From: Marinomonas alcarazii
Lineage (GTDB): Bacteria; Pseudomonadota; Gammaproteobacteria; Pseudomonadales; Marinomonadaceae
DNA: 64,000 nucleotides
Assembly (NCBI RefSeq): GCF_003208215.1
Contig: NZ_QKLW01000009.1
Location: forward strand, 1 to 64,000
Direction: 5' to 3'
Shown: piece by piece, positions 1-64,000 of the stretch
How the letters are laid out: each line of letters starts with the position of its first letter
Position numbering within the stretch: the stretch's first letter is position 1
Translations under genes and position numbers: made by a program
Notes under the pieces: model-generated
What the model was told of the DNA's origin: nothing
What the model saw: the letters and a program-made list of their open reading frames with translations, nothing else
Databases searched by the model: none

Positions 1-260
1 TTTGACCCCCTCCCAGCCTCCCCCTTAGCAGGGGGAGGAGTGAGAGTCTGTTTTGTTCCCTCCCTTTATCTTCAAGGGGAGGGTTAGGGTGGGGTTGGTA
101 GGTTTTTGACCCCCTCCCAGCCTCCCCCTTAGCAGGGGGAGGAGTGAGAGTCTGTTTTGTTCCCTCCCTTTATCTTCAAGGGGAGGGTTAGGGTGGGGTC
201 GATAAGTTTTTGACCCCCTCCCAGCCTCCCCCTTGCCAGGGGGAGGAGCTAGAGGCTGTT
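1..260. repeat. 104-bp GC-rich tandem repeat with hairpins, 2.5 copies
   Basis: Two near-identical 104-bp units (1-104 and 105-208) are followed by a partial third unit from 209. Each unit carries a perfect 9-bp inverted repeat, CCTCCCCCT/AGGGGGAGG with a TAGC loop, first seen at 17-38. A second C-rich/G-rich pair surrounds a TATCTTCAA core. A further copy follows the DUF559 gene. Open frames read across the units are Pro/Gly/Leu-rich and look like artefacts. I see no tract that would make these simple terminators. A mobile miniature repeat is possible. Confidence 0.85.
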
Positions 261-278
261 GGAAAAAAGGCTTATGGA

Positions 279-635
279 ATGAGCGAACGAACATTTAATT
301 TGAGAAGTAACCAGTATTTAAGAATCGATTTGAGAAAAAATATGCCAGAGCCCGAACGGCGGCTATGGTTTCATATAAGAGGCCGGCAACTTGGTGTGAA
401 GTTTCGAAGGCAGCATGGAGTGGGTTCTTACATAGTGGATTTCTATTGCCCTGAAAAGCATCTTGTTATCGAGGTTGATGGCGATAGCCATTACACCGAT
501 GAAGCTAGAAAATATGATATTGAACGAACAATTTATCTTAATAGAAAGGGGTTACAAGTTTTACGCTTTACCAATGAACAGGTTATGAACGAATTGGATG
601 CTGTTCTTAATGTTATTTTGGTTGAAATTAGTTAA
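279..635 (+). CDS. DUF559 family endonuclease-like protein
   Basis: A 118-residue protein of the DUF559 family, which is related to very-short-patch-repair (Vsr) and PD-(D/E)XK nucleases. The family core is visible: an N-terminal MPEPERRLWFHIRG segment, a basic QLGVKFRRQH strand, then IVDFYCPEKHLVIEVDGDSH. The Asp of VDFY and the Glu/Asp of IEVDGDSH are the expected catalytic acids. I chose the ATG at 279 because the reading frame upstream of it is made only of repeat sequence. GC-rich repeats flank the gene on both sides, so it may have arrived as a unit. Its physiological role is not known. The family assignment is firm; nuclease activity is inferred from fold relatives. Confidence 0.8.
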   Translation: MSERTFNLRSNQYLRIDLRKNMPEPERRLWFHIRGRQLGVKFRRQHGVGSYIVDFYCPEKHLVIEVDGDSHYTDEARKYDIERTIYLNRKGLQVLRFTNEQVMNELDAVLNVILVEIS

Positions 636-740
636 CCCTCTCCCAGCCTCCCCCTTAGCAGGGGGAGGAGCTAGAGGCTGTTTTGTTCCCTCCCCTTATC
701 TTCAAAGGGAGGAGCGAGAGGCTGTTCTCATTCCTATTTT
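636..740. repeat. Downstream copy of the DUF559-flanking hairpin repeat
   Basis: A diverged copy of the repeat that precedes the DUF559 gene, starting directly after its stop codon. It keeps the CCTCCCCCT-TAGC-AGGGGGAGG hairpin and the CCCT-TATCTTCAA-AGGG element. The partial third upstream unit shares the variant GAGCTAGAGGCTGTT sequence with this copy, so the gene sits between matching boundaries. Confidence 0.8.
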
Positions 741-763
741 TATCGGTAGAGGAATTAATAATC

Positions 764-2110
764 CTACCGCTGAAATTCGTAGACACTTCCTAAGTTCATT
801 ATCTGAGTCAGTTCGTCTAATGCACTTCGGCTTTCGATTAATAGTTGCGGGTCGGCTAGGTCTTTTTCATGCAGTTGGTCGCGGTAGTGTTTGTCGACCC
901 AATGGTTTAAGCGTGCAAACAAGCTGTCGTTCATGAGGGTTGATGGGTTTATAGCTTGTTGCTCGGCTTGGGTTAGGGCGACGCGAAGTCGGAGGCAAGC
1001 TGGGCCGCCGCCGTTGCTCATGCTTTGTTTTAGGTCGAAGACTTTAATTTCATGGATTGGTGAGGGACCCGTAATTAGGCTGTTTAAATACGCCCAAACG
1101 GCTGGGTTGTTCTCGCATTCACCTGGTACAACCAACACCATGTCATCGTCGCTACGGCTCAGTAGTTGGCTGTTAAACAAGTAAGACTGGATGCAGTCTT
1201 GTACCGATACGGCATCGCTTGGGACTTCTATAAGGTGGAATTGAGACGCTCTTTCTCCCCAGGCGGTGAGTAAGTCTTGTTTCATTTTGGCTGTGTCTAA
1301 AAAGGCTTCTTGGTGGTAGAAGTGCGCGTTGCGATTACCTACGGCGATGACGTCGTTGTGGAATACGCCAGCGTCTATCACATCTGGGTTTTGTTGCGCG
1401 TAAACCACTTGATTGGCTTTTAAACCATGACGGCGAGCCACGGCTTGAGAGGCTTCTAAGGTATGGCGAGCCGGGAATTTAGCCGGTTTAGGGGCGTTGC
1501 TGTTGAAGGCTTCCATTCCGTAAACAAAGAATTCGATGCCTTGTTCGCCATAACCATGACAAAAACGCGTATGGTTCGCTGCACCTTCGTCACCAAAGTG
1601 GTCTACGCTGGGTAAGGCGGGGTGGTGGGCGAAGTGTTTATCGTCGTTGAACGTCGCTTGCAAAATCGCGCCTGTGGTTTCGTGTTCAATGGAGCGATGG
1701 AATTTGTTAACCAAGTTGGCTGGGGTGAAATGCACGCGTTTGTCGCTGGTGTCTCCACTTGGTGAGACGGTTGCGGCGTTGGCGGTCCACATACAAGAGG
1801 CAGAACTAACCGCTGCCAGTAGCTTTGGAGCTTGTTTGGCAGCTTGCTCTAATATACTGGCGTCCGTCCCTGAAAAGCCTAAACGACGCAGCGTCGGAAT
1901 ATGTGGTCGTTCGTGTGGCGCGAGTACGCCTTGTACGAACCCCATGTCTGCCAAGGCTTTCATTTTGACCAAGCCTTGTTTGGCTGCTGCTTTTGGATTA
2001 GATGGACGTGCAGAGTTGTTCAATGAAGCGACGTTACCAAAAGATAGGCCGCTGTAGTTGTGGGTTGGGCCCACTAAGCCGTCAAAATTGGCTTCTGTCG
2101 CTGTGTTCAT
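764..2110 (-). CDS. astB: N-succinylarginine dihydrolase
   Basis: Second enzyme of the arginine succinyltransferase (AST) pathway. It hydrolyses N2-succinylarginine to N2-succinylornithine, CO2 and two NH3 in the cytoplasm. The 448-residue length fits the family. The N-terminal [18 protein letters not shown] signature is present. The likely catalytic triad is Glu175 (HFGDEG), His251 ([12 protein letters not shown]) and Cys372 ([12 protein letters not shown]). The ATG is preceded by an AGAGG ribosome site. It is the last gene seen of a minus-strand operon aruF-aruG-astD-astB. No astE (succinylglutamate desuccinylase) or astC follows here, so the pathway must be completed elsewhere. Confidence 0.97.
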
Positions 2111-2165
2111 AATTGCCTCTTGTTATACCTGAATGTGCGTTGTCTATTGGGTTTTAGATAAAGCT

Positions 2166-3650
<1,485 letters not shown>

Positions 3651-3664
3651 TTATTCGTGCGTGT

Positions 3665-4717
3665 TTATCTTGAATAGGGGGATAATTCCACGATTCGAAC
3701 GGGCTCTTTGTTGGTAATACAAAGATTATCTGCTTCTTCCTGTGTTAGGGTCATGGCGCTACCTGGTGGAATGCTGCGCTGGACGAGTATGCAGCGAAAG
3801 TCTGCTACTTTGGCATTGGAGACTAGGTAGTAATTGCCTTCGCTGACCCCTTCCGTTGTGCCTTTTGGTTGGCCTATGTTGGCAAGGCAAAGACGGCTTT
3901 CGCGTACGGCCCGAATGTCTTGAACGCGAGCTTCTAAGCTTGGCCCACCATCAAAAATGTCGACATAGTTTTCATAGCGGAAGCCTTCTTGCTCTAATAG
4001 ACGACGAGCCGGCACAGTGTTTTTGTGAACTTGGCCTAAAACTTCACGGGCTTCCGGTGGAAGTAAGTTTACGTACACTGGGTTGTTTGGCATCAGTTCG
4101 GCAATAAACTGTTTATTGCCTTGTGCGGTCAGTTCATCGGCTTCTTTGAAGTCGATGGAGAAAAAATGGCGGCCAAGACTTTCCCAAAGTGGTGAAACGC
4201 CATCTTCGTTGCTTATTCCTCGCATTTCGGCAAAGACTTTTTCGGTGAAGCGTTCAGGAAATTGCGCCATAAACATGAAGCGGGCTTTTGACAGCAGCTG
4301 GCCGTTTTTTGAGTGGCGGTAATCTTCTTCTAGGAACAGCGTGCAAATTTCGCTGCAGCCGGTGAAGTCGTTGTTTAGCACCAGTGTGGGAATGACATTG
4401 TGCACTTTCAGTTCACGGGACGCATGAGTGATGCTGCCTAGGTGATAGCTGTAAAAGGGTTCGTCTAATCCGACAGTGGCTAAGATGCCGCAGGTGCCGA
4501 CGATATCGCCTGTGCTGGTGTCTTCTAACACCATTAAGTAATCTTCATTATGAGGTTCTGTGACGTCTTCTTTGTTAAAAGAGCGCACCGCTCCGTCGAT
4601 TTTTTTTTGTAAAATGGCTTCGTCTGATACCAAAGAGGTAAAACCAATTCCGGTTTTTTCTGCAAGTCGATATAGTGACTTTAGGTCATTTTGACAAATA
4701 GGGCGTATGACCATCAT
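3665..4717 (-). CDS. aruG: Arginine/ornithine N-succinyltransferase, AruG-type subunit
   Basis: An AstA-superfamily (GNAT-like) subunit that transfers succinyl from succinyl-CoA to the alpha-amino group of arginine. It is 350 residues long. Characteristic segments are VIRPICQNDL at the N-terminus, the central MRGISNEDGVSPLWESLGRHFF, FIAELMPNNPVY, and YVDIFDGGPSLEAR. It is paired with a paralogue immediately upstream, the arrangement of the heteromeric AruF/AruG enzyme of Pseudomonas rather than the single AstA of enterobacteria. Assignment of this copy as AruG (beta) rather than AruF rests on gene order and is less certain than the family. Two consecutive ATGs at the start are both usable. 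Confidence 0.9.
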   Translation of the reverse strand: MMVIRPICQNDLKSLYRLAEKTGIGFTSLVSDEAILQKKIDGAVRSFNKEDVTEPHNEDYLMVLEDTSTGDIVGTCGILATVGLDEPFYSYHLGSITHASRELKVHNVIPTLVLNNDFTGCSEICTLFLEEDYRHSKNGQLLSKARFMFMAQFPERFTEKVFAEMRGISNEDGVSPLWESLGRHFFSIDFKEADELTAQGNKQFIAELMPNNPVYVNLLPPEAREVLGQVHKNTVPARRLLEQEGFRYENYVDIFDGGPSLEARVQDIRAVRESRLCLANIGQPKGTTEGVSEGNYYLVSNAKVADFRCILVQRSIPPGSAMTLTQEEADNLCITNKEPVRIVELSPYSR

Positions 4718-4742
4718 GATGGCTTTCCTCTGCTAATGTTAT

Positions 4743-5756
4743 TTACAGTGCGACCCATTGGATGCGGTGTCCTGATGAGATACCTAATCGTTCTTGTGTC
4801 GCTTTTTCTAAGGCGAGTCCCGCGACTTGCGGTTCTGCTGGTGCGGCAGTGACTCTAAAGTGTTCTAAATGTCCGGCAGAAATAAGGTGCATTGGGCCTT
4901 TAGCGGTATCGGTTAAACTCAGTGCTTTGTCCATTTTCTGCTGGGTAATTGTGTGTAGGCTTTCTGTTCTTGCTTCGATGCTTGGGCCTGCGTCAAAAAT
5001 ATCGACATAGCCACGGAATTCGAACCCTTCATTGAGCAGTATTTCGGCGCTCTGGTCTGAGTTTTCATGGATTACGCCGATAGCCTCTTGCGCAGCTTCA
5101 GGCAAGGTTGGAACATAAATCGGATAACGTGGCATTAGCTCTGCGATAAAGTTTTTGTTGCTGACACCTGAAAGATAGTCGGCTTTTTTGAAGTCCATGG
5201 TAAAGAAGTGTTTCCCTAGCGCATCCCAAAATGCGGAATAGCCTTTTTTATCACTCTCGCCACGTAATTCTGCAAACAGTCGCTTAGTAAAGCGTTCAGG
5301 ATAACGAGCAATAAAAAGTAGGCGAGCTCTGGACAGCAATGACATAGCGACATTGTTTTGATGAGCTTTATCGACGACCAGCGCTATTAGTCGGCTGGTG
5401 CCACTGTAGTCATGACAGAGAAAGAGAGCGGGTATGCGGTTGTGGATTTGCAACTGTGGGGAGGCATGCACGACTTCGTCTATTCGATAGCTGTAAAAAG
5501 GGGTATCGACACCCACCATTGCGTCTATTCCGCAACAGCCAACAATCTGGTCCTTGCTGGTATCTACTAATACAAACAAGTAGGATTCATCGCCCGGTTG
5601 GACTACGTCAGTTTGTAATGAGCGACGTGAAGAGGCGATTTTGTCGTTTAAGCGCTCTCTGTTGGCGGGAAAATTGGTAATGCCTATACCAGCCTGTTGG
5701 GCAAGACGTTCCAGTGCGGGGAGATCTGCAAAATCGGCTGGGCGTACTAGATACAT
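4743..5756 (-). CDS. aruF: Arginine/ornithine N-succinyltransferase, AruF-type subunit
   Basis: A 337-residue AstA-family subunit and the first gene of the AST operon. It contains YLVRPADFADL, LRGESDKKGYSAFWDALGKHFF, FIAELMPRYPIYV and YVDIFDAGPSIEAR, matching the same conserved blocks as the adjacent paralogue. With that neighbour it should form the heteromeric enzyme that commits arginine to the AST route. The start has an AGGA site. The 157 bp upstream, before a divergent small gene, would hold the operon promoter; I could not identify a clear ArgR or sigma-54 element there. Confidence 0.9.
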   Translation of the reverse strand: MYLVRPADFADLPALERLAQQAGIGITNFPANRERLNDKIASSRRSLQTDVVQPGDESYLFVLVDTSKDQIVGCCGIDAMVGVDTPFYSYRIDEVVHASPQLQIHNRIPALFLCHDYSGTSRLIALVVDKAHQNNVAMSLLSRARLLFIARYPERFTKRLFAELRGESDKKGYSAFWDALGKHFFTMDFKKADYLSGVSNKNFIAELMPRYPIYVPTLPEAAQEAIGVIHENSDQSAEILLNEGFEFRGYVDIFDAGPSIEARTESLHTITQQKMDKALSLTDTAKGPMHLISAGHLEHFRVTAAPAEPQVAGLALEKATQERLGISSGHRIQWVAL

Positions 5757-5913
5757 AGCGCATTCCTGAAAAATGAGTAATCAACGATAGTATGAGAAGT
5801 ATTATCACCAAGTTATGTTTGTTGCGTAAGATAGAAACTTTCTAATTGGCGACACGTTTTTGTGGTTATTGGCTTTTTATTGTCGATTTTTAAAAAGTAT
5901 GAAGAGGTTTTGT

Positions 5914-6135
5914 ATGAAAAAGGGCGTGTATCAACATTATAAAGGCGCACTTTATTGGGTTGAGAGAGTGGCGAAACACAGTGAAACAGAAGAGGAGTTA
6001 GTAATTTATCAAGCTTTATATGGCGACTTTGGCTGGTGGGCAAGACCACTTGATATGTTTCAAGAAACTGTGGAAATAAACGGTGAACGTATCCCACGCT
6101 TTGATTGGCTTAGAGCCGAGCGCGACGCGGGATAA
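5914..6135 (+). CDS. DUF1653 domain protein
   Basis: A small 73-residue cytoplasmic protein of the DUF1653 family. The start at MKKGVYQHYKG is chosen because family members begin just before the VYQHYKG block; the frame extends further upstream without conserved sequence. Other matching blocks are VARHSET-like (VAKHSETEEELVIYQALYGD), WARPLDMFQETVEING and PRFDWL. These proteins are described as small SH3-like folds of unknown function. It is divergent from the AST operon, and nothing here links it to that pathway. Confidence 0.85.
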   Translation: MKKGVYQHYKGALYWVERVAKHSETEEELVIYQALYGDFGWWARPLDMFQETVEINGERIPRFDWLRAERDAG

Positions 6136-6178
6136 TATTTCAACGAGCTATCATGGTGTGGCAGGTTAAATCGATTGG

Positions 6179-7159
6179 CTAATCGGGCAGGTGCATCCAC
6201 GGCGATTCACGCATAAAGTCGATAATCTGTTCTCTTAGCCAGCGATGAGCAAGGTCATTATTGAATCTTTCATGCCAGAAAATATGAATAGGGTGTCGGC
6301 CTTTGAAATCATCAAGCTCTAATACTTCTTTTGGAATCGGTAATAATTTCACTGGATAGAAGTGAGCTTTTTCACACATAACTTGCAAAAATAAGTCACC
6401 AATAGAGCGCGAGGTGACCAGCGCCATACCGCGTTTTACCGCCTGCATAGCCACCATCAAACTGTCTGTTTCTAAGTCTGGCTGGATGACGTGGCCTCTT
6501 TGTTTGAGCTTTTGTTCTGTTTTCGAAAATGAGCTGTTTCGATTGCTACGCAAATGATGGGTGACCACCTTGTGAGACAGTAAGTCTGTGACGGATATTT
6601 CATCTTGATGAAACAGTGGGTGAGCTTCACTCAACACGATACAAGCTTCCATGTAACCAATTAACTTGCTACGAATATTGCTTGGTGTATCGCTAATTCG
6701 CATGATGCCAAGGTCAACATTGCCTGTAATAAGTTCATCTAGCTGTGAGTCACCCCATGAGGCAATGGATAATCTGAGCTTTGGGGTTTGGTACTGTATT
6801 GAAGCTAATAAAGGTTCAATGAAGTTTTCTAAATCCCCTTCGTCTGCACGCAGCTTGAAGCGTCTATCTAAGTTTTTCAAATCCAATGAATTTGGGCTCA
6901 TTAGCTCAGAAAGAGAGCTTAAAATAGGCTGTATTAGGTCATGAAGCTCTGATGCGCGCGCGGTTGGGCTTAACCCATACGCTTGGCGGGTGAAAAGAGA
7001 ATCTTTAAAGAGCTCTCTTAGTCTTTGCAGGCTTTTGCTCAGTGCAGGTTGCGTGACTCCTAGTCTTTCAGCGGCACGAGAAACACTGCCTTCTTCCATA
7101 ATAGTGACGAAGGCGACGAGTAGCTTAATGTCTAATTTTAAGATGTCGTCTAGATGCAT
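6179..7159 (-). CDS. LysR-family transcriptional regulator
   Basis: A 326-residue regulator. The winged helix-turn-helix is near the N-terminus (LLVAFVTIMEEGSVSRAAERL and VTQPALSKSLQRLRELF), followed by a substrate-binding domain. I chose the ATG at 7159 because the LysR domain begins ten residues in; the frame extends 44 codons upstream without recognisable sequence. It lies downstream of the RND efflux genes on the same strand, separated from them by a strong terminator, so it is probably transcribed separately. Target and ligand are unknown. The extended recognition domain resembles NodD/LeuO-type members more than the CysB type. Confidence 0.9.
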   Translation of the reverse strand: MHLDDILKLDIKLLVAFVTIMEEGSVSRAAERLGVTQPALSKSLQRLRELFKDSLFTRQAYGLSPTARASELHDLIQPILSSLSELMSPNSLDLKNLDRRFKLRADEGDLENFIEPLLASIQYQTPKLRLSIASWGDSQLDELITGNVDLGIMRISDTPSNIRSKLIGYMEACIVLSEAHPLFHQDEISVTDLLSHKVVTHHLRSNRNSSFSKTEQKLKQRGHVIQPDLETDSLMVAMQAVKRGMALVTSRSIGDLFLQVMCEKAHFYPVKLLPIPKEVLELDDFKGRHPIHIFWHERFNNDLAHRWLREQIIDFMRESPWMHLPD

Positions 7160-7240
7160 GTTTTTCTCAACACAATAAATAGAGGCGTTTACACGATGAC
7201 TGCCATCACCAATATTTGGTGTAAAGGTCTCTAATAGTTT

Positions 7241-7276
7241 AAAAACAGGAGCCTTATCAAAACTTGATAAGGCTCC
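7241..7276 (-). terminator. Rho-independent terminator after the RND efflux genes
   Basis: A perfect 12-bp inverted repeat, GGAGCCTTATCA/TGATAAGGCTCC, with a 5-nt loop. On the minus strand it is followed by TGTTTTT. It sits 39 bp beyond the RND stop codon and before the LysR start, so it ends the efflux transcript. Confidence 0.88.
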
Positions 7277-7314
7277 ATTCTTTGGATACAAGGTGTCGTT
7301 AGTATTCGGTCGTA

Positions 7315-10300
7315 TTATTCAAAGTCTTCGTGATGACGATATTTGACTCGGAATAACACAGCGTAAAAGACCGGTACAGCGATCAGTGTTAGCAAGGTCG
7401 CAAAACCTAGACCGAACGAAATTACCACGGCCATGCCTTCAAAGAACCCGTCATACAGTAATGGCACCATGCCTAGAATGGTCGTGATCGCTGCCATACA
7501 GACAGGTCGAACACGACTTACTGCAGACATAAAGATCGCTTGGTATTTTTCTGTACCTTGTTCTAGTTCGTAGTTTATTTGATCGGCTAAAACGATACCA
7601 TTTTTTATCGTCATACCCGATAAACTTAAGAACCCAAGCAAAGCCATGAAGCTGAACGCGGTATTCATCACGATCAATCCAGTAGAAACACCGATCAACG
7701 CTAAAGGTACGCAGAACCAAATCGTTAACGGCACTCGAATCGAGTTGAATAACAAAACGGTAATGATGAACATAAATAAGTAGCCCATTGGAAGCGCTTT
7801 AAATATGTTGCTTTGAGCGTCTGTACTGCTTTCGTATTCGCCACCCCATTCCATTGCATAACCTGGAGGCATAGGAATCGCTTCGATCGCTGCACGGGTG
7901 CGTCCAAAAATGGTCATTGCGTTTTCATCACCCAAAATCTTAGGGTCAGCCATCACAGTGATAGTACGTTTACGGTCACGACGTTCAATGATCGGATCTT
8001 CCCACACGGTTTCAAAGCCAGAGACCAGTGTAGAAAGGGTCACGTAAGAGCCTGACGCAGGGCTGTAAATTTGCAAATCACGAATTTGATCAATAGAAAC
8101 GCGCTCGTTTTTTGGTGCAGTGCGTACGATTGGTAGCAAATCTGTGCCTTCACGGTACAAACCGATTTGAGATCCCGTGAAGTTGGTTAATAGCACGTCG
8201 TCCAATTCTTTTTTGCTGATCCCTAAGCGTCGAGCTTGGGCATCATTAAAGATAGGGCGAAGCACTTTAACTGGTTGGCGCCAGTTATCCTTAATGTTCT
8301 CCAAACCACCATCAGCACGATAAATTTCTTTGATTTGAGCACTGATTTGGCGAAGTTTTTCAGGATCCGGACCACTTACTCGGGTTTCCAGTTTAGCGCC
8401 ACTAGCAGGCCCTAATTGTAGTCGTTGCAACTTCACATCCAGTCCTGGGTATTCTTCCTGCATTTTGTAATACAGGTCTTGCAGTAGGTCTGGAATAACG
8501 TCTGCATTTTTGGTGCGGATAATAAATTGAGCGTAACTGGAATTAGTTTGCTCCGCATTGTATGTCAGCATGAAACGCAAAGCGCCTTGCCCTGTGGTTG
8601 AGGTGACAAACTCAATACGATCATCTTTTAACAAGTCTTTTTCGATTTGTGTGACCGTATTATAAGTGCTGTCTATGTGCGTACCTTCAGGCATCTGAAT
8701 GTCCATATAGAACATAGGCGTTGTGGACGGTGGGAAAAACTCATGTTTAACATACGTCCCAAATGCCCAGCCTGAAGTAATAAGGCAACCAACCAAAGTG
8801 ATGATTGTTAGCCAGCGATAATGCATGGCTTTATCTAGCATAAATTTGTAGCCAGTGAAGATGAAGCCTTTGTATGGGTCCGCTAGTTCTGCTGCAGAGC
8901 CATCTTCGCTGTTGTTTTTTGCAACCGTTTCTTTGAAGAATAAATCACAAAAGAAAGGTGTTAGGGTAATGGCGGTGATCCAGCTTAGTAGCAAAGAAAT
9001 CAACAGTACATAAAACAATGAGCCTACGAATTCACCAGCAGAGTCTGGCGATAATCCAATCGGGGCGAACGCTGTAACGGCAATAACGGTTGCGCCGAGT
9101 AATGGCCATTTAGTTTGTTTTACTACTGCACTGGCGGCTTGCAGTTTGCTCATGCCGCGTTGCATACCAATAAGTACGCCTTCCGTCACGACAATGGCGT
9201 TATCGACGAGCATCCCCAGCGCTATGATTAACCCACCAAGGGAAATACGCTGTAGGTTGATCTCGAAATAATCCATCACGATAAAGGTGCCAAGAATGGT
9301 CAGCAGTAGAATGAGACCAATCAAAATGCCTGAGCGAATGCCCATGAACACCAATAGCACTAGAATAACGATAGCAACAGCGGCAACAAGGTTCAGTAAG
9401 AAATCGGATACGGAACGTTCAACTTCTTTTGACTGGAAGTAGATAGGCTCCATGTTTAGACCAACAGGCTGTTGGTATTCTAATTCTTCGATTCTTTTTT
9501 CTAGGTCTGCACCAACTTTTACTACGTTGACATGGGATGAGAAGGACACGCCAAGTAAAAGTGATTTCTGACCATTAAAATCCACAATATGAGTTTGCGG
9601 TTCAACATACTCTCGTTTGACCGTGGCGATATCGCGTAGACGAATTAGATTGCCATCAGTTGGTGTACCAACAATGAGGTTTTCAAGTTCTGAGATGTCT
9701 TGAAATTCACCAGTAGGGCTAATACGAATATACTCACTGCCGACTTTTACACGGCCAGCGTTAGACACACTGTTTTGGTTTGAAAGTAAGCTTTCTAGCT
9801 GGCTTGGCGCGATGCCCATATTGGCCATTTTAGAACGAGAAATTTCAATAGTGACTTGCTCGTTCTGTTCAGCAGCAACGGTTACTTTCGCTACGCCATC
9901 GACCAATACTAATTCACGTTTGATGTAATCAACGTAATTTTTAAGATCTTTGTACGGATAGCCTTCACCATTGATCGCCAGCATGACGCCGTATACATCA
10001 CCAAAGTCGTCTAGCACCATAGGGGACGCGACACCGCTTGGGAATTGGCCTTGAATATCACGAATCTTTTTACGTACTTCGTCCCAAATTTGCTTAAGCT
10101 CTTTGGCGCGATACGTATCTTTGATCGTCAATTGAACTTTTGAGTAGCCCGCTTTTGACGTTGAGGTGATTTTATCAACGTATGGCAGGTTTTGTAGTTC
10201 CGCTTCAATCGGGTAGGTGACTTCCTCTTCCACTTGTTCTGGAGAAGCACCCGGGTATTGCGTAATAATCAGCGTATCTTTGATTGTGAATTCTGGGTCT

Positions 10301-10407
10301 TCTAACTGACCAAGACTGTTAAATGCGATGATACCACCGATCAATAGGATCAGTGTGATCATCCAGCTTGTTACTTTGCGTTGAATAAAATAAGCCGCAA
10401 TATCCAT
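7315..10407 (-). CDS. RND efflux pump inner-membrane permease
   Basis: A 1030-residue proton-driven resistance-nodulation-division transporter of the AcrB/HAE1 class. The order is typical: TM1, a large periplasmic porter domain, TM2-6 (LILLLTILGTFIVMD and a charged TM4 block, LGMLVDNAIVVTEGV), a second porter domain, then TM8-12 near the C-terminus (GFLSLSGMTIKNGIVLAD). The ATG overlaps the stop of the membrane fusion protein gene (TAATG), indicating translational coupling. No outer-membrane factor gene is in the operon, so it likely borrows a TolC-like channel. Substrates cannot be read from sequence. The N-terminal MDIAAYFIQRKVTSW and overall pattern resemble VexH/MdtB-like HAE pumps rather than metal pumps. 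Confidence 0.93.
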   Translation of the reverse strand: MDIAAYFIQRKVTSWMITLILLIGGIIAFNSLGQLEDPEFTIKDTLIITQYPGASPEQVEEEVTYPIEAELQNLPYVDKITSTSKAGYSKVQLTIKDTYRAKELKQIWDEVRKKIRDIQGQFPSGVASPMVLDDFGDVYGVMLAINGEGYPYKDLKNYVDYIKRELVLVDGVAKVTVAAEQNEQVTIEISRSKMANMGIAPSQLESLLSNQNSVSNAGRVKVGSEYIRISPTGEFQDISELENLIVGTPTDGNLIRLRDIATVKREYVEPQTHIVDFNGQKSLLLGVSFSSHVNVVKVGADLEKRIEELEYQQPVGLNMEPIYFQSKEVERSVSDFLLNLVAAVAIVILVLLVFMGIRSGILIGLILLLTILGTFIVMDYFEINLQRISLGGLIIALGMLVDNAIVVTEGVLIGMQRGMSKLQAASAVVKQTKWPLLGATVIAVTAFAPIGLSPDSAGEFVGSLFYVLLISLLLSWITAITLTPFFCDLFFKETVAKNNSEDGSAAELADPYKGFIFTGYKFMLDKAMHYRWLTIITLVGCLITSGWAFGTYVKHEFFPPSTTPMFYMDIQMPEGTHIDSTYNTVTQIEKDLLKDDRIEFVTSTTGQGALRFMLTYNAEQTNSSYAQFIIRTKNADVIPDLLQDLYYKMQEEYPGLDVKLQRLQLGPASGAKLETRVSGPDPEKLRQISAQIKEIYRADGGLENIKDNWRQPVKVLRPIFNDAQARRLGISKKELDDVLLTNFTGSQIGLYREGTDLLPIVRTAPKNERVSIDQIRDLQIYSPASGSYVTLSTLVSGFETVWEDPIIERRDRKRTITVMADPKILGDENAMTIFGRTRAAIEAIPMPPGYAMEWGGEYESSTDAQSNIFKALPMGYLFMFIITVLLFNSIRVPLTIWFCVPLALIGVSTGLIVMNTAFSFMALLGFLSLSGMTIKNGIVLADQINYELEQGTEKYQAIFMSAVSRVRPVCMAAITTILGMVPLLYDGFFEGMAVVISFGLGFATLLTLIAVPVFYAVLFRVKYRHHEDFE

Positions 10408-11519
10408 TATAGGCCTCGCTCACGTGTCCAAGGGCGAACTTGCATATCTTCAGTAAGGCTGCTTACTCCAGCGGCAACCACTTGGTCACCGGCATTTAAG
10501 CCTGAAGTAATTTCAATGTTGTTGCCTTGTAATGAACCTACCGTGACGACACGTGGGCTGACTTTCTGAGTCTCTTTGTTGTACACCCAAACGGTGCTGT
10601 TAGACTCGCCTGTCTTGGTATCTTCATGGCGAATGACAGCTTCAACAGGAATAACAACGTATCTGTTCTGTCCTACTAGGCGACTCAAATCAATGTCTAC
10701 GTTTGCAGTCATGCCAGGTAATAGGGTGTGCTTTGAATCTTTATTACGAATCAGACTAAGTGACACATCATAAGCCATGGTGGTTTGGTCTGGGGTCGTA
10801 TTATGTTCTTTGTAAGTGCCTGATAGCTTTTCATCTGGTGCGACATCAACAACGACATTTGGTTGGTAATCTGATTGCGTTGATTTAATGCTGACGACCA
10901 AGCTTTCTGGAACCTGAAATTCTACGTCTAAGTCGTCTATGTTTTGAATGTGCATAATAGGCGCGGCAGCACTAATGTACTGGAAGTTTTCTGTCGCTAC
11001 AGAGGCAATAACACCTTTAAACGGTGCGTAAACTTTGGTGTATTGCAGTTTGTTTTTCGCCGATTGAAGTGCGTTGTTGGCTTGATCCAAGGTCGCTTTT
11101 GTCGAATCGTATTGAGATTGAGTCGTTGCGCCTTGACGTAATAGGTTTTGAATACGTTTGAATTGCGCTTCGGCAAGGCTTTGATTTGCTTGTGCAAGTT
11201 CGACTTCCAGTTTGAAATCTGTTGGGTCAAGTACAGCAAGAAGCTCGCCTTTTTCAACACGTTGTCCGGCAACAACATTAAGCTGCATTAACTGACCACC
11301 GACACGGAAGGCAATGTCTGCTTCTTCACTGGCTTTTAATTCTGCAGGAAAGCGACGAATATTGATGGCATTGCTTTCGGCAATAGAGATCAATTTGACT
11401 GGTCGAATAATGTCTTTTTCGACAACCACTTCATCTTCGCTTGATGAGCAGCCCGCAAGCAGAAGTGAAGCTGCTAGCGTCATACCAATAATCGTATTTA
11501 AACGTTTTTGGGAATTCAT
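10407..11519 (-). CDS. RND efflux periplasmic adaptor (membrane fusion protein)
   Basis: A 370-residue HlyD/AcrA-type adaptor linking the RND permease to an outer-membrane channel. It has a lipoprotein signal peptide with lipobox LLAGC, so it should be anchored to the inner membrane. A split lipoyl/barrel-sandwich domain (VVAGQRVEKGELLAVLDPTD and VYAPFKGVIASV) surrounds an alpha-helical hairpin rich in Gln/Ala. A beta-barrel follows, with PGMTANVDIDL. It is the first gene of the two-gene efflux operon. Confidence 0.93.
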   Translation of the reverse strand: MNSQKRLNTIIGMTLAASLLLAGCSSSEDEVVVEKDIIRPVKLISIAESNAINIRRFPAELKASEEADIAFRVGGQLMQLNVVAGQRVEKGELLAVLDPTDFKLEVELAQANQSLAEAQFKRIQNLLRQGATTQSQYDSTKATLDQANNALQSAKNKLQYTKVYAPFKGVIASVATENFQYISAAAPIMHIQNIDDLDVEFQVPESLVVSIKSTQSDYQPNVVVDVAPDEKLSGTYKEHNTTPDQTTMAYDVSLSLIRNKDSKHTLLPGMTANVDIDLSRLVGQNRYVVIPVEAVIRHEDTKTGESNSTVWVYNKETQKVSPRVVTVGSLQGNNIEITSGLNAGDQVVAAGVSSLTEDMQVRPWTRERGL

Positions 11520-11653
11520 TCATTGCTCCGTAAATATATTGGAAATAGTTAGATGAAAGTATTTTATATCTCTTGTCTTGGGATATGAACATTTAAATAT
11601 ATATTAGAGATATTACTGATAAAGAATATCTTGCTGTAATCGCCTGCATTCGC

Positions 11654-12562
11654 CTATTGCGTTTTTTCAAGTTCCGCTAAAAAAGTTTCTAAAATTAGGT
11701 TTGCACGCGCCCCTTTGCGCGTTATGGCCGAGAATTGTGTTATGTAGTGACACTCTTTTGGCAAGATGGCGCGCATGCGACCGTCTCTAATCCAATGCTC
11801 TGCAACGTGGTCAGGTAAAAAACCTATGTAGCGCCCAGTTAGAATAAGAAAGGCAATTCCTTCACGGTCGGTCGCTGTCGCACTGGCGGTGAGAGGCTGA
11901 TGTTGTGCTTTGATATCTGGAGTTTGTGCATAAGCTGGCAAGACGGCATCATATTCTTTTAATGTGCTTTTCGAAATTGAGCTGTCATCCATATTGTACA
12001 AGGGGTGCGTATCGCTGCAGTAAAGCTTAGATTCCTCTTCATACAAATGATGATAATCCAAGCCACTGAGGATTTTTAAATCTGGCACTATCCCCACGTG
12101 TAAGCGGCCATCTAATACGCCACGCTCTACATCTGTGGGTGGAATCATCCGAATATTAATCGCGACTTGTGGGCCTTTGTCTTTTAGCCCTGCTAATGCT
12201 TGTGTAATGCGTGTGTGGGGCAGGGTGACTAGGTTGTCTGTAATGCCAATGTTAAGTTCGCCTTTTAGGTGTTGATGAAGCGCATTAATATTGGTCCTAA
12301 AGTCTTCAATAGACGATAACAGCTGCAAGGTGTAATCGTAAACTTGGCTGCCTTCATTGGTCAGAGAAAAACCGGATCTTCCCCGTTGGCATAAGCGAAA
12401 GCCCAAGCGTGTTTCTAAATCTGATATTGCGATGCTGATGGCCGCTCGGCTGATATTAAGCTCAACTTCTGCAGCAGAGAAACCGCCACATTCCACCACT
12501 GTACGGTAGATGCGTAATATGCGAAGGTCGGCATCGCTGACCTGACTTTGAAATTTATTCAT
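11654..12562 (-). CDS. LysR-family regulator divergent from mmsA
   Basis: A 302-residue LysR regulator with its HTH at residues about 14-70 (RTVVECGGFSAAEVELNISRA, then AISIAISDLETRLGF) and a C-terminal effector-binding domain. It is transcribed away from mmsA with a 161-bp shared intergenic region, the classic layout for a LysR protein controlling the divergent gene. Regulation of mmsA is inferred from position only. The AT-rich stretch near 12610-12680 is where its operator would be expected. Confidence 0.88.
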   Translation of the reverse strand: MNKFQSQVSDADLRILRIYRTVVECGGFSAAEVELNISRAAISIAISDLETRLGFRLCQRGRSGFSLTNEGSQVYDYTLQLLSSIEDFRTNINALHQHLKGELNIGITDNLVTLPHTRITQALAGLKDKGPQVAINIRMIPPTDVERGVLDGRLHVGIVPDLKILSGLDYHHLYEEESKLYCSDTHPLYNMDDSSISKSTLKEYDAVLPAYAQTPDIKAQHQPLTASATATDREGIAFLILTGRYIGFLPDHVAEHWIRDGRMRAILPKECHYITQFSAITRKGARANLILETFLAELEKTQ

Positions 12563-12723
12563 CCCTTTACCTTCTGTAAGTCGTTATGAAGCTTGGTTCG
12601 TAATGCGTCAGCAACTTTGTTAACTAATAACTTAAGTAAGCGTTAATAGATTGGAGTTTTTGTAATCTATTCCCCTTGGCATAGTAGTGTCAACAGACAA
12701 CATTTTGAATTTGCGGAGCCTAC

Positions 12724-14214
12724 ATGGACATCATTGGACACTTAATCGACGGTAAACATTCACAACAAGCTGAACGTACTCAAGACGTGTTTAATCCGGC
12801 GACAGGTAAGGTCGCCAAAAAGGTCGCCATTGCTTCTCGCGAAACAGTGGAAGAAGCCATTGCAGCGGCGCAAGCGGCCTACCCAGAATGGCGAAACACT
12901 CCGCCATTAAAGCGTGCTCGAGTCATGTTCAATTACAAAATGTTGTTGGAAAAACATGCGGATAAGATTTGTGAATTAATTGGTGCCGAGCACGGAAAAA
13001 TTTGCCATGACGCTGCAGGGGAATTGCAACGTGGTATCGAAAATGTGGAATACGCGTGTGGTGCACCAGAATTGCTAAAAGGTGAATACAGCAAAAATGT
13101 CGGCCCAAATATCGATTCTTGGAGCGAATTTCAACCATTAGGTGTGGTGGCAGGCATTACGCCATTTAACTTTCCAGCCATGGTGCCTTTATGGATGTTT
13201 CCTATGGCCATTGTGTGTGGCAATACCTTTGTTTTGAAACCTTCAGAACGTGATCCAAGTACCGCGTTATTTATTGCGGACTTGTTACATGAAGCGGGCT
13301 TACCAGCTGGCGTATTTAACGTCGTTAATGGCGATAAAGTGGCGGTAGATACTCTGTTAGAAGACAAGCGAGTGAAAGCCGTAAGCTTTGTAGGTTCAAC
13401 GCCCATTGCGGAATACATTTACAGTAAAGCCAGTGCCAATGGTAAACGTTGCCAAGCTCTAGGCGGAGCAAAAAATCACGCGATTGTCATGCCTGATGCA
13501 GATATGGATAACGTGGTTAGCCAGTTACTTGGCGCGGCATTTGGTTCCTCTGGTGAGCGTTGTATGGCCTTGTCCGTTGCAGTGGCCGTTGGTAAAGCGG
13601 CAGGTGATGCTTTGGTCAGCAAAATGGCTGACGCTATGAAGCCGCTCAAAGTAGGGGAGTGTTCTGATAAAAATAATGACTTTGGCCCTGTTATAACTAA
13701 GGAGCATAAAGACAAAGTCGTTGGCTTTATTGACAGTGCAGAATCCCAAGGAGCGACTGTTGTGGTGGATGGGCGTCATCCACAGGTCGCGGGTTATGAG
13801 GATGGCTTCTTTGTTGGGGCGACATTGATTGATGGCGTGACTAAAGAGATGGAAAGCTATCAGCAAGAGATTTTTGGTCCAGTGCTTCAAGTGGTGCGTG
13901 TCGATACCATGGAAGAAGCCATGACTTTGATTAACGACCATGAATACGGCAACGGTACTTGTATTTTTACTCGCGATGGAGAAGCGGCGCGTTATTTCTC
14001 TGATCATATAGAGGTTGGCATGGTCGGCATCAATGTGCCTTTGCCCGTTCCTGTGGCCTACCATAGTTTTGGTGGTTGGAAGCGCTCTTTGTTTGGGGAT
14101 TTGCATGCCTATGGTCCAGATGCTGTGCGCTTTTACACGAAACGCAAAACAATCACTCAGCGCTGGCCTTCGGCGGGCGTTCGTGAAGGAAAGAGTTTTT
14201 CTTTTCCTTCTTAA
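12724..14214 (+). CDS. mmsA: CoA-acylating methylmalonate-semialdehyde dehydrogenase
   Basis: A 496-residue aldehyde dehydrogenase of the MmsA (IolA/MmsA) family. It oxidises (methyl)malonate semialdehyde with NAD+ and CoA to propionyl-CoA or acetyl-CoA with loss of CO2. Family marks are GVVAGITPFNFPAMVPLWMFP, the Rossmann VGSTPIAEYIY, and the catalytic Cys280 in SGERCMALSVAVAVG. The Glu-loop region reads ALGGAKNHAIVMPD, as in CoA-acylating members that lack the usual general-base Glu. It is a single gene with a GGAG site. It may serve valine, beta-alanine or DMSP-derived malonate semialdehyde catabolism, but no other pathway gene is adjacent. Confidence 0.92.
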   Translation: MDIIGHLIDGKHSQQAERTQDVFNPATGKVAKKVAIASRETVEEAIAAAQAAYPEWRNTPPLKRARVMFNYKMLLEKHADKICELIGAEHGKICHDAAGELQRGIENVEYACGAPELLKGEYSKNVGPNIDSWSEFQPLGVVAGITPFNFPAMVPLWMFPMAIVCGNTFVLKPSERDPSTALFIADLLHEAGLPAGVFNVVNGDKVAVDTLLEDKRVKAVSFVGSTPIAEYIYSKASANGKRCQALGGAKNHAIVMPDADMDNVVSQLLGAAFGSSGERCMALSVAVAVGKAAGDALVSKMADAMKPLKVGECSDKNNDFGPVITKEHKDKVVGFIDSAESQGATVVVDGRHPQVAGYEDGFFVGATLIDGVTKEMESYQQEIFGPVLQVVRVDTMEEAMTLINDHEYGNGTCIFTRDGEAARYFSDHIEVGMVGINVPLPVPVAYHSFGGWKRSLFGDLHAYGPDAVRFYTKRKTITQRWPSAGVREGKSFSFPS

Positions 14215-14287
14215 AATGAAGGGATAAGTGTTTTTGATGTGTCCCAAGCGTTTCTATTTGGTGGTTGTCCTCTTTTAGAAATGTTTT

Positions 14288-15352
14288 TTAATGGCCGCTT
14301 ACAACTTGGTAGCGGCCATTTTTTTTCGCTTGATAAAGCGAGTCGTCAACACGTTTTATCGCTTGTTCGAGTGATTCATTGGTTTTAACCTGAATGAGGC
14401 CGAAACTGCAGCTAATGATCTGCTGCCATTCCTCCAGTGAAACATGATTGGGTAGGTCTTTGCAGATCGCCTCAATGCGTTGCTGTATCTCAGGCAGTTC
14501 GACATCGGGAAGAATGAACAGAAATTCTTCACCACCCCAACGACTTGATATATCTGCTTTGCGCATGGATTGCGATAAATAGCCTGATATTTTCACCAGT
14601 ACTTCGTCGCCTTTATTGTGACCGAGCTCATCGTTGACCTGCTTGAAATTATCGACATCTACTAAGCTGATACAAAATGGTGTGCCATTGCTGCTTTGTT
14701 GTTGCATATAAAAGGTCAGTGCTTCAATCGCAAAACGCCGATTAAAGAGCTTGGTTAGTTCATCTTTTTCAGCGAGTTTGACCATCAATTCATATTGGCT
14801 CATGTACGTTGCACGTGTCAGAGCGGCAGCCACAATAAAGGGAATGCTTGCACAAGTGACATTCATTATAAAGAGTACGGAAGAGAGGCTGGTGACCGTA
14901 TCTTGCTGGGATGGGTAATATAATACGAGTAGTGCAAAGGTGGTCATATGGAACAAGGCAATGGCGCTAGACCATGTGATTTTGAGACAAGGGGTTGTCA
15001 TTATTAGCAATGTCATAGGCCATAAATAATACTGAAAGCCAGCTTCTGCACCGAGTATGCTGGTGGCGAAAAACGCATGAACGGATACTTCGGCGCTCAT
15101 GATTAAAATAGAAATATTATGTTGCTTTAATCGGTTTAGCCTTACTGTTAGCAGCCATGCCCCTAAAGACAAGACATTGAGCCAAGCAAGTGTGGTTTGG
15201 TCGAGATAAAGAAATAAGAAAATGAAAGCAAAGTGAGCAATGGAACCCGCTGCTGACGCGATATTTAAAATCCGAGAGGTTTGCTCCAGACTGTTGGATA
15301 CATGGTTTGAAGTAAAAGGGTGCTGGTGCTTTAATTGACTATTGTTCGCCAC
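14288..15352 (-). CDS. Membrane-bound diguanylate cyclase (GGDEF)
   Basis: Makes cyclic di-GMP from two GTP at the inner membrane. It is 354 residues long. About six hydrophobic segments fill residues 30-185, followed by a C-terminal GGDEF domain. The active-site motif is GGEEF (SSRWGGEEFLFILPD). The domain start DELTKLFNRRFAIEAL and the metal-binding segment ISLVDVDNFKQVNDELGHNKGDE are intact, so it should be catalytically active. I see no RxxD inhibitory site directly before GGEEF. The start is a GTG with a weak ribosome site. No EAL domain is present. The transmembrane sensor module is not one I can name. Confidence 0.9.
   Translation of the reverse strand: MANNSQLKHQHPFTSNHVSNSLEQTSRILNIASAAGSIAHFAFIFLFLYLDQTTLAWLNVLSLGAWLLTVRLNRLKQHNISILIMSAEVSVHAFFATSILGAEAGFQYYLWPMTLLIMTTPCLKITWSSAIALFHMTTFALLVLYYPSQQDTVTSLSSVLFIMNVTCASIPFIVAAALTRATYMSQYELMVKLAEKDELTKLFNRRFAIEALTFYMQQQSSNGTPFCISLVDVDNFKQVNDELGHNKGDEVLVKISGYLSQSMRKADISSRWGGEEFLFILPDVELPEIQQRIEAICKDLPNHVSLEEWQQIISCSFGLIQVKTNESLEQAIKRVDDSLYQAKKNGRYQVVSGH
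14290..14326 (+). terminator. mmsA terminator overlapping the end of the GGDEF gene
   Basis: A 10-bp inverted repeat, AATGGCCGCT/AGCGGCCATT, with an 11-nt loop and a run of eight T on the plus strand, placed 76 bp after mmsA. The convergent diguanylate cyclase gene ends at 14288, so its last dozen codons are encoded inside this hairpin. Confidence 0.82.
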
Positions 15353-15472
15353 GACGGTTGCAATCCTTTACAAGTTTAGTTGACTATAGATAGGTGTTTT
15401 TCCTTATACTTTTAGAAACATAAAAAGCGTTTCTACTGGACTACTAACTTTTTCTACATTACTGGGCCGCAT

Positions 15473-16090
15473 ATGGAAAAAAAGAAATGCAATCTTGTTG
15501 TGTTATCAAGATTCTCATATCTATTTATAGCTGTATTTTTAACTGCTTGTGCAGAAACGGCGATAAATAAAAAAATAGATAACACCATAGTTGACGATTT
15601 GACCATGGAAGTAAAAGAAAATACGGTTTTTTTATCAGGTGTCTTAGGTAGCGATCTGGTTCAGCAGTTGAGTGAGATGGTGCGTAATAACCCTAATGTC
15701 ACGGATATGGTGTTAGTCGATGTCCCAGGCTCTGTTGATCAACAGGCGACTATGGAAGGCGCACGTCTTATTCGCCGACTTGGATTGAATACTCATATTG
15801 CTTCGACAGGTTATGTGCTTTCTGGTGGTGTGGATCTGTTTTTAGGCGGCGTAAAACGAAGCATAGGTGCAGGAGCAGGCGTTGGTGTTCACGCTTGGTC
15901 GGATGGTACAAAAGTAAAAGCGGCCAATTTAAATGAAGCAGATCCGATTCATGCGACCTATGTGAATTTTTATTTGGAGATGGGAGTGCCAGAGCGCTTC
16001 TATTGGTTCTCATTGGATGCGGCACCAGCTGACAGGGTGTACTTTTTGTCACCCGAAGAAGTGTATGATTTTGATTTGGCGACAGAGTAG
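15473..16090 (+). CDS. ClpP/crotonase-fold lipoprotein (COG3904-like)
   Basis: A 205-residue exported protein with a hydrophobic leader and lipobox FLTAC (Cys26), so it is probably a lipoprotein. The mature part resembles the periplasmic ClpP-like family. It has a strand reading MVLVDVPGSVDQQATMEG, a segment HIASTGYVLSGGVDLFLGG with a possible nucleophile Ser, and a glycine-rich SIGAGAGVGVHAW segment carrying a His. The order Ser then His is compatible with the fold. The spacing suggests the usual CASAC-type elbow is altered, so activity is uncertain. It is alone between a divergent cyclase gene and a DUF1289 gene. Confidence 0.65.
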   Translation: MEKKKCNLVVLSRFSYLFIAVFLTACAETAINKKIDNTIVDDLTMEVKENTVFLSGVLGSDLVQQLSEMVRNNPNVTDMVLVDVPGSVDQQATMEGARLIRRLGLNTHIASTGYVLSGGVDLFLGGVKRSIGAGAGVGVHAWSDGTKVKAANLNEADPIHATYVNFYLEMGVPERFYWFSLDAAPADRVYFLSPEEVYDFDLATE

Positions 16091-16124
16091 CGTCGCCTTA
16101 TATTGACGTTCGCGGGAGGGCATT

Positions 16125-16409
16125 ATGGAGCAAATAGAACTGTTCGCCATAGAAAGCCCTTGTCGAGGCGTGTGCGAAAATAGCAAAAAGGGGTTCTGCA
16201 AAGGCTGTTTACGCAGTCGAGAAGAGCGATATCATTGGTTCTCTCTTTCCAATGAAGAACGTCATCGCGTATTGGATTTATGTCAGCAACGCCGAGCGCG
16301 TCTAATAAAGGCACGCCAAGAACGATTAGAAGCGGATTCTGCCAAGGCGCTTCCCTATGGGATGGAAGATGAACCTATGGCAGATCTGTTTACATTAACG
16401 AACGACTAA
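16125..16409 (+). CDS. DUF1289 cysteine-rich protein
   Basis: A 94-residue protein with the DUF1289 signature near its N-terminus: SPCRGVC followed by GFCKGCLRSREE and WFSLSNEERHRVL. The four cysteines in two CxxxC/CxxC pairs suggest metal or Fe-S binding. Its biological role is unknown. The ATG has a GGGAGG site. Gene order is the ClpP-like lipoprotein gene, then this, convergent with radA. Confidence 0.85.
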   Translation: MEQIELFAIESPCRGVCENSKKGFCKGCLRSREERYHWFSLSNEERHRVLDLCQQRRARLIKARQERLEADSAKALPYGMEDEPMADLFTLTND

Positions 16410-16436
16410 TTTTAACCTTGTACAGCAATGGCTACG

Positions 16437-17825
16437 TTAGTTTTCAAATATCGCGTCTAGCGCTTCAGATAAACGTTCAACTCCGATGACTTTCATGCCT
16501 TCAATCGGTTTTTTCGGGCAATTAGCTTTTGGCACCACGGCTCTAGTGAACCCATGTTTCGCGGCTTCACTAATGCGTTCTTGGCCAGATGGCACAGGTC
16601 GAATTTCTCCTGACAAACCCACTTCACCCAGTACGACCAAATCATGGGGCAAGATTTTATCGCGGAAGCTAGAAACAACGGCTGCGATAGCGGCGAGATC
16701 GGCACTGGTTTCCAGTACTTTGACACCACCCACTACGTTTAAGTAGACATCTTGGTCTGATGTGAGTAATCCACCGTGTTTGTGTAAGACCGCCAATAAC
16801 ATAGCAAGGCGATTATGATCAAAACCTACTGTGACACGTCTTGGGTTGCCTAAAGCCGAATCATCCACCAAAGCTTGAAGTTCGACCAACAAGGGGCGAG
16901 TGCCTTCCCAAACCACCATAACAAGGCTGCCAGCGGCAGGGTGGTTACTGCGGTTCAAGAAAATAGAGCTTGGGTTTTTCACCTCTTTTAGGCCATTTTC
17001 TAACATGGCAAAAACGCCTAGCTCATTGATCGCGCCAAAGCGGTTTTTCATGCCGCGAAGGGTACGAAAGCGCGAGTCTTCCGAGCCTTCTAATAGAACC
17101 GAGCAATCTACCATGTGCTCCAGTACTTTGGGGCCTGCCAAAGAGCCGTCTTTGGTCACGTGACCGACAAGCAAAACAGCCGTTTGAGTTTGTTTGGCGA
17201 AGCGCGTTAAAACAGCGGCACTTTCTCGTACTTGTGACACGCTACCTGGGGCGGATTCTACGCCATCTAGATGCATCACTTGGATCGAGTCGATCACCAT
17301 GACTCTGGGTTTCACTTGCTGAGCGATGGTTAAAATCGCTTCCACATTGGTTTCCGACAGCATTTTGAGGTTTTGTGTCGGTAACCCAAGACGTTGTGCT
17401 CGCATGGCAACTTGCTGAAGGGATTCTTCACCTGTCACGTATAAGGCACTTTGTTGCTGCGCTAGCCAACACATGGTTTGCAGTAATAAGGTACTTTTAC
17501 CGGCTCCTGGGTGGCCACCAATGAGCACGACACCTCCAGGAACCAAGCCACCGCCTAATACTCGGTCGAATTCGTTTGCGCCAGAGCTAAAGCGTGGCAC
17601 ATCGCCTAAGTCAACGTCAGATAAATTCTGAATACCTGTCACAGCGCCGGCGTAGCCTTGATAGCGCGGATCTTGGCTAGCGGAAACGCGAGCGGAAGTT
17701 TTTCCAGAGGTAAGACGTATTTCAGATAGGGAGTTCCATGCGCTGCAGGCTTGGCATTGTCCTTGCCATTTTGCGTAGTCGGCTCCGCATTCATTGCATA
17801 CAAAAGCGGTTTTTGCTTTGGCCAT
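16437..17825 (-). CDS. radA: DNA repair protein RadA
   Basis: A RecA-like hexameric helicase that drives branch migration in recombination. It has 462 residues. The N-terminal C4 zinc finger is CNECGADYAKWQGQCQAC. The RecA-type core has Walker A (GGHPGAGKST), Walker B (VMVIDSIQ) and the RadA-specific KNRFG motif (MKNRFGAINELGVF). A C-terminal Lon-like domain follows (DLVVLGEVGLSGEIRPV). All hallmark motifs are intact. Confidence 0.98.
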   Translation of the reverse strand: MAKAKTAFVCNECGADYAKWQGQCQACSAWNSLSEIRLTSGKTSARVSASQDPRYQGYAGAVTGIQNLSDVDLGDVPRFSSGANEFDRVLGGGLVPGGVVLIGGHPGAGKSTLLLQTMCWLAQQQSALYVTGEESLQQVAMRAQRLGLPTQNLKMLSETNVEAILTIAQQVKPRVMVIDSIQVMHLDGVESAPGSVSQVRESAAVLTRFAKQTQTAVLLVGHVTKDGSLAGPKVLEHMVDCSVLLEGSEDSRFRTLRGMKNRFGAINELGVFAMLENGLKEVKNPSSIFLNRSNHPAAGSLVMVVWEGTRPLLVELQALVDDSALGNPRRVTVGFDHNRLAMLLAVLHKHGGLLTSDQDVYLNVVGGVKVLETSADLAAIAAVVSSFRDKILPHDLVVLGEVGLSGEIRPVPSGQERISEAAKHGFTRAVVPKANCPKKPIEGMKVIGVERLSEALDAIFEN

Positions 17826-17900
17826 GATAGTCTCTTGTGTTCTTTTAATGATGAATTAAAGGCTTGCGATAACGTCCATGTTATCGCTGGGTTGTGCTTT

Positions 17901-19433
17901 TTAGTGCTGTTTTTTCCAGTTTACGGAATAAAGATCCGTGCGGCGGTCTTTTAAGTTGTTTACTGAGCCTTCGCTGCGAGTCAATTTCAGCTTATCCAAG
18001 TCCAAATCAGAGAACATAATCATTTCTGTGTTTGGTGTGGTTTCCGCCATAACGGCATCGTGAGGATAAGAGAAGTCAGAAGGCGAAAATACCGAACTTT
18101 GTGCGTATTGAATATCTAAGTTTTCCACCTGCGGAAGGTTGCCACAGCTTCCACAGATAACGACGTAACATTCGTTTTCTATCGCGCGGGCTTGGGCACA
18201 ACGACGCACACGCAAGTAACCGTTTTTGGTGTCGGTCCAGAATGGCACAAACAAAATGTCCATGTCTTGCTCCGCCAATAGACGACCCAATTCAGGGAAT
18301 TCTACGTCATAACAAATGAGTATGCCCACGCGACCAGCATCAGTATTAAAGACGCGTAGGTCGTTACCACCTTGGATAACCCAGTCACGACGCTCGTGCG
18401 GTGTAATGTGGATTTTCTTTTGCTCTTCTACGGTACCGTCACGGCGACATAAGTAGCTGACGTTATAAACAATTTCATCTTCAATGACAGGCATGGAGCC
18501 TGTGATGACATTGATGTTGTAACTGACCGCAAACTGCGACATTTCATTGATAAAGCGTTCTGTGAAGCTAGCCAAAAAACGAATGGCTTCGGTCTGATTG
18601 CTTTGGTCTGGGCTAAGCCCAATCAATGGTGCATTGAAGAATTCTGGGAAGAGAACAAAGTCACTCTTGTAGTCTGAAACGGCATCTATGAAGTATTCAA
18701 CCTGCTTCAACAGCTCGTCAACGCTTTCTACTTCACGCATTTGCCATTGAATCGCACCGATACGCACTTGGGTTTTGCGTGAACGAATCACGTTGGTGTC
18801 TGGTTCAAAGAAGATGTTTTTCCATTCCAATAGCGTTGCATAGCCTTGAGACTTTTCATCTTCTGGCATGTAGCGTTTTAACAAACGAGTGACTTGGAAA
18901 TCGTTTGATAGCTGGAAGGTTAAAATAGGGTCGTAAATTTTACGTTCGCGTACCGCTTCTAAGTATTCCGCCGCGCTCATTTCGTGAGCGTGTTCGTGAT
19001 AGTTAGGGATACGACCACCCGCTAAAATGGCACGTAAGTTATGCTGGCGGCAGAGGTCTTTCCTGGCTTCGTACAAGCGACGACCAAGACGGTAGCCTCG
19101 ATATTCAGGCGCAATTAACGCATCCAAACCATACATGGCATCGCCACGAGAATCGTTTAGCACGTTCTCTTTTTGGTCGATAAGGTCGTCATAAGTATGT
19201 GGGTTACTAAAACGCTGATAGCTCACTTGAACCGACAGTGCTAAGCCGACAATTTTTCCGTGGTCTTCTAAACAGATCTGACCTTCAGGAAAATCTTTGA
19301 TGAGTTTGTGAATCGTATGCTTTGGCCAAGAGCCACCAATATCGTGATAGACCTTATCCATCAATACTTTGATTTCGTCATAATCATCTTTGGTGATATT
19401 ACGAATGGTTAAATGTAAGTCGTCGTGCTGCAT
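17901..19433 (-). CDS. GNAT acetyltransferase fused to carbon-nitrogen hydrolase
   Basis: A 510-residue two-domain protein. Residues about 5-200 form a GNAT domain with acetyl-CoA-binding LIAPEYRGYRLGRRLYEAR. Residues about 225-500 form a nitrilase-superfamily amidohydrolase with the Glu-Lys-Cys triad in FPEFF, EEQKKIHITPHE and LICYDVEFPE. The fusion is known as a stand-alone architecture in proteobacteria; its substrate is not established. I chose the ATG at 19433, preceded by GAGG five bases upstream, over the TTG 15 bp earlier. It lies beside glnK-amtB but is separated from amtB by a terminator, so shared nitrogen control is unproven. Confidence 0.92.
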   Translation of the reverse strand: MQHDDLHLTIRNITKDDYDEIKVLMDKVYHDIGGSWPKHTIHKLIKDFPEGQICLEDHGKIVGLALSVQVSYQRFSNPHTYDDLIDQKENVLNDSRGDAMYGLDALIAPEYRGYRLGRRLYEARKDLCRQHNLRAILAGGRIPNYHEHAHEMSAAEYLEAVRERKIYDPILTFQLSNDFQVTRLLKRYMPEDEKSQGYATLLEWKNIFFEPDTNVIRSRKTQVRIGAIQWQMREVESVDELLKQVEYFIDAVSDYKSDFVLFPEFFNAPLIGLSPDQSNQTEAIRFLASFTERFINEMSQFAVSYNINVITGSMPVIEDEIVYNVSYLCRRDGTVEEQKKIHITPHERRDWVIQGGNDLRVFNTDAGRVGILICYDVEFPELGRLLAEQDMDILFVPFWTDTKNGYLRVRRCAQARAIENECYVVICGSCGNLPQVENLDIQYAQSSVFSPSDFSYPHDAVMAETTPNTEMIMFSDLDLDKLKLTRSEGSVNNLKDRRTDLYSVNWKKQH

Positions 19434-19551
19434 GTTGGCCTCTATCAATCGATCTTATGTATTGCTCATGATAACGCGTATTTGTGTAAGGAGGTAAGGG
19501 ATCAGTGCCTTATAAAAGGGGATATCGTTTGTTCAATAAGGATATAAAAAG

Positions 19552-19577
19552 AAAACCCCCGCCAAGGCGAGGGTTTT
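19552..19577 (-). terminator. Terminator after amtB
   Basis: Inverted repeat AAAACCCCCGCC/GGCGAGGGTTTT with a 2-nt loop and one mismatch, 35 bp beyond the amtB stop codon. On the minus strand it ends in TTTTCTTTTT. Confidence 0.85.
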
Positions 19578-19611
19578 GATATTTCAAACAATTTGGTTTT
19601 TAGCAGAGTGA

Positions 19612-20877
19612 TTAGTTCTTGCTGAATTCTGGGTACGCTTCCATACCACATTCAGAAAGGTCAACACCTTCGTACTCTTCTTCTTCGCTAACGCGAACAC
19701 CCATGATGGCTTTGATGATTAACCAAACAACCAAGCTAGTGAAGAATACCCAAACGAAGATAGTAAGTGCACCCGCGATTTGTCCGCCGAATGTTGTGCC
19801 ATCGTTCGTTAGTGGCACTGCTAGCAAGCCCCAAAGACCCACAACACCGTGAACAGAGATAGCGCCCACTGGATCATCAATTTTAAGCTTGTCTAGTGTC
19901 AGGATAGACACAACCACAATCAAACCACCAACTAGACCGGTTAGAGTCGCACCTAGAGCAGATGGAGTATCAGGACCTGCCGTGATTGCTACCAAACCAG
20001 CTAATGCGCCGTTTAGAAGCATAGTTAGATCGGCTTTACCGAATAGAATTCGAGCTAGGATAAGCGCACCAATTGCACCACCAGCGGCTGCCGCATTGGT
20101 ATTTAGGAATACCATAGCAACAGAGTTAGCGTTTGCGATGTCGCCAAGTTTCAATACAGAACCACCGTTGAAACCGAACCAACCCATCCAAAGGATGAAT
20201 GTGCCTAATGTTGCAAGAGGTAGGTTAGCACCAGGAATGGCACGTACTTCGCCGTTAGGGCCGTATTTGCCTTTACGAGCACCAAGTACCAATACACCAG
20301 CTAATGCGGCTGCCGCACCTGCCATGTGAACGATACCTGAACCTGCAAAGTCAGTGAAACCGATGTCGCCAAGGCTAAACATACCGAATACAGAACCGCC
20401 GCCCCAAGTCCAGTTACCTTCCATTGGGTAGATGAAACCTGTCATAACAACAGCGAATACTAGGAAAGCCCAAAGCTTCATACGTTCAGCAACGGCACCA
20501 GATACGATAGACATGGCTGTTGCAACGAACACAACTTGGAAGAAGAAGTCAGACGCGCCTGCGTAAATAGAACCGCCTTCAAAACCGCCGTCACGGCCAG
20601 CGAAGTCAGTCAAGGTAGAAGCAACATCTACGTCTTGAATGCCTGTTAGGAACCACTCGCCACCGTACATGATGGAGTAACCACAAACTAGGTACATGAC
20701 ACAAGAAATGGCAAACAAAGCCACGTTCTTAGTTAGAATTTCTGTGGTGTTTTTAGCACGTACTAGACCTGCTTCCAACATGGCAAATCCTGCTGCCATC
20801 CACATAACCAGTGCGCCGCACACCAAGAAATAAAAGGTGTCCATCGCATATTGTAAGTGAAAAATTTGATCTTGCAT
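19612..20877 (-). CDS. amtB: Ammonium transporter
   Basis: A trimeric inner-membrane ammonium channel of the Amt/Rh family, 421 residues with about 11 membrane spans. Conserved blocks include MWMAAGFAMLEAGLVRAKN, the phenylalanine-gate region, the pore histidine segments GIVHMAG and ISVHGVVGLWG, and FILWMGWFGFNGGS. It lies 39 bp downstream of glnK on the same strand, the standard glnK-amtB operon in which GlnK blocks the channel when nitrogen is sufficient. The long acidic tail after the last span (VSEEEEYEGVDLSECGMEAY) is typical of proteobacterial members. Confidence 0.98.
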   Translation of the reverse strand: MQDQIFHLQYAMDTFYFLVCGALVMWMAAGFAMLEAGLVRAKNTTEILTKNVALFAISCVMYLVCGYSIMYGGEWFLTGIQDVDVASTLTDFAGRDGGFEGGSIYAGASDFFFQVVFVATAMSIVSGAVAERMKLWAFLVFAVVMTGFIYPMEGNWTWGGGSVFGMFSLGDIGFTDFAGSGIVHMAGAAAALAGVLVLGARKGKYGPNGEVRAIPGANLPLATLGTFILWMGWFGFNGGSVLKLGDIANANSVAMVFLNTNAAAAGGAIGALILARILFGKADLTMLLNGALAGLVAITAGPDTPSALGATLTGLVGGLIVVVSILTLDKLKIDDPVGAISVHGVVGLWGLLAVPLTNDGTTFGGQIAGALTIFVWVFFTSLVVWLIIKAIMGVRVSEEEEYEGVDLSECGMEAYPEFSKN

Positions 20878-20916
20878 GTTTCGCCCCCCTAAAGGCTAGG
20901 ATAATTCGAGCAGTAT

Positions 20917-21276
<360 letters not shown>

Positions 21277-21312
21277 TCAGTTTTATTGTCGTATCGCAGG
21301 TAATTAGCTTTA

Positions 21313-21328
21313 TTCAATATGCGTGCCA
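21313..21328 (-). promoter_or_regulatory. Sigma-54 promoter of glnK-amtB
   Basis: The minus strand reads TGGCACGCATATTGAA. This matches the -24/-12 consensus TGGCAC-N5-TTGCA with one mismatch in the -12 element and exact spacing. It lies about 58 bp upstream of the glnK ATG, giving a leader of roughly 45 nt. RpoN control of glnK-amtB is well known in proteobacteria. Confidence 0.85.
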
Positions 21329-21415
21329 TATATGGACGTTCCTACGTATCAAAGGCTTTGTAAGGATTTTGTCGTTTTTTTGAAATTAAAAAGAGTCATA
21401 AATTGCTTGGTATAG

Positions 21416-21432
21416 TGCGGCATATTGGTGTG
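21416..21432. promoter_or_regulatory. Possible second NtrC-binding site
   Basis: TGCGGCATATTGGTGTG is a weak match to the NtrC dyad (TGCACY-N5-RGTGCA). I include it because its centre is 31 bp, about three helical turns, from the better site at 21447-21463, the spacing seen for paired NtrC enhancers. Confidence 0.4.
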
Positions 21433-21446
21433 CCCTATAAATATCC

Positions 21447-21463
21447 TGCATTAATATGGTGCA
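21447..21463. promoter_or_regulatory. NtrC-binding site upstream of glnK
   Basis: TGCATTAATATGGTGCA matches the NtrC consensus TGCACY-N5-RGTGCA with a single mismatch. It is about 120 bp upstream of the sigma-54 promoter, an appropriate enhancer distance. Apart from these sites I see no gene in the 21256-21767 interval. Confidence 0.7.
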
Positions 21464-21767
21464 AATGATGTTTTAAATGGGCGAGTGAGCGTAGCGAAGG
21501 GCTTTATCTGCTTGCTTCTGATCAGGAAATAAACCTTTGCTTGGCATGGTTGTGTGTGCGTCATTTAGAGGATTTGTAGGGCTTCAATATTGCCTTGTTC
21601 GATTTTCTGCACAAAAAAGAAGCAATCTCTAAAAACATTTGTTCCTATAAATGGGCATCGACATGAAAGATGCGCTCTGAGAGCTTGTTGGTATCTATGC
21701 CTGACTTCTATACTATTAGGCAAAGAGACGATAAATAATCACAGCAACGATGAAAAACGAGAGTGAG

Positions 21768-22007
21768 ATGATTGATCAATTTATAAAGCAATTGGGTACG
21801 GGATTAGGCCAAGCGGCAGAAACCTTGGGTAAGTTGCCAAAAGAAGAAATTCAGGCGCAATTGCATGAAGTGGCACGCAATACATTAAGCAAGATGGATT
21901 TGGTTACGCGCGAAGAGTTCGAGGTGCAAGCCGCGATGCTGGCAAAATATCGTGAAAAGCTCGCTGTGTTAGAAGCACGTTTAAATGAGCTAGAAAAGAA
22001 CGACTAA
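21768..22007 (+). CDS. ubiK: Ubiquinone biosynthesis accessory factor UbiK
   Basis: A 79-residue BMFP-family (YqiC-like) helical protein that assists UbiJ and the aerobic ubiquinone biosynthesis complex. An amphipathic N-terminal helix is followed by the conserved block KMDLVTREEFEVQAAML and a C-terminal coiled coil (LAVLEARLNELE). I chose the ATG at 21768 because homologues start MID/MLD; an ATG 18 bp upstream is in frame and possible. It is convergent with the Trp-rich gene. Confidence 0.9.
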   Translation: MIDQFIKQLGTGLGQAAETLGKLPKEEIQAQLHEVARNTLSKMDLVTREEFEVQAAMLAKYREKLAVLEARLNELEKND

Positions 22008-22031
22008 GTTTTTCGCAGGGCTGGGACTGAT

Positions 22032-22247
22032 TTATTTCCAGCCTTGCAACCAATCTTCAGAAGAGGTCAGTGATTGCCAAGGTAATTGGTATTGGTTTTT
22101 GTTGATGACGGCCTCAAGAATGCATTCGATAACGACGTTTTCTTCGTCTCGAATGAGTGTAGTAACGATAAAGTGTTTTTCTTTTTGCTGCGGGGACGTT
22201 GACGTCCACTTAGATAGAAGTAATTTATTTGGATTAATTCGGTTCAC
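22032..22247 (-). CDS. TIGR02450 family Trp-rich small protein
   Basis: A 71-residue protein with the family pattern NRINPNKLLLSKWTS, EKHFIVTTLIRDEE, VVIECILEAVI and a C-terminal LPWQSL...WLQGW. Its function is unknown; it is widespread in marine gammaproteobacteria. Two in-frame GTG codons could start it. The one at 22247 gives the usual family N-terminus, while the one at 22253 is closer to the AAGGA site. Confidence 0.88.
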   Translation of the reverse strand: MNRINPNKLLLSKWTSTSPQQKEKHFIVTTLIRDEENVVIECILEAVINKNQYQLPWQSLTSSEDWLQGWK

Positions 22248-22358
22248 AACCACTTTTTCCTTTTAGTGTATTAAGTAGATATACGAAGCACGTGAATAGC
22301 TGGATTGCTTTTCTCGTCGCAAAGCGTCAGAAATAAATAAGTTGATCAAGGAGTGATC

Positions 22359-23870
22359 ATGAGTTTAGCCACGATTTATAGTCGCGCCCGTGTTGGCGTG
22401 TCTTCCCCGTTAGTGACTGTTGAAACCCATATTTCAAATGGTCTGCCTTCCCTCAATATTGTTGGCCTTCCCGAAGCGGCCGTTCGAGAAGCGAAAGACA
22501 GAGTGCGCAGCGCGATTATCAACAGCCATTTTGAGTTTCCTACCCGACGCGTCACCATTAACCTAGCGCCAGCGGATTTGCCTAAAGAAGGTGGTCGCTA
22601 TGATTTGGCGATTGCGATTAGTGTCTTGGTTGCCTCGGGGCAGTTGGGTGAGTTGAATTTAAGGGACACTGAATTCATTGGCGAATTGGCATTATCGGGA
22701 GACATTCGTGGCATTCCTGGATTATTGCCGTCTGCCATTGCTTGTCATCACGCTAATCGTCAGCTTATTCTCCCTGAAGAAAATCAGCAGGAAGCTGCGC
22801 TGGTGGAAGGCAATGCTGTATTTGCTAAACATTTAACGCAAGTGACGGCGCATTTATTGAAGCAAACAGCGTTGCCTGCTTGTGTTTCCAAGCCTGCTGA
22901 ACCATTGCCGTTAGACCATAAAGACATGCGAGATGTAAAAGGCCAGTATCAAGCCCGCCGAGCCTTAGAAGTCGCCGCGGCTGGTGGTCACAATTTGCTG
23001 TTTGTTGGTCCTGCTGGAACGGGAAAAACCATGCTGGCGTCGCGACTGCCGAGCATTATGCCAGCGATGACAGAAGCTGAAGCGCTTGCTGTGGCATCGG
23101 TGCAATCGGTGGCGGGGCGTAAAATGGGCTTGGATTGGCATTGGTCAGAAAGGCCGTTTCGGTCTCCTCACCATTCTTGTTCTGCGGCGGCACTGGTTGG
23201 TGGTGGTTCAATTCCTAAGCCGGGTGAGGCGTCTTTAGCGCACTGTGGTGTGCTTTTTCTTGATGAGTTACCAGAGTTTGACCGCAAAGTGTTGGAAGTA
23301 TTACGGGAGCCATTAGAAAACGGTGAAGTTCATATTTCGCGTGCTCGTGGGCAAGTTACCTTTCCGGCTCGCTTTCAATTAGTGGCTGCGATGAATGCCA
23401 GTAACGAGGCTTACAGTGGAGGGCAAGATTATTATCAATCCAGTGCTAGCCAGAAATACCTTAAAAAACTCTCCGCGCCATTTTTAGATCGCATCGATTT
23501 GCATGTAGAAGTGCCACCTTTACCGTCTAATGTGTTGGTGAATGCTGATGAAGAAGGGGAGTGCAGCGCTAGCGTTCGCGAACGAGTAGAGCGTGCTGTC
23601 GCAAGGCAAAGAGGACGCCAAGGCCTACAAAATTCGCAGTTAAGTGGTCGTCAGCTAGAGAATATTTGTGCTTTGAGCCAAGAGGACAAAGAGTTTATGC
23701 AGCAGGCATTAGAAAAATTAAAACTCTCGGCACGGGCTTATCATCGAGTATTAAAAGTCGCGCTAACCTTGGCGGATTTAAATGACTCTCCTGTTACCAG
23801 AGCGCATTTAATGGAATCGTTAAGTTATCGCAAGATGGAGAAAACCTTATCCATGGCGGTGTCTTCATAA
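22359..23870 (+). CDS. comM: YifB/ComM Mg-chelatase-like AAA+ ATPase
   Basis: A 503-residue ComM-type hexameric helicase that promotes branch migration during natural transformation. The N-terminal Lon-like ChlI domain (VTVETHISNGLPSLNIVGL) precedes an AAA+ module with Walker A (GPAGTGKTML), Walker B (LFLDELPEF) and sensor/arginine-finger region. A C-terminal Mg-chelatase domain ends near SYRKMEKTL. The ATG at 22359 has AAGGAG five bases upstream. It is monocistronic. Confidence 0.95.
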   Translation: MSLATIYSRARVGVSSPLVTVETHISNGLPSLNIVGLPEAAVREAKDRVRSAIINSHFEFPTRRVTINLAPADLPKEGGRYDLAIAISVLVASGQLGELNLRDTEFIGELALSGDIRGIPGLLPSAIACHHANRQLILPEENQQEAALVEGNAVFAKHLTQVTAHLLKQTALPACVSKPAEPLPLDHKDMRDVKGQYQARRALEVAAAGGHNLLFVGPAGTGKTMLASRLPSIMPAMTEAEALAVASVQSVAGRKMGLDWHWSERPFRSPHHSCSAAALVGGGSIPKPGEASLAHCGVLFLDELPEFDRKVLEVLREPLENGEVHISRARGQVTFPARFQLVAAMNASNEAYSGGQDYYQSSASQKYLKKLSAPFLDRIDLHVEVPPLPSNVLVNADEEGECSASVRERVERAVARQRGRQGLQNSQLSGRQLENICALSQEDKEFMQQALEKLKLSARAYHRVLKVALTLADLNDSPVTRAHLMESLSYRKMEKTLSMAVSS

Positions 23871-24112
23871 TCTACGCTGTTATTCCATCTGGAAAATACG
23901 GATAGAACAATGCGTTAGACATTGCTAGATAAGGGTTAAAAAGCATAAAAGCTGTTTTAACCTATGCCTTTTAGTTACAATTCTCAGCCCATTTTTGTCG
24001 TCCCTTCGAGGGACGATATTTGTAATGGGGCCAATAATAATTAATTGTGGGTCTGTTCGCTTTTGCTGATTTTATGGCAGCAAAACTGAGTGGACTATGT
24101 GGAGTTTTGTCT

Positions 24113-25042
24113 ATGGTTATCCAGCTGTTCCCTGTTTGGGCTTTATTGCTATCTGCAATCGCCTTCTTTCAACCTGATTTATTCGTGGGGTTGAAAGCTC
24201 AAATCGTTCCATTGTTGACCATCATTATGCTCGCAATGGGATTGACCCTAAGTCCTACTGACTTCAAACAAGTATTGAAGAACGGTAAAGCCGTAGGCGT
24301 GGGTGTATTATTACAATTCTTAGTTATGCCGATTGCCGCTTTTGGTGTGGCTTTTGCCTTTGGTTTTGATTCTGAGCTGACTGTGGGCATGTTGCTGGTG
24401 GGCAGTGTGGCTGGCGGTACGTCCTCAAATGTTATGTGTTATTTGGCAAAAGGCGACACGGCCTTGTCTATTTCCATGACCGCGATCTCGACCTTGTTGG
24501 GCGTAATATTAACGCCATTCTTAGTGTCTTTGATGATTGGGCAAAGTGTTGATGTACCTGTTGCTGGTATGTTGATGAGCTTGTTTAAAATTGTTCTGCT
24601 TCCTGTTGCGGCGGGTGTGTTGATCAATACTTTCTTCTCAAAATTTGTCCGTAAGGCAGAACCAATTTTCCCTTATATCTCGATGTTTGCCATCGTGCTT
24701 ATTATCGCCATTGTAGTGGCATTGAGCGCCTCTAAGATTGTTCAAGTTGGTCTTATGGTTGCGGCGGCAGTGATTATTCATAATGCGATTGGTTTGACCT
24801 TGGGTTACTGGGTGACTTACTTACTTGGTTTTGATGCGCGCGTTTGCCGCACCATTGCTTTTGAAGTGGGTTTGCAAAACTCTGGCCTAGCAGCGGCATT
24901 GGCAGTGAAATTCTTTACGCCTATGGCAGCACTGCCTGGCACTATTTTCAGTGTTTGGCACAACATTTCAGGGTCTTTGTTGGCGAGCTACTGGAGCCGT
25001 CGACCCGTTGCTGAAAGCAACGCTCAAGATACTGATAAATAA
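24113..25042 (+). CDS. Bile acid:sodium symporter (BASS) family transporter
   Basis: An integral membrane protein of 309 residues with about ten hydrophobic segments, BASS/YocS type. Sodium-binding-type segments are seen in MLLVGSVAGGTSSNVMCYLAKGD (the GTSSN motif) and FEVGLQNSGLAAALAVKFF. I chose the ATG at 24113 because a GGAG lies eight bases upstream; the frame continues 22 codons further upstream from a GTG. The substrate is unknown. Bacterial relatives move organic anions, and a bile acid role is not implied. Confidence 0.9.
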   Translation: MVIQLFPVWALLLSAIAFFQPDLFVGLKAQIVPLLTIIMLAMGLTLSPTDFKQVLKNGKAVGVGVLLQFLVMPIAAFGVAFAFGFDSELTVGMLLVGSVAGGTSSNVMCYLAKGDTALSISMTAISTLLGVILTPFLVSLMIGQSVDVPVAGMLMSLFKIVLLPVAAGVLINTFFSKFVRKAEPIFPYISMFAIVLIIAIVVALSASKIVQVGLMVAAAVIIHNAIGLTLGYWVTYLLGFDARVCRTIAFEVGLQNSGLAAALAVKFFTPMAALPGTIFSVWHNISGSLLASYWSRRPVAESNAQDTDK

Positions 25043-25059
25043 GATATTTGCTTAGCGTT

Positions 25060-25092
25060 AAAAAAGGGATGCCTGTTTGGCGTCCCTTTTTT
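25060..25092. terminator. Bidirectional terminator
   Basis: A-rich/T-rich hairpin AAAAAGGGATGCC-TGTTT-GGCGTCCCTTTTTT between the convergent transporter and immunity genes. The stem is flanked by A and T runs, so it can act on both strands. Confidence 0.87.
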
Positions 25093-25103
25093 ATGTTTGT
25101 TGC

Positions 25104-25667
25104 CTAAACTGGCAAAAAACGCATGCCGCTGATGTTCATGGCTTGCAGTTGTTGTTTTAAGGTGTCGCTGACTAGGATCCAATCTTCAAAACCATAGATA
25201 CGAAAGATGTGCATACCAGAGCGTTCGATATTGGCATGATCCAGTACTAAATGCTCAATGCTTTTGATGCTGTTATCGTCATCCACGGTATAGGCTGATT
25301 GCTGGTAGTCTATGGCCAATACGCGCCCCACGATGGAGATGTGAATCCAGCTTTCTGTATCTTGTTGTTCGTCGTTTAAATAAAATTTCACCGGCCTTAC
25401 GGTGACATCTCGGGCTTGTTTATCCGCAAAGCATTCTGTAAAACGCGAGTGTAATACGAGCTCGTCATCAAACATGACATTGAGTTGGTCGGTCTGAATC
25501 TCGCCTTCTAGATAAGGTCCAGCATCCATATCGTCATTGGGCTTTAGTATGACTATGTCTCGATCACGATCAAAAACCGTGATGGTCTTTACGGTTAATT
25601 CATTAACCACTGGCATTTTTTCCCAACGCCAAAAGGTATTTGTTGTGCTCATAAAATCATGTCTCAT
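25104..25667 (-). CDS. Imm11-family (DUF1629) immunity protein, second copy
   Basis: A 187-residue soluble protein. Its C-terminal block (IKSIEHLVLDHANIERSG, HIFRIYGFEDWILVSDTLKQ, MNISGMRFLPV) aligns with the C-terminus of the gene just upstream, so the two are paralogues. The pattern matches the Imm11/DUF1629 immunity family found beside polymorphic toxins. The likely role is to neutralise the toxin encoded at the head of this operon, or a related toxin. The start is unresolved: ATG at 25667 or 25652, neither with a good ribosome site. It lies 18 bp after the first immunity gene. Confidence 0.7.
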   Translation of the reverse strand: MRHDFMSTTNTFWRWEKMPVVNELTVKTITVFDRDRDIVILKPNDDMDAGPYLEGEIQTDQLNVMFDDELVLHSRFTECFADKQARDVTVRPVKFYLNDEQQDTESWIHISIVGRVLAIDYQQSAYTVDDDNSIKSIEHLVLDHANIERSGMHIFRIYGFEDWILVSDTLKQQLQAMNISGMRFLPV

Positions 25668-25685
25668 ACTGCAAGAAGAGGAAAT

Positions 25686-26234
25686 TTAGGATTCATACCA
25701 GTCTGGATCGCTGCCATCGGTGGGTTCAAAACGAATACCAGTAGGGTTCACCGATTCAATGGCTTGCTTAATGCGATCGCTTATTACAATGGTGGTAAAG
25801 CGTCCATGCAAACGAAAGATGTCGTAGCCGGCACGGTCTGCTTTTTCTTCATCCACAACGAGCTTTCTCATGCGCTGAATGGAGCCATTTTCTCTTAGTT
25901 TTAATTCAGAGCGTTTAAAGTCAATGCAATCAACGTGAGCAGACATCGTGATTTTGCACCAATTATTATTTAACGAGCCATCTGGCAGCTTTAATGTAAT
26001 GGGTTGATAAATCACCCCTTCTGGGTTGAATTTGGCAATTTCGTTAATTAGACGCTGACTAAATACTTGTTTCGGTAGGCCCGAAAAGAAAAGGTAGTCG
26101 TCGTTTAAATCTCCAAACACTTCACCTTCTTTATGAGTAGTGTCTGCGTATATTTTTTGACTAATGTAGTCTTTTTTAAATTCGGCCGATACTTGCAAAG
26201 CTTCTTGAGTCGCACCATACAACCAATACTTCAT
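25686..26234 (-). CDS. Imm11-family (DUF1629) immunity protein, first copy
   Basis: A 182-residue soluble protein whose ATG overlaps the toxin stop codon by four bases (ATGA), indicating translational coupling. The C-terminal block IQRMRKLVVDEEKADRAGYD, IFRLHGRFTTIVISDRIKQA and NPTGIRFEP is typical of Imm11/DUF1629. Direct coupling to the toxin gene makes it the prime candidate for the cognate antidote. Its N-terminal half differs from that of the downstream paralogue, which may explain why both are kept. Confidence 0.78.
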   Translation of the reverse strand: MKYWLYGATQEALQVSAEFKKDYISQKIYADTTHKEGEVFGDLNDDYLFFSGLPKQVFSQRLINEIAKFNPEGVIYQPITLKLPDGSLNNNWCKITMSAHVDCIDFKRSELKLRENGSIQRMRKLVVDEEKADRAGYDIFRLHGRFTTIVISDRIKQAIESVNPTGIRFEPTDGSDPDWYES

Positions 26235-28717
26235 AGTCTTTCCTCTTTTAATATTTTATTAAGAGCTTGCTTGATTTGTAGGCTGTCTTCACGTAATAAA
26301 TATTTAGGGTCCCAATCTTCTATATAGCCTTTGATTTCTTCAGATAAATCATGGAGTTCTTTTATGAGTTGCTTTTGATTACCGTTTTTACAGTGATTTA
26401 AGCACTCACCTTCTATCTCTATTAATTCAGATTGAATTAATTCCTTGTAGTTGGACGGATGTGGCCCGCGGTGTATCTGTAGATCATGTCGCAACATATC
26501 TGGTGCGAACACAGGTAAGAAAATACCATTTTCCGAATCATTAACGTCCCAGCCAATGAGGCGTATATTTTTTCTTAATTTTTTAAACTGTGTAGAGCCA
26601 AAAACACTAACCGGAATCAGGTGATGGCCTTGTACTGGGTAGGGGCTGCTCGCGCTTGGGTTGGCCGCCGACTGTTTCATCCGCTGTCGGGAAAGTGGGC
26701 TGATAAAGCCTTTAAAGCCTAATTCCCACGCGCTATGTTTTGGGTCGTGAAAAGGGGCTGGTAAGGCTTGCCCAGCGCCTCGTGACAACCAAGGTTGTAA
26801 TTGCTCGTTTTTCCATTGTTTGTTAAAGCCCAAACGTCGGGTGGTGCGTCCGTTGTTCACGTATTTAATGGTTTTATCGTGCTTGGTTTTGCAGTCTTGC
26901 CATTGACAGTGTTTCGGTTCGTGGTCTTTTTCTTTGCCCTGGTTTGGGGTTTGGCTGTGTTTACTGTGGCCATTTATTGAGTCCGTACGCTTATTGCGTT
27001 TTTTGACCAAGGCTTCTGACAAAGACATGATGGTGTCGGATATTTGTTCGGCTATTTTAGCGGACTTTCGTCCTAGGGTTGCGGATACAGCCACGCCGCC
27101 AGTGATAGGTGCTGCCACACCACCAAGCGCTGCACCAAACGCCGTGGCACCGCTTACGGCGGTGACATCTATCCCTGTTTGAGTGGCTTGTGATGCCGTC
27201 ATTGCGACAAGGGCATCTGTGGGTGCCGCTTCTAAAAAGCGTTGCGGTAAACTTAACAGTGTCTCTCGCACATGGCTGTCTTTCAGAAGAATCAGTACCA
27301 TTTCCATCTGAGCGGAGGCTTCGGCATAGTCATCTCCCGCTCTGGCTTGCCATTGTTGAAAGGCTCGCTCTAGTTCATCTACATCGCCTGTTGCTAAGGC
27401 TTTAATAACAACTTGTGGCGGTACGTCTAATTGCATCTTATCTAGGAGCTCACCAAAAGACCCTAAGTCAGGCAGATACTCGGTGACGCCATTCATGCCA
27501 CCTTCACCCGCCGCCAAGGCGATATCCCATGTTTTTTGATACCACGTTTGTCCGTCGAATTCCGCTGCCTGCTGCTTTAGTTCGTTAATTTTATCCGCGA
27601 CGGCCTTTTCAAAATCCGTTCGGATTTGTTCTATCTTAGCTTGTTCTTCTGTTTCTTCAGCCGTTGGCTCCATATGACTTGGAGCGTATTCGCTAACAAC
27701 ATCCTCTGCTAAGGCTTCGGCATACAGGGCAAGTTGGTCTTCTAGTTGTTGGTTTAATGTCTTTAGAGAGGTATCTATTTCGTCTTCACTCTCTTCTGGA
27801 TAAAACTCTACTTGAGCCACATCGGCCTCTAATGGGCCCATGACCACTTGACCCTTACTATCGGTTTTACCACTAATGATAGTGTTATTGGATAAAGTAA
27901 TATTAAAAGGTGTTTTAGGAACAGGGGTGCTTTCTAGATCATCGTAAACATGGGCTAAAACAAAAGAGGGCAGCTTGATATAGGTGCAGTCATTCATCTT
28001 AATTGTTGTTTGTTGAGCTGCTGCTTGGGTAAGGTTATATTCTAGTACGCAAGTATTTCCGCTTAATAGTGTATCGACATAAACTTCACCACTTTGATCA
28101 GTTACACCAGAGGCTATTTCCTTTTCGCCTTGTAATAAGCGCCATGACACATCCGCCACAGGCTGACGGTCACCTGTCCAATTGCCATATTTCATTTGTT
28201 TGCCTTGATTGGCGCAGTAGAAAAAGCGAGCTTGTACGTATTGTTTCTTGTCTGCTTCATCCAGAGCCTTATAACGCTCTGATCGTTGTTGGGCGACACG
28301 TTCAGGTAATGTCTTGGTGGCTGGTTTTTCATACACCAGCTCTTTATGCAATAGGTAGACCCCAGCACCAGACGCTCCTGCACTGCCTGAGGTAATGTCC
28401 ATTTTTTTCACTTCCGTTGCATAGTCAATATGCGATAAACGAGAAGTAATTTGAGTTGAAGCCGCAGCGGGGTTTAATAACCAATCGGGAGCGCCATAGT
28501 CACGATCTTTATTTTCTAGAAATAAGGGCACACGAGGTTGGTCGCATATTACTAGGGATTGACCTGTATTGAGAGCATTCAGCAAACTTTGACTTGACTG
28601 ACCTGCGGGAGTTAATTCACGTAAAGTAGCTTCGGGGATATTGGCGATATCCGCTTCGATCATCGAAAGCTCGTAAGATGAGATGTGTTCAGGTGTGGCA
28701 ATGAGGCGATAAGCCAT
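26231..28717 (-). CDS. Polymorphic toxin with C-terminal AHH-type nuclease, T6SS-effector-like
   Basis: An 828-residue multidomain protein. Residues about 165-220 and 260-315 look like two beta-sandwich (carboxypeptidase-regulatory-like) repeats carrying SGVTDQSGEV and SGKTDSKGQV. A Glu-rich helical region follows, then a small glycine-zipper segment (residues about 525-560) that could enter membranes. A Lys/Gln-rich linker leads to a C-terminal HNH/AHH-superfamily nuclease with GHHLIPVSVFG (about residue 697), NGIFLP and IHRGPHPSNY. No signal peptide, VgrG or PAAR motif is seen, so delivery by a type VI secretion system is inferred from architecture. The ATG at 28717 has GGA seven bases upstream; a TTG 30 bp earlier is less likely. 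Two immunity genes follow. Confidence 0.78.
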   Translation of the reverse strand: MAYRLIATPEHISSYELSMIEADIANIPEATLRELTPAGQSSQSLLNALNTGQSLVICDQPRVPLFLENKDRDYGAPDWLLNPAAASTQITSRLSHIDYATEVKKMDITSGSAGASGAGVYLLHKELVYEKPATKTLPERVAQQRSERYKALDEADKKQYVQARFFYCANQGKQMKYGNWTGDRQPVADVSWRLLQGEKEIASGVTDQSGEVYVDTLLSGNTCVLEYNLTQAAAQQTTIKMNDCTYIKLPSFVLAHVYDDLESTPVPKTPFNITLSNNTIISGKTDSKGQVVMGPLEADVAQVEFYPEESEDEIDTSLKTLNQQLEDQLALYAEALAEDVVSEYAPSHMEPTAEETEEQAKIEQIRTDFEKAVADKINELKQQAAEFDGQTWYQKTWDIALAAGEGGMNGVTEYLPDLGSFGELLDKMQLDVPPQVVIKALATGDVDELERAFQQWQARAGDDYAEASAQMEMVLILLKDSHVRETLLSLPQRFLEAAPTDALVAMTASQATQTGIDVTAVSGATAFGAALGGVAAPITGGVAVSATLGRKSAKIAEQISDTIMSLSEALVKKRNKRTDSINGHSKHSQTPNQGKEKDHEPKHCQWQDCKTKHDKTIKYVNNGRTTRRLGFNKQWKNEQLQPWLSRGAGQALPAPFHDPKHSAWELGFKGFISPLSRQRMKQSAANPSASSPYPVQGHHLIPVSVFGSTQFKKLRKNIRLIGWDVNDSENGIFLPVFAPDMLRHDLQIHRGPHPSNYKELIQSELIEIEGECLNHCKNGNQKQLIKELHDLSEEIKGYIEDWDPKYLLREDSLQIKQALNKILKEERL

Positions 28718-28952
28718 ATTAGAGTCCATTCTAAATAATCGAGTCAATATTTTAAGTGAGGCATAGTTATGAATAAAGCGCGATTACTGTAAAGGTATTG
28801 TGATTTTATTCTGCTTTTTTTGTATGCAAGAGGCTGCCGACAGCGTTTAGATTTCTGGGGTTGCTATTATGATTTTTATCACAGTGCGAGAAAGTGGATT
28901 GTCGGGTACACTTACGGCTGATTTTTAATAGCCTTACGAGCCTGAGTTTTCC

Positions 28953-31001
28953 ATGAGTGAGTCCTTACCTTCCATCGCCCAGCGTCTTCGCAGTTTGAAC
29001 GAAAGACAGTTAGATGCTGTGAAACAAATAGACGGTCCTTTGTTGGTGCTGGCGGGGGCTGGATCGGGAAAAACCAGCGTAATTACCACAAAAATTGCCT
29101 ATCTGATTCAAACCTGTGGTTTTAAGGCAAGCAGCATTATCGCGGTGACCTTTACCAATAAAGCGGCGCGTGAAATGAAAGAACGTGTTGTCGGCATGTT
29201 GTCTAAACAAGAAAGTCGCGGCTTGAGTATCTCGACGTTCCATAATTTAGGCTTACGAATCCTTCGAAAAGAATATCGCCGTGCGGGTTTAAAAGAAGGC
29301 TTTACCTTATTTGATTCACAAGACTCTCTCAGCCTTGTAAAAGAAATTTTGGATAAAGAGTTTAATGGGCAAATGGATGCGGCGGCCTATTGTCAGAATA
29401 CGATTTCCAATTGGAAAAACGATCTAACCACGCCACAAGAAGCTATGACCAATGCCGATACCGAAGAGTTTCTGTTGGCTGCGCAAGTGTATGTGCAATA
29501 TCAGCGTTATTTGCGCGCTTACAACGCAGTAGATTTCGACGATTTGATCTTATTGCCGGTTAGTTTGTTAATGGCCGATGCTGAGTTGCGTGATCGTTGG
29601 CAAAACAAAGTCCGCTACTTGCTGGTGGATGAGTGCCAAGACACCAACGCCAGCCAGTATGAATTGATTCGTTTGTTAGCTGGATTTCGTCGTTGTTTCA
29701 CTCTAGTAGGCGATGATGACCAATCCATTTATGCGTGGCGTGGTGCGCGCCCAGAAAATCTAGAGCGTTTATCGGTCGATTACCCGAGTTTGAAATTGGT
29801 CAAGTTAGAGCAAAACTATCGCTCGACTAAAACCATATTGAAAGCGGCCAATACGCTGATAGCGAATAATCCGCATATTTACGATAAAGCCTTGTGGAGT
29901 GATCACGAAGAGGGCGACCCGATTCGCGTTATGGTGACTCGTAACGAAGACGCAGAATCAGAGCGCGTGGCAGCGGAAATCCAGTCACGCCATTTGCGTC
30001 ATGAAATTCCTTATCGTGATTTTGCCATCTTGTATCGTGGTAACCACCAAGCGCGCTTATTGGAAATCAAGCTGCAAGCCTACCGTATTCCTTACAAGAT
30101 GAACGGCGGCACTTCGTTTTTCTCGCGGGCAGAAATCAAAGATTTAATGAGTTATTTACGTCTCTTGGTGAACCCATCGGACGACAATGCCTTCTTGCGC
30201 ATTGTTAACTTACCGCGTCGGGAAATTGGACCTGCGACGCTGGAAAAAGTCGGTAACTTGGCAACTGAGCGTGACGTAAGCCTGTTTGAAGCATCCGGCT
30301 ATAAAGAGCTTGAAGAGACGGTTTCTGGACGATCATTAAAAAGCTTGCAGGATTTTGAACGTTGGATGTCCAACTTGCGCCAGCGTTTAGAAGGCGCTTC
30401 GCCCGTGCCTGTTATTGAGCAAATGATCCATGACATGGATTATTACGGCTGGATTCAGGAGCAAACATCGTCTTCAAAGGCGGGCGATCGACGCATTGAA
30501 AACGTGCGCTTCTTGCTGGATTCCATTCAACGCATGATGGAATCCGCATGGGAGGAAGACGAAACCGCTGGTTTGGATCAGGCGATTAGTAAGCTGTTAT
30601 TGATCGACATGCTCGAACGCCAAGAGGAAGAAGAGGACGAAGACAAAGTTCAGTTATTAACGCTTCATGCTTCCAAAGGTTTGGAATATCCACATGTGTT
30701 CTTGATCGGTTGTGAAGAGGAACTGTTACCTCATAGAAACAGTATAGAGAATGATGACATCGAAGAAGAGCGTCGACTGGCTTATGTGGGAATTACTCGA
30801 GCGAAAAAGACCTTGTGTATTACCTTGGCCGCGAAACGTCGCCAATATGGCGAAGAAATCGACTGTTTACCGAGTCGATTCTTGGATGAATTACCAGAAG
30901 AAGATCTTGTTTGGGAAGGGCGCAGCGACGAAGGTGAAAGCAGTAAAAAAGAGCGCGGCCAAGCTTCGTTATCGGCACTAAAAGCCATGCTTAATGGCTA
31001 A
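28953..31001 (+). CDS. rep: ATP-dependent DNA helicase Rep
   Basis: A superfamily 1A 3'-5' helicase that clears protein blocks from replication forks. It is 682 residues long, close to E. coli Rep. All helicase motifs are seen: Walker A (AGAGSGKT), motif II (LLVDECQDTN), motif III (VGDDDQSIYAWRGA), QNYRST, LTLHASKGLE and VGITRAKK. Rep rather than UvrD is preferred from the N-terminus (LRSLNERQLDAV) and length. Confidence 0.94.
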   Translation: MSESLPSIAQRLRSLNERQLDAVKQIDGPLLVLAGAGSGKTSVITTKIAYLIQTCGFKASSIIAVTFTNKAAREMKERVVGMLSKQESRGLSISTFHNLGLRILRKEYRRAGLKEGFTLFDSQDSLSLVKEILDKEFNGQMDAAAYCQNTISNWKNDLTTPQEAMTNADTEEFLLAAQVYVQYQRYLRAYNAVDFDDLILLPVSLLMADAELRDRWQNKVRYLLVDECQDTNASQYELIRLLAGFRRCFTLVGDDDQSIYAWRGARPENLERLSVDYPSLKLVKLEQNYRSTKTILKAANTLIANNPHIYDKALWSDHEEGDPIRVMVTRNEDAESERVAAEIQSRHLRHEIPYRDFAILYRGNHQARLLEIKLQAYRIPYKMNGGTSFFSRAEIKDLMSYLRLLVNPSDDNAFLRIVNLPRREIGPATLEKVGNLATERDVSLFEASGYKELEETVSGRSLKSLQDFERWMSNLRQRLEGASPVPVIEQMIHDMDYYGWIQEQTSSSKAGDRRIENVRFLLDSIQRMMESAWEEDETAGLDQAISKLLLIDMLERQEEEEDEDKVQLLTLHASKGLEYPHVFLIGCEEELLPHRNSIENDDIEEERRLAYVGITRAKKTLCITLAAKRRQYGEEIDCLPSRFLDELPEEDLVWEGRSDEGESSKKERGQASLSALKAMLNG

Positions 31002-31005
31002 ATAG

Positions 31006-31344
31006 CTATTTGCTTGAGCTTTTGTCGATCATGTATTGAATCGCATCATGCAGCTCGTCTTCACTGCAATCGAAACATAATCCCTTTGGCGGCATGGCTT
31101 TATAGCCACTTATCGCATCTTTTAATAACGTGTTTATGCCTTTTTCAATGCGTGGTTGCCAATCTTCAGCATGCCCAATTTTTGGCGCGCCTGCGACGCC
31201 ATTCATGTGACAGGCAATGCAAAAACTGTTGTAAAGTGCCTCGCCTGAACGTGCGGCATGCGCCGAATTGCTCAGCAGCAAGCTCATAGCGAAACCACTA
31301 AATAAAAGGGCTGTAAAACTGAGCGGGAAACGCTTGCATTGCAT
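31006..31344 (-). CDS. Cytochrome c5-like periplasmic cytochrome
   Basis: A 112-residue class I c-type cytochrome. It has a signal peptide ending near SNSAHA and a haem site CIACH (Cys42-His46). The axial Met lies in YKAMPPKG. A second pair of cysteines (GLCFDC) is typical of the c5 family. I chose the ATG at 31344, which gives a normal signal peptide and has an AGGAG site; the frame extends further upstream without conserved sequence. It ends four bases from the rep stop on the opposite strand. It is a probable small electron carrier in respiration. Confidence 0.88.
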   Translation of the reverse strand: MQCKRFPLSFTALLFSGFAMSLLLSNSAHAARSGEALYNSFCIACHMNGVAGAPKIGHAEDWQPRIEKGINTLLKDAISGYKAMPPKGLCFDCSEDELHDAIQYMIDKSSSK

Positions 31345-31564
31345 CGGTAGAGACGCTCCTGATAACATGAATAAGTGAACAGCGAGAGAATTATCCTCGA
31401 CTTCAACCACTAGGTAAATGAGAGAAAAGCAGATAAAAACATGAATCTGCGGCTTTCCGTCATTAAGCACTGGAATCCTGAAGAATTTCCTTTAGAATAC
31501 GCACTCCAATTTGTTCTGGCTCACTTTGCATCGCGCAAAGTATTATTGCCACGCAACAAGTCAT

Positions 31565-31641
31565 GCGCCCGTAGCTCAGCTGGATAGAGCGTCGCCCTCC
31601 GGAGGCGAAGGCCGGAGGTTCGAATCCTCTCGGGCGTACCA
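31565..31641 (+). tRNA. tRNA-Arg (anticodon CCG)
   Basis: A 77-nt cloverleaf with CCA encoded. The acceptor stem GCGCCCG pairs with CGGGCGT (first pair G-U). The D-loop contains AGCTCAGCTGGATAGAGC. The anticodon loop CTCCGGA gives anticodon CCG, reading CGG. The T-arm contains GGTTCGAATCC. It borders an AT-rich accessory segment. Confidence 0.97.
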
Positions 31642-31782
31642 TTTTGATAATGGCCACTAACTCTGTAGTCTTTGTATCTTATGCCTTATTAGGCAGATCT
31701 TTCTTTGATTTTCTTAATACTTATCTTAAAAAAAGATATGCTTAAGGAAATTCTTGACCTAATACCTCTTCTCTTAGCTTCT

Positions 31783-32385
31783 TTATATTGGGATTGCAGT
31801 CTCAAATTCATTGTGAGAACTTGTGTGTAACTTTGATTTTAACCATCTACGTACAAAGAGAAGGTCTTTCTCGATTAAGCTATCACTACAATTGTACAAT
31901 TCAGTCAGCTCTTTAGTAGACAAGCCTACTAACTGCTTTAGTTTGAAGATTTCAACCTGCCTTGAATAGTTTGACTCTAATTTCAACAGTAACTTTTCAA
32001 TAGAAAGGCTTGCTTCCATAAAAGATAATTCATCGTTAGTAGTATTACTATTAAATACACCAGCTGTACTATTTCTTTTTTTTGCTGTTTTCTTTCTCGA
32101 TATATCCGATAAAACTTGATTGATCAAGGTGGCAATAGCTAGATAAAAATCTCGTTTACTATTTAATTCTTCACGAGGAAAATGAGTCATCTTAAGATAT
32201 GCTTCGTGAACTAAAGCCGTAGTTTTTTCCTGATCTTCTATGATGTCTTTCGAAGAATTAGGATGGCGTTGCTTTTGAACACGAGCAATGTCTTTTAATC
32301 TTTGGTAAACAAAAGTATATAAAACCTTTTCGACATTTTTGTTTTTTTCACCAAATAAAATATATAGGTTAGTGTTATATTCCAA
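31783..32385 (-). CDS. ECF sigma factor of the kinase-linked (EcfP-like) group
   Basis: A 200-residue ECF-type sigma factor (Sigma70_ECF, TIGR02999-like). Region 2 reads EDQEKTTALVHEAYLKM, where most ECF factors have an acidic DAED motif; here Thr55 and Thr56 take that place. Region 4 is the HTH KQLVGLSTKELTELYNCSDS. In Vibrio parahaemolyticus EcfP, a threonine at this site must be phosphorylated by the partner kinase PknT before the factor binds RNA polymerase. The kinase gene two positions upstream supports the same mechanism here. No anti-sigma gene is seen. The start is a TTG three bases after the preceding stop, suggesting translational coupling. The gene is AT-rich. Confidence 0.85.
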   Translation of the reverse strand: MEYNTNLYILFGEKNKNVEKVLYTFVYQRLKDIARVQKQRHPNSSKDIIEDQEKTTALVHEAYLKMTHFPREELNSKRDFYLAIATLINQVLSDISRKKTAKKRNSTAGVFNSNTTNDELSFMEASLSIEKLLLKLESNYSRQVEIFKLKQLVGLSTKELTELYNCSDSLIEKDLLFVRRWLKSKLHTSSHNEFETAIPI

Positions 32386-32388
32386 TGC

Positions 32389-33585
32389 TTATTTTACTCT
32401 CTCGAATGTGGTTATAGAAAATATTTCTTTTTTCTTGTTTTTTATTTCATTTGGATTATATGAGTATTTATAAAGAGGAGCACTCTCTAAATCATCAGAA
32501 ATGGGGAAGTACTCCCATTCAGTATATTGTATTATACTATTTTGATCTTTATATTTTACTGCGGCATTAACTTGAGCAATTGTTGCTGTAGCCCCTTCAT
32601 TTTTAAGCCACCACATATCAATATATTTCGATGAAACATCTATTTTATAGCTTTCAACTGATTTTATGCAGTTAGAGTTTTTTTTGTTAGACTCAAAAAT
32701 TTGATCGCCTTTTATTAAGATGCAACCAGTTTTAATTTCTTTTTGTCCTATCTCTCTATAGCGCCATAACCCGTTAAATTTTAAGCTATCTATATCTTCT
32801 TTTAAAGGCGTTAGCCAGAGGTATTCGGCTAAATTTAAATGAGAAAATCCATCTTGCTTACCGATGCCCTTACTCTTCTCGATCAAGATTTTACTATCTT
32901 GATCGTAATGCATTGCGACACTTCGATATTTCTCATTGCCTTCATTTTCTACGGCATAAGCAGTCAAAGAGTATCCATTAAGATCTTTAATAGAACATCC
33001 ATTTAATGCACACCCGAGAATTCCCCCTTTAAAACGAGAGAAATCGTCGATTGGCTCAAAGCTTACACTTTTTTTGGTGCTAGGTTTGCGCTCACAATTT
33101 GTAAAATTGTCACCTATACTAGGGTACTCATAAATTCCTTTAGCAGTTACTTTGTAATACGTTTCACCAATTGGACCTGTATAATTTTCAGTAGAATATT
33201 TAGAAACATCATAAAAACATAAATCACCATTTTTATCTGCTTTCTGTACAACGTAATTTGTTAGTGTTTTATCTAATGGTTGAAAAACCACATCTTTAAA
33301 GTTTGTGTGTTTTGAATTTAATAATTTTTTATTTAGCTTTAATATTTCAATTTTTTTGTTTTCAGTTAAGTAGAAAGTAACATCGTCACCTGTATTGAAA
33401 TTATAATATCCATTCTCTGTTAACCCCGATAAACCACTTGATGTTTCATAATATATTTCTATATCCATTTTTTCGGAGAGTTGAGCTTTTTTTGTGTCCG
33501 CAATTGTTTTAAATGACATCGTAGTTATTGTTATTATTAAAAATAATTTAATAATATCTGTTTTAGTTTTTTTGTTCACTGACAT
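32389..33585 (-). CDS. Exported protein of unknown function between kinase and sigma genes
   Basis: I do not recognise this 398-residue protein. It has a Lys-rich N-terminus and a hydrophobic segment (IIKLFLIITITTMSF) consistent with a signal peptide cleaved before DTKKAQLSEK, so it is probably periplasmic. The mature part is rich in Tyr, Asn and Lys with mixed polar beta-like stretches, and has three spaced Cys pairs including LGCALNGCS. It lies 17 bp after the kinase gene and 3 bp before the sigma gene. A sensor or effector role in the same signalling unit is inferred from position alone. It is strongly AT-rich. Confidence 0.6.
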   Translation of the reverse strand: MSVNKKTKTDIIKLFLIITITTMSFKTIADTKKAQLSEKMDIEIYYETSSGLSGLTENGYYNFNTGDDVTFYLTENKKIEILKLNKKLLNSKHTNFKDVVFQPLDKTLTNYVVQKADKNGDLCFYDVSKYSTENYTGPIGETYYKVTAKGIYEYPSIGDNFTNCERKPSTKKSVSFEPIDDFSRFKGGILGCALNGCSIKDLNGYSLTAYAVENEGNEKYRSVAMHYDQDSKILIEKSKGIGKQDGFSHLNLAEYLWLTPLKEDIDSLKFNGLWRYREIGQKEIKTGCILIKGDQIFESNKKNSNCIKSVESYKIDVSSKYIDMWWLKNEGATATIAQVNAAVKYKDQNSIIQYTEWEYFPISDDLESAPLYKYSYNPNEIKNKKKEIFSITTFERVK

Positions 33586-33602
33586 TTTTTTTGGTTTTCT
33601 CT

Positions 33603-34883
33603 TTATTTATGGTTGTAAATTTTCGATGGGCTTATTAGTTCTTTAATCAATTTGCCTTTCATTTCATCAGATAGATCTCGATTTGATAGGATTTTTCTTC
33701 TAGTTAGATCTAACATGGTTTCCAAAGTGGCTTGCCTGTATTTTCCATCATCGCTGTAGTGTAATAAATTTGCTATTTCGAATAGTAAACTTTCAGCTGC
33801 TTTTTTTTCAAATTCAATTTGTTGATTCTTTAAAAAGATAGATATCCACAAGGTAATTAACGTTATGAATACGATTGAAATTAATAGAGATGTAAGCCGC
33901 CTTCTTCTAATGAACTTTTTTAAAATATAAAAATAGTTTCCCTTCATCAATGATATAGGTTTTGTTTCTAATATATTTTTAATATCATTTTTTAGCTCTG
34001 TAATATTAGAGTATCGGCTAGATGACTCATGCTGAGTGGATTTGTTTATTATTTTTTCTAGCTCTTGAGAAATGTTATCTTTATTTAGTGCTTCTAATAA
34101 TTTCCCAACTGAATAAATATCTATACTTTGTGTTAGTTCTTTTGACTCTAACTGTTCTGGGCTTGAATATTCAGAAGTGAATGCGGATATATCTTCTATG
34201 TCTGAGCCTGTGTTTGTTTTTATAAATAAATTGAAATCTATGAGTTTCGCCCTTCCTATCTCATCAATAATAATGTTCGACGGCTTGATGTCACCATGGA
34301 TTATATTTCTTGAATGTGCATGTTCTAATGCACTGCAAATATCAATAAATATATTAAGTTTTTTGTTATGACTTATATTCTTGTTTTTTAAATAGTCTCC
34401 TAGCGTTGAGCCATCAATCCATTCCATAGAAATATAAATATGTCCTTCATGCTCTCCTCCATCAAATACTTTAGCAATATTTGGGTGATTGAGACTTGCA
34501 AGAAGTTGTGCTTCACGAAATAAAGCCCATCGACCAATAACATTAACCAAAGCAGGTTGTATAAATTTTACCGCTACAGATTGTTCAAAGGTTTGATCAT
34601 TTCTTTCTGCTTTATAAACGACGCCAATCCCACCAGAGCCTAGCTTATTCTGTAGTTTATATTTCCCAACAATAGTGCTTTCTAAATAGATGTCAGAAGA
34701 GACCGCGTATGAAGCTGATACAGAGAGAATTTTTGTAAGGTCAAAGTCCGTATTGAAAGAAAGTTGATCATCAATATCTCTAAGTAAATCTGGATGTTTT
34801 CTCTTCAGGTCTTCAATGAATTCACAGCGTTCTTCCTCATCCATATAAGATGTTTTGTGAATTAATTCAGTAAGAAGTGGCAT
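33603..34883 (-). CDS. Hanks-type Ser/Thr protein kinase with one TM helix (PknT-like)
   Basis: A 426-residue membrane-anchored kinase. The glycine loop is GSGGIG (82-87), ATP-binding Lys106 lies in VAVKF, helix-C Glu124 in REAQLL, the catalytic loop is HGDIKPSN (196-203) and the metal-binding segment is DFN (216-218). HGD instead of HRD and DFN instead of DFG are unusual, but the essential Lys, Asp, Asn and Asp remain, so activity is plausible. A single transmembrane helix lies at about 331-351, followed by a roughly 70-residue extracytoplasmic tail. Its operon with an EcfP-like sigma factor suggests the sigma factor is the substrate. I chose the ATG at 34883, with AAGG eight bases upstream. 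Confidence 0.88.
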   Translation of the reverse strand: MPLLTELIHKTSYMDEEERCEFIEDLKRKHPDLLRDIDDQLSFNTDFDLTKILSVSASYAVSSDIYLESTIVGKYKLQNKLGSGGIGVVYKAERNDQTFEQSVAVKFIQPALVNVIGRWALFREAQLLASLNHPNIAKVFDGGEHEGHIYISMEWIDGSTLGDYLKNKNISHNKKLNIFIDICSALEHAHSRNIIHGDIKPSNIIIDEIGRAKLIDFNLFIKTNTGSDIEDISAFTSEYSSPEQLESKELTQSIDIYSVGKLLEALNKDNISQELEKIINKSTQHESSSRYSNITELKNDIKNILETKPISLMKGNYFYILKKFIRRRRLTSLLISIVFITLITLWISIFLKNQQIEFEKKAAESLLFEIANLLHYSDDGKYRQATLETMLDLTRRKILSNRDLSDEMKGKLIKELISPSKIYNHK

Positions 34884-34980
34884 TAATTTAACCTTACGCA
34901 AGATTAGGTTTTCAGAGTTGTGTGAGTATAACTGATTAATTTAGATGAAAAAATAAAAAATAATTTACGGGTTTCCTTTC

Positions 34981-35016
34981 AAAATACGTATCTTTGCCTT
35001 AGGAAAATACGTTTCT
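34981..35016. promoter_or_regulatory. Direct repeat AAAATACGTWTCT upstream of dgkA
   Basis: Two 13-bp copies, at 34981-34993 and 35004-35016, differ at one base and are 23 bp apart start to start, about two helical turns. They lie in the divergent region between the kinase operon and dgkA-eptA-PAP2, about 80-115 bp before the dgkA start. They are candidate activator or alternative-sigma elements. Confidence 0.45.
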
Positions 35017-35095
35017 AAAATCCTCCCCGATGAAATTTTAAAGTCGTAGCGTTTTTTTGTTTAAAAAACATCCAGCTAAGTCGTGGGAGATCGTG

Positions 35096-35479
35096 TTGAA
35101 GTCAAGTCACACAGGAATAATGCGAGTTATTAAAGCTGCGGGCTATTCATATCAAGGCTTTAAAGCAGCCTTTAAATATGAGGCCGCAGTCCGTCAAGAA
35201 ACAACTCTAATTTTAATAATGGGGCCTATCGCCTTACTTTCAGATAGCACGGGTGTAGAAAAAGCAATGTTGATCTCAACTTTGTTACTCGTGCTTATTG
35301 TTGAGTTACTCAACTCAGGGATCGAGGCTGTCGTAGACCGTGTAGGGGATGAATATCATGAACTTAGCGGTCGAGCAAAAGACATTGGTAGTGCTGCTGT
35401 TTTTGTTTCTTTAGTGGCCTTAATCGCTAGTTGGAGCTTAATTTTAGGTGATGAGGTGCTGTCTTATGCCTTTAATTAG
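35096..35479 (+). CDS. dgkA: Diacylglycerol kinase
   Basis: An inner-membrane enzyme that phosphorylates diacylglycerol to phosphatidic acid. It has 127 residues and three membrane spans. Conserved blocks are RVIKAAGYSYQGFKAAFKYEAAVRQE, LIVELLNSGIEAVVDR and EYHELSGRAKDIGSAAV, containing the catalytic Glu region. I chose a TTG start at 35096: GGAG lies six bases upstream, and the resulting N-terminus aligns residue for residue with E. coli DgkA up to the IKAAGYS block. It is the first gene of an operon with eptA, where it recycles the diacylglycerol released by phosphoethanolamine transfer. Confidence 0.93.
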   Translation: MKSSHTGIMRVIKAAGYSYQGFKAAFKYEAAVRQETTLILIMGPIALLSDSTGVEKAMLISTLLLVLIVELLNSGIEAVVDRVGDEYHELSGRAKDIGSAAVFVSLVALIASWSLILGDEVLSYAFN

Positions 35480-35501
35480 AGCTGTTTTAGCCAAAGGAAA
35501 T

Positions 35502-37148
35502 ATGCTTGGGAAGTTTGGAGTTGTACGTTTTTTTAAACGTCCTATTTCATATAGTTTTCTTAGCACATTGGTTGGGGTTTATTTGGGAACAGTTTTAAAC
35601 CTTCCTATTATTAATGAATTAATAAAAGTAACAAAAGACACAGAATCATTCAGTTATACTTTGCTTATATCTGTTCCAATAATACTATCCTCATTTTTTG
35701 TTGTTATATTTCAGATTTTTTCTTTTCCTTTTGTAAATAAAATATTTTTTATACCCCTAATTATCACTTCAGCTTCTTGCTCATATGCCACTTTACATTA
35801 TGGTGTTATTTGGGATATCGGAATGATTGAAAATACAATTGAAACTGACCCTGCTGAAGCATTAGGTTTTCTTTCTTTAGGTTCGATGGGGTTTGTATTT
35901 TTTCTTGGAATATTGCCTTCCATATTTATCCTTTTTAAAAAAAATAAGTTTAGAAAAAAATGGTCAAAAGAAGTTTTAGAAAGATTGGCTACTATTTTTA
36001 TAGCTATATCTATTGGATTAATTGTTGCAAAAGTAAGCTATAAAGAAATTTCAGCAGTGGGACGTAATTATTCGTATATGAATAAATTAATTACACCTAC
36101 TCACGTATACGGGACTTATAAATATTTAAGGCAACATGTTTTTTCTAAGCCTATTGAATATCGTGAACTTGGAAATGATGCGAAAATATTAACGAATAAT
36201 TCAAATAAGCCTAATCTAATTTTTGTGGTTATTGGTGAAACGGCTCGCTCACAGAATATTCAATACAATGGTTATTCTCGTAATACAAACCCTTATACAG
36301 AAAAGTATGACTTGGTTTCATTTTCTTCAGTTGAATCCTGTGGAACAGCCACAGCACACTCTTTGCCATGCATGTTTTCAAATTTATCTCGGCAATCTTA
36401 TAAAAAGGCAATCGCCAATAGTCAAAGCAATGTTTTAGATATCATTCAAAAAAGTGGCTATCAGCTTTTATGGAAGGAAAATGATGGTGGTGATAAGGGT
36501 GTCGCCAAACGTATTCCATTTGTCGAATTAGCACGAAATCGATCTGAATTTTGTGATGGCAGCTACTGTTACGATGAAGCACTAATCACGGATATAGATA
36601 AAAACATCCAAAATATGGAGGCCTCAAACAAACTGCTTGCTTTTCACATTATTGGCTCTCATGGGACGACATACTATAAAAGATATCCTAAATCTATGTC
36701 TGTATTTGAGCCAGCCTGTGAAAGGCAGGACATTGAGCAATGTACTGACCAAGAAATCGTTAATGTTTATGACAATACGATTGTTTATACCGATTTTATT
36801 CTTTCTCAATTGATTGAAAAGCTTAAAAAATATCAAGAGAAATATAATGTCGGTCTTATATATGTTTCAGACCATGGAGAGTCTTTAGGTGAAAACGGAC
36901 TGTATTTGCATGGTGCGCCATATGCATTTGCTCCCGAATATCAGACTCAAGTGCCTTGGTTTGTATGGTTGCCAGAAGAAACAGCTACCGCTTTCAATAT
37001 AGATCTGAGCTGTCTAAAAGCATCAAAAGATACAGACATTTCTCATGATTACTTTTTCCATTCATTACTTAGCCTTACTCGTGTTTCTACACAAGAGCTG
37101 AACCCAAAGCTGAATATATTTAACGCATGCTTGGGGGCTCAAAAATGA
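35502..37148 (+). CDS. eptA: Lipid A phosphoethanolamine transferase
   Basis: An inner-membrane enzyme that moves phosphoethanolamine from phosphatidylethanolamine to lipid A phosphate, lowering binding of polymyxin-type peptides. With the start at 35502 it has 548 residues, matching EptA. About five N-terminal membrane helices precede a periplasmic alkaline-phosphatase-fold domain. Zinc and catalytic marks are VIGETARSQN, the nucleophile Thr282 in ESCGTATAHSLPCMF, and Asp457/His458 in VSDHGESLGENGLYLHG. Paired cysteines for the usual disulfides are present. Upstream in-frame starts exist, but AAAGGA just before 35502 and family length favour this one. It is AT-rich like its neighbours. Confidence 0.95.
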   Translation: MLGKFGVVRFFKRPISYSFLSTLVGVYLGTVLNLPIINELIKVTKDTESFSYTLLISVPIILSSFFVVIFQIFSFPFVNKIFFIPLIITSASCSYATLHYGVIWDIGMIENTIETDPAEALGFLSLGSMGFVFFLGILPSIFILFKKNKFRKKWSKEVLERLATIFIAISIGLIVAKVSYKEISAVGRNYSYMNKLITPTHVYGTYKYLRQHVFSKPIEYRELGNDAKILTNNSNKPNLIFVVIGETARSQNIQYNGYSRNTNPYTEKYDLVSFSSVESCGTATAHSLPCMFSNLSRQSYKKAIANSQSNVLDIIQKSGYQLLWKENDGGDKGVAKRIPFVELARNRSEFCDGSYCYDEALITDIDKNIQNMEASNKLLAFHIIGSHGTTYYKRYPKSMSVFEPACERQDIEQCTDQEIVNVYDNTIVYTDFILSQLIEKLKKYQEKYNVGLIYVSDHGESLGENGLYLHGAPYAFAPEYQTQVPWFVWLPEETATAFNIDLSCLKASKDTDISHDYFFHSLLSLTRVSTQELNPKLNIFNACLGAQK

Positions 37149-37705
37149 GATCACGACAAGCTTTTGTTAAATCTGTTATGGCGATAGTTGTCTGTTTATT
37201 TGTGTCTTGCTTTAGTGCGGCTCATGCTGATGATGGTATCGTGCGCGCTGGAGATAACCTTCAGATAGGGATTCCACTCGCAGCCGGTATAATCTCACTT
37301 TTGAAAAGCGATTATGAAGGGACTGGCCAATGGGCAGAGGGAGCCTTATGGACGTCAGTCGCGACGCATACATTGAAGTTTGCCATAGACGAAGAACGTC
37401 CAAACGGTATGGATGGTAACTCATTTCCGTCCGGACACACTTCTGCAGCGTTTCAAGGTGCAGCTTTCTTGCAGATGAGATATGGATGGGAATATGGCGT
37501 TCCAGCCTATACCGCTGCTACTTTTGTTGGTTATTCACGTGTTCATGGCGAATATCATTACTGGCACGATGTCGCTGTTGGCGCAGCTTTAGCTGTAGGC
37601 GTGCAATATCTTATTTCTGGTCAGGGAAATAGTGCTAGAGATCTTGTCGTTGCTCCAATCATTGATAGAAGTGCGTATGGACTTTATGCGTCTATGAGTT
37701 ACTAG
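37145..37705 (+). CDS. PAP2-family periplasmic phosphatase
   Basis: A 186-residue exported phosphatase with a signal peptide ending near SAAHA. All three PAP2 motifs are intact: KFAIDEERP (KX6RP), FPSGHTS (PSGH) and SRVHGEYHYWHD (SRX5HX3D). Its start overlaps the end of eptA by four bases, so the two are coupled. It may remove a lipid A or lipid phosphate group or act on undecaprenyl or diacylglycerol pyrophosphate. Context favours a role in envelope modification with EptA and DgkA. The exact substrate cannot be read from sequence. Confidence 0.9.
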   Translation: MRSRQAFVKSVMAIVVCLFVSCFSAAHADDGIVRAGDNLQIGIPLAAGIISLLKSDYEGTGQWAEGALWTSVATHTLKFAIDEERPNGMDGNSFPSGHTSAAFQGAAFLQMRYGWEYGVPAYTAATFVGYSRVHGEYHYWHDVAVGAALAVGVQYLISGQGNSARDLVVAPIIDRSAYGLYASMSY

Positions 37706-37721
37706 TTACTGTTTAGTTAAC

Positions 37722-37760
37722 AAAAAGGGGCTTATTCTATCTTGAATAAGCCCCTTTTTT
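37722..37760 (+). terminator. Terminator of the dgkA-eptA-PAP2 operon
   Basis: A 16-bp perfect stem, AAAAAGGGGCTTATTC/GAATAAGCCCCTTTTT, with a 6-nt loop and a T run, 16 bp after the PAP2 stop codon. Confidence 0.93.
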
Positions 37761-37777
37761 ATTGGCTGAAGAAATTT

Positions 37778-38240
37778 TTAATATGAATTAATAATTAACG
37801 GTTTCTCGAGCCATTCTAAGAGTTGTTCACTCGTAGTGACGGCAGCGAAAAAACCGCCTCCATAGCCAGTCCCTCGCGTTTAAAATCGTCAATCACATTG
37901 AACAAACGATACTTTTGTTCATCGGCGAGTTGATTGTGCATAAACCGATTGACCATACTTGGTTTGGCCGAGTGGGTTCCTTTAAGGGGGCTGGTACGTT
38001 ACGATTTAGACGTCGTTTGGGCGAATACGCAGATTCAGTGTTAGCTCACAATAGATTCAATAAACGCATTTATGGTTCCAACCATGACCTTTCATATTCC
38101 TTAGAAAAGAAAAACACACACCAAACCCTCTGTTAGACTGCTCTTCTGCAATATCAATAAGTAAGTTCGCTATGTACGAGTTTTCATCATTGAATTTTCC
38201 CTGATAGCGATAACAGGTTTCATTGATGGGCTGCATCTCT
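37778..38240 (-). pseudogene. IS3-family transposase (OrfB) remnant
   Basis: No single frame is open, but reading the minus strand across frames gives successive pieces of an IS3-family OrfB: ETCYRYQGKFNDENSYIANL, RGFGVCFSFLRN, GHGWNHKCVY then a stop, [40 protein letters not shown] and [11 protein letters not shown]. These are the HTH_21 and integrase-core blocks of the family in the correct order. At least two frameshifts and one in-frame stop are needed. OrfA, both ends and the terminal inverted repeats are not visible. From 38241 to 38490 I see no convincing gene. Confidence 0.85.
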
Positions 38241-38490
38241 CAAGTGTTCAGGTGCTAAATGGGCATATCTCATTGTCGTTATGGAAAAGTGTGAGTATGT
38301 TGCCATCGTTCAGCATGAAGCGACTGGTAAAGCTATGCCTTAGTAGGTGTTATGGTTTTTATTGCCAAACAAGATACCGATAAAGCCTAAATAAAGTCTA
38401 AATATGGTCTATATCTTGATGGTTCGCTCTTTTTGGATTATTGTATCTGGGTGACACCTCTAATGCGCATTTGATAAAAAGGAAAATATT

Positions 38491-38766
38491 ATGAGAGTTG
38501 AAACCATTAGTTACCTCAAGAAAAATGCGGCGAATTTACCACTTGAGGAACCTATGACAATTACCCAAAACGGTACACCGTCTTATGTTATTGAATCCTA
38601 TGCAGAAAGAAAGCAAAGAGATGAAGCCATTGCTTTGATGAAGTTATTGTCTTTTTCTGTTGAAGATTCTAAGCAAGATAAGGTGATGTCTAGTGATTCT
38701 TTCAAGGAACGATTAGCCAATCGTAAGGTTGCGTTGAGGGCGGTTGCTGATGGCGAAAAAGGTTGA
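38491..38766 (+). CDS. Phd/YefM-family antitoxin
   Basis: A 91-residue antitoxin of a type II toxin-antitoxin pair. The N-terminal DNA-binding fold is recognisable ([15 protein letters not shown], then [19 protein letters not shown]), and the C-terminus is a charged tail expected to wrap the toxin. AAGGA precedes the ATG. The toxin start lies inside its 3' end, the usual coupling. It probably autoregulates the pair. Confidence 0.88.
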
Positions 38767-39100
38767 AATTTTTTACACTGAAACATTTGGTAATACTGCT
38801 GACAATTTAATTGATCATTTAAGCTTATATACTGATGAGTTAAGTGTAATTAACCGTGTAGAAAAGCTAATAGAGTCCTTCGAGAATAGGGTCATGACTT
38901 CGCCTTATTCTTGTCCAGTGTCACAAACCTTACTTTTAATCGGTATACCTAATTTTAGAGAATATCATTTAGATAGCTTCCGACTTATTTATCAAATAAC
39001 GGAATTGAACGATAAAATTATAGTGCAAGCCGATGTTTTGCTTTCTCAAAAACAAAGTATAGAGCGCTCTTTGGTAGATTATTGTCTCTTGTTTAAGTAG
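38750..39100 (+). CDS. RelE/ParE-family toxin
   Basis: A 116-residue toxin of the RelE/ParE superfamily. The family C-terminal pattern is clear: [15 protein letters not shown] followed by [20 protein letters not shown] chose the ATG at 38750 (MAKKVEIFY) with GAGGG upstream; it overlaps the antitoxin by 17 bases. Whether it cleaves mRNA (RelE) or acts on gyrase (ParE) cannot be told. The pair lies at the end of the AT-rich segment beside an IS remnant. Confidence 0.87.
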
Positions 39101-39210
39101 TTTCTCACGCTGTAGCAATCCCTTCTGAATCTCTGTTTGTGTATTATTTATTGTCATCTTTTGCACTATGTTCTAGCCTTTTTATAAGTTTAAAAAACAT
39201 AATTGAAACA

Positions 39211-39241
39211 AAAAAAGCCAGTATGGATATCCATACTGGCT
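39211..39241 (-). terminator. Terminator of the siderophore receptor gene
   Basis: A 26-bp perfect palindrome (39216-39241), half-site AGCCAGTATGGAT, followed on the minus strand by six T, 42 bp beyond the receptor stop codon. Confidence 0.9.
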
Positions 39242-39282
39242 AAATAAAAGGGATGATTTTCGATTTATTGCATTAGTGCTGT

Positions 39283-41400
39283 TTACCAGCTGTGATTTAA
39301 GGTGAGAGTGATGTCTCGGCCTGGGTTGTAGAAATCCGCTGAACCAGACCCCGCAACATATTCTTTACCAAGTAAGTTACTGATATTCATAGATAGTTGA
39401 GTGTCTTTCGTAATGTCATAGCCAAATGAAGCATCTACTATTACTGCGGATTCACTTTTCGAATCGTTGGTATTGGTGAAGTAGTAGGAGCCGATGTAAC
39501 GAGCTCCTAGACCGACAGACATGTCTTGGCGTGGGAGTGTGTAATGCCCCCAAACAGAAGCGGAATGCTTGGGTGTGTATGAGATCATTTTGCCTTCGTA
39601 GGTGTCATCTTTGGTAATTTTTGGCTCCATGTATGAGTAACCACCAGAGATGCTTAGATTAGCTGTTAACTCCGCGCGAGCTTCTAGGTCCACACCTTTT
39701 ACTTGGTTTTTACCAATGGTTTCGCGAACGATGCCGCTACTTTGGAAAGAGGCGGTTTCTACATTGCTTTTTTCAAGATCGTAAACAGCAATAGAGAACA
39801 GGGCGTTCATATTACTTGGTGAGTATTTAACACCGACCTCAGTCTGGTCGCCGCGGACAATTTTGGTACTTGTCGCTGATGGTGGAGCTACTGACTCTAC
39901 TTGGCTTATGTAGGCAGACACTTCATCGTTAAATTTATATGTAAATGCCGAGCGGAAGGTATCTTCTGAAAAGTTATTTGATGACTTTGTGCTGGTTAAA
40001 TAGTCAAACTGGTCAACATCAATTTTATCGTGACGTGCACCGAGAGTTAGGATGTATTTATCGTCTAATGCGAAGTTTTGTTGAACCAACACAGCTTTTG
40101 TTTGGAAATCGGTTTTTGTGTGGCTAGCGACTGGTAGATTAGCTGGTACACCAGTGTATACAGGATTCTTAATATTTATATCACTGATGGGAGATGTGTC
40201 GCCTCTTTTTGTGTAGCTTGAACTGGCATTTTTAGATGAGTTTTGATACTCGATACCAAATACAGTACTGCTGTCTAGGCGATCAAAACTAATGTCATAT
40301 TGCCCGAGTAAGTTGCCGTTGAACTGCTCTAACTCTGAATCTTGGGCGTAATAATCACGTCCCATAATGTTGCCAGAGGTGTTTGCAGAATACTTATTCA
40401 AATATATATAACCAAAGTTATTCTCGGCATCGCTGTAGCGTAAATTTGAAATAACTTTAAAGCCATTATCAAGCTTGTGAGTAATATTGGCGCTGATGTT
40501 GGTTCGCTCTACATCGTGAAAATTATAATCAGGTTCACCATAAAATAGGTTGCTGTCATAGTTTTTGCCAGCAGGGTAGCCGCCGCTGTTTGGTGATGAG
40601 TCGGTTTTTAGGTAGTCAACGATTAGGTTGGCTCTGGTGTTGTCATTAGGCTCCCAAGCAAGACCGCCCATGATGAATTGCGAATCGTCTTTTGAGTAAT
40701 CGTATTCTCGGTCACTGTCTTTGACCTTGCCCGTTAATCTGTAGGCTAGGGTTTTGTCTTCATCAAGTGTGTCGCCAACATCGATACCCACTTCTTTATG
40801 GTCGTTAGAGCCATAGGTGACGAAGGCGTTATTAAAGTTATAGAATTTTGGTTGTTTACTTACAAAGTTGATGGATCCACCTGGGTCAGCTGGGCCGAAT
40901 AAGGTGGAGTTCGCACCGCGGATTACCTCGACACGCTCAAAAGCATAAGCGTCTTCTCTAATGTCTCTCATGGAACCAAGAGTGAGCCCATCGCGATAGG
41001 TTGTGGCGCTAAAGCCGCGAATTTGGAAATAATCGTTTCTGTCATCTGTGCTGTAGTAACCTGTCACGGTAGCTGGTGTATATTCAAGCACTTCTTCTGT
41101 GGTACTGGCGCCACGTTGTTTGATTTCTTTTTCAGTGATGACAGAGACAGACGCCGGTGTGTCTTGAATACTGGTGGCGACTTTACCACCAACCCAAAGC
41201 TCTTTGGCCACAACAGATTCTGAGTCATCATCGGCTATAGCTTGATCATTCACCATGATAGGGGAAAGTCGAAAGGTGCCTACTTCACTTTCTGTTTCTG
41301 CATACCCGGCAATTGGTGTAAGTACGGAGTAGCAGAAAAGTGTCGCGGCAGCGCAGTGGCTTTGCTTTAATTTTAGGGGAAGAGCGCTTTTCTTGTTCAT
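39283..41400 (-). CDS. TonB-dependent siderophore receptor
   Basis: A 705-residue outer-membrane receptor for ferric siderophores (FhuA/FhuE/FoxA type, TIGR01783-like). It has a signal peptide ending near AGYAET, a plug domain (TPASVSVITEKEIKQRG, FQIRGFSATTYRDGL, VEVIRGANSTLFGPADPGG) and a 22-strand barrel ending in NPGRDITLTLNHSW with the terminal aromatic. There is no N-terminal signalling domain, so it does not drive a FecI/FecR system. A Fur-box-like site precedes it. Its neighbours form a matching ABC importer, so the ligand is probably a hydroxamate or similar siderophore taken from other organisms; no biosynthesis genes are nearby. Confidence 0.95.
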   Translation of the reverse strand: MNKKSALPLKLKQSHCAAATLFCYSVLTPIAGYAETESEVGTFRLSPIMVNDQAIADDDSESVVAKELWVGGKVATSIQDTPASVSVITEKEIKQRGASTTEEVLEYTPATVTGYYSTDDRNDYFQIRGFSATTYRDGLTLGSMRDIREDAYAFERVEVIRGANSTLFGPADPGGSINFVSKQPKFYNFNNAFVTYGSNDHKEVGIDVGDTLDEDKTLAYRLTGKVKDSDREYDYSKDDSQFIMGGLAWEPNDNTRANLIVDYLKTDSSPNSGGYPAGKNYDSNLFYGEPDYNFHDVERTNISANITHKLDNGFKVISNLRYSDAENNFGYIYLNKYSANTSGNIMGRDYYAQDSELEQFNGNLLGQYDISFDRLDSSTVFGIEYQNSSKNASSSYTKRGDTSPISDINIKNPVYTGVPANLPVASHTKTDFQTKAVLVQQNFALDDKYILTLGARHDKIDVDQFDYLTSTKSSNNFSEDTFRSAFTYKFNDEVSAYISQVESVAPPSATSTKIVRGDQTEVGVKYSPSNMNALFSIAVYDLEKSNVETASFQSSGIVRETIGKNQVKGVDLEARAELTANLSISGGYSYMEPKITKDDTYEGKMISYTPKHSASVWGHYTLPRQDMSVGLGARYIGSYYFTNTNDSKSESAVIVDASFGYDITKDTQLSMNISNLLGKEYVAGSGSADFYNPGRDITLTLNHSW

Positions 41401-41440
41401 CTTTGGTTCCTCTATTATCTAATATTATGAAAATAGTATT

Positions 41441-41459
41441 GCTAATGATTATTGATAAT
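41441..41459. promoter_or_regulatory. Fur-box-like site upstream of the receptor
   Basis: GCTAATGATTATTGATAAT reads as three GATAAT-like hexamers in the array form recognised by Fur, 41 bp upstream of the receptor ATG. This 94-bp gap to the ABC ATPase gene must hold the receptor's own promoter. Confidence 0.7.
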
Positions 41460-41494
41460 TTTCTGTCATAAATGACGGATTCAATTTGCTTTGT

Positions 41495-42304
41495 TTAAGT
41501 GTGTTTTATTCTCTTGTGACGTCCAATTGGTACAACCATTGGGCTGCCGGAAATAGGGTCTGTGATGACTTGGCTCTGGAGGCCAAAAACAGCGTGAATC
41601 ATGTCTTCTGTTACCACTTCATTTGGCGCTCCATTGGCAAAGACTTGACCTTGTTGTATGGCGATGAGCTGGTCTGAATAACGCGCTGCCAGATTAAGAT
41701 CATGTAATACCAATACGATGGTGGTGCCACGGTTTTGGTTTAGGTCAACAAGCAGGTCCAATACTTCAATTTGGTGAGCGACGTCCAAGAAGGTGGTTGG
41801 TTCGTCTAATAGCAATATGTCGGTTTCTTGTGCCAATGCCATGGCGATCCAGACGCGCTGGCGTTGACCGCCAGACAATTCGTCTATTTCTCGGTCCAAA
41901 AGCTCTGTGGTTTTGGTGGTTTCTAGCGCTTTGGCAATGGCTTCATCGTCTTCTTTGCGCCATCTTGATAGGAACCCATGATGGGGATGTCGACCTCGGC
42001 TGACTAGGTCGCTGACCGTTATCCCCTCTGGCGCAATCGGTGATTGAGGAAGCAGACCAAGCGTTTGCGCTAGTTGTCGTGTTGGCGTGTTGTGTATCGA
42101 TTTGCCATCCAGTAAGACTTGACCATTAGACGGCGATAATAAGCGTGACATAGTGCGCAATAAGGTGGATTTTCCACAGGCATTGGCACCAATGATAGAT
42201 GTAATTTGACCTGCTTTAATGTCTATATTGATGTCGTTAAGGATGGTTTTTTCACCATAACCAGCAGCAAGATGATCGACAACGAGTTGGTGTTTTAGTG
42301 TCAT
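41495..42304 (-). CDS. Iron-siderophore ABC transporter ATPase (FecE/FhuC-like)
   Basis: A 269-residue ATPase driving siderophore import. Walker A is GANACGKST, the signature is LSGGQRQRV and Walker B is ILLLDEPTTFLD, followed by the H-loop VLHDLNLAARY. Its start overlaps the end of the second permease gene by four bases. It is the last gene of the importer operon, and the receptor follows with a separate Fur-box-like site. Confidence 0.95.
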   Translation of the reverse strand: MTLKHQLVVDHLAAGYGEKTILNDINIDIKAGQITSIIGANACGKSTLLRTMSRLLSPSNGQVLLDGKSIHNTPTRQLAQTLGLLPQSPIAPEGITVSDLVSRGRHPHHGFLSRWRKEDDEAIAKALETTKTTELLDREIDELSGGQRQRVWIAMALAQETDILLLDEPTTFLDVAHQIEVLDLLVDLNQNRGTTIVLVLHDLNLAARYSDQLIAIQQGQVFANGAPNEVVTEDMIHAVFGLQSQVITDPISGSPMVVPIGRHKRIKHT

Positions 42305-43341
42305 AGTGAGCCACCTTTACGATTAACACGAATAATAAGATAAATAAGGTAGGGCGCACCTAGGGCGCCAGTAATCACACCGACAGGGTAGCGACTAGGC
42401 AGCAAGAATTGTCCGATATAATCACCGCCCATGACTAAGCAAGCGCCCACTAAAGCAGAAGGAATCAGCAGCGAGCCATTGTTCTTCACAAGACGAACGG
42501 CAATGGGGCCTGATAAAAAAGCCACAAACGCAATAGGCCCTGTTATTGCGACTCCCACCGCAATAAGTCCAACAGCCGAAACAATAACGGTAATGCGCGT
42601 CATGCCAACTCGAACACCCAGTGCGTGGGCGGTATCGTCACCCATTCGTAATGCTTCTAGATCTCGGGTGCGACTCAGTAAAAATCCACCAAACACCAAT
42701 AAAGAAATGATGAGCGGCAAGGCTTGATGAATTTGAGCGGAATTGACACTGCCACTGAGCCAACGCATGGCTTCTTGGCGATCCCATGCTTGAGCTTGTG
42801 ATAACAAATACACAATAAAGCTTTCAATCATGGCGGAGACGCCAATACCAACAAGGATAAGTCGAGCACCTGACGCGCCATTTCGATAGGACAATCCATA
42901 GACCGCTAAGGCTACTAATAAGCCTACTGCGATTGAGAAGAAGGCCACACTGGCACCATCCATGTGCAGCACAATAATGGCAAACACTGCGGCGGCGGTC
43001 GCACCAGAACTTACTCCGATAATATCGGGGCTGGCTAAAGGGTTTCTTAGCATGACTTGGAATGCCACGCCTGCCATACCAAAGCTCATGCCGACAAGAA
43101 GAGAAATAATGGCTCTGGGAAGGCGCAACTGACCCACCACAAAAGAGGCACCAGGGACGTTTTCACCAAGCAAAACCTTTATAACGTCTTGTGGTGGAGT
43201 GAAGGATTGTCCCAAGGTTAAGGTGATTGAAAACGCAGCCACAGCCAATAAGCAAAGTAAGCTAGCCACGCATTTCCAGCGCTTGGATCGGTTTTTTCGT
43301 CCGCTGGTAACGCGTGCGAGCGTTGAGTTTGTGTTAATCAT
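42301..43341 (-). CDS. Iron-siderophore ABC permease, second subunit (FecD-like)
   Basis: A 346-residue FecCD-family permease with about nine to ten membrane spans. Conserved motifs are RLPRAIISLLVGMSFGMAGVAFQ, NPLASPDIIGVSSGA, LGVRVG and GPIAFVAFLSGPIAVRLV. It pairs with the upstream permease to form the heterodimeric channel. It overlaps both neighbouring genes by four bases. Confidence 0.94.
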   Translation of the reverse strand: MINTNSTLARVTSGRKNRSKRWKCVASLLCLLAVAAFSITLTLGQSFTPPQDVIKVLLGENVPGASFVVGQLRLPRAIISLLVGMSFGMAGVAFQVMLRNPLASPDIIGVSSGATAAAVFAIIVLHMDGASVAFFSIAVGLLVALAVYGLSYRNGASGARLILVGIGVSAMIESFIVYLLSQAQAWDRQEAMRWLSGSVNSAQIHQALPLIISLLVFGGFLLSRTRDLEALRMGDDTAHALGVRVGMTRITVIVSAVGLIAVGVAITGPIAFVAFLSGPIAVRLVKNNGSLLIPSALVGACLVMGGDYIGQFLLPSRYPVGVITGALGAPYLIYLIIRVNRKGGSL

Positions 43342-44360
43342 AATTCTTTCACCCTTTGTCTGCGGACAATCCAGATGAAGAAGGGGGCACCAACGAAGGC
43401 GGTGACAACGCCAACAGAAAGTTCACTGGGTCTTGCTATAACACGCCCTAGTACATCTGCGCTTAACAATAAGCAAGCACCGATAAGCGCTGAAAAAATG
43501 AGTAGCCAGCGGTTATCTACGCCGACAAGCAGTCGACATAAATGAGGAACCACGAGCCCGACAAAACCAATGGGGCCACAAATAGCCGTTGTTGCTCCGC
43601 ATAGAAGTACCGCAGACAACCAAGCTAAAAGACGAATCCAAGTGACATTTTCTCCCAGTCCAGCGGCAATATCGTCTCCGAGCGCAAGCGTATTTAACTT
43701 CCTAGCAATAAATACGCTGAGTAAAAAACCAACAATTAAGAAGGGCAGAACGAGTTGGATGCTATCAAACGTGGCGCCACCGACGCCGCCTATTTGCCAA
43801 GAGTTGGCACTGCCAGCAATGTCATTTCGTGGCAAAACGACGGCCACAATAAAAGACGACAGCGCAGCCGAGGTTGCGGCACCCGCCAAGGCGAACTTAA
43901 GCGGGGTGGATTTGCCGTAACCTAACGAACTAATAAAATAGACAAAAATGGCCGTTATACCTGCACCAAGTATGGCGAGCCAAACATAGGTTTGCAGTTG
44001 GTTAATACCAAACCACGCCAAGCCAATAACCACAAAGAAAGCGGCACCCACATTAACGCCAAGAATTCCCGGATCTGCTAATGGGTTACGGGTCACACTT
44101 TGCATAATGGCACCAGATAACCCCAAGGCGCAGCCAGCAATGATGGCAAGTACTGTGCGTGGTATGCGCATCGTCACAGAGGCTTCCCCCATGGTGTTCA
44201 TCTGGCCTTGTAGTGCTCCTATTATCTCTTGCCAAGAAACATCCCTCGTCCCTACAGCGATAGAGGAAAAGCACAACAGCAGTAAGACCGCCGTGACAAA
44301 CAACAGAGCTATGGGCTTTTGTTTTAGAAAGCCTTTATGTTTGGCGTTGCTTTGGCTCAT
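43338..44360 (-). CDS. Iron-siderophore ABC permease, first subunit (FecC-like)
   Basis: A 340-residue FecCD-family permease. It has RIPRTVLAIIAGCALGLSGAIMQ, NPLADPGILGVNVGAAF, the ATPase-coupling helix region LGDDIAAGLGENV and GPIGFVGLVVPHLCRLLVG. Start and stop overlap its neighbours by four bases, so the operon is translationally coupled throughout. Confidence 0.94.
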   Translation of the reverse strand: MSQSNAKHKGFLKQKPIALLFVTAVLLLLCFSSIAVGTRDVSWQEIIGALQGQMNTMGEASVTMRIPRTVLAIIAGCALGLSGAIMQSVTRNPLADPGILGVNVGAAFFVVIGLAWFGINQLQTYVWLAILGAGITAIFVYFISSLGYGKSTPLKFALAGAATSAALSSFIVAVVLPRNDIAGSANSWQIGGVGGATFDSIQLVLPFLIVGFLLSVFIARKLNTLALGDDIAAGLGENVTWIRLLAWLSAVLLCGATTAICGPIGFVGLVVPHLCRLLVGVDNRWLLIFSALIGACLLLSADVLGRVIARPSELSVGVVTAFVGAPFFIWIVRRQRVKEL

Positions 44361-45334
44361 TTGGCTTTACGTGCCGCTTTTGCGAGCGCTTCAAGGTAAT
44401 CATCTAATACCCAAGTAATAGACAAGGGCGTCGGATTAGCGGCGGTCGCTATTTTGCTATTTCCCAGCATGACGATCGAACCATTTTTAATGGCTCGCAT
44501 CTTCGACATAAGAGGGTTCGATTCTAAAGGTGCCTGTAACTCTTTATTGCCATAGGTAACGAAAATATCCACGTCGTTAAACATGTCTATTTGTTCAATG
44601 CTGCTTTCGCCAGAGAAGAGCCCGTCTTTACTGATGTCTTTGATGCTTTGCGGAGAGTGCATGCCTAGGTCATCAAAAAATTTCACGCGGGTATCATTGG
44701 CAGTGTAAAAACGAATAACACTTAAATCGGTTGGATCAAGATGAGTGATAAACATGGCCGATTTGCCTTTTAGCTCTGGGTATTGATCAACGCGCTTGGC
44801 GATGTCTTTTTCAATGCTGGCAATCAGTTTTTCCCCTTCTTCTGCCATTCCCAGACCAGCACTGTTAATGCGAATCATGCTGCGCCAGTTGGTAGACCAG
44901 GGCTTGTCTGGGAAAGCGACGACAGGAGCGATCATACTTAGCGTGTCGTAATCGGATTGGCTTAAGCCGGAGTACGCCGCCAGAATAACGTCGGGCTGTG
45001 TGGCGGCAACCGCTTCGAAATCTATGCCATCTCCTTCATCAAATAATACGGGTGTCTTGGCGTTCAGTTCTTTAAGTCGCGCAGCAACCCAAGGTAACAA
45101 ACCATCGCCATCGTCGTCTCCAAATGTGGCGGCAGCAAAACCAACAGGAACGATGCCTAACGCAAGGGGCACTTCATGGTTTGCCCATGCCACAGTCGCA
45201 ACGCGTTTGGGTTTATGAGTAATAGTCGTCGTGCCGAAAGCGTGTTGAATCGTAATTGGGAAGCGTGAGTTGTCTGTAGCCCATGCATTGCTCAAAAATG
45301 CAGAAATAATGGTAATAACGATAATCATCTTCAT
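44357..45334 (-). CDS. Periplasmic iron-siderophore binding protein (FecB-like)
   Basis: A class III binding protein that delivers ferric siderophore to the two permeases. The start at 45334 gives a normal signal peptide cleaved near SNAWA. The domain begins PITIQHAFGTTTITHKPKRVATVAWANHE and contains QPDVILAAYSGLSQSDYDTL, both typical of FepB/FecB-type proteins. A second in-frame start lies 21 bp upstream. It has no lipobox. It is the first gene of the four-gene importer operon behind a Fur-box-like site. Confidence 0.92.
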   Translation of the reverse strand: MKMIIVITIISAFLSNAWATDNSRFPITIQHAFGTTTITHKPKRVATVAWANHEVPLALGIVPVGFAAATFGDDDGDGLLPWVAARLKELNAKTPVLFDEGDGIDFEAVAATQPDVILAAYSGLSQSDYDTLSMIAPVVAFPDKPWSTNWRSMIRINSAGLGMAEEGEKLIASIEKDIAKRVDQYPELKGKSAMFITHLDPTDLSVIRFYTANDTRVKFFDDLGMHSPQSIKDISKDGLFSGESSIEQIDMFNDVDIFVTYGNKELQAPLESNPLMSKMRAIKNGSIVMLGNSKIATAANPTPLSITWVLDDYLEALAKAARKAK

Positions 45335-45421
45335 ATTATATTTGTGCCATGCCAATCAAATTTAGTGCGAAATAAAGGAGCGAGGGTGTTAGGTGTTACA
45401 ACGTAATGAGTGAGTTTTTAT

Positions 45422-45440
45422 GGGAATGAATCTCATAATC
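45422..45440. promoter_or_regulatory. Fur-box-like site upstream of the ABC importer operon
   Basis: On the minus strand GATTATGAGATTCATTCCC matches 14 of 19 positions of the GATAATGATAATCATTATC Fur consensus. It lies about 90 bp upstream of the binding-protein gene, between it and the AraC gene. Confidence 0.65.
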
Positions 45441-45467
45441 AATTGTAAAACGAGTCGGATAATAGAG

Positions 45468-46217
45468 CTAATCTTCAGAATATAATTGTATAAATCGGTC
45501 GTTTTCATCTTGAGCCAGTTGCTTTGGCGTTAGGCTAGAGTACTTTTTGATCAATTTTATATAGTGAGATTGGTCGTTAAAACCTTCTTTGGGAAAGAGT
45601 TCACCAACCTTGAGTGAGTCGAAGCTGTGGCGAAACCTCAAAATGTCACAGTAACTTTTTAGTGGTAAGCCAAGCCACTTATTAAAATAGCGGTTGATTT
45701 GGCGGCTGCTCCAGTTAGCCGCTTGGGATATCTCGGTCACGGTTATAGAACCGTGATTCTGATAAATCAGGTCTGACATGACTTTTTTACGAGGGTCTAT
45801 TGGCGTTGTTCGTTGTGATGCAAAGTACAAACTAAGCTTGTTAGCAAAGGTTTCAAGGCTTGCTAGGTCGTTGAGTTCTATTCCCGCGAAGCCAATGTCG
45901 AGCGTAATGCGATCGTTCAGAATGTGCGCCACAGACGTGTTTAACAAATACTCTGCGGCCAATATTTTTAAGCGAACACCAAGTAAGACAGAGTGCTTTG
46001 GCATGGCGCCCACTTTGGCGTCTGTTTCTAGCCCAACCAAGGAAATATGCAGCGGATACTCGGCGTTGTGGAAAAAGTACAAATCAATGCCGCCATCCGG
46101 GAAAGTGGAAAGCTCTTCATCTTCATCGCTTGGATTTTCGATCATCCAAAAGCTTTCAACGAATGGGGATAAATCGTCACTTGGTTCTAATGACGTTAGT
46201 TGAATGGTCTCTTTCAT
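45468..46217 (-). CDS. AraC-family transcriptional regulator
   Basis: A 249-residue regulator. The C-terminal AraC DNA-binding domain has two HTHs (ITVTEISQAANWSSRQINRYFNKW and FPKEGFNDQSHYIKLIKKY, then SSLTPKQLA). The N-terminal half begins SPFVESFWMIE and has a DUF6597-like cupin-type pattern (FPDGGIDLYFF). It lies just upstream of the siderophore importer on the same strand, so control of that locus is plausible but not shown. Confidence 0.87.
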   Translation of the reverse strand: MKETIQLTSLEPSDDLSPFVESFWMIENPSDEDEELSTFPDGGIDLYFFHNAEYPLHISLVGLETDAKVGAMPKHSVLLGVRLKILAAEYLLNTSVAHILNDRITLDIGFAGIELNDLASLETFANKLSLYFASQRTTPIDPRKKVMSDLIYQNHGSITVTEISQAANWSSRQINRYFNKWLGLPLKSYCDILRFRHSFDSLKVGELFPKEGFNDQSHYIKLIKKYSSLTPKQLAQDENDRFIQLYSED

Positions 46218-46409
46218 TACCTAATCGCAAAAGTGGGAGGTGAGTGTCGCGCGTTCGTTCCTTCGATGGCTGCTTTAAATGTAAGTGGATAGTATAACGA
46301 TTAAAAAAAGATCTTCTAGCTTCAATTGAGATAGGTTCGTATTAACGTTTGGTTATCATTATTAAATAGCAATAATCACGTATTGACATACGTCCAATTA
46401 TTGCAGGGT

Positions 46410-46444
46410 TAAGAGTGAGCCAAAATTCATCTGACTCACTCTTA
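46410..46444. other. Stem-loop downstream of tctA
   Basis: A perfect 10-bp inverted repeat, TAAGAGTGAG/CTCACTCTTA, with a 15-nt loop, directly after the tctA stop codon. It lacks a T run on either strand, so it may stabilise the 3' end rather than terminate. The rest of 46218-46449 shows no gene. Confidence 0.6.
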
Positions 46445-46449
46445 TAGTG

Positions 46450-47946
46450 CTAAGACTTTGCCGAGCGCAGGCGACGGTAAATAGGCACGAGACACAAGAT
46501 AACAAAGAGGCCAAATAGTCCCTTTGATAATGGCGAGTCAATCAAAGCCGTTAGGTCGCCTTGGTGAATCAGCAAAGTGAGTCGTAGGTTTTGCTCTATC
46601 ATGTTACCAAGCACAAGCCCTAACACGATTGGAGCTAGGGGAAAGTCCAGTCGGCTGAGAATGTAACCAAGGATGCCCATTCCGAACATAATCCACACAT
46701 TGAACATGTCATTTGAAAGGGCGTAAATCCCCACCAATGTTAGGCACATAATCATGGGAGCAAGGATTACTTGTGGTAAGCGCATTACTTGGGCAAAGAG
46801 ACGTGTTGCCACATTCCCACCTAGAGCAAAGAGCATGAAAGAGGTAAAGAGCATTTGCCACATGAAGCCGTACACAATGTCTGGTGTATCACGGAACAGC
46901 TGAGGGCCAGGTTGTAATCCATGCACTAACAGTCCGGCAAGGATGACGGCAGAGACGCCACTACCAGGTACGCCCAATACTAATGCAGGAATCATCGCAG
47001 CGGAGTTATCTGCATTGTTGCCTGTTTCTGCTGCGGCAACGCCACGAATATCACCTTTACCAAAACGATCTGTATTTTTGGCGGTACGTTGAACTTCATT
47101 GTAAGCGAGAAACGCAGCCATTGACCCACCTGTCGCAGGTAAGATGCCAACACCAATGCCGATCAAGGAAGAGCGTAACCACGTTGGTAATAAGAATTTG
47201 AAATTTTTAAAGAAACCATCATCAGGATGGCCTTTGATTTCGATTCGTTGAGTATTCTCGCTGAAGCGCTTTTCAATCATACGAATGGCAGGCGGAATGG
47301 CATAAAGCCCCGTTAGAATAACCAGCAGGTTAATGCCGTCAATCAGTTCGAGTCGCCCGAATGTGAAGCGTTGCTGTCCTGTTACAACATCGGATCCAAC
47401 TGTGCCTAATAGCAAACCAATGGCAGCAGCGATCAACCCTTTGATCGGGTCTTTTCCTAGCAGGATAGCGATAGATGACATGCCCAAGATCCCAAGCCAA
47501 AAATATTCAGCGGGACCAAACAGCAGGGTAACCATGACAAGTGGTGGTGCCAGCGCCATCAATGAGATAGCACTAAAAGCGCCACCAATCGCAGAGGACC
47601 AACAAGCCACTTTTAAGGCGAGAGCCGCACGGCCTTGCTTGGCTAATGGGTGACCATCAAAGGTGGTTACAATAGAAGGTGGCGTGCCTGGTACATTGAG
47701 CAAAATGGCGGGTACAGCACCGCCGTACATAGCGCCATTGTATATTCCAGCCATGATGCCGAGCGCTACCAGAGGCGTCATCGAGAAGGTCAGCGGAATT
47801 AAAACCGCAATCGCCATCGTCGCAGTCAGACCGGGAAGTGACCCAACGACCATCCCCGCCAAGGTACCAATGACCATAGCCAGAACATTATGCCATGCAA
47901 GAACAGCAGGAAGTGCATGAAAAATAGCTTGAAGCGTTTCCATCAT
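46450..47946 (-). CDS. tctA: Tripartite tricarboxylate transporter, large permease
   Basis: A 498-residue permease with about 11-12 membrane spans. The TctA signatures GSLPGLTATMAIAVLIPLTF and YGGAVPAILLNVPGTPPSIVTTFDGHPLAKQGRA are near the N-terminus, with the second related repeat GILPATGGSMAAFLAYNEVQR and GVAAAETGNNADNSAAMIP. It forms a secondary transporter with TctB and TctC. It is the last gene of the operon that starts with the CMD-type genes. Confidence 0.95.
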   Translation of the reverse strand: MMETLQAIFHALPAVLAWHNVLAMVIGTLAGMVVGSLPGLTATMAIAVLIPLTFSMTPLVALGIMAGIYNGAMYGGAVPAILLNVPGTPPSIVTTFDGHPLAKQGRAALALKVACWSSAIGGAFSAISLMALAPPLVMVTLLFGPAEYFWLGILGMSSIAILLGKDPIKGLIAAAIGLLLGTVGSDVVTGQQRFTFGRLELIDGINLLVILTGLYAIPPAIRMIEKRFSENTQRIEIKGHPDDGFFKNFKFLLPTWLRSSLIGIGVGILPATGGSMAAFLAYNEVQRTAKNTDRFGKGDIRGVAAAETGNNADNSAAMIPALVLGVPGSGVSAVILAGLLVHGLQPGPQLFRDTPDIVYGFMWQMLFTSFMLFALGGNVATRLFAQVMRLPQVILAPMIMCLTLVGIYALSNDMFNVWIMFGMGILGYILSRLDFPLAPIVLGLVLGNMIEQNLRLTLLIHQGDLTALIDSPLSKGLFGLFVILCLVPIYRRLRSAKS

Positions 47947-47952
47947 ATGTCC

Positions 47953-48426
47953 TTAAAAAGAAGTCGAGAGAAGCGTTATAAAGAACTCTTCTGGAAGAGG
48001 GCGTTCAAAAAGTGCCACAAAAATTGTGTACACAAAAAGACAAAACCCGACTGCTGAGAAGAAAAGAGGGATGGGTTTATTATATCCAGCGCCCCTCGCC
48101 ATGCTGATGATCAGGATGAATGAAGTAGTGAAAAAGCCAAGATAAGGCAGGATTAGAAAATAGAGCGCAAGCATCGCGAATCCGATAAGCATGCGTTTGC
48201 TAGAAATCGCAAATCGCCAGTTTTTGGCTTCTTGGTTATAAAAGTGTGCCGCTTTGCCTATGATGCCACGCACGAGTAATGCTGCAGATAATACACCGAT
48301 GATCAAAAGTAGAGCTGCAGGGAACATACGAGCATCCGTTGGCAGATCACTTATCTGAAACCATCCGAAAACTACCAGTAAAATCATGCCTAAGGCAGCA
48401 TAACACTCTGCCATACGAAAGCTCAT
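47953..48426 (-). CDS. tctB: Tripartite tricarboxylate transporter, small permease
   Basis: A 157-residue small membrane subunit with four hydrophobic segments (LGMILLVVFGWF, ALLLIIGVLSAALLV, LIGFAMLALYFLILPYLG, FFSAVGFCLFVYTIFVALFE). Sequence conservation in TctB is low; identification rests on size, topology and its place between tctC and tctA. Confidence 0.88.
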   Translation of the reverse strand: MSFRMAECYAALGMILLVVFGWFQISDLPTDARMFPAALLLIIGVLSAALLVRGIIGKAAHFYNQEAKNWRFAISSKRMLIGFAMLALYFLILPYLGFFTTSFILIISMARGAGYNKPIPLFFSAVGFCLFVYTIFVALFERPLPEEFFITLLSTSF

Positions 48427-48497
48427 AGAATCGCTCCTAATATAAAATCTAATAGGGCCAAAGCGTAACCGCTGTGGCCCATTGAAAGCCGTTTGGC

Positions 48498-49469
48498 TTA
48501 TTTACTCCAAGGCGTTGCAGCCCATGCAGCATCCAGTGATTTACTGACGTTAGTTAGAAAAGCGTCGTAATCTGAACCACCAAGATAATGCACTGGAACA
48601 CCAGCGGACTTAGCTTTAGCAAGGTATTCAGGGTCATTCACAGCTTTTTCTACCGCAGCCGACAAAATGGCCACTATTTTTGGGTCGGTTCCAGCAGGAA
48701 CAGCAAGACCGCGAGACGAGCCAGAGATCACATCCACACCTTGTTCACGGAATGTTGGTGTGTCTGGAGACATTGGACTGCGTTCTTCGCTCATGACACC
48801 AAGTAATCGCATAGAGCCATCTTCAACATATTCGTCTGCTTCAGACAAATTGAATGCCGCCACTTGAATGTGTCCGCCCAATAGTGCTGTACGCAAAGGC
48901 GCTGTTGCTCCGAATGGAACATGATTGAATTTTGCACCAGTTGCCGCTTCAACACCTAGAATCGCAATATGCTCAGATGAGCCGACGGAACCCGATGTGC
49001 CTATTGGTAATGCGCCGGGTTTGTTTTTACCGTAATCAACCAAATCTTGTAGGGTTTTTAATTTGCTGTCTGAACGCACAACAATGACACCTGGATCGTA
49101 CACAAGGTTGGCAACACCCGTGAAGCTTTTAGGTGAATAGGATGTATCGCGTTCGTAAGAGTAGCTGTACATGGCAGGCAGGTTAATAAACCCCATTGTG
49201 TAGCCGTCTTTTTTGCCTGCTGCTAGTAAGGAAAAACCGACTTCGCCACCAGCGCCTGGCTTGTTGATGATGACAAGATCTTCACCAAGGTATTTTTCGA
49301 TGTAAGGTTCGATAGTGCGTGCGGCAACGTCCGTTCCGCCACCTGGATTATAGGCGACGATGACATCAATGGATCTATCTGGAAAATCTTCAGCTATTGC
49401 TGCGCCTGAGCTCATCGCTGCAATACCAAGGGTCGCTAGAAGCGACAGTGAAAGTCTACGTTTAGTCAT
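48498..49469 (-). CDS. tctC: Tripartite tricarboxylate transporter, binding protein
   Basis: A 323-residue periplasmic Bug/TctC-type binding protein. The signal peptide ends near SSGAAIAEDFP. The mature start FPDRSIDVIVAYNPGGGTDVAART is the family hallmark of the ligand pocket, followed by VINKPGAGGEVG. The ligand is probably a carboxylate, identity unknown. I chose the ATG at 49469, preceded by AGGA; it overlaps the monooxygenase stop codon by eight bases, which ties uptake to oxidation. Confidence 0.94.
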   Translation of the reverse strand: MTKRRLSLSLLATLGIAAMSSGAAIAEDFPDRSIDVIVAYNPGGGTDVAARTIEPYIEKYLGEDLVIINKPGAGGEVGFSLLAAGKKDGYTMGFINLPAMYSYSYERDTSYSPKSFTGVANLVYDPGVIVVRSDSKLKTLQDLVDYGKNKPGALPIGTSGSVGSSEHIAILGVEAATGAKFNHVPFGATAPLRTALLGGHIQVAAFNLSEADEYVEDGSMRLLGVMSEERSPMSPDTPTFREQGVDVISGSSRGLAVPAGTDPKIVAILSAAVEKAVNDPEYLAKAKSAGVPVHYLGGSDYDAFLTNVSKSLDAAWAATPWSK

Positions 49470-50970
49470 GGGGGGGTCCTTTTGTAGTGGTTGGAGCATC
49501 TGAGCCGCTTATGCGGTCTTTTTCGGAAAGCAGCGTTTTACTTGCGTCTTCCCATTCGTCACCTTCAAGTTCTGCTTTGTCGTAAGCTTGAAGACGATCG
49601 AAGTAGATATCTGCATCACTGGTAAATAATGCAGAGACAATGCCTCGCATGAGTCGGTCTGCCCCAGCTGAAATGGCTGGAATATCACCTGACAGTTTGC
49701 CGTGAGACAACATGGCGGCATCATTGAAACAATGAATGTGCGATAGCATCGGGCAGCTGCCTTGGGTCTTTTCAAGAAACTCGAAGGCGTCGCCTAAATA
49801 GGGGGCATTGAGCATAGCGGAAATGGGCTTGCCCATTGATGGATCATAAATGCCATCTTGCCAAGTGCGAATGTGTTCAGCAAAAGCGGCAAACTCCGGT
49901 CGCCCTGTGAAATCGTTACGAAAGCCTGTTGCGGCAATGATAAAGTCTGCCTGAAATGTATGCAGCGGTGTTTTTACTGCGATTTGATTTTCAGTTTCCG
50001 TAACATCTTCAACTGGGCAGCCTAAAAATGTCCGCGCATTTTCATGTTCTGTAACGCGTAATGTGGATGGACGCGGTGGTGGTACTTGCTGATCATTGAC
50101 GTAGGCAAAGTATTTGTACTTCCAGTCGTCAGGCAAGTAACGCATGCCGTTCACGACACCTTGTGAGCTAATCCCTGTCATTTTATTGATGCGCGGCATT
50201 TCTTTGCGGCGTATTAGCATATCGACCTGCGCGGCACCTGCTTCAAGAGCCGTCGCAGCGTTGTCCATTGCTGATGCACCAGCACCGATCACAATCACGC
50301 GTTTGCCTTTTAAAGCGGTAAAATCGATAGGGTCGGCACTATGAGCCCAATATTTGCGGTTTAGCTTCTGCAAAAAGCTTGGTACAGCACCACCACCTAG
50401 ACCAGACCGCCCGGTAGCCAGAACAAGGTGACGACAGTATTTAGTGTGAATCCCCGTGCTGTCTTCAATCTTAACGACGATAATATTTTCACCCGCGTCT
50501 TCAACATCAAACACGCGAGTTTCGTTCTGTACCGGAAGTGATAGTACATCACGATACCAACGTAGGTAGTCCATCCAAACATTTTTTGGGGCAAGGGTCA
50601 GTTCCTCAAAACCTTCTTCGCCCCATTGGGCTTCAAACCAAGCGCGAAAGGTAAGAGATGGAATGCCAAGGCAAGGACCAGCCAGTGTTTTTGGGGAACG
50701 TAGGGTTTCCATTCGGGCAAACGTTTCCCAAGGTCCCTCATATCCTTTTGGCGCGGTATCGTACAGGACAATATTATCCACTCCGGCCAATTTAAGCTTA
50801 GCTGCGCCAGCTAGGCCACACATACCCGCACCAACAAAAATCACATCCAACACACGCTGTCCGTTGTGATGTTTTTCCTCTACCCAAGACTTTGCCGGTA
50901 GCTCCAAAAGCGTAAGGTCTTTGGCAACTCGTTGGTTCAGCATGGCGATGCCGTCATGGTTATATGTCAT
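49462..50970 (-). CDS. FAD/NADPH-dependent monooxygenase (class B flavin type)
   Basis: A 502-residue flavoprotein with two Rossmann motifs: FAD-binding VGAGMCGLAGAAKL near residue 50 and NADPH-binding VIGAGASAMDNAATAL near residue 230. A GFRNDFTGRPEFA segment lies in the C-terminal half. This matches class B monooxygenases (FMO/Baeyer-Villiger-like), though the canonical FxGxxxHxxxW fingerprint is not obvious; the nearest equivalent is LNRKYWAHSAD. It sits between CMD-type genes and tctC in one operon, suggesting it oxidises the imported compound or a derived one. Confidence 0.85.
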   Translation of the reverse strand: MTYNHDGIAMLNQRVAKDLTLLELPAKSWVEEKHHNGQRVLDVIFVGAGMCGLAGAAKLKLAGVDNIVLYDTAPKGYEGPWETFARMETLRSPKTLAGPCLGIPSLTFRAWFEAQWGEEGFEELTLAPKNVWMDYLRWYRDVLSLPVQNETRVFDVEDAGENIIVVKIEDSTGIHTKYCRHLVLATGRSGLGGGAVPSFLQKLNRKYWAHSADPIDFTALKGKRVIVIGAGASAMDNAATALEAGAAQVDMLIRRKEMPRINKMTGISSQGVVNGMRYLPDDWKYKYFAYVNDQQVPPPRPSTLRVTEHENARTFLGCPVEDVTETENQIAVKTPLHTFQADFIIAATGFRNDFTGRPEFAAFAEHIRTWQDGIYDPSMGKPISAMLNAPYLGDAFEFLEKTQGSCPMLSHIHCFNDAAMLSHGKLSGDIPAISAGADRLMRGIVSALFTSDADIYFDRLQAYDKAELEGDEWEDASKTLLSEKDRISGSDAPTTTKGPPHD

Positions 50971-50981
50971 GTTAACGCCTC

Positions 50982-51545
50982 TTAGTTGGAGTGTCCTAGG
51001 GGATGCATAAGTCGATTGGCCCAGCCAAAAATGGCGATAGCGTGAATTAGGTCGATGATTTCAAGTTGATCGAGGCCTGCATCTCTAAGTGCCTCTAGGT
51101 GTGAATGATCGGCCTTGGGCGGTGTCGCTGTTAACGCAAAGGAAAAATCAAGGATCGCTTTGTCACGTTTGGATAAGGTGTCTGTGCGCTCAGCAAAAAG
51201 TGCAGAAGTTACCTCGGTTGAATTTGTTAACTTTGCATGTTGGCGAGCATGTACGTTTGCGCAGTAGCGACAACCATTGATGATTGATGCGCCAAGAGCA
51301 CCAAGTTCGCGGTCTTCTCGGGGCAACCCCCCTTCGACATACATTATGTCGTTAAATAAAGTGGTGCGAGAGACGTAGCTCTCTGGGTCATGGGCCAGTG
51401 TGCGCACATAAGGTGACACTTTTTTTGCGGATGGCGTTACCTTCATCGCTGCTAATTGTTCTTCCGTCGCATCAGCTATCTCTACTGGAGGCAAATACGG
51501 AGTCCAGGTTAAAGGCTTTAATTTTATTTGGACAATTGAATTCAT
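50982..51545 (-). CDS. AhpD/CMD-family alkylhydroperoxidase domain protein
   Basis: A 188-residue carboxymuconolactone-decarboxylase-fold protein. The redox/proton relay motif reads NGCRYCANVHARQHAKL, close to the CxxC...H of AhpD peroxidase-related proteins. It resembles the TIGR04030 (Avi_7169) group, whose members occur beside TIGR04029 proteins, as here. The ATG at 51545 overlaps the preceding stop by four bases. It is probably an oxidative or decarboxylating step in the same pathway; the substrate is unknown. Confidence 0.83.
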   Translation of the reverse strand: MNSIVQIKLKPLTWTPYLPPVEIADATEEQLAAMKVTPSAKKVSPYVRTLAHDPESYVSRTTLFNDIMYVEGGLPREDRELGALGASIINGCRYCANVHARQHAKLTNSTEVTSALFAERTDTLSKRDKAILDFSFALTATPPKADHSHLEALRDAGLDQLEIIDLIHAIAIFGWANRLMHPLGHSN

Positions 51546-52024
51546 GCTGATGCCTTCATTAGTGATAGACCATGTGTTAAGCGGATCTGAAAGCAGGCAT
51601 AGGCACAAAGCTCTGATATGGCGATGATTTGCGGTACAGAGAAGCCAACTGACTGAAGGTCTGACAGGTGCTTCTCAGATGCTTTGTCGGGCTCTGACGC
51701 AATCATATCGACATGTTTCGCAAGCATTGCCAATTTTGGATCTTCACTGGATTCACCATTAGAAAATGCGAGTAGGGCTTTATCTTTCGGAACAGGATAT
51801 TCTTTGAGAAGGTCGTCTGGTTTTGCCGCGGTTTTTGTGATTCTGCGAGCGACAGCTGCGCGTAAGTCATAGCTTAAATCAAGAGGATTTTGAGGGGTTA
51901 ATACTGCTCTACGGCAGCTTTTTGCGCCTTCGTAAAATTCTGGTCGGAGTGTTTGGATGGTTTTATCCAACGTGTTGGGCGCGTTTTCCGTATTATTGTC
52001 TATGACATCTGGAGTATCGATCAT
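51542..52024 (-). CDS. CMD-domain protein (TIGR04029/Avi_7170-like)
   Basis: A 160-residue CMD-fold protein and first gene of the operon. It has DLSYDLRAAVARRITK and a C-terminal IAISELCAYACFQIRLTHGLSLM region. The CxxC pair of active AhpD proteins is absent here, so it may be a structural partner of the next gene product. AGGGA is well placed before the ATG. It is divergent from a LysR gene with a 119-bp gap. Confidence 0.78.
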   Translation of the reverse strand: MIDTPDVIDNNTENAPNTLDKTIQTLRPEFYEGAKSCRRAVLTPQNPLDLSYDLRAAVARRITKTAAKPDDLLKEYPVPKDKALLAFSNGESSEDPKLAMLAKHVDMIASEPDKASEKHLSDLQSVGFSVPQIIAISELCAYACFQIRLTHGLSLMKASA

Positions 52025-52143
52025 TTGATTTCCCTTTGTAATTAACGCCTCAATATTTATGTGTATTATGACTAAAATGGATTGTAAGTGCTTTTTTATG
52101 CCTTTAATGTACTATGCATTAAATAGATCATACGGAGATATGT

Positions 52144-53055
52144 ATGTCAAATAAGAATAATGAGATGCCAGATATTCGCGGTATTCAAGCGTTTGTTGCC
52201 GTTATGGCATCGGGTTCAATGACTGGTGCAGCAAAACAATTAGGCATTGGGCAGCCTATTATTACTCGGGTGATTCGTGATTTAGAGGCCACTATTGGCT
52301 TTCCTGTTTTTGAGCGTAATGGCCCGCGCATTTCGCCAACCCCTAAAGGTTTACGTTTTTTTGAAGAAGCCCAGCGGCTTTTGGCAGGTTATGAACAGCT
52401 AGCTGATCGTGCCGCGGCGATCCGTGATACACAGGTACGCTCTCTGACTATTGCGGCAACACCTACAATGGCAGCAGGTCTTGTTCCTACTATGCTTTCT
52501 TTGATGGAAGGTGGGCTTCCTGCCATGGTTTCTTTGATGACATTGGATGCGGAGCATCTCGCTCAAGCTTTGCAGTCTGGCGCGGTAGATTATGGCGTTT
52601 GCGCCTTGCCATTATCCCATGCAGGTTTAGATTGTTTAGCAATATCTAGCTCACGATTAGTGGCGGTGTTACCTGAAGATGATGCTTTGCAGGCTGTATC
52701 CTTTGATCTATTTGCTGAAAGACGTCTTTTGACGCTCGCCAATAGCTACCGAATTCGCCACAAAATCGACATGGTGCTGAATGAAAAATGCGTTGTGGCG
52801 AATGAGGTGATGTCTAGCAATAATTCTCTTAATGCTATTTTAGCGGCTCGAGAAGGGCTTGGGATTGCGATTGTGGATCCTGTTTCGGCATACGGTATAG
52901 GCCTTAGAGGCATCAAGGTTGTACCAACTGAGCAAGACATTCCTTACGAATGGGCTTTGTTTCGTCGCGTTGGACTAGATGACATGTCTTTTGATGATAT
53001 TTTAAGGAAAGGCTTTCTTGAGGCGTCTGAAAAAATTTCTGCACAAGTTTTATAA
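52144..53055 (+). CDS. LysR-family regulator divergent from the CMD-FMO-tct operon
   Basis: A 303-residue LysR protein with an HTH at residues about 10-70 (IQAFVAVMASGSMTGAAKQL, GIGQPIITRVIRDLEATIGF) and a ligand-binding domain. The ATG has GGAG seven bases upstream. Its divergent position with a 119-bp shared region makes it the likely regulator of the six-gene transport and oxidation operon. Confidence 0.9.
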   Translation: MSNKNNEMPDIRGIQAFVAVMASGSMTGAAKQLGIGQPIITRVIRDLEATIGFPVFERNGPRISPTPKGLRFFEEAQRLLAGYEQLADRAAAIRDTQVRSLTIAATPTMAAGLVPTMLSLMEGGLPAMVSLMTLDAEHLAQALQSGAVDYGVCALPLSHAGLDCLAISSSRLVAVLPEDDALQAVSFDLFAERRLLTLANSYRIRHKIDMVLNEKCVVANEVMSSNNSLNAILAAREGLGIAIVDPVSAYGIGLRGIKVVPTEQDIPYEWALFRRVGLDDMSFDDILRKGFLEASEKISAQVL

Positions 53056-53160
53056 CCTGTTAGGCTAAGCTTATTTTCAGTGGTGTTTGTTTGAGGCTTA
53101 CTTTTTAGCTTCAATAAACAATAAATTTTGGAGCATTTCCGAAAAGCCGAGGGTTGAAAC

Positions 53161-54333
53161 GTGATCAGACAAGCAAGACGTATTAATGGTTATTACCTTG
53201 CTGTGTTCGTGGCGATTGTATTCTCTTGGTGGGGCTTTTTAGATACTAAGGCGGCTGATTATATTTCCTCATCTTTGGTGCAGGCGTTCGGTGCGTTTGG
53301 TTTAGCCAAGCTGTTTAATGCGACGGTATCGGTGCTGCAAAGCATTCAAATTAGCGTGTTTGTCAGCTCGGTGACCATTGGTGAGTTATTAGACCCATTT
53401 AACGACATGGTGGAAGACTTCTCTAGCGTGATGAAAGTGGCCGTGTCATCGCTTATTTTCCAGAGCATTTTGTTAAAAATCATTGCTACTGTGTATTTCA
53501 AAGTCTTTGTTACCTTGTCGGGTTTGTTGTTTGGTTATTTGTATTGGACAAAGAGCCGTTTTACCGAAGTGGCTTATAAAGTCTTTGTGACGGCGGTTGG
53601 TGCGAAGTTTTTATTGGTGCTGGTGGTGTTGTTATCGGCCTTGGTGGATGTGTCTTTTTTGAATGAAGAAAAGACGCAAGCGATCGATAAAATCCAAGTG
53701 CATTCTAATGAGATGAACGAAGTGACCACGGGGCTAGGCGTTGCTGCGGATCTTAAGCAGTCTCTCGATAAAGATAAACAGCTATTACAAATTCAGTTAG
53801 ATGAAGCGCAACAAGCCTTATCGAAACATGACGAGCGTTTGGTGGATTTAACCGCTCAGAACGAGTCTTTGAATCGCTTAATATCAGCGCGTAAAGAGAC
53901 ATTATCTACTTTGGATATTCTGTTTAATAACGACGACACTCTGGCTGGGTTACGAACACAACAAAGCCTTTTAATGGCCGAGCGTCAACGAGCAGAGCAA
54001 GACATCAAAATATCGCAAAACAAGGTTGAGACACTGCGACAATCCATCAACGACTTGGGCAATATTACTTTAGAAGACCAAGGCTTTTTCTCATCGCTCA
54101 AACCAAACCCATTTGGCTTAAGCAATTTCAAAGACAAGATCAGCGAGTATGTAGAAACCCTCAATGGCTTGGTAAACGACTTCCTGACTTTGTTGGCGTT
54201 GTTTGCCTTTAATACTGTATTGATCCCAGTGTTATTTCTCTATTTGGGCGCAAAAGGCTTCAAATTAGTGTGGCAAATGAAGCCGTCTGACTTAATAGCG
54301 CGAGCCAAAAAAGGTGTGAAAGACAACCTATAA
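53161..54333 (+). CDS. Membrane protein with extracytoplasmic coiled coil, unknown function
   Basis: I do not recognise this 390-residue protein. It starts with GTG. Hydrophobic segments lie at about residues 12-28, 40-70, 95-130 and 142-165. A Gln/Glu/Lys-rich heptad region follows at about 185-310 (QSLDKDKQLLQIQLDEAQQAL). A last pair of spans near 340-370 ends in a basic tail. The layout suggests a coiled-coil domain held between membrane anchors, possibly a scaffold or envelope protein. It is monocistronic and convergent with nhaR. Confidence 0.7.
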   Translation: MIRQARRINGYYLAVFVAIVFSWWGFLDTKAADYISSSLVQAFGAFGLAKLFNATVSVLQSIQISVFVSSVTIGELLDPFNDMVEDFSSVMKVAVSSLIFQSILLKIIATVYFKVFVTLSGLLFGYLYWTKSRFTEVAYKVFVTAVGAKFLLVLVVLLSALVDVSFLNEEKTQAIDKIQVHSNEMNEVTTGLGVAADLKQSLDKDKQLLQIQLDEAQQALSKHDERLVDLTAQNESLNRLISARKETLSTLDILFNNDDTLAGLRTQQSLLMAERQRAEQDIKISQNKVETLRQSINDLGNITLEDQGFFSSLKPNPFGLSNFKDKISEYVETLNGLVNDFLTLLALFAFNTVLIPVLFLYLGAKGFKLVWQMKPSDLIARAKKGVKDNL

Positions 54334-54347
54334 TAGCTCGGCTATTT

Positions 54348-55244
54348 TTATTTATGTCTTAACCAGCCTTTCGCAGCGTCTGTGATGGCAATAATAGAAG
54401 GATTAGAGAGGCGTTGCTCGGTAGCAATGGCGAAGAACTGCTCGCGTATTTCTTCCGTGCTACCGATGATCTCCACCTGAAACTGCTTCGCCACCTCCAT
54501 CGCAATGGCCGATGGGACGATAAACACGCCAGCGCCTGCTTGACCAAAGGTTTTCATCAAGGCTCTGTCGTCAAATTCCCCCATAATTTTCGGATGAATA
54601 TGGTGCTTTTCTAGCCATTGTAAGAGTTGAATTTGTATTAACGATTGATCGCTCGGAATCAAAAAAGGTGTGCCTATTAGGCTCTTTGGAAAATCCGCTT
54701 TACCTTGTTCTATTAGATTTGGTGCTGCCATAAAAGACGTACCACATTCGCCCAAAAAGTGATTAAAACCACGCACACTCAAATGCGATGGAATCGGACC
54801 ATCAGCAATAATAAGATCCAATTTATGCAAGGCTAATTCGCCCAATAAATTCTCTAAGCTGTTTTCTTTGCAGACAAGTCGTACCGGATTTTCTAACGTC
54901 ATGGCTGGCGCTAATAATCGATAAGCGATGGATTTTGGTATCGAATCCGCAATGCCGACGCGCAGTAATTGCGTTCTATCGGTGGATGCGATGCGCACCG
55001 ATTGTTCCAGCTCGCTGCCTAAGGAAAAAATCTCATCGGCGTAACTTAATACCATGTGACCAGTATCTGTTAATTCTAGGTTGCGTCCGACTTTGTTAAA
55101 TAAGGCTTTTCCCAGCTGTTCTTCTAATAAGCTGATTTGTCCACTGATGGTTTGTGGCGTTATGTGCAAATGTTCACTGGCTTTTGTAATGCTGCCTTGC
55201 CTCGCCACCATCCAAAAATAATGCAAATGCTTGAAATTGATCAT
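54348..55244 (-). CDS. nhaR: Transcriptional activator NhaR
   Basis: A 298-residue LysR protein matching NhaR closely: FKHLHYFWMVARQGSITKAS, LHITPQTISGQISLLEEQLG and the effector-domain block GEFDDRALMKTFGQAGAGVF. NhaR responds to sodium and pH and controls nhaA and other genes. No nhaA is in the window, which is not unusual. Confidence 0.88.
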   Translation of the reverse strand: MINFKHLHYFWMVARQGSITKASEHLHITPQTISGQISLLEEQLGKALFNKVGRNLELTDTGHMVLSYADEIFSLGSELEQSVRIASTDRTQLLRVGIADSIPKSIAYRLLAPAMTLENPVRLVCKENSLENLLGELALHKLDLIIADGPIPSHLSVRGFNHFLGECGTSFMAAPNLIEQGKADFPKSLIGTPFLIPSDQSLIQIQLLQWLEKHHIHPKIMGEFDDRALMKTFGQAGAGVFIVPSAIAMEVAKQFQVEIIGSTEEIREQFFAIATEQRLSNPSIIAITDAAKGWLRHK

Positions 55245-55369
55245 ATTTCACCAATACTTCGAGAAAAGCTGATTGTTTACATAAATAATTCGATTATATC
55301 TTATGGGATTTTGTGAGTAACTTGAAGTTTCCAACATAACTTACTCATTCATGAGTGAAGGAGAACAAG

Positions 55370-55783
55370 ATGAGAATCAAAGTACAAGCGCGTCGTCTAG
55401 CTCTTACCAAAAGCCTAAAAGCGTATGTGAAACGTCGTCTTAATTTTGCCTTGAATTCCCGTTATGACAATATTCAAAAAGTGACGGTCACGCTTACCGA
55501 CGTGAACGGTCCTAAAGGTGGTGAAGACAAACACTGCCAAGTTCTGGTTAAACTCAATGGCCAGAAAGAAGTGGTAATTAGTGAACAACAAGCGGATCTA
55601 TATTGTGCCATAGACAGTGCCGCTAGCCGTACAAGTCGCACAGTGACACGACGTATCGAGCGATTACAGCACAAAGCCACGCGCCTAAAAGCCGCTTTCC
55701 ATAAGATGAGACCGCAGAAGAAAATGCCGCGTGACATCTATGAAGAATACGAAGACGAATACGGCTATTACCAACATGCCTGA
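55370..55783 (+). CDS. HPF/RaiA-like ribosome-associated protein
   Basis: A 137-residue protein of the ribosome hibernation/sigma-54 modulation superfamily. A beta-alpha-beta core is visible: MRIKVQARRLALTKSLKAYV, VTVTLTDVNGPKGGEDKHC, then VVISEQQADLYCAIDSAASR and a basic helix. A highly charged tail (EEYEDEYGYYQ) follows. The ATG at 55370 has GAAGGAG seven bases upstream. Association with ribosomes is inferred from the family. Confidence 0.85.
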   Translation: MRIKVQARRLALTKSLKAYVKRRLNFALNSRYDNIQKVTVTLTDVNGPKGGEDKHCQVLVKLNGQKEVVISEQQADLYCAIDSAASRTSRTVTRRIERLQHKATRLKAAFHKMRPQKKMPRDIYEEYEDEYGYYQHA

Positions 55784-55827
55784 GTAACAAACTCGATTCC
55801 CTGAACCGATAGGTGTAACAAACGGCC

Positions 55828-55859
55828 AAGGCGAACCCATAAACGGGTTCGCCTTTTTT
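55828..55859 (+). terminator. Terminator after the HPF-like gene
   Basis: An 11-bp perfect stem, AAGGCGAACCC/GGGTTCGCCTT, with a 6-nt loop and a T run, 44 bp after the stop codon. Confidence 0.92.
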
Positions 55860-55973
55860 GGGCTCTAAATACGCTATATTATTAATCAGTCATCTTTTTT
55901 TTGTTTCATTGCGTATAGTCTGTATTGTAAGAATTAGCGACGTTCGTTCCCGATAAGACAATAAGGAGATTAT

Positions 55974-56639
55974 ATGATCACGGTTCATCATTTAGAAAAT
56001 TCTCGCTCTCAGCGCATTTTATGGTTGTTAGAGGAGTTAGGGCTTGATTATGAGATAGTCGAGTATAAGCGTGATCCGGAGACGGCTTCTGGCCCAGAGT
56101 CTTTGAAGAAGGTCCATCCATTGGGTAAGTCGCCCGTTATTACGGATGGCGATTTAACGGTGGCGGAGTCGGGAGCGATTATCGAGTATTTGTTGGATCA
56201 GTATGATGTGGAAAAGCGTTTGAGACCAACGGATGGCAAGGCGTTGCTGGATTATCGTTATTGGCTGCATTTTGCTGAAGGTTCTTTAATGCCGTTATTA
56301 GTGATGAAATTGGTCATGATGAAGATTCCTGAAAGTCCAATGCCTTTTTTTGTGAAGCCGATTGCCAAGGCGATTTCTGGCAAAGTTCAAGAGAAATTCA
56401 TCCTGCCACGTATTACCCCGCAGATGCAGTTTATTGAAAAAACTCTGGGTGAGAGTACTTGGTTTGTTGGTGAAGAACTAACGGCTGCGGATATACAAAT
56501 GAGCTTTCCTTTGCAGGCTTCAAGTACTCGAATGAGCATGACTGAATTTCCAAATATTGCGCGTTTTATTAAACAAATAGAGGCTCTGCCTGCTTATCAA
56601 AAAGCCCTAGCAAAAGGTGGTGCTTTCACCACTTTATAA
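55974..56639 (+). CDS. Glutathione S-transferase
   Basis: A 221-residue cytosolic GST. The N-terminal thioredoxin-like domain has the catalytic Ser/Tyr region VHHLENSRSQRILWLLEELG, the cis-Pro motif HPLGKSPVI and the glutathione-binding ESGAIIEYLLDQY. The helical C-terminal domain has FVGEELTAADIQMSFPL with the N-capping Asp. The class is close to bacterial beta/theta-like enzymes such as YfcF. Its substrate is unknown. Confidence 0.93.
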   Translation: MITVHHLENSRSQRILWLLEELGLDYEIVEYKRDPETASGPESLKKVHPLGKSPVITDGDLTVAESGAIIEYLLDQYDVEKRLRPTDGKALLDYRYWLHFAEGSLMPLLVMKLVMMKIPESPMPFFVKPIAKAISGKVQEKFILPRITPQMQFIEKTLGESTWFVGEELTAADIQMSFPLQASSTRMSMTEFPNIARFIKQIEALPAYQKALAKGGAFTTL

Positions 56640-56663
56640 GATTGACGTGTTAGTTTCTTTCAT

Positions 56664-56696
56664 AAAAAAGAGTAAGCCAGGCGCTTGCTCTTTTTT
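56664..56696 (+). terminator. Terminator after the GST gene
   Basis: A-rich/T-rich hairpin AAAAAAGAGTAAGC/GCTTGCTCTTTTTT with one T-G pair and a short loop, 24 bp after the GST stop codon. It isolates the following iron-signalling genes. Confidence 0.88.
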
Positions 56697-56721
56697 ATTG
56701 CCCTAATTATTTTGTTTCGTT

Positions 56722-56740
56722 GATATTGATTCTCATTTGT
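56722..56740. promoter_or_regulatory. Fur-box-like site upstream of the fecI-type gene
   Basis: GATATTGATTCTCATTTGT matches 13 of 19 positions of the Fur consensus. It lies about 55 bp upstream of the sigma factor start, as expected for iron-repressed fecI-type genes. Confidence 0.68.
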
Positions 56741-56794
56741 AGTATTTTCTCGCCTCTTAAGAATATTCTTATTTAAATGAGGTCATACGCTGTC

Positions 56795-57313
56795 ATGAAT
56801 CCTGAGCGTCAAACATCCCAACAGGTTGGTGAGCTTTATGCTGAGCATAACTCATGGCTAACGGGGTGGATTCGTAATCGCTTAGGTTGCCATGAGTTGG
56901 CGGCGGATATTGCGCAAGACACTTTTGTTCGATTGCTCAAGAAGCCAAAGTACTTCTCGAGCATGGGCGAAGCGCGCGCTTTTCTAAGTACCATTGCGAA
57001 AGGCTTATATATTGATCATTGGCGTCGTAAGCAGGTTGAGCAGGCTTGGTTGGAGTCTTTGGCACATTGCGAAGAAGAATTCGTGCCTTCTGCCGAGCAT
57101 ACGAGTGCGATGATTGAATTGCTGTGTGAGCTAGACGCTATGATTGCTAAATTGCCTAAAAAAGTAGCGAATACACTTATTCTATCCCAATTGCATGGCT
57201 TAACTTATCGCGAGATAGCAGAGCGTTTGTCTGTTTCAGAAAGAATGGTTAAGCGTTATATGGCACAGGCCATGTTGCAGTGTTTGTTATTTAAATCTGA
57301 TCGGTCTCTTTAA
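56795..57313 (+). CDS. FecI-type ECF sigma factor
   Basis: A 172-residue iron-starvation ECF sigma factor. Region 2 reads LYAEHNSWLTGWIRNRLG and ELAADIAQDTFVRLLKK; region 4 reads SQLHGLTYREIAERLSVSERMVKRYM. I chose the ATG at 56795 because FecI homologues begin near the LYAEHN block; an ATG 18 bp upstream is in frame. It is followed five bases later by fecR. It should drive expression of the downstream receptor, and possibly the protease, when the receptor binds its cargo. Confidence 0.93.
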   Translation: MNPERQTSQQVGELYAEHNSWLTGWIRNRLGCHELAADIAQDTFVRLLKKPKYFSSMGEARAFLSTIAKGLYIDHWRRKQVEQAWLESLAHCEEEFVPSAEHTSAMIELLCELDAMIAKLPKKVANTLILSQLHGLTYREIAERLSVSERMVKRYMAQAMLQCLLFKSDRSL

Positions 57314-57318
57314 CGTCT

Positions 57319-58299
57319 ATGTCATCTTCTGCTCGGTCCAATTATGCCCATTTAGAGGCCGCTTCAGAGTGGTTTGCAGTGCTGTCTGATAAACCTGTTG
57401 CAGAGGAAGATTTGCGCGCATGGCAGGCTTGGTTGAATGAAGATGAAGGGCACCGCAAAGCTTGGCAACAAGTTGAATCTGTTGGCGCAATGTTTTCTTC
57501 TTTCCAATCTACCCAGCAGTCCGCTAGTTATGTGTTAGAGCATAGCCATGCCATGAGTCGTCGTCAGTTGATGAAGGGCGTACTGGGGATAACAGGCGTT
57601 GCGGCATTAGGCTGGACTGGCTGGCAACATACGCCGATACCAAGTATGGCATCAGCGTGGATGGCCGATTTCCATACTCGGGTTGGGCAAGTTTCTCGCC
57701 ATGATTTGGAAGATGGTACTCAGGTTTGGTTAAACACCAATAGCGCTATTAATCGATCTATTGATGGGCAATACCGCAGTGTGTCGCTCGTGACAGGAGA
57801 GATGATGATACAAACTCTGCCTGCGGAAGAGGGATACGGTTTTTCTGCAGCATGTCGAGATGGTGTTGTTAATGTTGGCAAGGATCAAGCGCGCTTTTGT
57901 GTACGTCAGCTATCAGATACTGAAACGGTTCTCGCTGTGTATGAGGGGGTCGTGTCGCTTACGCCGTTAGAGTCGGATGTGGCACAAACCTTTCAGGCTG
58001 GGCAAGAAGTGACTTTTACTGCGTACTCTATGAGTAAGGCTAAGCCTGCTTCTTTGTTATATGACACTTGGCGGAATGGGTTGTTGATTGTTGAAGACAT
58101 GTCTTTAGCCGATTTTATCGCTGAGATAGACCGTTACCATTATGGCTATATCAACCTTGATTCCAGTATTGCCGATTTACAAGTTGTGGGCACCTTTCCT
58201 AATCACGACCTAGATATTGTTTTATCTATGTTGTCTAAGTCATTTCCTATTCGGGTTCAGCGTCCGCTGCCTTGGTGGGTGAGTATTTCAGCGGCTTAG
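57319..58299 (+). CDS. FecR-type anti-sigma regulator
   Basis: A 326-residue inner-membrane regulator that relays the signal from the receptor to the sigma factor. The N-terminal cytoplasmic domain (DUF4880-like) has AASEWFAVLSDKPVAEEDL, RAWQAWLNEDEGHRKAW and QQVE. A hydrophobic segment at about 94-112 (MKGVLGITGVAALGWTGW) spans the membrane. The periplasmic FecR domain contains TRVGQVSRHDLEDGTQVWLNT and a C-terminal secretin/STN-like region. Its position is the standard fecI-fecR-receptor order. Confidence 0.93.
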   Translation: MSSSARSNYAHLEAASEWFAVLSDKPVAEEDLRAWQAWLNEDEGHRKAWQQVESVGAMFSSFQSTQQSASYVLEHSHAMSRRQLMKGVLGITGVAALGWTGWQHTPIPSMASAWMADFHTRVGQVSRHDLEDGTQVWLNTNSAINRSIDGQYRSVSLVTGEMMIQTLPAEEGYGFSAACRDGVVNVGKDQARFCVRQLSDTETVLAVYEGVVSLTPLESDVAQTFQAGQEVTFTAYSMSKAKPASLLYDTWRNGLLIVEDMSLADFIAEIDRYHYGYINLDSSIADLQVVGTFPNHDLDIVLSMLSKSFPIRVQRPLPWWVSISAA

Positions 58300-58400
58300 C
58301 CTTAACGGAAATTATTTTTTAAAAAAAGCATTTTTTATGTCCCCTTTTCTTACCTATGTTCGGTAATAGTAATAAGAAGTATTATTATTACGGAGTTTTC

Positions 58401-61178
58401 ATGACCCTTTTTGATTTACCTCAGCGACGAAAAAACAGCCGCTGCGTCTTGTCATTGTTTTTTGTTAATACGTTACTTGCTGGCGGTGTTGGTATGGCGC
58501 TTACACCTACAGTGTATGCTGAGTCGATTTCGGCAGAAACCTACAGTTTTAATATTTCAGCTGGACCTCTAGCTAAAGCGATTAACGACTTTGCGGCAAT
58601 ATCTGGAGTCTATTTGGGCGGCAATGGGCAGCTGTTGCAAGGTAAAAATACGCAAGGGGTCGAAGGTAATTACTCTGCTAGACAAGCATTGGATTTGTTA
58701 TTGGCCGGTACGGGGCTTTCTTATGAAATTGGAGAAGGGCGAAGTATTGTATTAATTGATTCAAATTATATTTCTGAAGGCAGTGACGGAATAACGCTCG
58801 CGCCATTGTTGGTGCAAGGTCAGCAGAACAGAGCAGAAGTGGGCAAGCAGGTTATTAATCAAAACGAAATTGAATCGATGGCTGGCGCGAATGAAAACTT
58901 AACGGATTTGTTGAAAGGCAATGGTAGTGTCCGTTTTAGCCGCTCGTCAAGCTCTTCTGCTAATAGTGCGACGATGCGTCCCGATGAAGTGTCCATTAAT
59001 GGACAATCTCATTATCAAAATTTATTCGTCATCGATGGGATGAGTGCAAATAATGACTTAAACCCTGGAAACGCCGAAGACTCTTTTACCAATCCGATTA
59101 GTCCTACTAACTTAAGTATGCTATCTGGGAGTTCTTCTCAAAGCTTTTATGTCGACCCTAGTGCTCTTGATTCTGTTGAGGTATATGACTCAAATGTTCC
59201 TGTTGAGTTTGGTGGTTTTATGGGTGGGGTTGTGTCATCAAAGTTAAAACGTTACGACAGTGACAACTACACATCTATTAAATACGCAGTTTCAAAAGAT
59301 GAGTGGGACGAAATGCATGTTGATGAAGATTTTGAAGAGGACTATGAAGAAGGGGAATCGTATTCTGGTGAATATACACCAGAGTATCTTAAGCAGCGAT
59401 ATACAATAACTGGTGCGCAAGGATTAAGTGAAAAATTAGGCTTGACGTATACTGCTTCTAGAGCCACCTCTAATTTCGCCCAAGTGTATGATAAGCGAGT
59501 GAAAACAAAGTATTCCGATGTGAATTATGGGCATCAAGGAATAGAGTATGATGATACAGTCGATAATATTATGCTGCGCTTTGATTATCGTGCAAACAAT
59601 AACTTGAACATCGGCTCATCTATTATGTATGCGAATCGCCATCATGATGGGTTAACAAGTGCAACATTTGATTCTGCATTTATAAAATCCCATAAAGCGG
59701 TAGGAATCAATACTGATATTGAGTACAAAGCCACGAATGGACGTTTACTGACGACGCTGTCTTATAATGAGGCCAGTGACTCAATCCAGTCAGATGATTC
59801 TACTTATTCTTACCACCCTGTAGATAGGGAAAGTGGTCGTTGGCCCTATTCTGGTGGTTATGGCAATGTCAATCAGCAGCAAAATACCACTAACTTAAAG
59901 TTTGATTGGCTGCAAAATGCTTTTCAAGTTGGGCGTTTCGAGCACTCTCTTCGAACTGGGCTTGAGTTGGGTTTTATTAAGCAATTTTATCAAGTAGACG
60001 GGGATATCATTAATGAAATTTTTGCCTGCCGTGATGCGAATAATGGCTTGTGCTTGGATGCTGATAATGATGGCTCTTTAGATCGTGATGATGAATATCT
60101 AAGAAGTCGTAATATCATTTCAGATAATAAATTTCAAAAAACTTATCATTCAATCGGTATTTATTTTTCCGATACGGTGAAATATGGTGATTGGTCTTAT
60201 TATGCAGGAATCCGTGCTGATTATGATTCAACCTTAGAAAACCTAAATTTCTCACCAAGATTGACTGCTGAATGGGATGTCTTTAGTGATCAAAAAACTC
60301 GTATTAAGGCTGGTGCAAATCGGTATTATGGACGTAGCTTTTTTCAATATGAAGTTAATAATACACTTCGCTCTTGGCGGACAGCGACGACTTTTAATGA
60401 GGATGGAAGCGTAAAAACTGTCAAACAGCGAGAAGATACCTCATTTTCAGACTATGATCTGAAAACACCTTATTCTGACGAAATCTCTATTGGCGTTGTT
60501 CAGCAAATTGGCTTTTTGGATGCCAGCTTGCAGTTTGTTAATCGTGAGAGCCGAGATATCGTAACTCGCGCCGAAACAGAAGACGGGTTGGATTATTACT
60601 CTAACGAGGGGCGTAGCTCTACGGACACAGTTTCTCTGACATTATCTGCACGTAATCCTTTGGAGCTGGGTAGTACGAAAACCTACGGTAGTTTCTCTAT
60701 TAGTTATCAAGAAAGTGAAACCAACACGCTTAAATCCGCTTCGTATGAAGATCCTATATCATCTAAAGAAATTTATTATAAGGGTAGTGTTATCTATGAA
60801 TCTCAACTGCCTAAATCCGACTTTAATATTCCTTATAATGTGAACTTTGCAACTCGAACAGAGTTTCTAAATTGGCATGTTATTTGGGCGAATACCATTA
60901 ACGTGAAATCCGGCGGTACCATTGCTCAAGACACAAAAGAGAATTATGCTGGTTCAACTCGAGACTATGACATCTATGATGATCTAAAGTTTGATAAGCT
61001 GATTACCTTGGATACCTCTATTGAATGGAAACCTGAATTGTTCGAATCAGTCGAGGGGTATCTAAAAGTGTCGATCGATAATGTGTTTGATGATTACATC
61101 GATGTATCGACAAATTCAAACAATTATTCTTACACTTTAGGCCGATCGACCAGTATAGAAGTTGGCATGCGTTTTTAA
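58401..61178 (+). CDS. FecA-type TonB-dependent transducer receptor
   Basis: A 925-residue outer-membrane receptor with a signal peptide (ending near VYAES), an N-terminal STN signalling domain (about 40-115: YSFNISAGPLAKAINDFA to GRSIVLID), a plug and a large barrel ending SIEVGMRF. The STN domain allows it to signal to FecR. Unusual extracellular-looking segments include an acidic stretch (DEDFEEDYEEGES) and a Cys-flanked loop LCLDADNDGSLDRDDEY resembling a calcium-binding DxDxDG site. The plug is larger than in siderophore receptors, as in protein- or large-ligand receptors. I chose the ATG at 58401, with GGAG before it. The M16 protease gene follows. Confidence 0.92.
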   Translation: MTLFDLPQRRKNSRCVLSLFFVNTLLAGGVGMALTPTVYAESISAETYSFNISAGPLAKAINDFAAISGVYLGGNGQLLQGKNTQGVEGNYSARQALDLLLAGTGLSYEIGEGRSIVLIDSNYISEGSDGITLAPLLVQGQQNRAEVGKQVINQNEIESMAGANENLTDLLKGNGSVRFSRSSSSSANSATMRPDEVSINGQSHYQNLFVIDGMSANNDLNPGNAEDSFTNPISPTNLSMLSGSSSQSFYVDPSALDSVEVYDSNVPVEFGGFMGGVVSSKLKRYDSDNYTSIKYAVSKDEWDEMHVDEDFEEDYEEGESYSGEYTPEYLKQRYTITGAQGLSEKLGLTYTASRATSNFAQVYDKRVKTKYSDVNYGHQGIEYDDTVDNIMLRFDYRANNNLNIGSSIMYANRHHDGLTSATFDSAFIKSHKAVGINTDIEYKATNGRLLTTLSYNEASDSIQSDDSTYSYHPVDRESGRWPYSGGYGNVNQQQNTTNLKFDWLQNAFQVGRFEHSLRTGLELGFIKQFYQVDGDIINEIFACRDANNGLCLDADNDGSLDRDDEYLRSRNIISDNKFQKTYHSIGIYFSDTVKYGDWSYYAGIRADYDSTLENLNFSPRLTAEWDVFSDQKTRIKAGANRYYGRSFFQYEVNNTLRSWRTATTFNEDGSVKTVKQREDTSFSDYDLKTPYSDEISIGVVQQIGFLDASLQFVNRESRDIVTRAETEDGLDYYSNEGRSSTDTVSLTLSARNPLELGSTKTYGSFSISYQESETNTLKSASYEDPISSKEIYYKGSVIYESQLPKSDFNIPYNVNFATRTEFLNWHVIWANTINVKSGGTIAQDTKENYAGSTRDYDIYDDLKFDKLITLDTSIEWKPELFESVEGYLKVSIDNVFDDYIDVSTNSNNYSYTLGRSTSIEVGMRF

Positions 61179-61209
61179 GCCGATGATCTTCCTATTTCCT
61201 TTCTTTCTT

Positions 61210-61241
61210 ATAAACAAATGCTCTGTCGAGCATTTGTTTAT
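61210..61241 (+). other. 14-bp perfect stem-loop between receptor and protease genes
   Basis: ATAAACAAATGCTC/GAGCATTTGTTTAT with a TGTC loop, followed by GGCTGTTTTT. The T run is five bases away from the stem, so it may be a leaky terminator or an mRNA-processing or stability element that sets the receptor-to-protease ratio. Confidence 0.75.
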
Positions 61242-61276
61242 GGCTGTTTTTAAATAACTTCTTTGCGAGCTGTTTT

Positions 61277-64000
61277 ATGCTTTTTTTACAGAAATTTCTG
61301 AGTATTGCTGGAGGGATTTGTTTGCTTGCTCTTACTGCCCAAGTGCATGCAGACGACAACGCTTTACCTTGGGATAAGCGAGTAGTACACGGCGAGCTGG
61401 AAAACGGTTTTCGCTATTACCTGTTTGATTCAAGGCAAGAAGCAGATGCTCCTAAAGGTCTGACGCTCGCCAACTTGGTGGTGCTTTCTGGTGCCATTGA
61501 TGAAGAAGAAAATCAGCTGGGCGTGGCGCATATGGTGGAGCATATGGTATTTCATGAAAGTGATGGATTGCCAAGTGGTGTGCGAAAAGCGTTGACCGAT
61601 ATGGGGTTAAAGCAAGGCCGTGATTTTAATGCCATGACGAATAGTGAAAATACCCGCTATATGGTGAACTTGAAAAACACCACAGCAGAGCAGTTGAATA
61701 CTGTGTTAGGGATTTATCAGCAAATTGCTTTCCACGCCAAGATCAAAGCGTCGTCATTGGATAAAGAGCGTTTAATTATTCAAGAGGAGTGGCGTGGTAA
61801 GTTGAGTCATCGTTCTCGAGTGAATGATGAGAAAAAAGCGTTATTGCGGGTTGGTTCCTTGTATCCCGAACGTCCCGTGATTGGCACACAAGCAACCATA
61901 AAAAATACACCCGCAGATCAACTTAGAACTTTTTACCAAGATTGGTATGCCCCTAATAATATGGCGCTGGTGATTTATGGGCCTGTTGATAGTGCAGAAC
62001 TAGAGAAACAAATTAAACGTACGTTTGGTAGTGAGTCAAAAAGGAGATTACCAAAGCGGCACCCTAAAGATCCTCTTTTAGATACTGATCTTAAGATAGG
62101 TCAACTGACTGATCCTGGCAGTAAAATGAACCGAGTGGCGTTTTTGTACCGTTTCAAAAATGAGCAGTCCAACACGGATGAGAGTCGTCGTGATGGTTTG
62201 ATTGATTACATGACACGAAATTTGTTAACCGATCAAATTCGCAGACAAAGAGAGATATTGCCAGACCATGTACGTGTGTTATCCAGTACTAAAGGCTCCG
62301 TGTCGCCAAAAGTGGATATCCTGGGTTTTTCGGTAAATGTTGATGAAGGTTACCACGCGCTAGGTTTGAAAACGTTAATCCAAGAGTTAGAACGCATCAA
62401 GACGCATGGCTTTTATCAGCAAGACTTTGATCAGATTCATCAGAAAGTGCAAAGGGTCGCCGAACGTAATAAAGACGCGGCGAAAAGTCGCGGTTCTATT
62501 TGGTCGATTAAAATGGTGGATGCAGTGACTTCTAATAAAGTGCTGTACGATCCTAAAGAAAGTAATGATCGTCTGTTGCAGCTGGTAAAAACCATTTCAT
62601 TGGACGATGTGAATGCACGTTTGAGACACTGGCTATCTTCACCAGATCGCATTCTCTATACACAAGCAGTAGGCGGAAAAAATATTGATATAGGCTCAGC
62701 GGAATCTGTTGTGGCTCTTTTTGCTAAGGCCAGATCTCGCCAGCTTGGAGCGTTAGAGAAAGAAAAAACCGTGGCAATAAAAGTTCTGCCTGAGACGGCA
62801 AGCAGCGGTTCTGTATCACTTACATCAAGAAACACCGAATTGGGCGTGTCGAATTGGTCTTTGTCCAATGGTGATCAGCTTACCTTGTTAGATCCAAGTG
62901 TTTTGGCTGATCGTTATCAAATCCCAACGTTAGACAGTGATACAAAAAGTTATTTTACCGCTGTTTCAGCTGCGGGTTACAACGTAAAGCAAGGCTCAAC
63001 ATGGGCGGAGCAAATTGCGGTGCAAATGGCGAATGCCACGGGGATTTACGGTTGGACAGATGAAGAGTTTCAGCAGTGGCGTAAAGACAATAATGTGTTC
63101 TTGTCCTCTAAACAAAAAGCACAAAGTCTGGCTTATCGAGGGTCTATTGAGAATCATGGCTTAGATAAGTTGTTGGGTGCCTACAGGGTAAATCAAGTCA
63201 CGCCGAATATTGATACAGATGTGTATGACAGCATCATGGCAAGTTTGAAGCGAAACGCGAGTGTAGACGTTGTTCGTCCTATTGAAACGTTTTCTCGACG
63301 CTTGGCTCAAGCTCGCTTTGGGAAAGACCAAGCGGCTCTAGCTTTGTCTGATTTAACGCCTTTGTCGTTAGAGAAGTTAGATCAAATACGTCATAAGCAA
63401 GTCGCTTTGCCAGTGCACTACTTTATGGTTTCTCGTTTGCCTGAAAAGGAAGTGACAAACTTAGTGGCTGCGTATTTAGCGAATATTCCGCGTGACACGG
63501 CCTCGTATGATCAATCGAGTTATGACACGGCGCCTGTTGTACAGCAAGCAGGGCAGGCAATAGTCGATGTCTCCTTGAACCCAGAACCGAAAGCTGAATA
63601 TCGTCTGTATGCGTATCAATCAGTGCCTTGGTCGCCTATTGCCGCGCTGCAACTTACTTACTTAGGCGAGCGGTTAGAAGCGCAGCTAAAGCAGCGTCTA
63701 CGTAGTGAGGTTCAAGGTGTTTACAGTGTCAGAGTGGGTTTGGAACTGAATAAAGACACTGATCGCGCTGAGCTAAAAATTCAATATTCGAGCTCGCCAG
63801 CAAGATTAGATGATTTGGCCGAGATGACCAAAAGCGTGCTATCTGAATTACCAAGCATAGTGACAGAAGAGTGGGCAAAAGAAATACAGGCTGCTTTCGC
63901 AGAGGTTGAACAAAATCGTTTAGAAAAAGCGTTTGACGCTACTATGGTACATCGTCTTGAATTGAGCGAAATACTGTATGGTGATGCGCGCTATCTTGGT
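61277..64000 (+). CDS. Exported M16 (pitrilysin-family) zinc protease, right end cut off
   Basis: The frame is open from the ATG at 61277 to the window edge, at least 908 codons. An N-terminal signal peptide (LSIAGGICLLALTAQVHA) directs it to the periplasm. The zinc motif HxxEH is intact as HMVEH at residues 85-89, with the later Glu ligand in ERLIIQEEWRG (about 164-171). FNAMTNSENTRYMVNL is the usual strand after it. Length exceeds one M16 pair, so it is a full-length two-half pitrilysin like FusC or PqqL. Its place after an iron-regulated TonB receptor matches systems in which an imported iron protein is cut in the periplasm. It is partial only because the window ends. Confidence 0.92.
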   Translation, partial: MLFLQKFLSIAGGICLLALTAQVHADDNALPWDKRVVHGELENGFRYYLFDSRQEADAPKGLTLANLVVLSGAIDEEENQLGVAHMVEHMVFHESDGLPSGVRKALTDMGLKQGRDFNAMTNSENTRYMVNLKNTTAEQLNTVLGIYQQIAFHAKIKASSLDKERLIIQEEWRGKLSHRSRVNDEKKALLRVGSLYPERPVIGTQATIKNTPADQLRTFYQDWYAPNNMALVIYGPVDSAELEKQIKRTFGSESKRRLPKRHPKDPLLDTDLKIGQLTDPGSKMNRVAFLYRFKNEQSNTDESRRDGLIDYMTRNLLTDQIRRQREILPDHVRVLSSTKGSVSPKVDILGFSVNVDEGYHALGLKTLIQELERIKTHGFYQQDFDQIHQKVQRVAERNKDAAKSRGSIWSIKMVDAVTSNKVLYDPKESNDRLLQLVKTISLDDVNARLRHWLSSPDRILYTQAVGGKNIDIGSAESVVALFAKARSRQLGALEKEKTVAIKVLPETASSGSVSLTSRNTELGVSNWSLSNGDQLTLLDPSVLADRYQIPTLDSDTKSYFTAVSAAGYNVKQGSTWAEQIAVQMANATGIYGWTDEEFQQWRKDNNVFLSSKQKAQSLAYRGSIENHGLDKLLGAYRVNQVTPNIDTDVYDSIMASLKRNASVDVVRPIETFSRRLAQARFGKDQAALALSDLTPLSLEKLDQIRHKQVALPVHYFMVSRLPEKEVTNLVAAYLANIPRDTASYDQSSYDTAPVVQQAGQAIVDVSLNPEPKAEYRLYAYQSVPWSPIAALQLTYLGERLEAQLKQRLRSEVQGVYSVRVGLELNKDTDRAELKIQYSSSPARLDDLAEMTKSVLSELPSIVTEEWAKEIQAAFAEVEQNRLEKAFDATMVHRLELSEILYGDARYLG

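Follow-up and report, generated by a model that had tools for sequence, protein, structure and literature searches.

The last genes of the window (the whole 64-kb stretch of DNA analysed, which is the start of its contig in a genome of 3.97 Mb) raise the question of whether a TonB-dependent receptor and an exported M16 protease, preceded by FecI and FecR genes, form a protein import system with its own cell-surface signalling. A sequence-only reading had proposed this, by analogy with the Fus system of Pectobacterium and YddB-PqqL of Escherichia coli. We find it likely that the cassette represents protein import of the Fus/YddB-PqqL type joined to FecI-FecR cell-surface signalling, because the protease groups with FusC, the receptor is nearest to YddB and FusA, and the four genes are linked.

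Organization of the cassette

All features described here lie on the + strand. The first gene encodes a FecI-type ECF sigma factor (56777..57313; Sigma70_r2/r4_2), assigned to the FecI subfamily by Pfam and NCBIfam and present in all 19 cassettes, a count that includes the window and draws on a comparison set of 48 further Marinomonas genomes. It is followed by a FecR-type anti-sigma factor (57319..58299; DUF4880 plus FecR domains), an STN-bearing TonB-dependent receptor of the FusA/YddB family (58401..61178; 925 aa; STN plus Plug) and a FusC-type M16 metalloprotease with a signal peptide (61277..64000 at the window edge, the stop codon ending at 64108; 943 aa; Peptidase_M16 plus M16_C). Open reading frames and Pfam domains, therefore, confirmed the arrangement that had been read from the letters, namely the sigma factor, FecR, the STN-bearing receptor and the exported protease in line on one strand. 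Ribosome sites precede the ATGs at 56795 and 58401, which are, therefore, the probable starts of fecI and of the receptor gene, although the open reading frame of the latter opens at 58356. The FecR protein has one membrane segment directly after the RR motif SRRQLMKG, and no other protein of the genome, which encodes seven receptors with a plug domain, scores above the cut-off of the FecR family.

Two further claims about the protease also held. Its N-terminus reads as MLFLQKFLSIAGGICLLALTAQVHA/DD, a signal peptide recognized from the sequence, and its HxxEH motif is intact (HMVEH, residues 85-89), with H85, E88 and H89 invariant in 19 homologues. Downstream of the protease lie an MFS gene and then a convergent DUF2309/NADH-dehydrogenase-like pair, these two names being taken from translations read by eye. 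The absence of a FusB- or FusD-like gene, noted up to the window edge, thus continues past 64000 over these genes.

Family affiliation of the protease and the receptor

The protease aligned end to end with Pectobacterium FusC at 453 bits, against 180 for PqqL, and the profile scores were 648 for FusC vs 293 for PqqL. The proposed kinship was borne out by the phylogeny, in which the protease clustered with FusC (clade support of 1.0), while PqqL lay outside. This FusC clade also takes in proteases of Acinetobacter, Pantoea and Pseudomonas that are linked to FusA-like receptors, and the proteins encoded by the three other M16 genes of the genome fall outside it. In FusC, H80, E83, H84 and E165 make up the zinc site and the catalytic residues (PMC6071955), and the equivalents of all four are conserved in the window's protease, as the HxxEH motif and the distal Glu of the first domain. 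Given its visible signal peptide, the protease is predicted to be periplasmic. The ferredoxin-binding arginines of FusC, R180, R332, R796 and R798, correspond to K, T, S and R, so that a basic residue is kept at only two of the four positions, and none of Y298, M392 and A428, which form the F1 pocket, is kept (R, N and L, respectively). This loss of ferredoxin contacts is weak evidence, because two of the positions, Y298 and A428, are variable among closer FusC relatives as well.

The profile of the receptor matched YddB with 413 bits and FusA with 322 bits; FecA, PupB, FoxA, FemA and HasR matched it through the STN domain only, with at most 53 bits. An AlphaFold2 model built from 60 sequences (pLDDT 83.7, pTM 0.79), which superseded a poor first model from 17 sequences (pLDDT 64), found its best folds in YddB (729 residues at Z 41.3 and E 1e-60) and in FusA (749 residues at Z 40.9 and E 1e-58), and no other receptor did better than E 4.5e-27 with Foldseek or Z 33.2 with VIA-align. 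The predicted fold aligns over 749 of the 809 FusA residues, and about 730-750 residues are aligned with FusA/YddB vs about 520-590 with most siderophore receptors. The receptor, thus, stands apart from siderophore receptors, as the sequence-only reading required, since YddB and FusA match it far better both by profile and by predicted fold. Its STN domain, of the FecA/PupB signalling type, spans 58521..58748 (residues 41-116; Pfam STN), and a candidate TonB box, APLLV, was placed at 58800..58814 by alignment to FusA. The Asp of the FusB box DTILV (PMC13253070) is absent here, since APLLV stands in the alignment where FusA has DTILV.

The same gene set could also import a peptide or a peptide-like compound (a peptide siderophore, a lasso peptide or another RiPP), which the M16 enzyme would degrade for nutrition or detoxification. 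Lasso peptide clusters include FecIR-receptor-isopeptidase sets with the same FecI-FecR-receptor-peptidase layout, M16 enzymes often prefer peptides, and an SbmA-like protein, from a family known for peptide import, is encoded elsewhere in the genome. However, the receptor and the protease belong to the FusA and FusC lineages, whose studied member handles ferredoxin; the alignment of the receptor with FusA/YddB is longer than with most siderophore receptors; and no peptide-biosynthesis gene is adjacent to the cassette. We, thus, regard peptide import as improbable, although it is the alternative that survives best.

Relationship to known systems and distribution in the wider family

The cassette shares with the Fus system of Pectobacterium (FusA, FusB, FusC and FusD) a FusA-family receptor beside an M16 protease that is exported, falls in the FusC clade and has complete catalytic residues, but it differs in carrying its own FecI, FecR and STN domain, in having no linked FusB or FusD and in not keeping the FusB box. 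Compared with YddB-PqqL of E. coli, the best profile and fold match of the receptor is YddB itself, whereas FusC, and not PqqL, is the nearer relative of the protease; neither signalling genes nor an STN domain were found at the E. coli YddB/PqqL loci. The sigma factor, the anti-sigma factor and the STN receptor, in the same order and with a Fur-like site in front, are shared with FecI-FecR-FecA, although the barrel is FusA/YddB-like instead of FecA-like and a protease gene follows the receptor. In fecABCDE, genes for a binding protein and ABC import occupy this position after the receptor.

Import systems that involve a protease were already described in 2019 (PMC6793856), with a Marinomonas cluster of FusA homologues among them, and that cluster very probably comprises the same receptors as those of the cassettes. 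The main text of that paper makes no mention of FecI, FecR or a sigma factor, while its Figure 2 or Table S1 may list the coupling. No other paper that couples Fus with cell-surface signalling, or that deals with swapped receptor barrels, was found in the open-access collection searched.

In named genomes, we surveyed the 79 loci that match the receptor best, which are thus not a random sample. FecI, FecR, STN and an M16 gene occur together in 19 of them, 16 from Marinomonas and one each from Pseudomonas massiliensis, Pantoea sp. Ap-967 and Azonexus; the M16 protease is FusC-like in P. massiliensis and Pantoea sp. Ap-967 and divergent in Azonexus. FecI-FecR without a protease was found in 21 loci (Achromobacter, Bordetella, Stenotrophomonas, Pseudomonas and others), a protease alone in 9 and none of these in 30. 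The sister group of the Marinomonas receptors consists of those of Marinobacterium, Oceanimonas and unnamed gammaproteobacterial MAGs. In their loci, the gene ahead of the receptor encodes a protein of about 370 aa that has two CxxCH motifs, similar to the cytochrome c peroxidases noted in PMC6793856. The processing partner, the signalling genes and the barrel, thus, behave as separable modules.

This distribution also bears on the possibility that the M16 enzyme acts in regulation and would cut FecR in the periplasm instead of the cargo. FecR-type proteins are proteolytically activated in other systems, as when RseP of E. coli cuts FecR (PMC8144685); moreover, the M16 gene always travels with fecR in the cassettes. 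Nevertheless, in Acinetobacter the same protease lineage accompanies FusA-type receptors that have no FecI/FecR, a related one occurs in E. coli, and most FecIR-linked FusA-like receptors do without it, as in the 21 surveyed loci mentioned above. A regulatory role is, therefore, very unlikely.

Linkage across the genus

The receptor was present in 18 of the 48 other genomes (42-90% identity), and a FusC-like protease in the identical 18 (34-86% identity). The expected linkage of the two in relatives was found without exception, all 18 carriers having FecI-FecR-receptor-protease in unchanged order, and the signalling genes proved to belong to the unit, as they are present in each of the 19 cassette-bearing genomes. 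The same GST gene precedes 17 of the 19 cassettes, and in 14 of these 17 the cassette is followed by the same MFS gene. In 10 genomes, this junction is empty, and the GST and MFS genes are direct neighbours, about 75-170 bases apart. The MFS gene was, for this reason, rejected as a part of the system: it stands beside GST in these 10 genomes without a cassette there and is missing behind 3 of the 17 cassettes at the GST site. Two genomes, G014 (which has an empty GST-MFS junction) and G031, carry the cassette at another chromosomal site, each with the complete set of four genes.

The cassette is, therefore, an all-or-none four-gene unit, and chance adjacency is excluded, because the receptor and the protease share the same 18 of 48 genomes, and FecI and FecR accompany them there in an unchanged order every time. 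A common FecIRA siderophore system beside an unconnected protease, a reading that could invoke the commonness of M16 proteases (three further genes in this genome), is barely conceivable and already refuted by these linkage data: the same 18 genomes, the same order, joint absence and two cassettes located elsewhere that have all four genes. Broken cassettes were seen in two genomes, one with a frameshifted receptor and sigma gene and the other with a stop codon in the receptor; these breaks may be assembly errors.

Exchange of the plug-barrel between species

The alignment of 17 cassettes contained blocks of discordant identity. We compared the trees of three portions, namely FecI-FecR-STN, the plug-barrel and the protease. 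The barrel tree was rejected by the two other data sets by 1782 and 2613 log units, and the barrel data rejected the signalling and protease trees by 3356 and 3320 log units. In contrast, the signalling and protease trees differed by only 100 and 138 log units. These differences were also significant by the AU test, and smaller exchanges, therefore, occur as well. Of ten 5' break points that were estimated, nine fell within receptor residues 109-179, where the STN domain ends or has just ended. The 3' break points were placed between residue 848 and the beginning of the protease gene.

DNA identities gave the same picture. The barrel of the window is 94% identical to that of G042, though the GST and MFS genes of the two are only 82-83% identical. 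Between G027 and G018, the proteases are 97%, the signal-plus-STN regions 92% and the barrels 49% identical, so barrels that differ widely are combined with a nearly identical signalling domain and protease. Taken together, topology tests, break points and DNA identities show, at the level of sequence comparison, that the plug-barrel (58842..61178 in the window) has been swapped between species by recombination, while the signalling domain and the protease stay. This replacement is new to this study and is the most novel part of our results. The natural exchanges also provide matched receptor pairs with a signalling domain and a protease common to both.

Pectocin M1 enters cells via FusA (PMC5095587). 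Barrel exchange would be selected either by cargo switching or by escape from bacteriocins, and the data favour neither. We consider the chances even that a constant chassis of FecI, FecR, STN and a FusC-type protease uses interchangeable plug-barrels to re-aim protein piracy or to hide from bacteriocins and phages.

Regulatory elements

A Fur-box-like site had been noted 5' of fecI (56722..56740, GATATTGATTCTCATTTGT), and it matches the Fur consensus at 14 of 19 positions. By score alone, the site is no better than chance, with 31 sites of at least 13 matches in the 64 kb against about 13 in shuffles. Its conservation speaks for it: TTGATATTGATTCTCATTT or a close variant is kept 5' of fecI in 17 loci despite diverged flanks, and two divergent loci have a Fur-like site there in variant form. 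Iron, through Fur, may regulate expression of the cassette.

Between fecR and the receptor gene, a TGTCCC box (58338..58343), new to this study, is invariant in the 17 aligned loci. Its position and conservation fit a candidate -10 element of a FecI-type promoter for the receptor transcript. The -35 part of this candidate promoter shows no clear conservation; GGAAAT was rejected for this role, being about 25 bases 5' of TGTCCC, which is too far, and occurring only in the window and one relative. No common pattern of TGTC boxes was found 5' of FecIR-linked receptors in other genera. An A+U-rich hairpin in the leader of the receptor mRNA (58361..58393; -12.5 kcal/mol), conserved in 17 loci, ends at the ribosome site and has no second exact copy in the genome.

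The gap between the receptor and the protease genes holds a 12-bp inverted repeat (61212..61239, AAACAAATGCTC-TGTC-GAGCATTTGTTT), altered yet still stem-forming in most relatives, which is possibly an attenuator or a processing site. No TGTCCC box was seen 5' of the protease gene, which probably shares the receptor transcript, past this repeat.

Proposed mechanism and cargo

Under the reading that we prefer, protein import coupled to its own signalling, low iron would relieve the block that Fur puts on fecI, and small amounts of the sigma factor, the anti-sigma factor and the receptor would be made. A small, probably iron-bearing protein would then bind the outer pocket of the receptor, which is predicted to be wide, and binding would expose the STN domain to FecR and free FecI. 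The freed sigma factor may transcribe from the putative TGTCCC-box promoter, through the receptor gene and into that of the protease. The housekeeping TonB would drive the cargo into the periplasm, as expected from a cassette with neither a FusB gene nor a FusB box, and the exported clamshell protease would cut it and free iron or a cofactor, by analogy with FusC. Replacement of the plug-barrel may change the type of cargo taken or evade bacteriocins and phages that use the receptor.

The Fur-like site and the homology of the system suggest that the cargo is an iron protein. No TonB-like FusB is linked in the neighbourhood, the two TonB proteins of the genome being encoded on other contigs, and no FusD ABC protein is linked there either. 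The one ABC_membrane_2 protein of the genome was rejected as a FusD candidate, being an SbmA-like membrane protein of 430 aa on another contig. With FusB and FusD absent and the ferredoxin contacts of FusC only partly kept, plant-type ferredoxin is, therefore, not specifically supported. In iron-limited LB, the homologous YddB/PqqL pair of E. coli failed to sustain growth, as a section heading of PMC6793856 states.

Among Fus-type systems, ferredoxin has been shown as the cargo only for Pectobacterium, and the cassette makes the identity of the cargo directly testable through its own, putatively cargo-responsive promoter. Cell-surface signalling is known to respond mainly to siderophores, ferric citrate and haem carriers; this range would widen if the signalling described here answers to an imported protein. 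Several cassette-bearing species have names that refer to plants or algae (M. foliarum, M. aquiplantarum, M. rhizomae, M. rhodophyticola and M. colpomeniae), and other bearers, M. polaris and M. arctica, do not. With species names so mixed, algal or seagrass proteins are a guess at the cargo.

Putative RNA structures within the cassette

An A+U-rich hairpin in the receptor mRNA leader (58361-58393), immediately 5' of the ribosome site, is kept in the 17 aligned Marinomonas cassettes, and no second exact copy of it was found in the genome. It may shield the 5' end of the transcript or regulate its translation. The receptor and protease genes are separated by a region containing a perfect 12-bp inverted repeat (61212-61239), which differs in sequence among relatives, yet its stem is usually kept, a pattern as would be expected of an attenuator or a processing site.

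Other receptors and neighbouring genes

Four loci with STN-less FusA-like receptors encode, immediately upstream, a protein of ~370 aa with two CxxCH motifs, which takes the place of the protease (locus coordinates: L101, 8629-9750; L102, 8608-9735; L106, 8778-9893; L119, 8730-9866). Three Achromobacter loci (L143, L145 and L152) encode FecI, FecR and three tandem FusA-like receptors (9986-18122 in L143), the first two of which carry STN.

The window contains a further TonB-dependent receptor plug domain (40876-41169, minus strand) within a 711-aa frame. Behind the cassette, a DUF2309/NADH-dehydrogenase-like pair (window frame 65496-69569; 9497-13570 in L006, the window's own locus), resembling dabA/dabB (inorganic carbon uptake), is convergent to the MFS gene, with a LysR-type gene beyond.
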